This document shows, in pieces, positions 1-39,063 of a stretch of 39,063 nt of DNA. The stretch comes from Bacteroidota bacterium (GTDB lineage: Bacteria > Bacteroidota > Bacteroidia > Bacteroidales > UBA7960). A program made the translations under genes and the position numbers. The notes beneath the pieces are model-generated. The model was not told the origin of the DNA and did no database searches. It saw nothing but the letters and a program-made list of their open reading frames with translations. Every line of letters begins with the position of its first letter. The stretch's first letter is position 1. Location of the stretch: assembly GCA_007694165.1 (NCBI GenBank), contig RECE01000193.1, positions 1 through 39,063 of the forward strand, written 5' to 3'.

Positions 1-169
1 TCCCTTTTGTAAGTTTGTATTTGCGTTCAAACATCATTATACCTGCAATTCAACATCCAATCGTATCTTCATTTTAGCAATGCACAAAACAATTGCCCAG
101 GCCGGAATAAAGCTCTTGTACATGGTAAAATTCAACAACAAGAATTAATTATATTCAGATGAAATCTCT

Positions 170-177
170 TATCTTTG
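170..177 (+). promoter_or_regulatory. Bacteroidota -7 promoter box (TATCTTTG)
   Basis: TATCTTTG is an exact match to the TAnnTTTG -7 element of Bacteroidota and lies 23 bp before the ATG of the large transporter gene. No clear -33 TTTG is seen at the usual spacing. I see no gene in bases 1-200, so this box probably drives the transporter-MscS pair. Confidence 0.55.
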
Positions 178-200
178 GGTAAACCCAAAATCACAGGTCC

Positions 201-3200
201 ATGGCAAAAGCAAAAAAATTCGGGGCACTCAGTGGAGTATTTACCCCCTCCCTCCTTACGATACTTGGTGTTATCATGTACCTCAGGCTACCCTGGATAG
301 TTGGCCAGGCCGGACTTTGGGCTACCATAGGGATTATTGTTGTTGCCCACATCATTTCCTTTACTACGGGACTAAGTGTGGCCTCCATCGCTACCGACAA
401 AAAAGTGGAAACCGGCGGCAGTTACTACATCATTTCACGCAGCCTGGGATTGCCCATTGGGGGCACCCTTGGCCTTGCACTTTTTGCAGGTCTTTCTTTC
501 AGCATTAGCTTGTACCTCATTGGTTTTGCTGAAGTATTCCTGGGGTATTTCGGGTTTGAAGTAACCATCAACAATATCCGGATTGCCGGCTCTATTGCTT
601 TGTTGCTGCTTACCGTTCTTACTTTCATAAGCACCTCTCTGGCTATCAAAGCCCAGTATATCATCCTTACGGCACTTGCGCTTTCTCTGGTATCCATTTT
701 CTTCGGACAAGGAAACCAGGGCCCTTCTGAGCCCCTGTTTGCATCCATGAGCGGTTCATTGCCCTGGATCACCTTGTTTGCCATTTTCTTTCCGGCAGTA
801 ACCGGATTCGAAGCCGGAGTTTCCATGTCGGGAGACCTCAAAGATCCCCGCAAGAACATCCCGGCAGGCACCATAGCGGCAGTGCTGGTGGGACTGGTTA
901 TTTACCTCGGTCTGGCCTTCTTTTTTTCCTATATGGTAGACCGCGATTTGCTTGTCAATGACAGTTCGGTACTGTTCAATATATCACTTGTTCCACAACT
1001 GGTGCTGGCAGGAATGCTCGGAGCCACCCTTTCATCGGCCCTGGGCAGCATTTTAGGAGCACCACGGATTTTGCAGGCCACAGCCATCGACCGCATCACG
1101 CCGGCAAGGCTGGGCAAAGGATACGGAGCGTCCAACGAACCCCGCAATGCACTGTTGTTCACCTTTGTTATAGCACTGGCAGGTATCCTTATCGGCGAAC
1201 TGAATGTCATTGCCCGCATTGTCACCATATTTTTTATCATCACCTACGGTTTTTTAAACATTACTTATGCTATTGAAAGCTGGGCTGGCACCGACTTCAG
1301 GCCATCATTCCGCATACCGGGTTTTATAAGTATCATCGGAGCCGTAACCTGCATTGTAGTGATGATACAGCTGGACATAGTGGCGCTGATTGGGGCTTCG
1401 CTTGTGTTAATGGGCTTGTTTTTGTTTTTGAAAAACAAGGAGCTGACCCTTCAAACCGGTGACACCTGGAACAGTGTGTGGGCTTCGATAGTAAAAACAG
1501 GGCTAGGCAAGCTTACCCTGGGCAACAAAGAACCCCGCAACTGGAGGCCCAACATCATTCTTTTCAGTGGCGGAGCCAAGCATCGCCCCTATCTTATCAA
1601 TGTGGCAAAAGCCCTGGTAGGAAAGCTGGGTATTTTTACCAATTTTGAACTGGTAGAAAACAAGGATGAAAAAACGCTTTTCAGCAAAGAGCAGCAAATC
1701 ATTGAAGAAGAAGCCACCGAGAGGAAAGGAGTTTTTACCCGCAAGCATGTGTGCCGCGACGTATATGAAGGGATGGAATCTATTGCCAAAATCTATGGTT
1801 TTTCTGGTTTTGAACCCAATACCATCCTGATGGGGTGGCCACGAAACAGCAGAAAACCAGAGGCATTTGTCAACATGGTAAAAAAATTCAAAAAACTTGA
1901 CTATAGCCAGATTTTTCTAAACTACGACAAAACTTTTGACTTTGGGAAAAAACGCCGTATTGATCTTTGGTGGAGTGGAAAAGGTAGAAACATTAGCTTT
2001 GCACTGACATTGCTCAGGTTTATTTCATCCTCTCAAAGCTGGAGAACTGCCCAGATAAGGATACTGGTCATCAACAACCAGTCAAGTCTTACAGAAAAAT
2101 ACTACGAGTTGCTTGAGCAGATCCTGGAAAACAAAAGAATAAAGGCCGAGATAAAAATCATCAACAATAGTGTTGAAAAACAGCCTGCCACCAACATTAT
2201 GCGCTCCGAGTCAATAGAAACGGACCTGTCAATAATTGAACTTGATGACAAACAGGAAGACTTCTTTGAAAAAATCAATCTGCTCACAGAGAGCCTCCCA
2301 AGCAGCCTCATATTGTCGGCCTCTACTTTTTTTGATGAGCACACGGTAGTGAGCAGGCCCCTTGATGAAAGAATCACCGAACCGGAAGAGACCCAAAAGC
2401 CCACATTTAATATCACTCCCAGCCTTTCTCTTGCTGAACGGGAGATCATTGCCAATGAAGTATTCAAAACGGCTCAAAACCTTGAAAATATCACCGCAGA
2501 CTTTTTCAAAAATGGGTTTGAAAGCCTTTTGGACAATTCCCTGGATTATCACCAGAATTTGCTTCAACTGGCAGAAAAAACCTCAGACCAGCTTTATACC
2601 GCTTGCCAGACAGAGGATCCTGATTTGATTAGAACAGAATTCCTGAAAATTCTCAACGATTTTTCTTTCAGAGCACAGAGCACACTGAAAAACTTCAGGC
2701 AGGAGGTTATTGTATCCCAAAAACAAGATCTGCAATCCAGCTCTCTAAGGTATTTTAAACTGCTGGAAAAAAACGTGCAGGAATTGCCACAACATATAAG
2801 AATAAAATATAATTGGAAAGAATACCGGTTGCTCAAAGCAGACTCATTTGTTACCGGTGTTTTCAAAATCGGAAAACTTATTAAGGCAAGAATAACCGGA
2901 AAGCCGGCGACTTACAGAATAAAAGTGCATCGTGCTGCAGCCTATTACCTTTACCACAAAAGGCTTAAAATAACAGAACAACTATACCTGGATTTTGCCC
3001 TTCAAAGTTTTGGTAATATTATCACCATAAGAAACCTGCTTTCCGGCATTTACGAGCTGGCAGAAAAAGGGAAGATTCCCTCTTTTGACCGTGTCAAGTT
3101 CAAAACCATTATCCAGATGGAAAAAGACCGTTTCAAAGCCGCTCTTTCACTCGCATCTGACAACTACCTGAACTTTACCAACAATCTTGGAAAGACAATG

Positions 3201-5312
3201 GAGGTAGAATTGCTCAATGACCTGCAGGACTTTAACAACATACTTATGCGACCGGGGTCCAACTTTACGAGCAAGCCCTTTGAAAAAATCTGCAGCAAAG
3301 ATCCGGAACTCCTTGAAGGCATCAAAGAATTCCCCCAAATCTGGCAGACCAATGCAAATCTGTTTATCAATAAAATTTACCTTGACTTCCTGCTTCAGTC
3401 TTTAAAGAACAGGCTGGAAGCCAAAATCAGGAAGTACAATACGGACTTTACCAATCAATTGACGGCTTCACTCCTCAAACCTACCCGTCAATTGCAAGCT
3501 ATGCTTGAGGAGTTTAGCAGCAATGGGGTATTGGCGAAAAAACCGGACAAAACGCTTTTTAAAATCCCTTCTCTGGAAGAACATTACAGCAGGCTGTTTG
3601 AAGAAATTACGGCGCTGTTTTCTGAATTACCCATTGTTTTATCCATTGCCGGAGACGACCTTTCAAAAAACCTGGAAGAGAAAAGATTCGAAGAAGCCCA
3701 CGAGATAATTGTCAGTGTGCGAAAAACGGTTGAATTTTCCATAGCCTCAGAACTTATTGACCTGATCAAAAAGCAAAACCTTGAGGCATCTATCTCCTAT
3801 GAAAAATCTCTTGCAAAAATAAAAGACTATATCAGGCTAATCAATTTCAATCTTTATGATGAAGCTGACACAGACCTGCAGGATCAAAAAGAAAAACATA
3901 AGCTTGCGCAAGACTTTACCGAAAAACTTAAAACCGAAGAAAAGGTTATTGGGAAAATAATGCCTACCCTTGAAGATTCTTTTGCCCAGGGGTTGAAAAA
4001 TACTTTTGCTCCCCTTTCGTCTGCGGTGATAGCCAAAACCTCGGGCAATATCAGCAAAAGAATCCAGGAGAGCAGAAACAGAAAGCTATACGGCCAGATG
4101 TCAAGCTGGCAGAAAGGAATGGCGAAAAACATCCAGCAACAATTCGTGAAGTTGATTTATACCAAAAGTGAAAGTATTTTGTGGATGGGTAAAATGGAAA
4201 AACCCGGCAACATCAGCAGTTTTTCCAATGAAGAGGTATATTCATGGCTGGATAATTATTCGCCCAAACAGGAAATCGTCAACCAGCTCCCGTTTTATTA
4301 CTCCAAGCTTTTCTCAGGTCAATCCGGAATAGGAGAAGATTTCTGGGTAGGCATGAAAGAAGAGATATCGCAGGCGGAGAAAGCCATTGAACGCTTTCGC
4401 AGCGGGCAACCTGGCTGCATCATCATTAGCGGCCCGAGAAACTCAGGGAAAACGAGCCTTTCAAAACATATTGCCAGAAGCCATTTTGCAGCGGAAAACA
4501 TTTTTAATATCAGAGCTCCCCGCGAATGCACTGCAGATGTGTCGCTTTTTGAAAGCACCATGCTGAAAACCCTCAATGCTCATCATCATTCTATTGAAGG
4601 GGCTCTGCAAGAGCTAAATAGCCCAGCCGTATTTATCATCAATGACCTTGAGTTGTGGTGGGAAAGAAAAACCCATGGCACCCAGGTTGTGGAAAAACTG
4701 TTGAGCCTGGTGAAAAATTACCATCAAAAGGCACTGTTTATTATCAATGTCAATATTTTCTCTCTGCGACTCATTCATAAGCTCACCGCCATTCAATCAT
4801 GGGCTACGGTTACAATAAATTGCTCCGGTTTCGACGCAAGAGAGCTCCATGATATGATTATGCTCAGGCACCAGGCAGGAGGAATGAGCTTTGTTGTGGA
4901 TAAGAAAGAAGAATCGGACATGAGTGCCTGGAATTTTGCCAACCTCTTTAACCGGTATTTTGATCTTAGCGGTGGAAACCCGGGATTGGCTATCAACCTG
5001 TGGCTTGCTTCCATCAAAAAAGTAAGTGGTAAAACCATTTACATGCAAAAACCTAAAGCGCAAAAACCCGAATTTCTTGACAAACTCACCAGGGAACAGG
5101 TGTTTTACCTGCTTCAGTTTATTTACCATCTCAGACTGGGGGTAGACAAACTTGCAGAAACCCTTCAATCTGACAGAGAAACCCTTAACAATCAAATTCT
5201 CAACTTATGGCAATCCGGGTTGCTGGTTGAAAAGTTTCCGGGCATTTATGCTATAAACCCGGCTTTACAACAACCCCTGGCCTATAAACTCAAAGAAATG
5301 AAATTGCTGTAA
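201..5312 (+). CDS. Cation-chloride cotransporter (SLC12-like) with long helical tail and C-terminal P-loop ATPase
   Basis: Inner-membrane transporter of the APC superfamily, cation-chloride-cotransporter type. About 12 membrane segments fill residues 15-430. Hallmarks seen are YLRLPWIVGQAG in helix 1 (about 27-38), GGSYYIISRSLG (about 72-83), SGDLKDPRKNIPAGT (about 210-224) and RPSFRIPG after the last loops. NWRPNIILFSG near residue 450 resembles the start of the cytosolic domain of this family. About 900 mostly helical, charged residues follow, then a P-loop GPRNSGKT (1411-1418), a Walker B-like FIINDLE (about 1478-1484) and a winged-helix-like end. At 1703 aa it is far longer than usual bacterial relatives, and I see no frameshift or stop that would separate the parts. 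Substrate ions cannot be told from sequence; Na/K/Cl symport is the family role. It precedes a mechanosensitive channel gene. The transporter call is firm; ATPase function is inference. Confidence 0.88.
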   Translation: MAKAKKFGALSGVFTPSLLTILGVIMYLRLPWIVGQAGLWATIGIIVVAHIISFTTGLSVASIATDKKVETGGSYYIISRSLGLPIGGTLGLALFAGLSFSISLYLIGFAEVFLGYFGFEVTINNIRIAGSIALLLLTVLTFISTSLAIKAQYIILTALALSLVSIFFGQGNQGPSEPLFASMSGSLPWITLFAIFFPAVTGFEAGVSMSGDLKDPRKNIPAGTIAAVLVGLVIYLGLAFFFSYMVDRDLLVNDSSVLFNISLVPQLVLAGMLGATLSSALGSILGAPRILQATAIDRITPARLGKGYGASNEPRNALLFTFVIALAGILIGELNVIARIVTIFFIITYGFLNITYAIESWAGTDFRPSFRIPGFISIIGAVTCIVVMIQLDIVALIGASLVLMGLFLFLKNKELTLQTGDTWNSVWASIVKTGLGKLTLGNKEPRNWRPNIILFSGGAKHRPYLINVAKALVGKLGIFTNFELVENKDEKTLFSKEQQIIEEEATERKGVFTRKHVCRDVYEGMESIAKIYGFSGFEPNTILMGWPRNSRKPEAFVNMVKKFKKLDYSQIFLNYDKTFDFGKKRRIDLWWSGKGRNISFALTLLRFISSSQSWRTAQIRILVINNQSSLTEKYYELLEQILENKRIKAEIKIINNSVEKQPATNIMRSESIETDLSIIELDDKQEDFFEKINLLTESLPSSLILSASTFFDEHTVVSRPLDERITEPEETQKPTFNITPSLSLAEREIIANEVFKTAQNLENITADFFKNGFESLLDNSLDYHQNLLQLAEKTSDQLYTACQTEDPDLIRTEFLKILNDFSFRAQSTLKNFRQEVIVSQKQDLQSSSLRYFKLLEKNVQELPQHIRIKYNWKEYRLLKADSFVTGVFKIGKLIKARITGKPATYRIKVHRAAAYYLYHKRLKITEQLYLDFALQSFGNIITIRNLLSGIYELAEKGKIPSFDRVKFKTIIQMEKDRFKAALSLASDNYLNFTNNLGKTMEVELLNDLQDFNNILMRPGSNFTSKPFEKICSKDPELLEGIKEFPQIWQTNANLFINKIYLDFLLQSLKNRLEAKIRKYNTDFTNQLTASLLKPTRQLQAMLEEFSSNGVLAKKPDKTLFKIPSLEEHYSRLFEEITALFSELPIVLSIAGDDLSKNLEEKRFEEAHEIIVSVRKTVEFSIASELIDLIKKQNLEASISYEKSLAKIKDYIRLINFNLYDEADTDLQDQKEKHKLAQDFTEKLKTEEKVIGKIMPTLEDSFAQGLKNTFAPLSSAVIAKTSGNISKRIQESRNRKLYGQMSSWQKGMAKNIQQQFVKLIYTKSESILWMGKMEKPGNISSFSNEEVYSWLDNYSPKQEIVNQLPFYYSKLFSGQSGIGEDFWVGMKEEISQAEKAIERFRSGQPGCIIISGPRNSGKTSLSKHIARSHFAAENIFNIRAPRECTADVSLFESTMLKTLNAHHHSIEGALQELNSPAVFIINDLELWWERKTHGTQVVEKLLSLVKNYHQKALFIINVNIFSLRLIHKLTAIQSWATVTINCSGFDARELHDMIMLRHQAGGMSFVVDKKEESDMSAWNFANLFNRYFDLSGGNPGLAINLWLASIKKVSGKTIYMQKPKAQKPEFLDKLTREQVFYLLQFIYHLRLGVDKLAETLQSDRETLNNQILNLWQSGLLVEKFPGIYAINPALQQPLAYKLKEMKLL

Positions 5313-5359
5313 ATAGCGATAAGTGAGTGCACACCAGGTTGAATCTAAACAATAAAGAC

Positions 5360-6082
5360 ATGAAGGTACTTTACACAGTGATTTTTGCTATTGCCCTGAT
5401 AGTGCTTCTCAGGGGAGCCAATTATTTTCTCACCCTTATCACCCACCAGAAGAATATGCGGACCTACGTATTGCGTATTTTTCCCTGGATTGAAGTTGTA
5501 CTTTGGACTGTTTATGTTTTCTGGGCAATCCATTACTGGTTTCATGATTTGGCTGGCTATATGCTCATCTCAGCCACCATTGCCATTGTTCTTATTCTTC
5601 TCATGGGCTGGTATGTTTTTAGAGACATCATTTCAGGTGCCGTGCTTCGCTCCGATAACAACCTGGAACCAGGATTGAAAATCACGACAGACAACCTCTC
5701 GGGTACGATTACCTCTTTGGGTTTTATATCCCTGGAAATAACCAGTGCTGATGGAGAAAGAGTAAACGTGCCATACAGCAAAATTACCGGCCAGAGCATT
5801 GCCAAAAGGGCGGCAAAAGGACAAGGGAAGAGCCAGTCGTTCAAGATACATATTCCCCGGCGTTACGGTGCATTGAACATTGAGAAACGACTCAAACGGA
5901 AAATCCTGGAATTGCCATGGGTAATAGCCGAAGGAGATATCAAAATCAGCATGAAAATCATGGGAGAGGTATATGAAACGGAAATAAGCTTTTATACCAT
6001 CAAGGAAGAAATGCTAAACCAGACAGAAGAAATTATCAGGGATTTTGCAAATGACGCTTTCGAAACGGCAAAAACGAAATAG
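5360..6082 (+). CDS. Small-conductance mechanosensitive channel, MscS family
   Basis: Predicted 240-aa MscS channel, which opens under membrane tension to release solutes after hypo-osmotic shock. Three membrane segments are visible (about residues 3-20, 35-60 and 63-90), the third running into FRDIISGAVLR as in the pore helix. The beta domain follows with the family pattern GLKITTDNLSGTITSLGF and RVNVPYSKITGQ, then a short alpha/beta C-terminus. A GTG at 5327 would add 11 polar residues; I prefer the ATG at 5360 because it starts directly with the hydrophobic segment. It lies 47 bp after the cotransporter gene on the same strand and is probably cotranscribed, pairing ion uptake with osmotic release. 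It is convergent with rnc, 12 bp away. Confidence 0.88.
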   Translation: MKVLYTVIFAIALIVLLRGANYFLTLITHQKNMRTYVLRIFPWIEVVLWTVYVFWAIHYWFHDLAGYMLISATIAIVLILLMGWYVFRDIISGAVLRSDNNLEPGLKITTDNLSGTITSLGFISLEITSADGERVNVPYSKITGQSIAKRAAKGQGKSQSFKIHIPRRYGALNIEKRLKRKILELPWVIAEGDIKISMKIMGEVYETEISFYTIKEEMLNQTEEIIRDFANDAFETAKTK

Positions 6083-6094
6083 CCTTCCGTTTTG

Positions 6095-6856
6095 CTAAAC
6101 AGGGTTGTCAGCCCCTTCGCCTGTTGCTCCAGTGGCTTCTAATTTTTCCCACGCTTTGCCTGCGGCAGTTTGCTCTGCTTTTTTGATGGAAAAGTCCTTG
6201 CCTTGTGCAATCACCACCTGGTCTATCAACAAATTAACATGATAAATCTTAAGCTTCCGGTTATTGTCAGTCTCTTCGGTCACTTCAAATTCAATCTCCC
6301 GTTTTTCCTTCTGAGCCCATTCAATAAGTTTGCTTTTGAAATTTATCTCTTTTGACACCAGCTCATCAAGGTCGAGATGGTTGTGAATAATCTTCTGAAC
6401 AATGACATTGTATGTAAAACGGTATCCTTTATCAAGATACAAGGCCCCAACGAATGCTTCGAATGCATCTCCCAGAATGGAAGTGCCTAAAGAGAGGTTT
6501 TCCCTGTTGGTTTGGATCAACTTGTCAACGCCTAATTTGCGGGAGAGCACATTAAGATTTTGCCGGCTAACAATGCGCGAGCGGATTTCAGTAAGGAACC
6601 CTTCGTCTTTATAGGGGAATTTTTTGAAAAGAAAATCGGCGACACAAGATCCAAGCACAGCATCGCCAAGATATTCCAATCTTTCGTTGCTGTGCCTGAA
6701 TCCGTTGCTTCCGGGCGTGGACATAGATTTATGCCTGAAAGCCAGTTTGTATAGCGCCAGATTTTTGGGCCTGAAGCCAAAAATGTTTTTTATTGCTTCG
6801 GAGAGCTTTTCATCTCCGGAGTCTTTTTTTCTGAAAAGAGAACTAAAAGAGACCAA
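6095..6856 (-). CDS. rnc: Ribonuclease III
   Basis: Double-strand-specific endoribonuclease for rRNA processing and dsRNA turnover, 253 aa. The signature NERLEYLGDAVLG carries the acidic catalytic Glu and Asp, and the second acidic pair is in LGDAFEAFVGALYLD. EIRSRIVSR links them. A C-terminal double-stranded-RNA-binding domain spans about residues 170-240 (FKSKLIEWAQKEKREIEFEV to KKAEQTAAGKAW). The start is a TTG at 6856, since no ATG lies in frame between the end of fabF and the conserved region. It is last in acpP-fabF-rnc, 14 bp after fabF, an order common in Bacteroidota. All catalytic residues are intact. Confidence 0.96.
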   Translation of the reverse strand: MVSFSSLFRKKDSGDEKLSEAIKNIFGFRPKNLALYKLAFRHKSMSTPGSNGFRHSNERLEYLGDAVLGSCVADFLFKKFPYKDEGFLTEIRSRIVSRQNLNVLSRKLGVDKLIQTNRENLSLGTSILGDAFEAFVGALYLDKGYRFTYNVIVQKIIHNHLDLDELVSKEINFKSKLIEWAQKEKREIEFEVTEETDNNRKLKIYHVNLLIDQVVIAQGKDFSIKKAEQTAAGKAWEKLEATGATGEGADNPV

Positions 6857-6870
6857 AATATAATCAGAAG

Positions 6871-8121
6871 TTATTCTGTATATTTCCTAAAAGCAATACA
6901 GGCATTATGTCCGCCAAAACCAAATGTATTGCTCAAAGCAATGTTAACAATCCTCTTGGTTGGCTTATTAAACGTAAAGTCCAGTTGAGGGATCTCGGGG
7001 TCATCGGTAAAATGGTTGATAGTGGGTGGCACTATGTCATATTTGATGGCGAGAATAGCGGCAATAGCCTCAGCAGCACCGGCAGCACCGAGCAAGTGAC
7101 CTGTCATTGATTTGGTAGAGTTGATGCTGATTTTATGGGCATGTTCTCCGAAAAGTTCAACGATAGCCTTGGGTTCAGCGATGTCGCCCAGGGGTGTAGA
7201 TGTACCATGAGTATTGATGTGATCAACCTCTTCAGGTTGAATCCCGGCGTCTTCCAGGGTATTCTGCATCACTTTCCGGGCTCCACGACCTTCAGGATCG
7301 GGGGCTGTCATGTGATGAGCATCGGCAGACAAGCCTCCGCCAATTACCTCGGCATATATTTTGGCACCCCTTCTCAGGGCATGCCCCAATTCTTCAAATA
7401 CAAGGGCTCCTCCCCCTTCTCCCAGAACAAAACCATCACGGTCTTTATCGAAAGGACGGGAAGCAGTGGCAGGATCATCATTCCTGACAGAAAGAGCTGT
7501 CAGCGCATTGAATCCTCCCAACCCGGCTTCATTAACTGCGGCCTCAGAACCACCACAGATAAATACATCAGCCTTTCCCAAACGGATATAGTTGAGTGAA
7601 TCAACCAATGCATTGGCAGCGGAAGCACATGCTGAAACAGTGGTAAAGTTAGGACCTCTTAAGCCATATTTAATAGAGATATTGCCGCCGGCAATATCTG
7701 CAATCATTTTGGGGATAAAAAAAGGACTGAATCTGGGCGTACCATCTCCTTTGGTATAATCCATAACTTCCTTCAAAAAAGTATCCAGGCCACCAATACC
7801 GCTACCCCAAATTACACCTACCCTGTCATGATCATACTGAAAAGTATCCAGTCCTGAGTCTTTCATAGCCTCTTCAGCAACCACAAGTGCATACTGCGCA
7901 AAGCGGTCATACTTGCGCGCTTCCTTGCGGTCAAAGTGATTCTGACTATCGAATCCTTTTAATTCACAGGCAAATCGGGTTTTAAACTTTGAACTGTCAA
8001 ATCTGGTGATCGGACCGGCTCCACTGACACCATTAAGCAATCCGTTCCAGTATTCCGGAACGGTATTGCCTATGGGTGTAAGAGCGCCTAATCCTGTTAC
8101 GACTACTCTTCTGAATTCCAT
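6871..8121 (-). CDS. fabF: 3-oxoacyl-[acyl-carrier-protein] synthase II
   Basis: Condensing enzyme of type II fatty-acid synthesis that elongates acyl-ACP with malonyl-ACP, 416 aa, normal family length. The thiolase-fold catalytic triad is visible: Cys near 165 in TVSACASAAN, His near 303 in NTHGTSTPLGD and His near 340 in KSMTGHLLGAAGA. The N-terminal VVVTGLGALTPIG and the C-terminal SNTFGFGGHNA are typical of KAS II. It lies 17 bp after acpP, which encodes its carrier substrate, so the two are coexpressed. The active-site Cys context is SACAS, a small variation within the family. Confidence 0.97.
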   Translation of the reverse strand: MEFRRVVVTGLGALTPIGNTVPEYWNGLLNGVSGAGPITRFDSSKFKTRFACELKGFDSQNHFDRKEARKYDRFAQYALVVAEEAMKDSGLDTFQYDHDRVGVIWGSGIGGLDTFLKEVMDYTKGDGTPRFSPFFIPKMIADIAGGNISIKYGLRGPNFTTVSACASAANALVDSLNYIRLGKADVFICGGSEAAVNEAGLGGFNALTALSVRNDDPATASRPFDKDRDGFVLGEGGGALVFEELGHALRRGAKIYAEVIGGGLSADAHHMTAPDPEGRGARKVMQNTLEDAGIQPEEVDHINTHGTSTPLGDIAEPKAIVELFGEHAHKISINSTKSMTGHLLGAAGAAEAIAAILAIKYDIVPPTINHFTDDPEIPQLDFTFNKPTKRIVNIALSNTFGFGGHNACIAFRKYTE

Positions 8122-8138
8122 TTAAAACTTCTTAAGTT

Positions 8139-8375
8139 TTATTTATTGTTGTTTTCTATGTAAGCAATCGCATCACCTACAGTGCTGATTTTTTCAGCTT
8201 GATCGTCAGGAATAGCAATATTAAATTCCTTTTCAAACTCCATGATAAGCTCTACGGTATCCAAAGAGTCCGCGCCAAGGTCGTTTGTGAAACTTGCCTC
8301 TGGGGTTACTTCTTTTTCATCTACTCCTAGCTTATCAACAATGATAGCTTTAACTCTTGTTGAAATGTCAGACAT
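8139..8375 (-). CDS. acpP: Acyl carrier protein
   Basis: Cytosolic carrier of growing acyl chains, 78 aa, normal length. [15 protein letters not shown] holds the serine that receives the 4'-phosphopantetheine arm. The protein is acidic and helical, as expected. The start is the ATG at 8375, preceded by a Shine-Dalgarno-like AGGAG seven bases upstream; the open frame extends 20 codons further but that part is hydrophobic and unlike any ACP. It is the first gene of acpP-fabF-rnc. Confidence 0.97.
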
Positions 8376-8404
8376 ATTTTCTCCTTTTTTTGTTAAACAG
8401 ACTG

Positions 8405-8435
8405 CAAAGAAAAATATTATAATCATCATAAACAA
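8405..8435 (-). promoter_or_regulatory. Candidate promoter of acpP-fabF-rnc
   Basis: On the minus strand TTTCTTTG (8412-8405) matches the -7 element TAnnTTTG at five of six fixed positions, and a TTG (8435-8433) lies 20 bp upstream at the -33 position. The predicted transcript would start about 20-25 nt before the acpP ATG and after the upstream end of the longer open frame, which supports the short ACP start. Confidence 0.4.
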
Positions 8436-8726
8436 CTTTTTTTTACTGAATTTTTGCTAATTGTCTATAATACACTGATTTACTACTCATTGCATAGCGT
8501 ATTAAAAAGAATCTGAACCCTGCCCGGGCATTTTCCCATGGGTTACTTTATATGCTGATTATCTGATTGTTGTAACTTCGTCAAACGTTTGTTTGCAACA
8601 AGGCAAAAGTGGGACAAAAAAGAAGGAATTTTGACCCATTCCGACAGATTTGAACCTGGCGCTCTGTAAATCGCACCTTTTCTATTAAAATTTACCCTCA
8701 TAAAAGCTTACACAGAAAAATTTCCA

Positions 8727-8734
8727 TAATTTTG
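8727..8734 (+). promoter_or_regulatory. -7 promoter box (TAATTTTG) that decides the downstream start
   Basis: TAATTTTG matches TAnnTTTG exactly. Transcription would begin near 8740, almost on top of the TTG at 8743 that opens the longest frame, so the ATG at 8776 is the more plausible start of the following gene. A good -33 element is not seen. Confidence 0.5.
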
Positions 8735-8775
8735 ACCTGATATTGACAGAACACAATTTACCAACATCCTTTTAC

Positions 8776-11136
8776 ATGAAATTTATTTCCAGACTTCTTC
8801 GCTTTTTCCCTGAGTTTTGCGGTATTGTTTTCCTTCATTATGGCTATATAGTTCTCTATCGCACCTGGGGCTTACTGGCAATGGGAGGAAGGGGTAATGC
8901 AACCGACATACTAAATGGAATTGTAGCAGATGTAATTGTTATCAGCGCAATATTATTATTTCTGTACATCCCCTATGGTCTTATCGCATTAAAAAGTACA
9001 AGGAAGGCCAATATCATCATGGGCCTGGCCAGCATTTTTTTCTATGTGCTTTCTGCTCCGGTTCAGGCATATTTTATTTCCACCTCACAACTGCTCAATG
9101 CAGCCGCGCACAACTGTTCTGTATGCAATGCCTATTTTGCTGCCTTTAACGAAATCACCCTGCCTGGATGGATTCTCCCCATGATAGTTTTATCACTTGC
9201 GGGTTCCTGGTTTCTGTGGTGGCTTAGTAAGAAAAGAGTTGTGTTCCCTTCCGCGGTGGGCAAAGTAGTTCTTGCTGTGCTACTCATTTCGCTGCCTGTT
9301 GCAATTGAACTGAGAATGAACACTGCCTTTCTGAACAAAAATGGTTACCGAATCAGTAAACCCTACCATTTTGCCAGAACCGGCATCCTCTGTATTACCG
9401 ACAAAATAACAGGAAAAGCCAGCCGGCTTACCGGCATAGAACTTTTCCAGAGTTTACGGATTGAAGGAAGCTATATGTCGCCCGATGCCTATCCATTGCT
9501 TAGAAAATATAAGCCGGAGGATTGCCTGGGCAGGTATTTTAAACCGGAAGCCCTTGCAGAAAAACCCGACATTGTAATGATCATTGTGGAAGGACTAAGC
9601 GACCAGTTTCTTCACCCGGTAAAAGGGGTCTCTTTTATGCCGTTTTTGCAAGAATTGTCCCGCGAAGGAATCTACTGGGATCATTTTCTTTCCACCTCAG
9701 AGCGAGACCAGAACACGCTCCCTTCTATCCTGGGTGGGCTGCCCTATGGTGATAATGGGTTTACCCATATGCCTATAGTTCCTTTCCACTTCTCGCTCCT
9801 GAATATTCTGAAACACAACCATTACAATACGGCATATTTCACAGGTCAGTGGACATGGTTTCGGTCAACCGATAAATTCCTGAGCTTCAATAATACGGAT
9901 GTTGTGGCAGATGCAGGAGAATTTCCGGAAGAATATGACAAGATTCTCTTCGGTGAGGATGACTACTTCTGGGGATATAACGACAGAGCCTTGCTGGACT
10001 TTTATTACAAAAGCAGGGTGCAAAGTCATGAGCAGCAGAGATTCGATATTATTCAAACAGGCAGCATGAAAAGCCCCTTCTTCTTCGACAACAAAGAGCA
10101 TTACAACAGGGAATTTGAAAGGCTGACTTCATCCGTTTACAATAGCGAAGACAGAGCGTTCCTTGAAAGCAAAAAAGAAAACCTCATGTCTGCGATTTTT
10201 ACCGATGATATGTTGAGGCAGTTTTTTGAAAAGTATGCTGAAAATCCTGGTTATAACAACACGATCTTTGTGATAACCGGCAATTATCCAATGCCCGGAA
10301 TGACTGCAAACGAAGCTCTGAATAAATATCATGTACCTTTGGTTCTTTACTCTCCTGCATTGATTAGCTCAGAGCGCATTCATACCATCAGCAGCCATAA
10401 CGATATTGCCAGTTCATTGCTGGGCTTTATGACGGAAAAATATTCACTGGAAACACCACATCTCACCACATCAACAGGAACTGTTCTATGCACGGTTGCA
10501 AATGGCGATAAAACTTTCATCCCCCTGCTCGATCGCAATGGAAATATCCGCGAGATGGTTTATGATAATTACTATTATGATGCAGAGCAGCAAATCTACT
10601 CGATTGGTGAAGGTTTCCAATTGCAACCCGTTGCTCAAAGAAGAAAAGATATTCGTCCGCAGGATTTACTGGAAGCATTTATAAAAGTGAATGCAAAAAG
10701 CTCGGTTGATCTTATGCCCGACTCCTTGTTCTTCACCTTTTTCAACTATACCATCCTGGCTGACACAGCCACTTCAGGGCGCAGAGTCCGAAGCGAATAC
10801 AGGAACATACTGGAGGACTTGCCCATCAACCCGGGAATTCACTACATAGACATAAGCCTTTATAATCCGGAGGTAGCCATGGAGGAAGTTTTTGTGGTGT
10901 TTGAATTGTACGATGAGTCGGACAATCTGCTCGAATGGCAGAACTTTGGAATACCCGAAGGAAACATGGATTTTAGTGTAAGGATTGAGCTGGATAATCA
11001 ATACACCAGCCATGGAAACACCTATCTGAAGGTTTTCCTGTGGAACCAGTCTCCCATAGCCTACAGTTTTGAGAAAGCAAGGGTAGTGGTTTATACCCCG
11101 GCAAACTCCACTCCTTCAGGACACGCCACAAATTAA
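8776..11136 (+). CDS. LtaS/sulfatase-superfamily membrane protein with altered metal-site residues
   Basis: A 786-aa protein built like lipoteichoic-acid synthases and other membrane phosphoglycerol/phosphoethanolamine transferases: five N-terminal membrane segments (about residues 10-190), then an external alkaline-phosphatase-fold domain (about 260-560), then a beta-rich C-terminal extension of about 150 residues. IVEGLSDQF (Glu272) matches the first metal ligand and ERDQNTLPSILGG (Thr314) the nucleophile region. The usual Asp-His metal pair, expected in a motif like GDHG, is replaced by Asn503-Tyr504 in ITGNYPMPG. The later His in SSHNDIASSLLG is kept. Activity is therefore uncertain; it may be a degenerate enzyme. 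Bacteroidota have no lipoteichoic acid, so a role on lipid A, glycans or periplasmic polymers is more likely, but is inference. purN follows after 6 bp. Confidence 0.75.
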   Translation: MKFISRLLRFFPEFCGIVFLHYGYIVLYRTWGLLAMGGRGNATDILNGIVADVIVISAILLFLYIPYGLIALKSTRKANIIMGLASIFFYVLSAPVQAYFISTSQLLNAAAHNCSVCNAYFAAFNEITLPGWILPMIVLSLAGSWFLWWLSKKRVVFPSAVGKVVLAVLLISLPVAIELRMNTAFLNKNGYRISKPYHFARTGILCITDKITGKASRLTGIELFQSLRIEGSYMSPDAYPLLRKYKPEDCLGRYFKPEALAEKPDIVMIIVEGLSDQFLHPVKGVSFMPFLQELSREGIYWDHFLSTSERDQNTLPSILGGLPYGDNGFTHMPIVPFHFSLLNILKHNHYNTAYFTGQWTWFRSTDKFLSFNNTDVVADAGEFPEEYDKILFGEDDYFWGYNDRALLDFYYKSRVQSHEQQRFDIIQTGSMKSPFFFDNKEHYNREFERLTSSVYNSEDRAFLESKKENLMSAIFTDDMLRQFFEKYAENPGYNNTIFVITGNYPMPGMTANEALNKYHVPLVLYSPALISSERIHTISSHNDIASSLLGFMTEKYSLETPHLTTSTGTVLCTVANGDKTFIPLLDRNGNIREMVYDNYYYDAEQQIYSIGEGFQLQPVAQRRKDIRPQDLLEAFIKVNAKSSVDLMPDSLFFTFFNYTILADTATSGRRVRSEYRNILEDLPINPGIHYIDISLYNPEVAMEEVFVVFELYDESDNLLEWQNFGIPEGNMDFSVRIELDNQYTSHGNTYLKVFLWNQSPIAYSFEKARVVVYTPANSTPSGHATN

Positions 11137-11142
11137 TCAGGT

Positions 11143-11724
11143 ATGATGAACAAAAAAGTTTATAAAATTGCCATTTTTGCCTCCGGCAGCGGTACCAATG
11201 CTGAAAACATGATCCGGTATTTTAAAGGACACGATTTCATAGAGGTTGCCGTGGTAGTGAGCAACAATCCCGATGCCTATGCCCTTAAAAGAGCTGAGAA
11301 GGAGAATGTACCTGCCGTGGTAATGGATAAATCTTTTCGCAACTCAGAAGAAAGGGTCATGGAGCTTATGCGGCAGTTTGATATTCATTTTATTGTCCTT
11401 GCAGGGTACCTCCTGTTGATTCCCCAATGGCTCACCCGGCAATTTGAAAAAAGAATTGTCAATATTCATCCTGCATTGCTGCCCCATTTTGGAGGGAAGG
11501 GGATGTATGGCGACCATGTGCACGAGGCAGTTATCAAATCGGGAGAAAAGAAATCAGGCATCACCATTCATTATGTCAACGAAAAGTATGACCAGGGAGA
11601 TATCATCTTCCAGGCCGAATGCCCGGTATTGTCAGATGACACCCCACAGAGCCTGGCAAAAAGAATCCACGAACTCGAATACAGGCATTTTCCGCCCATT
11701 GTAGAGAAAATAATCCTGGAATAA
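11143..11724 (+). CDS. purN: Phosphoribosylglycinamide formyltransferase (GART)
   Basis: Third step of de novo purine synthesis: transfers a formyl group from 10-formyl-tetrahydrofolate to GAR. At 193 aa it is of normal length. FASGSGTNAENMI is the N-terminal phosphate-binding loop. The Asn and His of the catalytic triad are in NIHPALLPHFGGKGMYG, and the Asp in the YDQGDIIFQ segment. GYLLLIPQWL is also conserved. Two tandem ATGs (11143 and 11146) could both serve as start. It lies 6 bp after the LtaS-like gene and is probably cotranscribed with it; a strong hairpin follows. In many Bacteroidota purN lies next to and divergent from acpP-fabF-rnc; here one extra gene sits between them (comparison from memory). 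Confidence 0.95.
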   Translation: MMNKKVYKIAIFASGSGTNAENMIRYFKGHDFIEVAVVVSNNPDAYALKRAEKENVPAVVMDKSFRNSEERVMELMRQFDIHFIVLAGYLLLIPQWLTRQFEKRIVNIHPALLPHFGGKGMYGDHVHEAVIKSGEKKSGITIHYVNEKYDQGDIIFQAECPVLSDDTPQSLAKRIHELEYRHFPPIVEKIILE

Positions 11725-11784
11725 GGAACATCAATACACATGGCGGCTCCCTGCGCGGCCAAAAACCCTACGTTGCAAAAAAAC

Positions 11785-11825
11785 AACCCCGACAGTTGTA
11801 AGATAACTATCGGGGTTTTCTTTTA
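11785..11825. terminator. Bidirectional intrinsic terminator between purN and the peptidase gene
   Basis: AACCCCGACAGTT (11785-11797) pairs with AACTATCGGGGTT (11805-11817), one mismatch in 13, followed by TTCTTTT on the plus strand and flanked by an A-run that serves the minus strand. It sits between two convergent genes and can end both. Confidence 0.85.
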
Positions 11826-11864
11826 ATCTTTCAGCAACAGCATTCTGGCTATTGCTTAGTGGCA

Positions 11865-13904
11865 CTACAAATTTCTCAGGGCCTCCTCCACTGCATTGAG
11901 CAATGGTTGATTTGAAATGGGTTGACCCACGGCGTTGCGCATCCATTCCTGCGGAATCAGGGAGCCTGCAGTAAACATCCGGTCCGATTCATCTGCCAGG
12001 TTTTTGCCTTGCACGCGCTGCTCTATCTGAAACTCTATCAAACGGCCCAGCGGATATGCTGACAAGTACAAGGGGTAGCTTATCATATGCGAGTATATGG
12101 CCAGGATGGGTTGATCTTCGATGCCAAAAACCGGGGCAAAGTATTGATTCCAGACTTCTTTGGCGATACTGATGGTTTCATCCCGCAACTGCTGTGCAGT
12201 GGCATTAGGATTGGCATACAACCAGTTCCATACAGCCATATCCACGAGCGAAACACCCATAATTTCGTAGCTGCCCCAGAATTTGTCCAGGGTGTTGAGG
12301 TATTCAACATTGGGTTCGTCAACATTGATATTGAGCAACTTCAAATCACGGGTCTGATAAATAAATGCAAGGGCTTCGGTAAAAGCAGTATTGGGTACTC
12401 CCCGCATCATATAAAAGTCAACATCATACAGACTGATGGTTTGCTCCACATTATGCCCCAACTCATGAATAGCAATATTGTATCCTTTGTAATCCATGCC
12501 AGATTCAGGAATTCGTGTGCGCAGGCGCGATTGCTGCGAACGCATCATGGCCGGCCATGCATGGCCTGCACCACGGGAGGCTTCCACGGTAATTTTTGAT
12601 GAGATATATTCGGCACGCTGACGACTATAACCCAGTTTTACAAGGATACTGGGCAAGTCACGCTCCAGCGCTGCCGCATCAGGATACAAACCACGTGTCA
12701 GCTCATCAAGATACTCCTCAGAAATGGAACTTCTGGCCTTGAATCCATCGTACCATATATCATAAGGTTGCAAATCCCGACCCAGCCTCTGGCTAATCAA
12801 GGCACCTACCTCTTTCAATAAAGGGGAGCTTACCAGCTCGACAAACAACTCCTCAACCTCCTTTTGAGACAACTCAAGGCCACTGTCAAATGCTCTTTGA
12901 ATATACGTGGGATAGTTGGGGTTGTAATTATCCGATGCTTTGTGAGCATTAAAATTGTTGAGCAACTGCTGGTATCGTGTATCAGGCTCCCTTTCAAAGT
13001 CCTGTGTTTGTCCATCGCGGGTAACAATATTCTCATAAGGATTCCACTGCACTTCAGGGTTATTGATTACCATTTGGGGGATATCCTGCTGAATAATACG
13101 AAGCATCACCTGGTAAATCATTTCCTGTTTGGGAAGCGCATCTTCCATACCATAATTGGATTTTATTTCATCGCGTAGCCCCCAGTGCGTAATCAGGCTC
13201 ATGCCATCAGGAAAAAGCTTCTGGTTGTCATTGTCGCGCAGCTGATCCATCCGGATATTGTAATCGGAAATATAGCTGTCGCTTTCGGTTGATATTCTGG
13301 ATATTTCCTGGCTTACCCTGGCCGGTACCCTGGAGATAAAAACATCACCCATGCGGGCATAAGCCCACTCTTTGCGGGTCCAGCTTTCAGCCATCGAAGA
13401 CTTTTCTTCCAGTGACCAGAAAGGAAAGTTAAGAATAGTAATAAACGCTATTCTATTTTGGAAAAAATCATCATAGAAATGTGCTCCTGCCGAATATCCT
13501 GCAAAGAGCAGATCTACAGGTTGTAGCGGGCCCCAGTCAAGATTCAGAGGCTTGTTCAGCTCAATGGTAACCTGGTTGCCATGGCCCCATATGGCTTCAA
13601 AATTGCGCGACAAAGACTGAAAAAGCTTATCACGCCCCTCCGCATCATTGATGAAGTGCTCCAGGCAAAAAGCCTTGAATTCATCGCTGGAGCCATCTTT
13701 CTGTGTCCAAAGTGCCGCCACTTGTGGCACCCCTTTTCTTATCCAGGCAACCCGGTCATCGCCATGCTGTGCCAAAAGTTCGTCAATGGTTTGCTCTATC
13801 ATCCTGTCGGAGATAAACCCGTCAGTAGTTTGTTTCTTTTCATTGCCACAGGCTGCAAGGGCAAGTACAAATGCCATAAATAAAAGTTTTTTCAAAGTTG
13901 ACAT
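11865..13904 (-). CDS. Lipoprotein zinc metallopeptidase (HExxH, gluzincin-like)
   Basis: A 679-aa predicted lipoprotein peptidase. The start at 13904 gives a signal peptide ending in the lipobox LAAC followed by G, so Cys20 or nearby would be lipidated; the longer frame adds 33 residues without signal character. HELGH at 480-484 supplies two zinc-binding His and the catalytic Glu, and a Glu 30 residues later (TEALAF, about 510) is a plausible third ligand, the gluzincin arrangement. GHAWPAMMRSQQS upstream of it is a distinctive block. The spacing resembles oligopeptidase families such as M3, but I do not recognise the N-terminal 450 residues and do not name a family. Likely location: periplasmic or outer-membrane face. 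It is followed by a shared terminator and preceded on the same strand by a nitroreductase gene 169 bp away. Confidence 0.8.
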   Translation of the reverse strand: MSTLKKLLFMAFVLALAACGNEKKQTTDGFISDRMIEQTIDELLAQHGDDRVAWIRKGVPQVAALWTQKDGSSDEFKAFCLEHFINDAEGRDKLFQSLSRNFEAIWGHGNQVTIELNKPLNLDWGPLQPVDLLFAGYSAGAHFYDDFFQNRIAFITILNFPFWSLEEKSSMAESWTRKEWAYARMGDVFISRVPARVSQEISRISTESDSYISDYNIRMDQLRDNDNQKLFPDGMSLITHWGLRDEIKSNYGMEDALPKQEMIYQVMLRIIQQDIPQMVINNPEVQWNPYENIVTRDGQTQDFEREPDTRYQQLLNNFNAHKASDNYNPNYPTYIQRAFDSGLELSQKEVEELFVELVSSPLLKEVGALISQRLGRDLQPYDIWYDGFKARSSISEEYLDELTRGLYPDAAALERDLPSILVKLGYSRQRAEYISSKITVEASRGAGHAWPAMMRSQQSRLRTRIPESGMDYKGYNIAIHELGHNVEQTISLYDVDFYMMRGVPNTAFTEALAFIYQTRDLKLLNINVDEPNVEYLNTLDKFWGSYEIMGVSLVDMAVWNWLYANPNATAQQLRDETISIAKEVWNQYFAPVFGIEDQPILAIYSHMISYPLYLSAYPLGRLIEFQIEQRVQGKNLADESDRMFTAGSLIPQEWMRNAVGQPISNQPLLNAVEEALRNL

Positions 13905-14073
13905 ATAATATATTTTGTGGATTGATAAAAAATTTTGTGCCGGTAAATATACTAAAAAAGGGTATTTACAAGAACAGTATTGCAAAGGTTGCAGCAATGG
14001 CAACAGAAATATTTACAACGAATTGCAAAAGAGACAAGTTACAGAACCTACAGCCTTCTGACACAGTCGCATT

Positions 14074-14613
14074 TTAGTAGCTGTTCATGGACCACAATTC
14101 CTCTGATGACTTCCTGATTTTTCTGCGATTTTCCTTTGCCGGATACCCAAGGGTAATGAGCAGCAGGATCCTTTTGTTATCGGGCACATTAAGGATTTTC
14201 CTGGCAGCCGGTTCGTCAAACCATCCCAGCATACAACTGCCCAGCCCCAGATCTGCTGCCTGCAGGCAAAAGTGTTCTGCTACAATACCAATGTCCATCA
14301 AATAAAAATCCTTGTCCTTCACATTTCCTCCTATTCGCGCAAGCCAGTTAGGCTTTTCTGCAATAATGGCAACAATAACGGGCGCTTCACGTGCAAATTT
14401 GTTAAACCGCAACAAGGGACCGTAACTGCTAGCCGCCAGTGGGTCTTTCACCTGGGGGTCGGCAGCCACAACAAAACGCCAGGGCTGCGAATTGCAGGCC
14501 GACGGCGCCAGACGGCAGGCTTCCATGATGGTCTCAATCTTTTCCTGTTCTACGGGTTTGTCCAGGTATTTGCGGGTGCTTTCACGCTGAACCACGAGTT
14601 CTTTAAAATCCAT
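14074..14613 (-). CDS. Nitroreductase-family FMN oxidoreductase
   Basis: A 179-aa flavoprotein of the nitroreductase superfamily, which reduces nitro compounds, quinones or flavins with NAD(P)H; the natural substrate cannot be told. RESTRKYLDKPVE at the N-terminus is the usual FMN-phosphate-binding start, followed by RLAPSACNSQPWRFVV, and LGLGSCMLGWFD in the second half, as in the short, single-domain members. The start at 14613 gives MDFKELV; the longer frame adds 13 residues of no family character. No promoter match was found upstream. It may be transcribed with the downstream peptidase gene, though a 169-bp gap makes this uncertain. Confidence 0.88.
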   Translation of the reverse strand: MDFKELVVQRESTRKYLDKPVEQEKIETIMEACRLAPSACNSQPWRFVVAADPQVKDPLAASSYGPLLRFNKFAREAPVIVAIIAEKPNWLARIGGNVKDKDFYLMDIGIVAEHFCLQAADLGLGSCMLGWFDEPAARKILNVPDNKRILLLITLGYPAKENRRKIRKSSEELWSMNSY

Positions 14614-15018
14614 AAGCAAGTGTTTTTTTATGCAATGATAGTAAAAAAGCATTACTTCAAGGCTAATAACGCGCCCTTTGTGTTGTCTTTACCCGTAGAA
14701 ACTACGTGTTGAAAACGAGCAAAATCACTCCCTTAAAGATGGCAATCACTGATTTATCTTTGTTATTCGAAGACTTAGCGGCTCACACACCGGATTATTC
14801 AGCAAAACTACCATCAAAAGATGGCAAAAAAACAAGGCAGTGGATCTTAAATGCAAATTTATTCCTCATAGTAAAGGATGATAAACAAAACTCCAATGCT
14901 TTGGCAGTCATTTTTAATAACAACAATACACAATCAAGCACTAAGCATTTTTGCTTTATACGAATCACAAAAATAAAAACAACCATCGCAAAACAACAAT
15001 TTCAAATACTTTAAAATT
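14614..15018. other. Intergenic region upstream of the propeller lipoprotein
   Basis: About 400 bases. TATCTTTG at 14755-14762 on the plus strand is a perfect -7 match, which would give the next gene a leader of roughly 250 nt. A 102-codon open frame (14706-15014) spans this box and its composition is low-complexity, so I do not call it a gene. No strong hairpin or known riboswitch is seen. The stretch before 15019 is very A-rich. Confidence 0.45.
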
Positions 15019-16914
15019 ATGAAACACCCTCAAACTACTTACGGATTCCTAACTTTTTTACTGGCCATACTTCTTATTACGGCCTGCCAGAAAGACAACT
15101 ATGAAACTCCGGACCCGGTTGATCTTATTGAAATTCAAAACATTATTATCAATAACAATGTTGCTGTTTTGAATAAAAGGTTGACGCTTCGCGATGAACT
15201 CGTTTCCATCGACAGGACCAACAATACTATTGGACTGAAAAGTGGCGAATCAGAAACGGTGGACTACACCAGTAACTATGCCTTTAAACTCAAGGCTGAT
15301 GTAGACCCTCCCCAGGTCAATGATGCATATGTAATGGCCACTCATGTAGCCATACATGACAATTTTGCTTTTGTTTCTTACAACACCCGAGGCAGTATTC
15401 ATGGAGGTGCCGTTGAGGTATTTGACATTACCAGTATTACAAATCCACAAATCATTTCCCAGGCTATTTTCCCTGATGCTGATATCAATTCTGTGGATTA
15501 TGATAACGGTAAAATTTTTATCGTTGGTGCCATGGAAAAGTTTGAAGAGTTTGAGATGGATGGCCCGGCATTTCTGCAGGTGATAAGCCTCAACGGACAA
15601 ATGCAGATTGAAGCAGTGGACACCATTATTGATATTCGCTCTTTCTCGGCCAACAGTATCAAGGTCAGTGCCGACCGGATCATGATTACCAGCGGAGACC
15701 AGGGAGATTACAGTGTATTTGACAGAGAATACAATGAAATAGCCAGGGTGCCGGTAAGCGATGCACGTTCGGTTGCATTCAATTCGGCCAACGCTTTTGT
15801 CCTTTCCGGACAGCCCGGCACATTAAACGTGTTTGACAAAAATACGGCAACCTTTATAGAATCATTTGAAACAGGTGGTGCCAATATACCCCACTCAAAA
15901 TCGCAGATTTGCGCCACAGAGCAGTATATTTTTGCTGCTCTCAACGAAGGCGGCATGAAGGTTTATGAAACCAACGGAACATTGAAACAACACATACCCA
16001 AGCCGGAAACTCCTGATGGTGCACTGGATGAAAATCATGTCACCAACAGTGTTTCTGTAAACTACAACCTGGTATTTTTTGCCAATGGAGAATCGGGCAT
16101 TAGTGTAGGGGAAATGATTGGAGAACTTGAGGATGAGGTTATCATAATGGGCACAATGGTTTTTTCTGACATGCAATCCTCCAATTTTGTTCAGTCGAGA
16201 GACAGCCTGGTTTTTGTTGCCAGTGGACTGGGTGGGTTAAAAATACTTGCCATAAGCATTGATGAAGGTGTGCCCGACGATGTTATCCCTTCGGAGCCCT
16301 GCCCCACACTCATGGATGCCATAACCCTGCTTTTCCCTGAAACGCAAAATGCCATGAACAACCACCCGCACCTTTTTGAAGCAGGAGCAGTGCTCAACAT
16401 AACCACAGAAGAGGAAACCGATGTGTATCTGAAATTTGTTTGGGAAGGTGCAGGCTGGAAAAATACATTGGGCTATTATTACTATCCTGCTAACAATCCT
16501 CCTGCCAGCGTTGCTGATTTGGAAAAACATGTGGTTTTCCCAAATACCAGCATGGTTGGAAGCGGAGGAGGCCTTGAACCAGGAGACATGGTTCAGCTTG
16601 GCAGTGCGCCATTCCCTGCCAATACGGTTATCGGGTTTTATCTTGTAGCACAAGGCTGGGGCAATGGAGAAATGGTAAATGGCGTATACACTCATTATAC
16701 CGATATTCAGTTTAACCCCAACAACACGCAACAACACGTGCTTTTCATTGAAAATGGCTGCCAGGACCTTGTACTTGGCTTCGAAGACATCCGCTTGCCT
16801 GGAGGCGACAAGGATTTCAACGATGTAATATTTGTACTGAAAGACAATCCTGAACAGCTTCCAAACACAAAATTCAACACCGAAGGAATCATTTCTTTTG
16901 ACTGGGAAGAATAG
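15019..16914 (+). CDS. Secreted lipoprotein with beta-propeller-like repeats and C-terminal DUF4114-like domain
   Basis: A 631-aa predicted lipoprotein. The signal peptide ends in LLITAC with Cys23 as the lipid site. Residues about 90-410 contain repeated short strands of the type VEVFDITSITNPQIIS, DYSVFDREYNEIARVPVSDA and LNVFDKNTATFIESFETGG, suggesting an LVIVD/YVTN-like beta-propeller. Residues about 430-625 end in LGFEDIRLPGGDKDFNDVIF, the Asp-rich pattern of DUF4114 domains, perhaps calcium binding. No enzymatic residues are recognised; a surface binding role is inference. It stands alone, followed by a strong terminator. Function unknown. Confidence 0.8.
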   Translation: MKHPQTTYGFLTFLLAILLITACQKDNYETPDPVDLIEIQNIIINNNVAVLNKRLTLRDELVSIDRTNNTIGLKSGESETVDYTSNYAFKLKADVDPPQVNDAYVMATHVAIHDNFAFVSYNTRGSIHGGAVEVFDITSITNPQIISQAIFPDADINSVDYDNGKIFIVGAMEKFEEFEMDGPAFLQVISLNGQMQIEAVDTIIDIRSFSANSIKVSADRIMITSGDQGDYSVFDREYNEIARVPVSDARSVAFNSANAFVLSGQPGTLNVFDKNTATFIESFETGGANIPHSKSQICATEQYIFAALNEGGMKVYETNGTLKQHIPKPETPDGALDENHVTNSVSVNYNLVFFANGESGISVGEMIGELEDEVIIMGTMVFSDMQSSNFVQSRDSLVFVASGLGGLKILAISIDEGVPDDVIPSEPCPTLMDAITLLFPETQNAMNNHPHLFEAGAVLNITTEEETDVYLKFVWEGAGWKNTLGYYYYPANNPPASVADLEKHVVFPNTSMVGSGGGLEPGDMVQLGSAPFPANTVIGFYLVAQGWGNGEMVNGVYTHYTDIQFNPNNTQQHVLFIENGCQDLVLGFEDIRLPGGDKDFNDVIFVLKDNPEQLPNTKFNTEGIISFDWEE

Positions 16915-16951
16915 TCATCCCGGTTAAGCATCAAATAGCTCAGCGCTCAAC

Positions 16952-16993
16952 AATGCCGGATTCAGCTTTCATGCTGTTTCCGGCATTTTGATT
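16952..16993 (+). terminator. Intrinsic terminator after the propeller lipoprotein
   Basis: AATGCCGGA (16952-16960) pairs perfectly with TCCGGCATT (16979-16987), with four more pairs (CAGC/GCTG) inside after a two-base mismatch; TTTTGATTTT follows. It ends the lipoprotein transcript before the polA promoter. Confidence 0.8.
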
Positions 16994-17061
16994 TTAGAGG
17001 ATTCAACCGGCAGCAGGACAGATTTATAAAAATGTGTTTTTTTCTTGTCAGCCATTAGAGC

Positions 17062-17069
17062 TATCTTTG
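17062..17069 (+). promoter_or_regulatory. polA -7 promoter box (TATCTTTG)
   Basis: Exact match to TAnnTTTG, 24 bp before the polA ATG. A TTG at 17045-17047 is only 14 bp upstream, shorter than the usual spacing of about 19, so the -33 element is unclear. Confidence 0.55.
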
Positions 17070-17093
17070 GATTCCAAATAAACAAACAAGTAT

Positions 17094-19901
17094 ATGTCAG
17101 ATAAAACGAAAAAACTTTTTTTACTGGATGCCATGGCCCTTATCTACAGGGCTTATTTTGCGCTTAACCGCAACCCCCGCGTCAATTCGAAAGGACTGAA
17201 TACTTCAGCTATGCTGGGCTTTGCCAATTCACTGCTGGAAGTGATAAAAAAAGAATCGCCCACCCATATTGCCGTGGCATTTGATGCATTTGCCCCCACA
17301 CAGCGGCAAACCGACTACAGCGCCTACAAAGCCAACAGGGAGGATACACCGGAAGACATCGTTAACTCCATTCCGTACATTAAAAAGCTCATTGAAGGAT
17401 TTAACATCCCCATTCTTGAACTGGCAGGCTATGAGGCAGACGATATTATTGGCACCATTGCCAAAGAGGCAGAAAAAGATGGATTTACTGTTTTCATGAT
17501 GACTCCCGACAAAGACTTTGGTCAGTTGGTTTCCGAAAACATCTTCATGTACAAGCCCGCCCGTATGGGCAACGATGCGGAAATATGGGGTGTAAAAGAG
17601 GTGTGCGAAAAGTTTAGCATCCAAAAACCCGAACAGGTCATAGACATCCTGGGTCTTTGGGGCGATGCATCGGACAATATCCCCGGAGTTCCCGGTATCG
17701 GAGAAAAAAAGGCCAAAAAGCTGATTGCAGAATTTGGTTCCATCGAAAATATCCTTCAGAATGTTGATGACGTTGCCGAAAAACGAAGTCGCGAATCTTT
17801 GAAAGAATATGCTCAGCAGGCACTAATGTCAAAATCCCTGGCCACCATTATTCTGGATGTGCCCGTGGAATGGAATGAGGAACTGTTTAAAATCAGCGAC
17901 CCCAATCCTGACATACTGATACCTCTTTTTGATGAGCTGGAATTTCGCACGTATGCCAAACGTGTTTTTGAACACATCAGAGAAGAAGCACCCAAGGCAA
18001 TGCCTTCAAAGGCACAGATGCAGGGGCAGATGGATCTTTTTGCCGGCACTGATGCCATGGAAGACCCCACAGAACTGGCGAAAAAGAAAGTGGCAGAGCT
18101 TATGGAAGAAAATCAATTCATCACCATAGATACCGATGAGGAAATCAAAAAACTCATCAATGAATTGAGCGCATCAGCTTCGTTTTGCTTCGATACAGAA
18201 ACTACCTCCCTGGAGATAAATGAAGCACAACTCGTGGGGATTGCCTTCTGCATTGAGCCGGGGAAAGCATGGTTTGTTCCATTTTCCGAAAAGCAGGACG
18301 ATGCAGCGAAAAGGGCTGAGCTTTTCAAAGAAATTTTTGAGAATGAGAAAATTGAAAAGACCGGCCAAAACCTGAAATACGATATCGGGGTTTTGAAAAA
18401 CTATGGCATACAGGTACAGGGAAAACTTTTTGACACCATGCTTGCTCATTACCTCTTGCAGCCCGACATGCGTCATAATATGGATATCCTTTCCGAAACA
18501 TATCTCAATTATAAACCATTGAGCATTGAGGCTCTGATAGGAAAAAAAGGGAAAAACCAGAAAAGCATGCGCGATGTGCCTGCTGAGACTCTAACAGCCT
18601 ATGCCTGCGAAGATGCGCATGTAACGCAAAAGCTCCGGGAGGTTTTTGAACCCGAACTGGAAAAATCCGGGCTTACCCAACTGTTTCACCAGTTGGAAAC
18701 TCCCTTGATTTATGTGCTGGCAAACATGGAGAGCCATGGAGTTAAGCTGGACACCGAAGCACTGAAAGAGTTCTCCATAAAACTGGAGACCGATATTGAA
18801 CGCATCGAAAAAGAGATATACGAACTGGCAGATTTTAAGTTCAACATCGGCTCACCCAAACAACTGGGAGATGTGCTGTTTGACAGGTTGAAGATTGTAG
18901 CCAAAGCAAAGAAGACCAAAACCAAACAATACAGCACCGGGGAGGATGTACTTTCCAAACTTGTGTCCAAACACGAAATTGTACAGAAAATACTGGATTA
19001 CCGTTCGTTAACCAAGCTTAAGTCAACTTATGTTGATTCATTCCCCAAGCTTATCAGCGAAAAAACCGGCAGACTGCATGCCAGTTTTAACCAAACGGTT
19101 GCTGCCACTGGCAGGTTGTCTTCCAACAATCCCAACTTACAGAACATTCCCATCCGAACAGAACAGGGGCGCGAAATCAGAAAGGCCTTCGTGCCGGCTG
19201 ACAGTGAGCACATCCTTTTGGCGGCCGACTATTCCCAGATTGAGCTAAGGATTATTGCTTCACTTAGCGGGGATGAAGCCATGATAGATGCTTTCAAAAA
19301 AGGGCATGACATCCATTCTGCTACTGCAGCCAAAGTTTTCGGGGTAGCCCTTGAGGATGTAGATCGCGAGATGCGCCGCAAAGCAAAAACGGTAAACTTT
19401 GGGATTGTATACGGCATTTCTGCCTTTGGGCTCTCAGAAAGGCTGAATATCCCCAGGGATGAATCGGCTGATATCATAAAAAACTACTTCAAAGAATATC
19501 CCGGTATTAAAAAGTACATGGATGAAACCATTGCTTTTGCCCGTGAGCATGGCTATGTGGAAACCATCATGAAACGCCGCAGGTATCTCAACGATATCAA
19601 CAGCGGTAATGCTGCAGTCAGGGGGTATGCCGAGCGCAATGCCATCAACTCGCCCATTCAGGGTTCTGCTGCCGACATGATCAAGCTGGCTATGATAAAC
19701 ATTTACCGTGACATGCAAGCACAAAAACTGCAGTCAAAACTGATACTGCAGGTGCATGATGAATTGGTTTTTGACGCACGAAAAGACGAACTGGAGGCGC
19801 TGAAAAAAATTGTGGCTGAAAACATGAAGAACGCCATGAAACTTGAAGTAGACCTGGAAATCGACATGAATACAGGGAACAACTGGCTGGAAGCCCATTA
19901 A
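17094..19901 (+). CDS. polA: DNA polymerase I
   Basis: Repair and Okazaki-fragment polymerase, 935 aa, with all three domains. The 5'-3' exonuclease (about 1-295) has DAMALIYRAYFA, AFDAFAPTQR and YEADDIIGT, with the helix-hairpin-helix GVPGIGEKKAKKL. The 3'-5' proofreading domain (about 340-540) keeps its acidic residues: FDTETTS near 366 and YACEDAHVT. The polymerase domain (about 560-935) shows motif A DYSQIELR (near 712), motif B RRKAKTVNFGIVYG (near 762) and motif C LQVHDELVF (near 886). Unlike several bacterial Pol I proteins, proofreading residues are not lost. It is a single-gene unit with its own promoter box and a strong terminator. Confidence 0.98.
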   Translation: MSDKTKKLFLLDAMALIYRAYFALNRNPRVNSKGLNTSAMLGFANSLLEVIKKESPTHIAVAFDAFAPTQRQTDYSAYKANREDTPEDIVNSIPYIKKLIEGFNIPILELAGYEADDIIGTIAKEAEKDGFTVFMMTPDKDFGQLVSENIFMYKPARMGNDAEIWGVKEVCEKFSIQKPEQVIDILGLWGDASDNIPGVPGIGEKKAKKLIAEFGSIENILQNVDDVAEKRSRESLKEYAQQALMSKSLATIILDVPVEWNEELFKISDPNPDILIPLFDELEFRTYAKRVFEHIREEAPKAMPSKAQMQGQMDLFAGTDAMEDPTELAKKKVAELMEENQFITIDTDEEIKKLINELSASASFCFDTETTSLEINEAQLVGIAFCIEPGKAWFVPFSEKQDDAAKRAELFKEIFENEKIEKTGQNLKYDIGVLKNYGIQVQGKLFDTMLAHYLLQPDMRHNMDILSETYLNYKPLSIEALIGKKGKNQKSMRDVPAETLTAYACEDAHVTQKLREVFEPELEKSGLTQLFHQLETPLIYVLANMESHGVKLDTEALKEFSIKLETDIERIEKEIYELADFKFNIGSPKQLGDVLFDRLKIVAKAKKTKTKQYSTGEDVLSKLVSKHEIVQKILDYRSLTKLKSTYVDSFPKLISEKTGRLHASFNQTVAATGRLSSNNPNLQNIPIRTEQGREIRKAFVPADSEHILLAADYSQIELRIIASLSGDEAMIDAFKKGHDIHSATAAKVFGVALEDVDREMRRKAKTVNFGIVYGISAFGLSERLNIPRDESADIIKNYFKEYPGIKKYMDETIAFAREHGYVETIMKRRRYLNDINSGNAAVRGYAERNAINSPIQGSAADMIKLAMINIYRDMQAQKLQSKLILQVHDELVFDARKDELEALKKIVAENMKNAMKLEVDLEIDMNTGNNWLEAH

Positions 19902-19923
19902 TGGAAGTCTTGAAATCTTAGAA

Positions 19924-19957
19924 AAAAAGGGCGCTGAATCAAATCAGCGCCCTTTTT
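19924..19957. terminator. Bidirectional intrinsic terminator between polA and the MltF-like gene
   Basis: AAAAAGGGCGCTGA (19924-19937) pairs perfectly with TCAGCGCCCTTTTT (19944-19957) around a six-base loop. The A-run on one side and T-run on the other let it end both convergent genes. Confidence 0.92.
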
Positions 19958-19979
19958 ATTATTTTTTCTTTATGTCCTC

Positions 19980-21434
19980 TTAGCTTCCAACGGCATTAAG
20001 ATAATGCTCATAACGCTCAAGGATTTCATAAACATAATGATAGGGTTCAGAACCTCTTGCATAGCCGTGTCTTACAACCGGATCGAGGTAATACTTGGGC
20101 TTGGACTTATTGAGCACGAAATAATCCACATTGTCTTTCCACAGGTTGGGATCTTTACCGTATTTCTCAGCAAGCCGGCGTGCATCAAGCACATGGCCCA
20201 AGCCAACGTTATAGGATGCAAGAATAAATTTGATCCGCTCTTCGTCATCGGTAATAACATCCCTCAGGCGTTGATCAATCCAGTCAAGATATTTAACTCC
20301 GGCAACAATATTTTCAATGGGAGTGGAGGTTTGATTCACATTGTACATAGATGCTGTGTTGGGCATCAACTGCATAATCCCAAAAGCACCTGCCCATGAA
20401 ACTGCGTCATGATTGAAGCGTGATTCCTGGAAGGCCAGTGATGCAATGAGTCGCCAGTCCCAACCTACGATTTCAGAGAATCGTTTGAAGTAGTCATCAT
20501 AAACCGAAATTCGTCCTCCACCCAAAGAGTGATAAGGACTTTTGGCCATCATAGAGCTTCTTGGATTATGGAAATAGCGATTGTACAGGTTGGAATACTG
20601 CCGTGTTTGCTTGAAATCGCTCATCCACTCATCAATAGCAGCTTTAAGCAAAGGAGTGTCGTGGCGCACAGCCCATGAGAGATTCTGGGTAAAACTCAAA
20701 GGAGTATGAATATCAATATTGGGATAGTAGGTTTGATTAACCTGTGCCACATGCTCGTCGCTTACAGTATACTCAATTTCACCGTTGGCAACCTTCTCTA
20801 TGAGCATTTCAGGTTCATAGTCCGTTTCAACGATATAAATGGTATCACCAATTTCTTCCATAAGGTTTCTCAAACGCACTTTATGGGCAGAATTCCGGTG
20901 CACATGAACGGTTTTGCCTGCAATATCCAGCTGGTTCCTGATAAGGTAATCTTCAATTTCGGAAGAACGCATGTGATACCAGCTTTCGGGACGACGCTGA
21001 ATCAGCACCTGCCTGGTCTGGCTGTGGGGTTCAGTAAAGGAAAGTGTTTCACGACGACTGCGTGTAACAGTAAGGTCCATGGCAATAATATTGCAATCAC
21101 CTTCGGACATGAGGCATTCAAAATTTTCGTTCAAATCATTGGTAACGAAAATCTCAAGTTCTACTCCAATATGCTGGGCAAACATTTTCAGCAATTCAAG
21201 ATGAAAGCCCATCGGTTGTCCACGGTAAACGAAATAGTTGGTCGAGTTATAATCCGTGGTTGCCTTAATCACACCTCTCTCGAGAATGGCAGGCAAGTCA
21301 TTGTTGTTTACTACTTCTTCCTGCTCAATCGCTTCCTCCACAGATACAGACCTGTTCGTAAATATCAAGCCGGCAAAAATGAGGAGGGGAACTGCGACAA
21401 CCAGCAGAAGTTTAACAATTTTTTGTTGTCTCAT
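19980..21434 (-). CDS. MltF-like membrane-bound lytic murein transglycosylase
   Basis: A 484-aa peptidoglycan lytic transglycosylase. One N-terminal membrane anchor (about 5-27) is followed by a solute-binding-protein domain of family 3 (about 40-275; GVIKATTDYNSTNYFVYRGQPMGF and SEGDCNIIAMDLTVTRSR) and a C-terminal SLT domain (about 305-450). The catalytic Glu337 is in LAFQESRFNHDA, with GAFGIMQLMPNTA and ASYNVGLGH completing the fold. The layout is that of MltF, where the first domain controls the second. The ATG at 21434 is chosen because a -7 box at 21475-21468 overlaps the longer start. It is convergent with polA and divergent from holB. Confidence 0.92.
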   Translation of the reverse strand: MRQQKIVKLLLVVAVPLLIFAGLIFTNRSVSVEEAIEQEEVVNNNDLPAILERGVIKATTDYNSTNYFVYRGQPMGFHLELLKMFAQHIGVELEIFVTNDLNENFECLMSEGDCNIIAMDLTVTRSRRETLSFTEPHSQTRQVLIQRRPESWYHMRSSEIEDYLIRNQLDIAGKTVHVHRNSAHKVRLRNLMEEIGDTIYIVETDYEPEMLIEKVANGEIEYTVSDEHVAQVNQTYYPNIDIHTPLSFTQNLSWAVRHDTPLLKAAIDEWMSDFKQTRQYSNLYNRYFHNPRSSMMAKSPYHSLGGGRISVYDDYFKRFSEIVGWDWRLIASLAFQESRFNHDAVSWAGAFGIMQLMPNTASMYNVNQTSTPIENIVAGVKYLDWIDQRLRDVITDDEERIKFILASYNVGLGHVLDARRLAEKYGKDPNLWKDNVDYFVLNKSKPKYYLDPVVRHGYARGSEPYHYVYEILERYEHYLNAVGS

Positions 21435-21467
21435 AATTTCTAAATTTTGCGAAAGCAAATCAGCCTG

Positions 21468-21496
21468 CAAAGGTACACTATTTTTTTACTTGCAAA
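21468..21496 (-). promoter_or_regulatory. Promoter of the MltF-like gene
   Basis: On the minus strand TACCTTTG (21475-21468) matches TAnnTTTG exactly, with TTTG (21496-21493) 17 bp upstream. It overlaps codon 1 of the longest open frame, so translation must begin downstream at 21434. Confidence 0.6.
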
Positions 21497-21635
21497 ACTG
21501 TCTTGTTTTTTGATCCTTCACACTTTGCAAATGTACTGATAAATTTGTTATTTTCTTATACCAACACCCTTTTTTTACCAACACACGGCAGTTAAAAACT
21601 ACGCATCACCCATCAATTAAGGGCTTCAAAAGAGC

Positions 21636-21653
21636 AAAGTTGTTAACAACTTT
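21636..21653. repeat. Perfect 18-bp palindrome, candidate operator
   Basis: AAAGTTGTTAACAACTTT is its own reverse complement with no spacer. It lies between two divergent promoters, about 125 bp upstream of the holB -33 element and 140 bp from the MltF-like promoter. No T-run follows, so it is not a terminator. A dimeric regulator site is the simplest reading, but no regulator gene lies nearby. Confidence 0.5.
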
Positions 21654-21777
21654 CTTCAAAATGTCTTCGCAAACGATTGAAATTCTAACAAAATCAAGCG
21701 TATTTTTACGCAATGGCGTCATTTGTTTTTTTTTAACGCTTTATTTGAGTTGTAAACAAGACAATTTCTGGTATTTA

Positions 21778-21810
21778 TTTGCTGCGATAGGCTAAATCTT
21801 GGTATTTTTG
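21778..21810 (+). promoter_or_regulatory. holB operon promoter (TTTG-21-TATTTTTG)
   Basis: TTTG (21778-21781) and TATTTTTG (21803-21810) are separated by 21 bp, a good match to the full Bacteroidota consensus. The holB ATG follows 22 bp after the -7 box. Confidence 0.7.
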
Positions 21811-21832
21811 AGCCTTACAAATAAAGTAACTC

Positions 21833-22969
21833 ATGTTTTTTAAGGATATTGCAGGTCAGGATTCTATCAAAAAAAAGCTCATTAACAACATCAAAGAAGG
21901 CCGCATAAGCCATGCTCAGCTGTTTTTAGGCCCGGAAGGCAGCGGAAAACTTGCGATGGCTATTGCTTATTCAAGGTATATTTGCTGTAAAAACCCGGGG
22001 GCCGAAGATGCATGCGGAACGTGCAGTTCGTGCGTAAAATTCAACAAACTGGCCCATCCGGATCTTAACTTTTTCTTCCCCAACCCTTCCAAAAAGCAGG
22101 GTGATAAGGTTTTTATGAGCAAGGACTATATTACCGAATGGAGAAGTTTTCTTGAAAACTCAAAGTATGTAAGCCTAAACTCATGGTATAGTCATATCGA
22201 AATAGAGAACAAGCAGGGTATTATCAATGCAGCCGATTGCAATGAAATCATCAGGGTTTTGGGGTATAAATCCTATGAAAGCGAATACAAAATCGTGATT
22301 ATCTGGATGATTGAAAAGCTTTTTCATTCTGCTGCACCCAAATTGCTGAAAATTCTTGAGGAACCCCCACCAAAAACCCTTTTTCTCCTGGTATCAGAAA
22401 CCCATGATCAAATTTTACCCACCATCCTTTCGCGCGCGCAGCTGGTAAAGATACCACGCCTCAGTGACGAAGAGATAAAACACGGTCTTTCGGATATTTA
22501 CAATTACAACCCTCAACTTGCTGAAGAAGCCGCCTTCTTATCGGATGGCAATTTTTTCCAGGCACTGGCCTTGTGTCAAAATGACGATACAAGAGAGAAT
22601 TATGGCCGGTTCCTGAGAAATTGGATGAGGAATTCATACAGTTTTGACCTCAAAGAGATTCTCAAAGGTGTTGATGATCTTGCCAAAATGGGAAGAGAAC
22701 GACAAAAGTCTTTACTGAATTACGGACTGGAAATTTTCAGGCAATGTACCCTGATGAATTATCAGGCCAACAACCTGGTAAAAGCGCCTGCTGAGGCATA
22801 CCAGTTTATTGAGAAGTTTTCTAAAGTATTGCAACCAGATATTGCGCTGCAAATGACAGAAGAGTTTTCTAAAGCAATATACCATATAGAAAGGAATGCA
22901 AATGCCAAGATTCTCTTTACAGATTTGTCTTTCAAAATGTACCGAATTTTTATGACAGCAAAAAAGTGA
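21833..22969 (+). CDS. holB: DNA polymerase III clamp-loader subunit delta'
   Basis: Subunit of the replication clamp loader, 378 aa. FKDIAGQDSIKKKL opens the AAA+ module, with a P-loop GPEGSGK at 33-39 and a four-cysteine zinc module (CC near 52, then CGTCSSC). KIVIIWMIEKLFHSAAPKLLKILEEPPPKTLFLL is the typical delta'/gamma block around the sensor region, and the SRC-type motif appears as LSRAQ with the Cys replaced by Ala. The C-terminal part is helical and diverged. It is the first gene of the holB-ricT-gldH-PBP1A series, with a clear promoter; the holB-ricT pairing is also seen in Firmicutes. Confidence 0.92.
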   Translation: MFFKDIAGQDSIKKKLINNIKEGRISHAQLFLGPEGSGKLAMAIAYSRYICCKNPGAEDACGTCSSCVKFNKLAHPDLNFFFPNPSKKQGDKVFMSKDYITEWRSFLENSKYVSLNSWYSHIEIENKQGIINAADCNEIIRVLGYKSYESEYKIVIIWMIEKLFHSAAPKLLKILEEPPPKTLFLLVSETHDQILPTILSRAQLVKIPRLSDEEIKHGLSDIYNYNPQLAEEAAFLSDGNFFQALALCQNDDTRENYGRFLRNWMRNSYSFDLKEILKGVDDLAKMGRERQKSLLNYGLEIFRQCTLMNYQANNLVKAPAEAYQFIEKFSKVLQPDIALQMTEEFSKAIYHIERNANAKILFTDLSFKMYRIFMTAKK

Positions 22970-22978
22970 TTAATTTAC

Positions 22979-22986
22979 TACTTTTG
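22979..22986 (+). promoter_or_regulatory. -7 promoter box (TACTTTTG) upstream of ricT
   Basis: Exact TAnnTTTG match just after the holB stop. It would start a transcript near 22993, giving ricT an internal promoter and a leader of about 130 nt. A short CTGC/GCAG hairpin and a run of nine T (23092-23100) lie in that leader. Confidence 0.45.
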
Positions 22987-23122
22987 TATTTGCTATTAAT
23001 TGATAATAAAATATTTCGGGCAACTGAACCCAGGAAAAATAATTAATAGTGCAACACCAGGTTCAGATGGCTCTCACTCTGCATTGCAGCGTTTTTTTTT
23101 ACAAACATCAAAAAAGATCAAA

Positions 23123-24277
23123 TTGGAAAATAACAATAACAACTTCATATCAAGGGGCTGCCGCTGTGCGCCCCGCCCCAATGCATCAAGGCAGGAAGAG
23201 TTGCATGCACATTCCTGCACCAAGCTCAATGTATTTAACTGGATTGACAATATAAAACCCCCAAAAAACTTCCCTACCCGCGAATTGGTGGAGGTTCGGT
23301 TTAAAAACAGCAGGAAGGATTTCTTCCAGGTTCCTGATGATTTGCAACTGGAAGAGGGCGATATTGTAGCGGTGGAAGCTTCTCCCGGTCACGATATCGG
23401 CATTGTTACCATTGCCGGTGAAATCGTAAAACTTCAGTTGAAAAACAAAAAAATTGATATCCACAAAACAGAATTCAAAAAGGTTTACCGTAAGGCTAAG
23501 GTTACTGACATAGAAAAGTGGGTGGCAGCTGTAGAGCTTGAGAAAACGACCATGTATGGTTCACGGGAAATCGCCTCCTCACTTAAGCTGGACATGAAAA
23601 TAAGTGATGTGGAATACCAGGGCGACAAGACAAAAGCCATTTTCTATTACACTGCTGATGAAAGGGTAGATTTCAGGGAGCTTATTAAGGTGCTTGCCGA
23701 TACCTTTAATGTACGCATTGAGATGCGGCAAATTGGCATGCGCCAGGAAGCCAGCCGCCTGGGCGGAATTGGTTCATGTGGACGCGAACTATGCTGTTCT
23801 ACCTGGCTCACCAATTTCAGATCGGTTTCCACCAATGCAGCACGTACGCAGCAGCTTTCATTAAATCCGCAAAAGCTGGCCGGGCAGTGTTCCAAATTGA
23901 AATGTTGCATCAACTATGAGAACGATTGTTATCTTGACACACTAAAGGACCATCCGGACACATCTTCAGCACTGCAAACGAAGAAAGGGAAGGCCTATCA
24001 TCAGAAAACAGATATCCTCAGAAACCTCATGTACTATACCTACCATGACAACCCATCCAATTTTATTTGCATAACCGCCGATCGGGTGAAGGAAATTCTT
24101 GAGCTGAACCGAAAAAACATTTCCCCGGAGGCATTGGAAGAAGAAGGTTTTGCGGAAGTAGTAACTGAAAGAAATCAGAATACCGGCTATGAAGAAGACA
24201 GCCTTACACGTTTTGATACTCCTGCTTCATCCAAACCCAAAAGAAAAAGAAAAAAACCAAGACCCGGAAAGAAATAA
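23123..24277 (+). CDS. ricT: PSP1-domain regulatory protein RicT/YaaT
   Basis: Homologue of YaaT/RicT, which in Bacillus works in a complex that modulates RNase Y-dependent RNA maturation. LNVFNWIDNI, then EVRFKNSRKDFFQV and GDIVAVEASPGHDIGIV mark the N-terminal part. The PSP1 C-terminal domain has RQEASRLGGIGSCGRELCC and LAGQCSKLKCCINYE, with conserved Cys pairs. The C-terminus is a basic tail rich in Lys, Arg and Pro. No ATG exists before the conserved region; I choose the TTG at 23123 because it gives an N-terminus of family-like length. A TTG at 23000 would add 41 residues encoded across a nine-T tract. Function in Bacteroidota is by homology only. Confidence 0.85.
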   Translation: MENNNNNFISRGCRCAPRPNASRQEELHAHSCTKLNVFNWIDNIKPPKNFPTRELVEVRFKNSRKDFFQVPDDLQLEEGDIVAVEASPGHDIGIVTIAGEIVKLQLKNKKIDIHKTEFKKVYRKAKVTDIEKWVAAVELEKTTMYGSREIASSLKLDMKISDVEYQGDKTKAIFYYTADERVDFRELIKVLADTFNVRIEMRQIGMRQEASRLGGIGSCGRELCCSTWLTNFRSVSTNAARTQQLSLNPQKLAGQCSKLKCCINYENDCYLDTLKDHPDTSSALQTKKGKAYHQKTDILRNLMYYTYHDNPSNFICITADRVKEILELNRKNISPEALEEEGFAEVVTERNQNTGYEEDSLTRFDTPASSKPKRKRKKPRPGKK

Positions 24278-24325
24278 CAGGGCATTTCCTGCCCTCAACC
24301 ATGCAAACCCTTTAAAAACGATACA

Positions 24326-24796
24326 ATGCAGAAAGCCAGTCACGGTTTTTTTATTCTGATACCCCTTGCCTTCATGCTATGGGGTTGTAATTCACAGATT
24401 GTTTTCGAAAAAAGCCAGAAAATTGCAGCAGAAGGTTGGCAGATGAATGATGTCATAACGTTTGAAAAAGAGATCAACGATACAACCAGCCTATATGATG
24501 TTTTTCTCAATGTCAGAAATAACAATGAATACCCCTACAGTAATCTTTACGTTTTTTTCCACACAATATTTCCCGACGGCTCCCATTACCAGGACACTAT
24601 CGAAATGATTCTGGCGGACAGGCAAGGCAAGTGGACCGGTGAAGGTTTTGGAAAAATAAAGTCCAACAGTTTTCATTTTCGAAAAGATGTATGGTTTCCT
24701 GTTGAAGGAGAGTTTACCTTTACCATTCAACATGCTATGCGCGAAGAATATCTCAAAGGCATTACCGATATAGGAATGCGAATTGAGAGAAAATAA
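24326..24796 (+). CDS. gldH: Gliding motility-associated lipoprotein GldH
   Basis: A 156-aa lipoprotein with signal peptide ending MLWGC (Cys21 lipidated). The body matches GldH: a short beta-sandwich with YPYSNLYVFFHTIFPDGSHYQDTIEMILADRQGKWTG and a final KGITDIGMRIERK. GldH is needed for gliding in Flavobacterium, yet it occurs in many non-gliding Bacteroidota, where its role is unclear. No other gld or spr genes are in the window. It lies 48 bp after ricT, with a small AGGGCA/TGCCCT hairpin between them, and 48 bp before PBP1A, a conserved neighbourhood in the phylum. Confidence 0.88.
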   Translation: MQKASHGFFILIPLAFMLWGCNSQIVFEKSQKIAAEGWQMNDVITFEKEINDTTSLYDVFLNVRNNNEYPYSNLYVFFHTIFPDGSHYQDTIEMILADRQGKWTGEGFGKIKSNSFHFRKDVWFPVEGEFTFTIQHAMREEYLKGITDIGMRIERK

Positions 24797-24844
24797 GAAC
24801 AGGAATTTCTCGTTTGAGAAAGTAAGAAAATCAATTGAATCAGA

Positions 24845-27103
24845 ATGACAAAAAAAAAGACACAAGATTTCCGAAAGTACATCCAGGCTTTCTGGATGAT
24901 AATGCTTGCACCAGTAATTATAGCGATTCTGGTTTTTAGCACCATATCGCTGGGTTGGTGGGGATTTATGCCCACTTTTGAAGAGCTTGAGAATCCCAAG
25001 AGCAACCTTGCCAGTGAGATTTATTCTTCGGATGGTGAGCTGCTGGGCACCTACTACATCCACAATCGCTCCAATGTAGAGTTTGATGATTTGCACACCA
25101 ACGTAGTGCACGCGCTGCTTGCCACTGAGGACATCAGGTTTCACAATCACTCAGGGGTTGATGTCCGCAGCATCATGAGGGTAGTATTTCGCAATATTAT
25201 TGGAGGAAAACGCAGTGCGGGAGGTGGGAGTACGATCAGTCAACAGCTGGCCAAAAACCTTTTCCCACGACAGGAAAGACCATCTACGGCTCAACTGGTG
25301 ATTATCAAACTCAAAGAATGGGTAACCGCAACCAAACTGGAGCGCAATTACACAAAAAACGAAATCATGGCCATGTATCTGAACACGGTAGATTTTGGCT
25401 CTCATGCTTTCGGAATAAAATCCGCGGCGAAAACATATTTCAACTCATCCCCTGATTCGCTCAAAGTGGAAGAGTCAGCCATGCTCATTGGAATGTTGCA
25501 GGCCCCAAGCTGGTTTCATCCGGTGCGAAATCCTGAAAGAGCTACCATGAGAAGGAACGTGGTGCTGAGCCAGATGGCCCGCTACGGTTTCATTTCCCCC
25601 GTTGAATTTGATTCCATCAGAGAATTACCCCTTGACATGTCCCACTTTCAGATCCAGGACCAGAATACAGGTCTTGCAACCTATTTCAGGGAAGTACTGC
25701 GTCATCAGCTGGTTCAGTGGTCGCAAACCCGGATGAAACCTGACGGAACCAACTATAACATTTATCGCGACGGTTTAAAAATATATACCACCGTTGACAG
25801 CCGGATGCAGAAACACGCTGAGGGCGCCGTGGCAGAACATATGGGTGGCTATCTGCAAAAAGAGTTTTTCAACCACTGGAAAGGGTTTACCCATGCTCCT
25901 TTTGGCACCGACCTGACCCAGGAGGAAGTCAGCAGGCTTATGAATAATTCCATGCGCCGCACCGACAGATACAGGTATCTGCGACGAATGGAGGTCTCTG
26001 AAGACTCTATCAGGAAAAACTTCAATACCCCCACTGCCATGAGAATATTCGCATGGAAGGGAGAAGTAGATACCATTATGACACCCCTGGATTCCATCAG
26101 GTATTACAAGCATTTTCTCAATACCGGCGTAATGGCAGTAGAACCTCAAACCGGGCATGTGAAAGCCTATGTGGGGGGTATAGATTTTAAGCATTTTAAA
26201 TACGACCATGTTACACAAAGCCGCAGACAGGTAGGTTCTACATTTAAACCTTTTCTTTACACCCTTGCGATGCAGGAGGGAGAATACGGACCTTGTACGG
26301 AAGTGCCCAACACCCCGGTTTCCTTTGAGCTGGCTGATGGCTCCGTCTGGACACCCAAAAACTCCACCGACAGAAGAGAAGGAGAAATGGTTACCCTAAA
26401 GTGGGCCCTGGCCAACTCTGTCAATTACATCTCGGCATACCTCATCAAAAGGTATTCTCCCCATGCCCTCATCAGGCTGGTCAACAATATGGGCATCAAC
26501 GTACCCATGGATGCTGTTCCTGCAATCAGCCTGGGCACGCCCGATATTTCTGTTTACGACATGGTAGGGGCCATGACTACCTATGCCAACAAAGGAATTT
26601 ATATCAAACCCAGTTTTATAACCCACATCGAAGACCACAACGGAAACCTTATAGAATCTTTTATTCCCGATCAAAATGAAGCGATGAATGAGCAAACAGC
26701 CTATCTGATGCTTGAACTGATGAAAGGGGTCGTGGAAAGCGGAACAGGGCAAAGATTGCGTTTCCGCTATAATCTTACCAATCCTATCGCAGGAAAAACC
26801 GGAACTACACAGAACAACTCCGACGGATGGTTTATCGGCCTTACCCCCGACCTGGTTGCAGGAGTTTGGGTAGGAGCCGAAGACAGGGGAATCAGATTCA
26901 GGAACATTGCACTGGGACAGGGTGCAAATATGGCGCTGCCCATCTGGGCGCTCTTTATGCAAAGGGTTTACGAAGACCCATCGCTGGAGATTTCTCAGGG
27001 CGACTTCGAGCCTCCCCTTCAAGCCATTCCTTTTGAAACCAACTGCGACAACATTCAGCGGGAAAGAAGCCCTTCAAGAATATTTGACCAGGATATTTTC
27101 TGA
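24845..27103 (+). CDS. mrcA: Class A penicillin-binding protein 1A (transglycosylase/transpeptidase)
   Basis: Bifunctional peptidoglycan synthase, 752 aa, anchored by one N-terminal membrane segment (about 18-40). The GT51 domain (about 60-245) has ATEDIRFHNHSGVD with the catalytic Glu near 95 and RSAGGGSTISQQLAKNL. The transpeptidase domain (about 430-700) has the nucleophile Ser in GSTFKP (near 465), SVN near 525 and KTGTTQNN near 650. A linker region (about 300-420) between the domains is longer than in minimal PBPs. It is the last gene of the holB-ricT-gldH-PBP1A series and is followed by a perfect terminator shared with cysN. Confidence 0.96.
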   Translation: MTKKKTQDFRKYIQAFWMIMLAPVIIAILVFSTISLGWWGFMPTFEELENPKSNLASEIYSSDGELLGTYYIHNRSNVEFDDLHTNVVHALLATEDIRFHNHSGVDVRSIMRVVFRNIIGGKRSAGGGSTISQQLAKNLFPRQERPSTAQLVIIKLKEWVTATKLERNYTKNEIMAMYLNTVDFGSHAFGIKSAAKTYFNSSPDSLKVEESAMLIGMLQAPSWFHPVRNPERATMRRNVVLSQMARYGFISPVEFDSIRELPLDMSHFQIQDQNTGLATYFREVLRHQLVQWSQTRMKPDGTNYNIYRDGLKIYTTVDSRMQKHAEGAVAEHMGGYLQKEFFNHWKGFTHAPFGTDLTQEEVSRLMNNSMRRTDRYRYLRRMEVSEDSIRKNFNTPTAMRIFAWKGEVDTIMTPLDSIRYYKHFLNTGVMAVEPQTGHVKAYVGGIDFKHFKYDHVTQSRRQVGSTFKPFLYTLAMQEGEYGPCTEVPNTPVSFELADGSVWTPKNSTDRREGEMVTLKWALANSVNYISAYLIKRYSPHALIRLVNNMGINVPMDAVPAISLGTPDISVYDMVGAMTTYANKGIYIKPSFITHIEDHNGNLIESFIPDQNEAMNEQTAYLMLELMKGVVESGTGQRLRFRYNLTNPIAGKTGTTQNNSDGWFIGLTPDLVAGVWVGAEDRGIRFRNIALGQGANMALPIWALFMQRVYEDPSLEISQGDFEPPLQAIPFETNCDNIQRERSPSRIFDQDIF

Positions 27104-27122
27104 CAAAAATAAACTCACAAGA

Positions 27123-27158
27123 AAGAAGCCCGGTGTTGCAATTAACACCGGGCTTCTT
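27123..27158. terminator. Bidirectional intrinsic terminator between PBP1A and cysN
   Basis: AAGAAGCCCGGTGTT (27123-27137) and AACACCGGGCTTCTT (27144-27158) pair perfectly over 15 bp around the loop GCAATT. TTGTTGAATCTTTTTT follows on the plus strand. It serves the two convergent genes. Confidence 0.9.
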
Positions 27159-27215
27159 GTTGAATCTTTTTTGAGGCAAACGGGGTTTGAATACCCTTGC
27201 TTACAAAGTCATTCC

Positions 27216-28490
27216 TCAAATAATCATACCTGCTCCCAGGGTCTCATGGGTGGCCTCATCAATAAAAATTACGCTGCCCGTATTGCGATTAAGCTGGTAT
27301 TTGTCGAAAAACAAAGGCTGAGTGGTACGTATAGAAATCCGTCCAATGTCATTTATTCCAATCTCCTTGTCATCCTGAATCCGGTGCAAAGTGTTGACAT
27401 CAATCTTATAATGAATTTTTTTGATGACACACCTGGCATCCCGAGTTGTATGTTTAATGCTGTATTTTCCGTTTAGCTGCAGTTTTTTGGCATTCATCCA
27501 GCACACCATCACATCAATATCCTGGCTAACCTCAGGCTTATTGTTCTCTCTTGAAATCATATCCCCGCGGCTAATGTCAAGCTCATCTTCCAGGCGAATA
27601 CTGACAGACATGGGGGCAAATGCTTCCTTTACCGGTCCGTCAGGCCCCTCAATGGATTTTATGTGGGTGGTAAAACCCGAAGGCAATACCATCACCTTGT
27701 CGCCGGGTTTAAAAATGCCACCGGCAATCCTACCTGCGTAGGCGCGGTAATCATGAAAGTCGTTGTTATAAGGGCGGATAACAAGCTGAACAGGGAAGCG
27801 ACAATCCACAAGGTTTAAATCGCTGCCGATATGTATGGTCTCAAGCAGGTACATGAGGGTGGGACCTCCGTACCAATTCATGTTGACTGATTTATCTACC
27901 ACATTATCACCATTGAGGGCACTTATGGGAATAAATTGAATATCCTTAACATTGAGTTTGGAAGCAAAAGTCTGGAACTGTTTTTTGATTTGCTCAAAAA
28001 CAGCCTCATCATAATCCACCAGGTCCATCTTGTTAATGCACATTACCATGTGAGGGATACCCAGCAAAGAAGCAATGAAAGCATGCCTGCGTGTCTGCTC
28101 TATCACCCCTTTTCTGGCATCCACCAAAATAATGGCAAGGTTGGCAGTAGAAGCTCCGGTTACCATATTACGTGTATACTGTATATGTCCGGGAGTGTCG
28201 GCAATGATAAATTTACGTTTGGGAGTAGCAAAATACCTGTACGCAACATCAATGGTTATTCCCTGCTCCCGCTCTGCTTTCAATCCATCGGTAAGCAGGG
28301 CAAGATTGACGTACTCTTCTCCCCTTCTCTCGCTGGTAAGCCTGATGGCTTCGTATTGATCTTCAAAAATAGATTTGCTGTCGTATAGCAGCCTGCCTAT
28401 CAGTGTACTTTTACCATCATCTACACTTCCGGCAGTGGTAAAACGGAGCAGCTCCATATCCAGGTAGCCGTTTGAGCTAAACTTATTCAT
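27216..28490 (-). CDS. cysN: Sulfate adenylyltransferase subunit 1 (GTPase)
   Basis: Large subunit of ATP sulfurylase; GTP hydrolysis drives CysD to make adenylyl sulfate (APS). At 424 aa it is the non-fused form, without a CysC domain. The elongation-factor-like GTPase motifs are present: GSVDDGKST at 21-29, DTPGHIQYTRNM, and NKMDLVD. The switch region AEREQGITIDVAYRYF is typical of CysN. Two beta-barrel domains follow (about 235-424). It is the last gene of cysC-cysD-cysN, 127 bp after cysD, a longer gap than between the first two. Confidence 0.96.
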   Translation of the reverse strand: MNKFSSNGYLDMELLRFTTAGSVDDGKSTLIGRLLYDSKSIFEDQYEAIRLTSERRGEEYVNLALLTDGLKAEREQGITIDVAYRYFATPKRKFIIADTPGHIQYTRNMVTGASTANLAIILVDARKGVIEQTRRHAFIASLLGIPHMVMCINKMDLVDYDEAVFEQIKKQFQTFASKLNVKDIQFIPISALNGDNVVDKSVNMNWYGGPTLMYLLETIHIGSDLNLVDCRFPVQLVIRPYNNDFHDYRAYAGRIAGGIFKPGDKVMVLPSGFTTHIKSIEGPDGPVKEAFAPMSVSIRLEDELDISRGDMISRENNKPEVSQDIDVMVCWMNAKKLQLNGKYSIKHTTRDARCVIKKIHYKIDVNTLHRIQDDKEIGINDIGRISIRTTQPLFFDKYQLNRNTGSVIFIDEATHETLGAGMII

Positions 28491-28617
28491 ATCTCGTGTT
28501 TTTTACTTTATGTTATTTTCTGCAGACCACACCCACAATTTATTGATGCAGGCGGCCTGGTCAGGTGGGTTGAACAAAAGCCAAAGGATAACAGTAGACA
28601 ACCCGCATAGGAAGGGA

Positions 28618-29523
28618 TTAAAAATACCCTTCTCTTTTGCGATCTTCCATGGCTGTTTCAGAACGCTTGTCATCAGCCCTTGTGCCCCGCTCAGTCTGGC
28701 GGGCTGCCGCGACCTCCTCGATTATTTCTTCAATACTGGAGGCACCAGAAAGAGCGGCACCTGTGCAGCTCATGTCGCCAATGGTACGAAACCGGATTTT
28801 CATTTTTTCCCACTTTTCGCCTTTTTGAAGCTGAAGGTACTCACTTCTGGCAAGCAATACCCCTTTGCGATTTACACATTCGCGGTAGTGACTGAAGTAG
28901 AGTGACGGCATCGGGATGTTTTCCAGCAATATATACTGCCACACATCCATTTCTGTCCAGTTGCTCAGGGGGAATACCCTGAAATGCTCACCCTGGTATT
29001 TTTTTCCGTTGAAGAGGTTCCACAGCTCAGGTCGCTGGTTTTTGGGATCCCACTGTCCAAATTCATCACGGTGGCTGAAAAACCGCTCTTTAGCCCGGGC
29101 CTTTTCTTCATCGCGTCTTCCTCCTCCCATGGCTGCATCAAAATCGTGCTCTTCCATGGCATCAAGCAGTGTAACAGTTTGCAGCACATTACGACTTGCG
29201 TTAATGCCGATCTCTTCTGCTACCCTGCCATTATTAATAGACTCCTGCACACTTCCCACCAGCAGACGGGCCTTTAGCCTGGCCACCAGTTCATCACGAT
29301 ACTGCAGGGTTTCGGGAAAATTGTGCCCGGTGTCAATATGCAGCAGCGGAAAAGGAAGACCTGCAGGATAGAAAGCTTTGTAGGCAATATGGAGCATAAC
29401 AATGGAATCTTTACCCCCGGAAAACAACAGCACCGGTTTTTCAAATTGCGCCACTACCTCACGAATCACAAATAAGGATTCGGCTTCCAGCTCTTTTATA
29501 TGCTTCAGATTATAGGATTGCAT
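28618..29523 (-). CDS. cysD: Sulfate adenylyltransferase subunit 2
   Basis: Catalytic PP-loop subunit of ATP sulfurylase, forming APS from ATP and sulfate, 301 aa, normal length. SGGKDS at 35-40 is the PP-loop, followed by LLHIDTGHNFPETLQYRD. RRDEEKARAKERFFS and FPLSNWTEMDVWQYI are CysD hallmarks, and the C-terminal RFRTIGDMSCTGA plus ERGTRADDKRS complete it. It starts 7 bp after cysC and forms one operon with cysC and cysN. Confidence 0.97.
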   Translation of the reverse strand: MQSYNLKHIKELEAESLFVIREVVAQFEKPVLLFSGGKDSIVMLHIAYKAFYPAGLPFPLLHIDTGHNFPETLQYRDELVARLKARLLVGSVQESINNGRVAEEIGINASRNVLQTVTLLDAMEEHDFDAAMGGGRRDEEKARAKERFFSHRDEFGQWDPKNQRPELWNLFNGKKYQGEHFRVFPLSNWTEMDVWQYILLENIPMPSLYFSHYRECVNRKGVLLARSEYLQLQKGEKWEKMKIRFRTIGDMSCTGAALSGASSIEEIIEEVAAARQTERGTRADDKRSETAMEDRKREGYF

Positions 29524-29530
29524 TTTTCTG

Positions 29531-30148
29531 TTATGTTGATTGTTGGTTAGTAATTATCGGCAAAATAAATCCGACAAATTGATTGACCAGTTCATTTTTA
29601 CTGAAAATTTCAGTATTTAGCTCAAAATCCGGCTTTTCAGGAGGCTCATAAGGAGAATCAATTCCTGTAAAATCGGGTAACTGATTGTTTCTGGCCTTTT
29701 TATAAAGCCCCTTGGGATCTCTTTTTTCGCACAGATCCAGAGGAGCATTGACAAATACCTCAATATAGTCCTCCGGTCCAATGATTTTCTTTGCCAGATG
29801 CCGGATATGGCGGGTAGGAGAGATAAAACAATTGATTACCACAATCCCTGCTTCCAGAAAAATCCTGGAAAGATGGGCTACCCGGTGAATGTTTTGCAGC
29901 CTCCCCTCCAAACTAAAGTCCAGATCGCGGTTGATAGTAGCCCTTATGATATCAGCATCGAACACCTGAGTGAGGATACCTTTTTCTGCGAGCCGCTTTT
30001 CGATGTCAATGGCCAGTGTAGTCTTTCCCGAACCCGACAAGCCCGTCATCCAGATTACTTTGGCTTTCTGCTTCAGGATCGTCTCCTTCTCACCTCTGGT
30101 AACAAAAGGATTGCTAAGCCATGGATTTTGGGGTCTTTTTTGTGTCAT
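29531..30148 (-). CDS. cysC: Adenylylsulfate kinase (APS kinase)
   Basis: Phosphorylates APS to PAPS, for sulfate reduction or for sulfotransferases, 205 aa. GLSGSGKT (36-43) is the P-loop. The usual DGDNxR motif is DADIIR (64-69), keeping both Asp and the Arg but replacing the Gly and the Asn. INRDLDFSLEGRLQNIHRVAHL, FISPTRHIRHLAK and VFVNAPLDLCEKRDPKGLYKKA match the family. It leads the cysC-cysD-cysN operon, with a -7 promoter box at 30212-30205. No PAPS reductase, sulfotransferase or sulfate transporter lies in the window, so the use of PAPS is open. Confidence 0.92.
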   Translation of the reverse strand: MTQKRPQNPWLSNPFVTRGEKETILKQKAKVIWMTGLSGSGKTTLAIDIEKRLAEKGILTQVFDADIIRATINRDLDFSLEGRLQNIHRVAHLSRIFLEAGIVVINCFISPTRHIRHLAKKIIGPEDYIEVFVNAPLDLCEKRDPKGLYKKARNNQLPDFTGIDSPYEPPEKPDFELNTEIFSKNELVNQFVGFILPIITNQQST

Positions 30149-30204
30149 CGCTACTACAACCGCAAATTAAACAAACAGTTAACTCTCTGTAATATTACGT
30201 GTTG

Positions 30205-30212
30205 CAAAAGTA
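30205..30212 (-). promoter_or_regulatory. cysCDN -7 promoter box (TACTTTTG)
   Basis: On the minus strand TACTTTTG (30212-30205) is an exact -7 match, 56 bp before the cysC ATG. The leader is short, about 50 nt, and shows no terminator hairpin, in contrast to the serine acetyltransferase leader. Confidence 0.5.
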
Positions 30213-30283
30213 TAAAAAATTACTACAAAGCTGAAAATTCAAAATTGTACGATAAGTAATATTTATGAATAAAAAATTTGGAC

Positions 30284-30291
30284 TAAATTTG
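30284..30291 (+). promoter_or_regulatory. -7 promoter box (TAAATTTG) for the acyltransferase gene
   Basis: Exact TAnnTTTG match 36 bp before the ATG at 30328. No convincing -33 element is seen at 19-21 bp. Confidence 0.45.
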
Positions 30292-30327
30292 CCATCTTAC
30301 TAGTATTTTTCCCAAAAACGATAAATT

Positions 30328-30900
30328 ATGCGCCGCCTTGCAATATGGATATTAGGTCTTATGGGCTGGAAGGTTACCCAGGATATGCCTCAGGGCATAT
30401 CCAAAGCTGTGGTTGTCATGGCTCCCCACACCAGCAACTGGGATTTTGTGTATGGAAGATTGGGATTTGCCAAATGGGGAATTACGCCACGGATGATGAT
30501 AAAAAAGGAGGCATTCTTTTTCCCCCTTGGAGTTTTACTTAGAGCACTGGGTGCTTTTCCCATTGACAGAGGTTTTAGCACGGGAACCATAAAACGGGTT
30601 ACCGCTCTTATCAATGAGTCAGATTCCTTTTTTCTGCTCATTGCGCCCGAAGGAACCCGCAAACTGGCAAAAAACTGGAAAAAAGGATTTTATTTTGTCG
30701 CACAACAAGCCAAGGTTCCTATTATATGTGGCTATCTGGATTATAAGACCAAAACCGGGGGCATGGGTCTGATGCTTTATCCAACGGGTGATTATGATGC
30801 TGACCTGAAGAAGATCCAGGACTTTTACAAAGACAAACAAGCCAAACACCCTGAAAAATTTAGCCTTTCGCCGCAAAACCTGAAGAAAAACCAGGGTTAA
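30328..30900 (+). CDS. 1-acyl-sn-glycerol-3-phosphate acyltransferase-like protein (PlsC family)
   Basis: A 190-aa acyltransferase of the PlsC/LPLAT superfamily. The catalytic HX4D motif is HTSNWD (about 32-37), the substrate-binding block is FPLGVLLRALGAFPIDR and the third motif is APEGTRK (about 109-115). This short form with HTSNWD is usual in Bacteroidota and may acylate lysophosphatidate or another lipid; it is probably not the only PlsC of the cell (inference). Its TAA overlaps the stop codon of the convergent barrel gene by three bases (stops share 30898-30899), so no room exists for a terminator between them. Confidence 0.87.
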   Translation: MRRLAIWILGLMGWKVTQDMPQGISKAVVVMAPHTSNWDFVYGRLGFAKWGITPRMMIKKEAFFFPLGVLLRALGAFPIDRGFSTGTIKRVTALINESDSFFLLIAPEGTRKLAKNWKKGFYFVAQQAKVPIICGYLDYKTKTGGMGLMLYPTGDYDADLKKIQDFYKDKQAKHPEKFSLSPQNLKKNQG

Positions 30901-31874
30901 GAACCCCTGAGTATTTCATGCAGATTGAGCCTTAAAAAGATATTGTACTGGGGTTTAATTTCATTGTTGAGCCCCACGTTAATCTGGCTAAGACTCACAG
31001 ACCCACCCAGCCGAAAGCTGAAGCTGTCACTCACTTCGAAATTGAGTCCGGCCCCGGTATAAATTCCGAAACCCATGCCATAGTCACGGATACCATAAAT
31101 CTCACTTCTTATTTCTCTTATGTTGAATTGTATACCACTAACATTCACCCGATTTTCTATGATTTTGGTATCCGTAATATTGAGACCACTTTCTATGAAC
31201 GGATGGATGTAAGAGGAAGTATACAATGTGTATTGAAACCCCAGCCGCAACTCAATACGCTCCTCCACACCGTAAATATCAGAAAGCAAACGAAAGGGTT
31301 CAGAGGTAGAAGTGAACTTATCTGTAATGATGGTAAATTTGTCTGCAGCGGTAAGCCTGGTGTAATTGAATTCTCCCAGTACAGCAAAACTCCTGTTGAA
31401 TGAAAATCCACCGAAAAACCCTATGAGCAACCCGGGATCGTAGCGCATGTTTTGCGGCAGGTCTCCAATTTCAAAGGTTTCGATGATCTCTTCCACATTG
31501 GCAATCAGCCTGTCGCGATTGTAATACCTGTTAAGAGCCGACTCAACGGTGTGCTCTCCATTACTGTGATTTCCTGACCCATCATAATACCTGGCAGTAG
31601 AGGGATGGGCAAAATAGCCACCAAAGCTGATGCCGTATATCCAGCGAAGAGTAGGTGCATTGTCCGTGTTATAATTTTGCAGTTTAAGTTCCTGACCGTA
31701 AGCCTGTGAAGGGAATGAGGCAAATGCACCCGGAAAAACCGGGAAAAAAAGCATAAAGCAAAGCCCTGCAACAGCAAAACAAATGTTTGCCTTTGCCAAC
31801 CCGGGATACCTGATGGCAGAACCACCAGGTTTTTTTGTTGAAATAGCGTTATTTATATTATTGTTTTTATACAT
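30897..31874 (-). CDS. Outer-membrane beta-barrel protein
   Basis: A 325-aa protein with a signal-like hydrophobic segment (about 27-50, ending near QAYGQ) after a basic, Asn-rich N-terminus, then alternating amphipathic strands to the end: FFGGFSFNRSFAVLGEFNYT, RIELRLGFQYTLY, YIHPFIESGLNIT, GMGFGIYTGAGLNFEV and SFRLGGSVSLSQ. The last residues, NIFLRLNLHEIL, look like a terminal strand. This pattern fits the PorT/OmpA-type 8-strand barrels of Bacteroidota, but no specific family is certain. The ATG at 31874 is preferred because a -7 box lies at 31920-31913. Function unknown. Confidence 0.72.
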   Translation of the reverse strand: MYKNNNINNAISTKKPGGSAIRYPGLAKANICFAVAGLCFMLFFPVFPGAFASFPSQAYGQELKLQNYNTDNAPTLRWIYGISFGGYFAHPSTARYYDGSGNHSNGEHTVESALNRYYNRDRLIANVEEIIETFEIGDLPQNMRYDPGLLIGFFGGFSFNRSFAVLGEFNYTRLTAADKFTIITDKFTSTSEPFRLLSDIYGVEERIELRLGFQYTLYTSSYIHPFIESGLNITDTKIIENRVNVSGIQFNIREIRSEIYGIRDYGMGFGIYTGAGLNFEVSDSFSFRLGGSVSLSQINVGLNNEIKPQYNIFLRLNLHEILRGS

Positions 31875-31912
31875 ATTGCATTCTGTTTCATAAGTGCCAT
31901 TTGCCGTTATTG

Positions 31913-31920
31913 CAAAGATA
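31913..31920 (-). promoter_or_regulatory. -7 promoter box (TATCTTTG) for the barrel gene
   Basis: Exact -7 match on the minus strand, about 39 bp before the ATG at 31874 and inside the longest open frame, so the first 21 codons of that frame are probably not translated. Confidence 0.5.
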
Positions 31921-32020
31921 CTGCATCGGATTGGCATTGATTCCGGTCAGTCAAATAACAATTCAACAAACAAAAAGTTATTTATGTAAATCTGTGGAAG
32001 CATTACTTTTCGGAGTGGAA

Positions 32021-33136
32021 TCACCTTTTAATGTCATTGAAATAAGTATCGAGCAAAATCTGTGCTGCCTGATAAGGAGTCAGCTTATTTTCCTCTATCA
32101 GCCTTAGTGTGGCGGGGGTTTTATCAACAACTCCGGGATGAAGGTAAAAATGATCCGATAAATATTGCTGAATGGATTCGTACATCTGATGCTTTTGCTG
32201 GCTTTTTCTCTTTTTCAGAAAGAATCCGCTTTGGTTAACATGAGCAAAAAAAGCATTGATCATGTCGTTCACCGTGTCGATACCTGTTTTTTTCAGGGAT
32301 GAGCATATTTCCACCGCGGGAGGCCATCCGGAGGCCGGAGGGGGAAAGAGGTGCAAGGCATTCTGATATTGCACTCTTGCATTTTGTGCCTTGATCAGGT
32401 TGTCACCGTCAGCTTTATTGATAACCATTCCATCACACATCTCCATGATTCCTCTTTTTATACCCTGCAGCTCATCGCCGGCGCCGGCCAGCATCAGGAG
32501 CAGGAAAAAATCTACCATGGAGTGGACCGCTGTTTCCGATTGCCCTACCCCCACGGTTTCCACCAGGATTCGGTCATACCCCGCGGCTTCGCACAGGATA
32601 ATGATCTCACGGGTTTTTCGGGCCACACCCCCCAGGGATCCAGCCGAGGGGCTGGGTCGAATAAAGGCATGTTCGTGGGTTGATAGCAACTCCATGCGGG
32701 TTTTGTCGCCCAGGATGCTGCCTTTGGATATTTCGCTGCTGGGATCCACAGCCAGCACAGCAATTTTGTGCCCCTTTTCGATCAGGTGCATTCCAAAGGC
32801 TTCAATAAAAGTGCTTTTCCCAACCCCTGGTACGCCTGTAATACCAATTCTCAGAGAACGGGACGACAAGGGAATACATTTTTCAATGATTTGCTGAGCT
32901 TTTTCATAATGTGCAGGCAAGGAACTCTCTACCAGTGTAATGGCCCTGCTGAGCATGGTCCGGTTTCCCTGGGCAATTCCCTTCACATAATCATCCACAC
33001 TCAACTCGTTGCTTTTTCGGGCCTGCATGGCACGGATGGCTTTTTCATTGATCACAGGGAGGCGCTCAACTCCCTTGTTGACTTTCAAAGCACTATCAAA
33101 TTTTTTATTTTCAGGGGTTTGCTTCTTTTCTGACAT
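32021..33136 (-). CDS. meaB: MeaB/ArgK-family G3E GTPase (methylmalonyl-CoA mutase chaperone)
   Basis: A 371-aa GTPase that protects and loads B12-dependent methylmalonyl-CoA mutase. GITGVPGVGKST is the P-loop, AVLAVDPSSEISKGSILGDKTRM and RPSPSAGSLGGVARKTRE are strong MeaB signatures, VETVGVGQSETAV follows, and NKADGDN is the base-recognition motif. The helical C-terminus (about 290-371) is the dimerisation arm. The ATG at 33136 is preferred over a TTG at 33145 because a -7 box lies at 33160-33153. The mutase subunits are not in the window, although meaB often sits beside them. Confidence 0.93.
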   Translation of the reverse strand: MSEKKQTPENKKFDSALKVNKGVERLPVINEKAIRAMQARKSNELSVDDYVKGIAQGNRTMLSRAITLVESSLPAHYEKAQQIIEKCIPLSSRSLRIGITGVPGVGKSTFIEAFGMHLIEKGHKIAVLAVDPSSEISKGSILGDKTRMELLSTHEHAFIRPSPSAGSLGGVARKTREIIILCEAAGYDRILVETVGVGQSETAVHSMVDFFLLLMLAGAGDELQGIKRGIMEMCDGMVINKADGDNLIKAQNARVQYQNALHLFPPPASGWPPAVEICSSLKKTGIDTVNDMINAFFAHVNQSGFFLKKRKSQQKHQMYESIQQYLSDHFYLHPGVVDKTPATLRLIEENKLTPYQAAQILLDTYFNDIKR

Positions 33137-33152
33137 GCCAATCAATTTTGTA

Positions 33153-33160
33153 CAAACCTA
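33153..33160 (-). promoter_or_regulatory. meaB -7 promoter box (TAGGTTTG)
   Basis: Exact TAnnTTTG match on the minus strand, 16 bp before the meaB ATG; the resulting leader would be very short, under 15 nt. Confidence 0.45.
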
Positions 33161-33397
33161 CACAATATTTTATTGTGAGAAAAAGTTTATTAAAGCAGAA
33201 TGTAAAGCACCACCAAAATTCCGCAAGCATGAATATTCCCAAACACTTATTCGCTTACCCTGTATGTATTCTCTGCTTTTCGTAAAATGCACTATTTCAA
33301 AGACACTTTTGAGTAAAGTTGGCATAAAAAACATTTCCCAAATGCTCTCCTTACATTCAAGGATAAAATAGCCGTGTGTTAGGCTAATTGACAACTG

Positions 33398-33426
33398 TTG
33401 ATTGAGAATTAATTTTGTTAACTTTG
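33398..33426 (+). promoter_or_regulatory. Promoter (TTG-18-TAACTTTG) of the coiled-coil gene
   Basis: TTG (33398-33400) and TAACTTTG (33419-33426) are 18 bp apart. The -7 box lies downstream of the first codon of the longest open frame (33402), so translation must begin later; the ATG at 33519 with a signal peptide fits. Confidence 0.6.
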
Positions 33427-33518
33427 TAGGAAAGAGTTCCTTTCAACAACAAACGATCAGGATGTATTCAAAAAATGCGGTCAATCGCATTGGTATTATA
33501 ATTATTAAAACTTGTTTT

Positions 33519-34130
33519 ATGAAACTGCTGAAAAATAGTTTTCCGTTTCTTGCCTTATTAAGTATACTGATTATTACTCCTGTATCTGAGGTGAGGGCTC
33601 AAACTCTTCCGGAAGTGCTGGAAGAAGGCACCCTTAGCGAACAATATGAATACCTGCATGAACGCACCAATATATACAATAATTTCCGGGCCATCAGAGA
33701 GGATATGTTCCGCAAAATCAGACGCAATTCTATCGACTCTCTTAACAGTGCCTATGCAGAGATAAGACAGCTCAACCAGCAAATTGCAAAGCAGCAAAGC
33801 GGCATCGATTCCCTCAATGCTCTGCAGGAAACTACCGCTTCTGAGCGTGATACCGCCATCAGAGATCGCGACAGCCTTTTCCTTCTTGGCATTCCCATGA
33901 CCAAAACTTTTTACAACGTGTTGCTCTGGTCTATCATCATTGGCCTGGCTATTGTTTTGCTGGTTATTGTGGTGTTATTTAAAAGAGCCCATCTTATTGC
34001 AGGACAAAAAACGCGGGAAATGAAAGAACTTCAGGATGAATTTGATGAGTACCGCAAAACCTCACGCGAGAGGTTTGAACAACAATCCATCGACCATTTC
34101 AATGAAGTGAAACGCCTGAGGGGGATTTAA
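33519..34130 (+). CDS. Signal-peptide coiled-coil protein with one membrane segment
   Basis: A 203-aa protein. A signal peptide (MKLLKNSFPFLALL to EVRAQ, residues 1-28) is followed by a helical, charged region with heptad-like SIDSLNSAYAEIRQLNQQIAKQ (about 75-110), a membrane segment (about 130-155, VLLWSIIIGLAIVLLVIVVLF) and a second coiled coil to the end. TLSEQYEYLHERTNIYNNFRAIRE resembles a widespread Bacteroidota family that databases often label tRNA (guanine-N1)-methyltransferase; that label is not supported, since no methyltransferase motif is present (recalled family knowledge). Function unknown. Its stop is one base from that of the convergent SDR gene. Confidence 0.75.
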   Translation: MKLLKNSFPFLALLSILIITPVSEVRAQTLPEVLEEGTLSEQYEYLHERTNIYNNFRAIREDMFRKIRRNSIDSLNSAYAEIRQLNQQIAKQQSGIDSLNALQETTASERDTAIRDRDSLFLLGIPMTKTFYNVLLWSIIIGLAIVLLVIVVLFKRAHLIAGQKTREMKELQDEFDEYRKTSRERFEQQSIDHFNEVKRLRGI

Positions 34131-34131
34131 A

Positions 34132-34884
34132 CTACTCCCCTTCATAAATCATCTTACGGGTCATACCGCCATCGACCATGAAATTCTGCCCGGTGACAAA
34201 GCCAGATTTATCGGAAAGCAGGAACCAGCAAAGCTCAGCGATGTCTTCAGGTTTTCCTATGCGTCCGGCAGGGTGCTGAAGATGATGTTTTTCTGCCCAA
34301 ACAGGGTTTTTTCTTCTGCTTTTCTTTTGCCAGGGAGCCACTTCAATCCAGCCGGGACTGATACAATTGACCCTTACATAGGGCTGCAGGCTCATGGCCA
34401 ATGCATGGGTGAGTGATAATACCCCGCCCTTGGAAGCAGCATAGGCTTCGCTATCGGGCTCCGACATAAAGGCCCGGGTGCTGCAGATATTGACAATGGT
34501 CCCCTGGTTTCTTTTCAACCCCGGTGCCAGTTGTTTGGAGGTAAGGAAATGGGAGGTAAGATTTACCGCAAGGGTATGATTCCATTCCTCAAGGCTAAGA
34601 TCTTCCAGAGGTTTGAACTGCGATATGGCGGCATTATTGACAAGGTATTTCAATGCAGGGCGCTGGCTGACAATGCTTTCGAGCGTCTTTGACAGCAGCT
34701 CTTCATTGGAAACATCGCACAAAATGGTTTTACTCATTTGCAGATCGGGGGTTTCCCGGTCAAAATCATCCAGCGCTTCCTTGTCATTGTCCAATACAAA
34801 AACAAAGACATTTTCATGCATCAGTTTCAGACTGATGGCTTTGCCTATTCCCTGGGCTCCGCCAGTAACAATGGCTGTGTACAT
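34132..34884 (-). CDS. Short-chain dehydrogenase/reductase (SDR)
   Basis: A 250-aa classical SDR using NAD(P). TGGAQGIGK is the cofactor glycine motif (about 8-16), NNAAIS is the structural Asn motif, and the catalytic Ser-Tyr-Lys lie in NICSTRAFMSEPDSEAYAASKGG. SPGWIEV follows, and the C-terminal SGFVTGQNFMVDGGM is typical. After the glycine motif, VLDNDKEAL has an Asp at the end of strand 2, which favours NAD over NADP. It is the last gene of the serine acetyltransferase-cysK operon, 28 bp after cysK. Its substrate and its link to cysteine metabolism are unknown. Confidence 0.9.
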   Translation of the reverse strand: MYTAIVTGGAQGIGKAISLKLMHENVFVFVLDNDKEALDDFDRETPDLQMSKTILCDVSNEELLSKTLESIVSQRPALKYLVNNAAISQFKPLEDLSLEEWNHTLAVNLTSHFLTSKQLAPGLKRNQGTIVNICSTRAFMSEPDSEAYAASKGGVLSLTHALAMSLQPYVRVNCISPGWIEVAPWQKKSRRKNPVWAEKHHLQHPAGRIGKPEDIAELCWFLLSDKSGFVTGQNFMVDGGMTRKMIYEGE

Positions 34885-34912
34885 AGTTTATTATTTTAGG
34901 TGAACAACAATT

Positions 34913-35827
34913 CTATTCAAACAGGCCCTCTACCGACAGGTAGCGTTCGCCGGTATCGTAGCAGAAAGTAAGGATACGTGCACCTTTGGGAATTTCTCCC
35001 AGCTTTTTACTCACTGCAGCAAGCGATGCACCTGAAGAAACCCCAATAAACAAGCCTTCTTTAAGTGCAGCCTGCTGGGTAAAAGCAAATGCTTCTTCCT
35101 TTGTAACCGTAACCACCCCATCCAGAATCGACCGGTCGAGCACATCAGGGATAAATCCGGCACCAATTCCCTGCAAGGGGTGCGGTCCGGGCTCTCCTCC
35201 GCTGATAACGGGAGAGAGTGCAGGCTCCACAGCAAAAACCTTCAATTGCGGAAACTTCTTTTTCAATTCCAGGGCAACTCCGGTGATGTGTCCACCTGTA
35301 CCCACGCCGGTTATCATATAATCCAGTCCATCAGGAAAATCGTCCAGGATTTCCCGGGCCGTCTTTTTCCTGTGAACCTCAGGATTGGCAGGATTTTCAA
35401 ACTGGCGCGGCATCCATGAACCCGGTGTGTTTTTCACCAGCTCAGTGGCTTTTTCAATAGCTCCCTTCATCCCTTTTTCGCGGGGAGTAAGTTCAAATTG
35501 TGCGCCGAATATTTTCATAATTCTGCGCCTTTCCAGCGACATGCTCTCGGGCATCACCAGGATCACCTTGTAACCCTTCACTGCTGCTACCATCGCCACA
35601 CCAATGCCTGTATTTCCAGAGGTAGGCTCTATAATGGTTCCGCCCGGCTTTAGGGCGCCACTTTGCTCTGCATCTTCAATCATTGACAGGGCAATGCGAT
35701 CTTTGATGCTGGCACCGGGGTTGTTTTTTTCAAGCTTCATCCATACCTCATAGTCCGAAGAAAATAGATTGTTGATGCGAAGATGGGGCGTATTACCAAT
35801 TAGTTCTAAGATATTTTTTGCTTTCAT
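34913..35827 (-). CDS. cysK: Cysteine synthase (O-acetylserine sulfhydrylase)
   Basis: PLP enzyme that makes cysteine from O-acetylserine and sulfide, 304 aa, normal length. [13 protein letters not shown] carries the PLP lysine (near 43), [16 protein letters not shown] is the Asn/Thr loop that binds the substrate carboxylate, [13 protein letters not shown] binds the PLP phosphate, and SSGASLAAV completes the site. [19 protein letters not shown] is typical of CysK. It follows the serine acetyltransferase gene by 49 bp; the pair carries out both steps from serine to cysteine and is expected to share the leader described at 36730-36876. Confidence 0.96.
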
Positions 35828-35876
35828 TTTGGAAATGATTAAGTTGGGTTAGCATTAGATTAGGAATTGGAAAATA

Positions 35877-36710
35877 TTAAATAACAAAGTTCAGGGGCTC
35901 ACCAAAGTTTTTTCCTGAACGAATTTTTACTTCACTTTTGTGATAAACGACCGAATTGGGAGGTACACTTGCTGTAAGCCATACATTACCTCCTATGATC
36001 GAATCGTGACCAATGATGGTTTTGCCTCCCAGCACAGTGCTCCCGGCATAAATTATCACATTGTCTTCAATGGTGGGATGCCTTTTGGTGGCGGCCATCG
36101 ATTTTTCTACCGTGAGCGCCCCCAGGGTAACCCCCTGATAAATCTTCACGTTATTGCCGATATGGGTGGTTTCTCCTATAACTACTCCCGTGCCATGGTC
36201 AATAAAAAAATTGTTTCCGATTACAGCACCCGGATTGATATCAATTCCGGTTCTGCCATGAGCGTATTCAGAAAACACCCTGGGCAAAACAGGAACATTT
36301 TGCAATACCAGTTGATGGGATAGCCGGTAGACTGTGATGGCATAAAATCCGGGATACGCATGAAACACTTCCTGAATGCTGGCAGCTGCGGGGTCGAACT
36401 TGTATATGGATTCGGCGTCTTTGCGCAAGTTCTCATAAATCTCCGGCAGTGCATCAAAGAAGTTGTCAACAATGGTTTGAGGTGATTCTTTAAGCAAAAC
36501 CTTCAGGTTATACAGCAGCTTTCGCAACAAAAGCTCCAGCTCCCTGAAACGCAATATGTATTCGTCTGTATTGTTCGGCAAATCGAGAGGAAACAACAAT
36601 TGTATGATATCATTAACAAACCTGTTGGAGTCGGATTTACAGGGCATATAACACGCTTCAGCGGTATTGTCACGAAAAAGTTTTTCAGCAAAATTTCGGT
36701 GGTTTTCCAT
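35877..36710 (-). CDS. cysE: Serine O-acetyltransferase
   Basis: First committed step of cysteine synthesis, acetyl-CoA plus serine to O-acetylserine, 277 aa. A helical N-terminal part (about 1-130) is followed by a left-handed beta helix with hexapeptide repeats (about 150-265). The catalytic His172 is in FIDHGTGVVIGETTHIGNN, and KIYQGVTLGA and KRHPTIEDNVIIYAGSTVLG match the family. The longer N-terminal helical part fits the EpsC-type subgroup. The ATG at 36710 is chosen because a terminator hairpin lies inside the upstream extension of the frame (36711-36824). The C-terminus ends in NFVI, and a terminal Ile is the residue by which family members dock into CysK. It leads the cysE-cysK-SDR operon. 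Confidence 0.94.
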   Translation of the reverse strand: MENHRNFAEKLFRDNTAEACYMPCKSDSNRFVNDIIQLLFPLDLPNNTDEYILRFRELELLLRKLLYNLKVLLKESPQTIVDNFFDALPEIYENLRKDAESIYKFDPAAASIQEVFHAYPGFYAITVYRLSHQLVLQNVPVLPRVFSEYAHGRTGIDINPGAVIGNNFFIDHGTGVVIGETTHIGNNVKIYQGVTLGALTVEKSMAATKRHPTIEDNVIIYAGSTVLGGKTIIGHDSIIGGNVWLTASVPPNSVVYHKSEVKIRSGKNFGEPLNFVI

Positions 36711-36729
36711 TTTGTCAATATTTAAACAT

Positions 36730-36762
36730 AAAAAATCCCTTTCACTGCTTGCAATGAAAGGG
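36730..36762 (-). terminator. Attenuator: intrinsic terminator in the cysE leader
   Basis: On the minus strand CCCTTTCATTG (36762-36752) pairs with CAGTGAAAGGG (36747-36737) over 11 bp, with one U-G pair, around a CAAG tetraloop, followed by ATTTTTT (36736-36730). It has the form of an intrinsic terminator yet ends 19 nt before the cysE start, and no other gene lies upstream on this strand that it could end. It therefore probably controls read-through into cysE-cysK. Confidence 0.8.
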
Positions 36763-36792
36763 TTGTGATTTTGTTTGCAGGTATAGAAATAA

Positions 36793-36876
36793 TTAAGGCA
36801 CAAAATACAGCCATTCAGTTGCACTATTTATCACAGTACAACAATATAAACAGCTGATGGTTGGAAGGTTCATCAT
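36793..36876 (-). CDS. Candidate cysteine-rich leader peptide of the cysE-cysK operon (27 aa)
   Basis: A 27-codon frame opens with ATGATG at 36876 and ends with TAA at 36793. Codons 9, 12 and 13 are all TGT (36852-36850, 36843-36841, 36840-36838), giving the peptide segment ISCLYCCT; the rest ends EWLYFVP. It lies 31 nt upstream of the terminator hairpin and is out of frame with cysE. Three Cys codons in five is a strong excess for a rarely used amino acid and falls just before the segment that can disrupt the terminator. The last Cys codon is 14 nt before that segment, about the distance a stalled ribosome covers. No Shine-Dalgarno site is seen, as usual here. Translation is inferred, not shown. 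Confidence 0.6.
   Translation of the reverse strand: MMNLPTISCLYCCTVINSATEWLYFVP
36811..36823 (-). promoter_or_regulatory. Candidate antiterminator segment in the cysE leader
   Basis: On the minus strand TGCAACTGAATGG (36823-36811) can pair with CCTTTCATTGCA (36761-36750), the 5' arm and loop of the terminator, forming 11 bp with one bulged C and one U-U mismatch. This pairing and the terminator exclude one another. The segment lies inside the leader frame, directly after the cysteine codons. Confidence 0.55.
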
Positions 36877-36916
36877 ATTATTAAAAAATGAAATCAAAAC
36901 AAACAATTAAAATTTC

Positions 36917-37002
36917 AAACCTGCGCTATCAGGGAAAATGGTCGGGGAAAACGTCTTTCCCATAAGATAATCACATCCGACCCCGATTTACAGTTTAGGT
37001 TT
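36917..37002. other. Nested inverted-repeat block, possible structured RNA or operator
   Basis: Read on the plus strand, AAACCT (36917-36922) pairs with AGGTTT (36997-37002); inside, GGTCG (36940-36944) pairs with CGACC (36978-36982) and directly adjoins a hairpin GGGAAA/TTTCCC (36945-36950 with 36956-36961). TCGGGG (36942-36947) can instead pair with CCCCGA (36981-36986), an alternative fold. The orientation is unclear because each pairing works on both strands. It matches no riboswitch class that I can recognise. It lies upstream of the cysE leader on one side and the tryptophanase promoter on the other. Confidence 0.45.
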
Positions 37003-37162
37003 CTTAAAAGTAAAAATACGCATAAATTTCATCGTAAAAAGTATGTTTGGTTTTTTTAACCTTTCGTCGAATTATATTGATTTTTCACCACCAAAATACA
37101 CTTTTGGCTTTTTCTAAACAAAATCCCTCCAGGAGTTTAATGGTAGCATGGTAAATTTTCAT

Positions 37163-37170
37163 TATTTTTG
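37163..37170 (+). promoter_or_regulatory. tnaA -7 promoter box (TATTTTTG)
   Basis: Exact TAnnTTTG match, 191 bp before the tnaA ATG. A TTTA at 37136-37139 is 23 bp upstream and is a poor -33 element. A weak AATTCAA/TTGAATT hairpin (near 37216-37234) lies in the leader. Confidence 0.5.
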
Positions 37171-37361
37171 TAAGAGATAAAATGCTAACTATCTATGCTT
37201 TACTCCTATTTATTAAATTCAATACGTTTGAATTATTTGAATATAAAGCGACGCGACTCGTACTAAGAAATCATCCCCTTTCATAGCGGGCAATTTTCCT
37301 GTTGCCGGCAAATCACTCCAATTTCTTAACAACTTTTTTTTACTCCCAAAACAGTAATGCT

Positions 37362-38738
37362 ATGGAATTACCCTATGCAGAACCTTATAAAATGAAGGTA
37401 ATTGAACCTCTTTACCGCAGCAGCAGGCAGGAGAGGGAACAATGGATCAAAGAAGCCAGGTACAATTTGTTTAACCTGAAAAGCGAACAGGTATTTATCG
37501 ATCTTTTGACCGATTCGGGTACCGGCGCCATGAGCCAGTACCAGTGGTCAGAAATTATGCTGGGCGATGAGAGCTACGCAGGTTCCAGCAGCTTTTTTAA
37601 GTTGAAGAACGTGATTACCCAATTGCTCGACATGCCCCATTTTCTGCCTACCCACCAGGGAAGGGCTGCCGAAAACGTTTTGTTTTCTGCTCTTATAAAA
37701 GAAGGAGACATCGTACCGGGAAACTCACATTTCGACACTACCAAAGGCCATATCGAGTATCGCAAAGCCCGTGCTATTGACTGCACCATTGACGAGGCCT
37801 GCAACACATCGGAGTTTCATCCGTTCAAAGGAAACATTGATCTTGAAAAGCTGGAGGAGGTTTTCAAAAAATACCCCTCAGACAAAATCCCCTTGTGCAT
37901 CATCACCGTTACATGCAATACTTCAGGCGGGCAACCCGTTTCTATGGAAAATATCCGCGAAGTATCGGCTCTTTGCCATAAATATGGTGTTATGCCCATA
38001 TTTGATGCCGCTCGTTTTGCCGAGAATGCCTATTTTATCAAAACCCGCGAACAAGGTTTTGAAAACAAAACCATCAAGGAAATCGTAAAGGAAATGTTTT
38101 CTTACGTGGAAGGTGCTACCATGAGCAGCAAGAAGGACGCCATTGTAAATATCGGCGGGTTTATTGTCTTACGCGACAAGTCGCTGTTTGATAAAGCCAG
38201 CGTTTTCAACATCATGTACGAAGGCTATCTGACCTACGGAGGGCTTGCCGGACGAGATTTGGGTGCACTGGCACAGGGTCTTATGGAAGGTACCGAATTT
38301 GATTATCTTGAGGCCCGTATCGGACAGGTTGCTTACCTGGGAGAAAAATTAACCCAATCCGGCATTCCCATCCAGGTGCCTACCGGTGGCCATGCAGTAT
38401 TCGTGGATGCCAAAAAGTTTCTTCCCAATCTGCCAAAAGAGGAATATCAGGCTCAAACCCTGGCTATTGAGCTCTATATTGAAGGCGGGGTGAGAGGTGT
38501 GGAAATCGGAACATTGCTCGCCGACAGAAACCCGGTGACCCGCGAAAACCGTTACCCACAACTGGAACTCCTCAGGCTGGCACTTCCCAGGAGGGTTTAC
38601 ACCAACAATCATATGGACTACATAGCTGCAGCCCTGAAAAACATCTGGGATCGCAGGGAAAGCATAACCAAGGGATTCAGAATTACTTCTGAAGCTCCTA
38701 TTATGAGGCACTTTACGGTAGAGCTGGAAAGAGTCTGA
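37362..38738 (+). CDS. tnaA: Tryptophanase (tryptophan indole-lyase)
   Basis: PLP beta-lyase cleaving tryptophan to indole, pyruvate and ammonia, 458 aa. FIDLLTDSGTGAMSQ, PTHQGRAAENVL and SARF-like FDAARFAENAYFIK match the tryptophanase/tyrosine phenol-lyase family; the PLP lysine is Lys258 in MSSKKDAIVNIGG. Three positions separate the two enzymes and all favour tryptophanase: FDTTKGH has Asp where phenol-lyases have Thr, VEIG has Ile where they have the substrate-binding Arg, and MRHFT has His where they have Phe. The ATG at 37362 gives the conserved N-terminus; a TTG at 37302 would add 20 residues. No tryptophan permease follows. Family members also degrade cysteine, which is notable beside the divergent cysE operon. 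Confidence 0.93.
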   Translation: MELPYAEPYKMKVIEPLYRSSRQEREQWIKEARYNLFNLKSEQVFIDLLTDSGTGAMSQYQWSEIMLGDESYAGSSSFFKLKNVITQLLDMPHFLPTHQGRAAENVLFSALIKEGDIVPGNSHFDTTKGHIEYRKARAIDCTIDEACNTSEFHPFKGNIDLEKLEEVFKKYPSDKIPLCIITVTCNTSGGQPVSMENIREVSALCHKYGVMPIFDAARFAENAYFIKTREQGFENKTIKEIVKEMFSYVEGATMSSKKDAIVNIGGFIVLRDKSLFDKASVFNIMYEGYLTYGGLAGRDLGALAQGLMEGTEFDYLEARIGQVAYLGEKLTQSGIPIQVPTGGHAVFVDAKKFLPNLPKEEYQAQTLAIELYIEGGVRGVEIGTLLADRNPVTRENRYPQLELLRLALPRRVYTNNHMDYIAAALKNIWDRRESITKGFRITSEAPIMRHFTVELERV

Positions 38739-38776
38739 TGCTTCCCTGTGTGGTAATCTTGCCCTGATTTAATAAT

Positions 38777-38829
38777 GAGGCTAAAGCCTCCTGTTCTTTC
38801 AGACTTTCTAATCCGTCAGTTAAAACTGA
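38777..38829. repeat. Pair of short palindromes, REP-like intergenic element
   Basis: GAGGCTAAAGCCTC (38777-38790) and TCAGTTAAAACTGA (38816-38829) are two short near-perfect inverted repeats about 25 bp apart with AA or AAAA at their centres. Similar paired palindromes recur between genes in Bacteroidota genomes as REP-like repeats (recalled, not searched). Only one copy of each is present here. No T-run follows, so they are poor terminators. Confidence 0.4.
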
Positions 38830-38954
38830 AGGCAATGGATAGAAGCAAGACCCGGTATCCCTGGCTGATAGAATAAAACTTGCATGACCGGATATATTTA
38901 TTGTTTTTTGAGAGCATAGTGTCAATGCAAGTTTCATTAATTACCTATAACTTT

Positions 38955-38983
38955 GAACCCCGGGAATGTTCCGGGGTTCTTTG
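38955..38983 (+). terminator. Candidate intrinsic terminator
   Basis: GAACCCCGG (38955-38963) pairs perfectly with CCGGGGTTC (38971-38979) around a seven-base loop, followed by TTTG. It lies 216 bp after the tnaA stop and may end that transcript; a TAACTTTG -7-like box (38948-38955) abuts it, which may be chance. Confidence 0.55.
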
Positions 38984-39013
38984 TATAGTGTCATTTTATT
39001 AAAAACAATCAGT

Positions 39014-39055
39014 AGTGTCCGGTAAAACTTTCGAGATTTCTCCCTCCGGTCGAAA
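39014..39055. repeat. Repeat-like sequence at the window edge
   Basis: AGTGTCCGGTAAAAC (39014-39028) is followed by TTTCGA (39029-39034), which pairs with TCGAAA (39050-39055) across a CCCTCCGG-containing loop. The wording closely resembles a short interspersed repeat I recall from Bacteroidota intergenic DNA, and the first part resembles insertion-sequence ends. The window stops at 39063, so neither can be tested here. Confidence 0.35.
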
Positions 39056-39063
39056 TGACAAGG

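Follow-up and report, generated by a model that had tools for sequence, protein, structure and literature searches.

The stretch of DNA analysed here, which we call the window, comprises 39,063 nucleotides from a genome bin assigned to a Bacteroidota bacterium (Bacteroidales, UBA7960; contig RECE01000193.1 of assembly GCA_007694165.1), and the nearest named relatives are Bacteroidota. On its minus strand, cysE and cysK lie behind a leader region with a short reading frame and several alternative RNA pairings, and tnaA is read away from them on the plus strand. The features are as follows.

34132-34884, minus strand: SDR-family oxidoreductase gene (best match PRK05717, below the cut-off), the probable third member of the operon after cysE-cysK
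34913-35827, minus strand: cysK, cysteine synthase A (TIGR01139, above the cut-off)
35877-36710, minus strand: cysE, serine O-acetyltransferase of the EpsC/CysE type (NF041874 above the cut-off, TIGR01172 below it), with its ATG start codon at 36710
36730-36735, minus strand: T run of the terminator
36737-36762, minus strand: intrinsic terminator hairpin (segments 3:4), 11 bp with a 4-nt loop, -15.7 kcal/mol
36751-36774, minus strand: segment 3, the 5' arm of the terminator with its upstream flank, partner of the antiterminator
36800-36827, minus strand: segment 2, the antiterminator, able to pair with segment 1 (through 36808-36827) or with segment 3 (through 36800-36822)
36833-36856, minus strand: segment 1, the protector arm, which holds all the Cys codons and pairs with 36827-36808 (z = -4.5)
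36838-36852, minus strand: control region, with TGT codons at 36852-36850, 36843-36841 and 36840-36838 (codons 9, 12 and 13)
36793-36876, minus strand: leader frame of 27 codons with a TAA stop, peptide MMNLPTISCLYCCTVINSATEWLYFVP, an open reading frame whose Cys run recurs in relatives
37362-38738, plus strand: tnaA, tryptophanase TnaA, divergent from the cysE leader

The leader peptide opens MMNLPTISCLYCC, and its frame begins with two successive ATG codons, so that the start is either 36876 or 36873. A sequence-only reading of this DNA had described a frame of 27 codons, the 9th, 12th and 13th of them TGT, a segment (36823-36811) that starts 14 nt past the last Cys codon and can form 11 bp with the 5' arm of the terminator, and an 11-bp hairpin with a U-tract ending 19 nt before the serine acetyltransferase ATG. 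All of these elements were confirmed, and the antiterminator helix proved to extend further than described. The short frame carries several codons for the amino acid of the downstream genes, and an intrinsic terminator, as judged by its sequence, stands between this frame and the first structural gene: the T run ends (36730) 19 nt and the hairpin 26 nt before the cysE ATG. The stability of the hairpin far exceeds that of shuffled sequences (-4.4 +/- 2.1 kcal/mol), and the interval 35800-37500 holds four terminator-like sites against 1.5 +/- 1.1 in shuffles, the other three having 5-7 pairs. We also considered the hairpin as the transcript end of the neighbouring gene and rejected this, because tnaA reads the opposite way; the terminator should instead act on transcripts that begin in the intergenic region and head towards cysE. 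An inverted repeat (36746-36762 with 37276-37292, 82% identical and 513 nt apart) was considered as a functional pair and judged to be due to chance.

Folding of the leader revealed a further element that the earlier reading had missed, a strong protector hairpin between segments 1 and 2 (36856-36833 with 36827-36808) of -21.8 kcal/mol, which none of 200 shuffles equalled; the leader as a whole folds with z = -4.1. We then computed the expected number of 2:3 base pairs with a ribosome on the leader, assuming that the ribosome covers the 16 nt preceding the A-site codon and 15 nt counted from its first position. In the window this number was 16.0 for a ribosome halted on the first Cys codon; it fell to 5.1 when the ribosome stood at the stop codon and to 4.8 when there was none, and shuffling the middle segment under a stalled ribosome gave 6.4 +/- 4.0 (p = 0.010, the lowest value possible with 100 shuffles). 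In the minimum-energy fold of the RNA up to the 5' arm of the terminator, the stalled ribosome leaves 36822-36800 paired with 36751-36774 over 20 bp. A plain duplex-energy test of the window's antiterminator was not significant (p = 0.097). In the folding computations, stalling releases the window's antiterminator, whose pairing is incompatible with the terminator, and the 1:2 hairpin retains segment 2 when the leader is not translated, the expected pairing falling from 16.0 to 4.8 bp.

The same arrangement recurs before cysE in relatives. Of 47 genomes of the same family that were searched, 27 yielded matches, 21 of them clear cysE homologues (E 4e-72 or better); one of these, L010, was left out of the count since just 114 nt of its upstream region are available, in which a terminator of the usual type is visible. 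At least three Cys codons within five, together with a terminator, precede 14 of the 20 assessable genes, and L006 has a weaker version with two adjacent Cys codons and a terminator. The leaders found include SCLYCC, VCCCYLL, APCCCVLQ, VCCCTMK, LCCCPRF and PCCCSFT, as well as SCCCAAT, FCCCCSR, NCCCFP, ICCCCKY and KCCCYLC. The expectation that Cys-codon runs and hairpins would be shared by the cysE leaders of related Bacteroidota was therefore borne out for the Cys run, the terminator and a matching antiterminator, but not for every relative, because five of the 20 assessable genes in the same family (L007, L013, L014, L017 and L020) have no Cys leader. Before L014 and L020 there are weak terminator-like matches only, and the terminator before L017 resembles, by eye, the end of the upstream gene. 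The cysE genes of L013 and L014 may be under another control.

In a scan of both strands of 91 cysE loci (514 kb, after removal of L031-L040, ten loci that duplicate family genomes), a Cys-run frame followed by a terminator occurred at 19 places on the cysE strand and at two on the opposite strand; the Cys run lies 98-221 nt upstream of cysE in 18 of the 19. Four of these 18 came from the search of named genomes, namely L083 (Saprospiraceae), L096 and L104 (unclassified Bacteroidota) and L107 (Chitinophagaceae bacterium DXS, CP128386, whose record carries no metagenome-assembly label). In the order sample the scan found the element at 11 of 48 cysE loci, including the doubtful L208 with its weak 7-bp terminator, and L167 adds one more; the next-best amino acids, Leu and Val, gave four each. 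In the phylum sample, three of 69 loci carry the element (L153, L215 and L221, the last two near-identical), a number not above those of short frames with a terminator for Ile (four), Phe (three) and Lys (three). The reverse strand of both samples together gave none among 117. These samples, from which the duplicates L138, L164 and L184 had been dropped, consist of the best-scoring loci among matches that were listed in order of their similarity to two query proteins (30 loci each, followed by 20 and 40 stretches), and their counts are therefore not unbiased estimates of prevalence. Chance occurrence of Cys runs was rejected on the strength of the 91-locus scan and of the Cys enrichment in the order sample. 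A separate observation concerns L050, where six consecutive Cys codons, 380 nt upstream of cysE, are followed by a strong hairpin whose T run is poor; this uncounted locus is probably one more instance that escaped the scan. Taken as a whole, the comparison places the predicted Cys attenuator in part of the Bacteroidales and in a few other Bacteroidota. The gene order does not set loci with the element apart, since cysK is next after cysE at 104 of 118 checked loci without the element as well as at 27 of 28 with it; cysE-cysK is thus a general pairing, to which the element comes as an extra. This count skipped loci with less than 400 nt 3' of cysE and no cysK match, and left out L194-L253, L031-L040, L138, L164 and L184.

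For a joint test of the antiterminator we assembled 33 elements, leaving out L208 and adding L006, found by eye, and L167. The mean expected number of 2:3 pairs was 13.9 with the ribosome stalled, 4.6 with the ribosome at the stop codon, 9.4 without a ribosome and 7.5 when the middle segment was shuffled under a stalled ribosome, and the stalled value exceeded both the element's own stop value and its own shuffled mean in all 33. Taken singly, 21 elements reached p <= 0.05 and 12 did not, clearly so L009, L021 and L107; because the elements are related by descent, p-values combined over them should not be read at face value. The duplex-energy test was significant at p <= 0.05 for 14 of 19 antiterminators, the exceptions being L001 (the window), L003, L019, L096 and L107. 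The leaders looked too diverged to align, and covariation was assessed by swapping segments rather than on an aligned structure. On average 13% of foreign middle segments matched the cognate one, against 50% expected without co-evolution, and 20 of the 33 elements scored at or below 0.1, with weak results for L003, L009, L018 and L107 (0.34 to 0.62); the swap test excludes four sets of near relatives and is otherwise uncorrected for kinship or for the length of the swapped segment. One compensating change was seen by eye in L005, where the terminator arm has G for the window's U and a C in the antiterminator pairs with this G, with a mismatch at the same position in L005's own terminator. As regards the protective effect of the 1:2 hairpin, the 2:3 pairing drops by at least 2 bp without a ribosome in 18 of 33 elements. 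As a control, the E. coli trp leader under the same model gave 9.1, 0.0 and 0.0 bp of 2:3 pairing (stalled, at the stop and free).

The position of the stop codon deserves separate comment. It had been noted as a weak point that a ribosome at the TAA would mask only part of the antiterminator, and this concern is real. Over the 33 elements the stop codon has no advantage in masking segment 2 over the other codon positions from the Cys run to the terminator (mean rank 0.47), and no preferred stop position was found. The concern is not fatal, since in the window a ribosome at the stop still lowers the 2:3 pairing from 16.0 to 5.1 bp. The decisive event is probably the movement of the ribosome through the antiterminator. 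The spacing between stop codon and terminator nevertheless varies little, being 22-34 nt in 31 of 33 elements with a median of 28.

Recurring Cys runs, terminators and antiterminators, together with the stalled-ribosome folding, support the original interpretation as cysteine attenuation. We conclude, with a probability of about 0.9, that cysE-cysK, and probably the SDR gene too, are controlled by the leader through ribosome-mediated transcription attenuation in response to charged tRNA-Cys; that there is a real RNA switch before cysE-cysK, of the type known from trp and his, is very likely. Transcription would begin upstream of the leader frame, and a ribosome would start the leader peptide behind RNA polymerase. 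When Cys-tRNA is ample, the ribosome would pass the TGT codons and run through segment 2, so that 3:4 forms and transcription stops before cysE. When Cys-tRNA is scarce, the ribosome would stall on the TGT codons, hairpin 1:2 would open and segment 2 would pair with segment 3 while segment 4 is still to be transcribed, allowing read-through; for these two states the pairing was computed, and the outcome is what it would be expected to produce. Without translation, 1:2 would hold segment 2 and transcription should also terminate, given the protector hairpin and the pairing computed for the window. In the complete leader at equilibrium, a stalled ribosome leaves the terminator in place in 30 of 33 elements, and the complete E. 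coli trp leader likewise keeps its terminator. Because the full leader favours the terminator fold, the outcome must be decided by kinetics, in line with the accepted view of trp attenuation.

Three other explanations of the leader have to be weighed against transcription attenuation. The Cys codons might be incidental to a riboswitch or T-box that controls the operon, and S-box riboswitches do control sulfur genes in other phyla; nevertheless, the best match under lax Rfam settings was PyrR, at 21.4 bits against a cut-off of 54, with none at the gathering score, and the Cys enrichment in the order sample speaks for the codons, so that we leave this explanation next to no probability. For the window itself, a riboswitch or T-box was rejected on the lack of an Rfam match at the gathering score. 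The Cys-rich peptide could itself be the sensor, through nascent-chain arrest or by responding to metal or redox state rather than through the decoding of its codons, and it is true that Cys runs could bind metal or be oxidised and that several leaders have 4-6 Cys. The window's leader, however, has just three, not all adjacent, and beyond the Cys run the peptides of different lineages are unlike by eye (CLYCCTV, VCCCYLL, APCCCVLQ, KFCCCCGVR), as expected if only the codons matter; a peptide sensor thus appears very improbable.

An effect mainly on the translation of cysE, in which stalling would alter the RNA around its start, as proposed for mycobacterial poly-Cys leaders, has a precedent in the cysteine genes of M. 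smegmatis, which are described as being under translation attenuation in work cited in the discussion of PMC13236596. The window's hairpin has a T run, however, and stops 26 nt short of the cysE ATG, and in L011 over 110 nt separate the end of the hairpin from cysE, a distance at which it could not cover the start site; we therefore regard control of translation as very improbable.

Transcription attenuation at cysE-cysK has close counterparts elsewhere. The E. coli trp and his leaders share with the window the codons for the regulated amino acid, the 1:2, 2:3 and 3:4 alternatives and the intrinsic terminator, and the trp leader has the same computed profile of stalled, stop and free states; they differ in the amino acid (here Cys), the genes (here cysE-cysK) and the phylum. 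Cys-rich leaders of actinobacterial cys operons were reportedly the subject of work by Canestrari in 2020. According to PMC1262725, short frames with runs of Cys codons precede cysteine biosynthesis genes in Actinobacteria, and there the authors, finding no conserved terminator hairpins, suggested Rho, whereas here terminator and antiterminator are clear. The motif uORFC-8-2, a predicted Cys-tRNA-sensing attenuator with 145 examples before cysS in Rhodobacterales, is alike in that its short upstream frame holds tandem Cys codons within a stem and an intrinsic terminator comes next (PMC8632094). That motif is a single conserved one of Alphaproteobacteria, confined to cysS in the sections consulted, whereas the present leaders belong to Bacteroidota, precede cysE-cysK and have diverged between lineages; with cysE-cysK as the downstream genes, the window does not fall within uORFC-8-2.

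Within the phylum, a study of Flavobacterium psychrophilum suggested leader-peptide attenuation for its amino acid operons and listed structured elements before pheA and hisG among those conserved in other genera (PMC9723704); this is the same mechanism class as in the window, but the section consulted names no cysteine case, and the main text uses the word 'cysteine' once, for a protease. Leader-like short frames are mentioned for Bacteroides thetaiotaomicron in extracts of PMC7366714, and the text of a survey of premature terminators (PMC2965389), as far as it was available, contains no mention of Bacteroid- or Flavobacter-. In the literature searched, much of it available in part, we found no cysE/cysK attenuator of Bacteroidota; a comparative survey of attenuation by Lopatovskaya et al. 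(2010), cited in PMC4833913, may include Bacteroidetes cases. The earlier statement that no cysteine example has been described in Bacteroidota fits the literature searched here, but cysteine attenuators as such have been published in other phyla. The window gave no matches to Rfam 15 families at the gathering score, nor did any of the leaders searched against Rfam, so such leaders may be under-annotated.

Two further leaders of this kind were observed in the window's own genome. The hisG gene (L115, G000:C265) is preceded by MKTNQVNSFSAIHHHLHHHHAVKYLCRKN, with the His run HHHLHHHH and a terminator, and trpE (L122, G000:C212) by MTNNLHIHNFWWWHSKVNYRVELTGH, with the Trp run WWW and a terminator. 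Under the same model the hisG leader gave 13.8, 2.9 and 6.6 pairs (stalled, at the stop and free) and the trpE leader 14.3, 2.6 and 2.7. His-run leaders similar to that of L115 occur in the relatives L112, L114 and L116, and the trpE leaders of relatives have WWW in L121 and L126 and WW in L123 and L124. The estimated contamination of the source bin, 8.3%, is an unlikely source of these leaders, because L114, L116 and L121, which belong to further genomes of the same genus, have closely similar ones. The organism thus appears to use leader attenuation for at least three amino acids.

Promoters were sought through the motif TAnnTTTG, which is of the Bacteroidota type. A strict match is absent from the 80 nt upstream of the window's leader; among 32 elements, 12 have the motif within 80 nt upstream of the leader ATG, compared with 2.1 expected from base shuffles, and in 11 of these 12 it lies 10-32 nt before the ATG. 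A sigma-70 consensus promoter has a single match on the leader strand, at 37188-37161. On the plus strand, TATTTTTG at 37163-37170, about 190 nt upstream of tnaA, fits the Bacteroidota motif.

In a wider view, attenuation through Cys codons may be common for cysE-cysK in the Bacteroidales and recur elsewhere in the Bacteroidota, with His and Trp attenuators accompanying it in these genomes, a generalization to which we give slightly less than even odds. If it is true, ribosome and RNA polymerase would be closely coupled in Bacteroidota, and the near-constant spacing of 22-34 nt between stop codon and terminator would be a footprint of this coupling. Bacteroidota have unusual promoters and translation starts, and to our knowledge transcription-translation coupling has hardly been examined in this phylum. 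The 33 elements, a few of them closely related, supply natural variants of one attenuator, and the predicted mechanism would offer a specific and testable answer to how many Bacteroidota could tune cysteine synthesis without a dedicated regulator protein.
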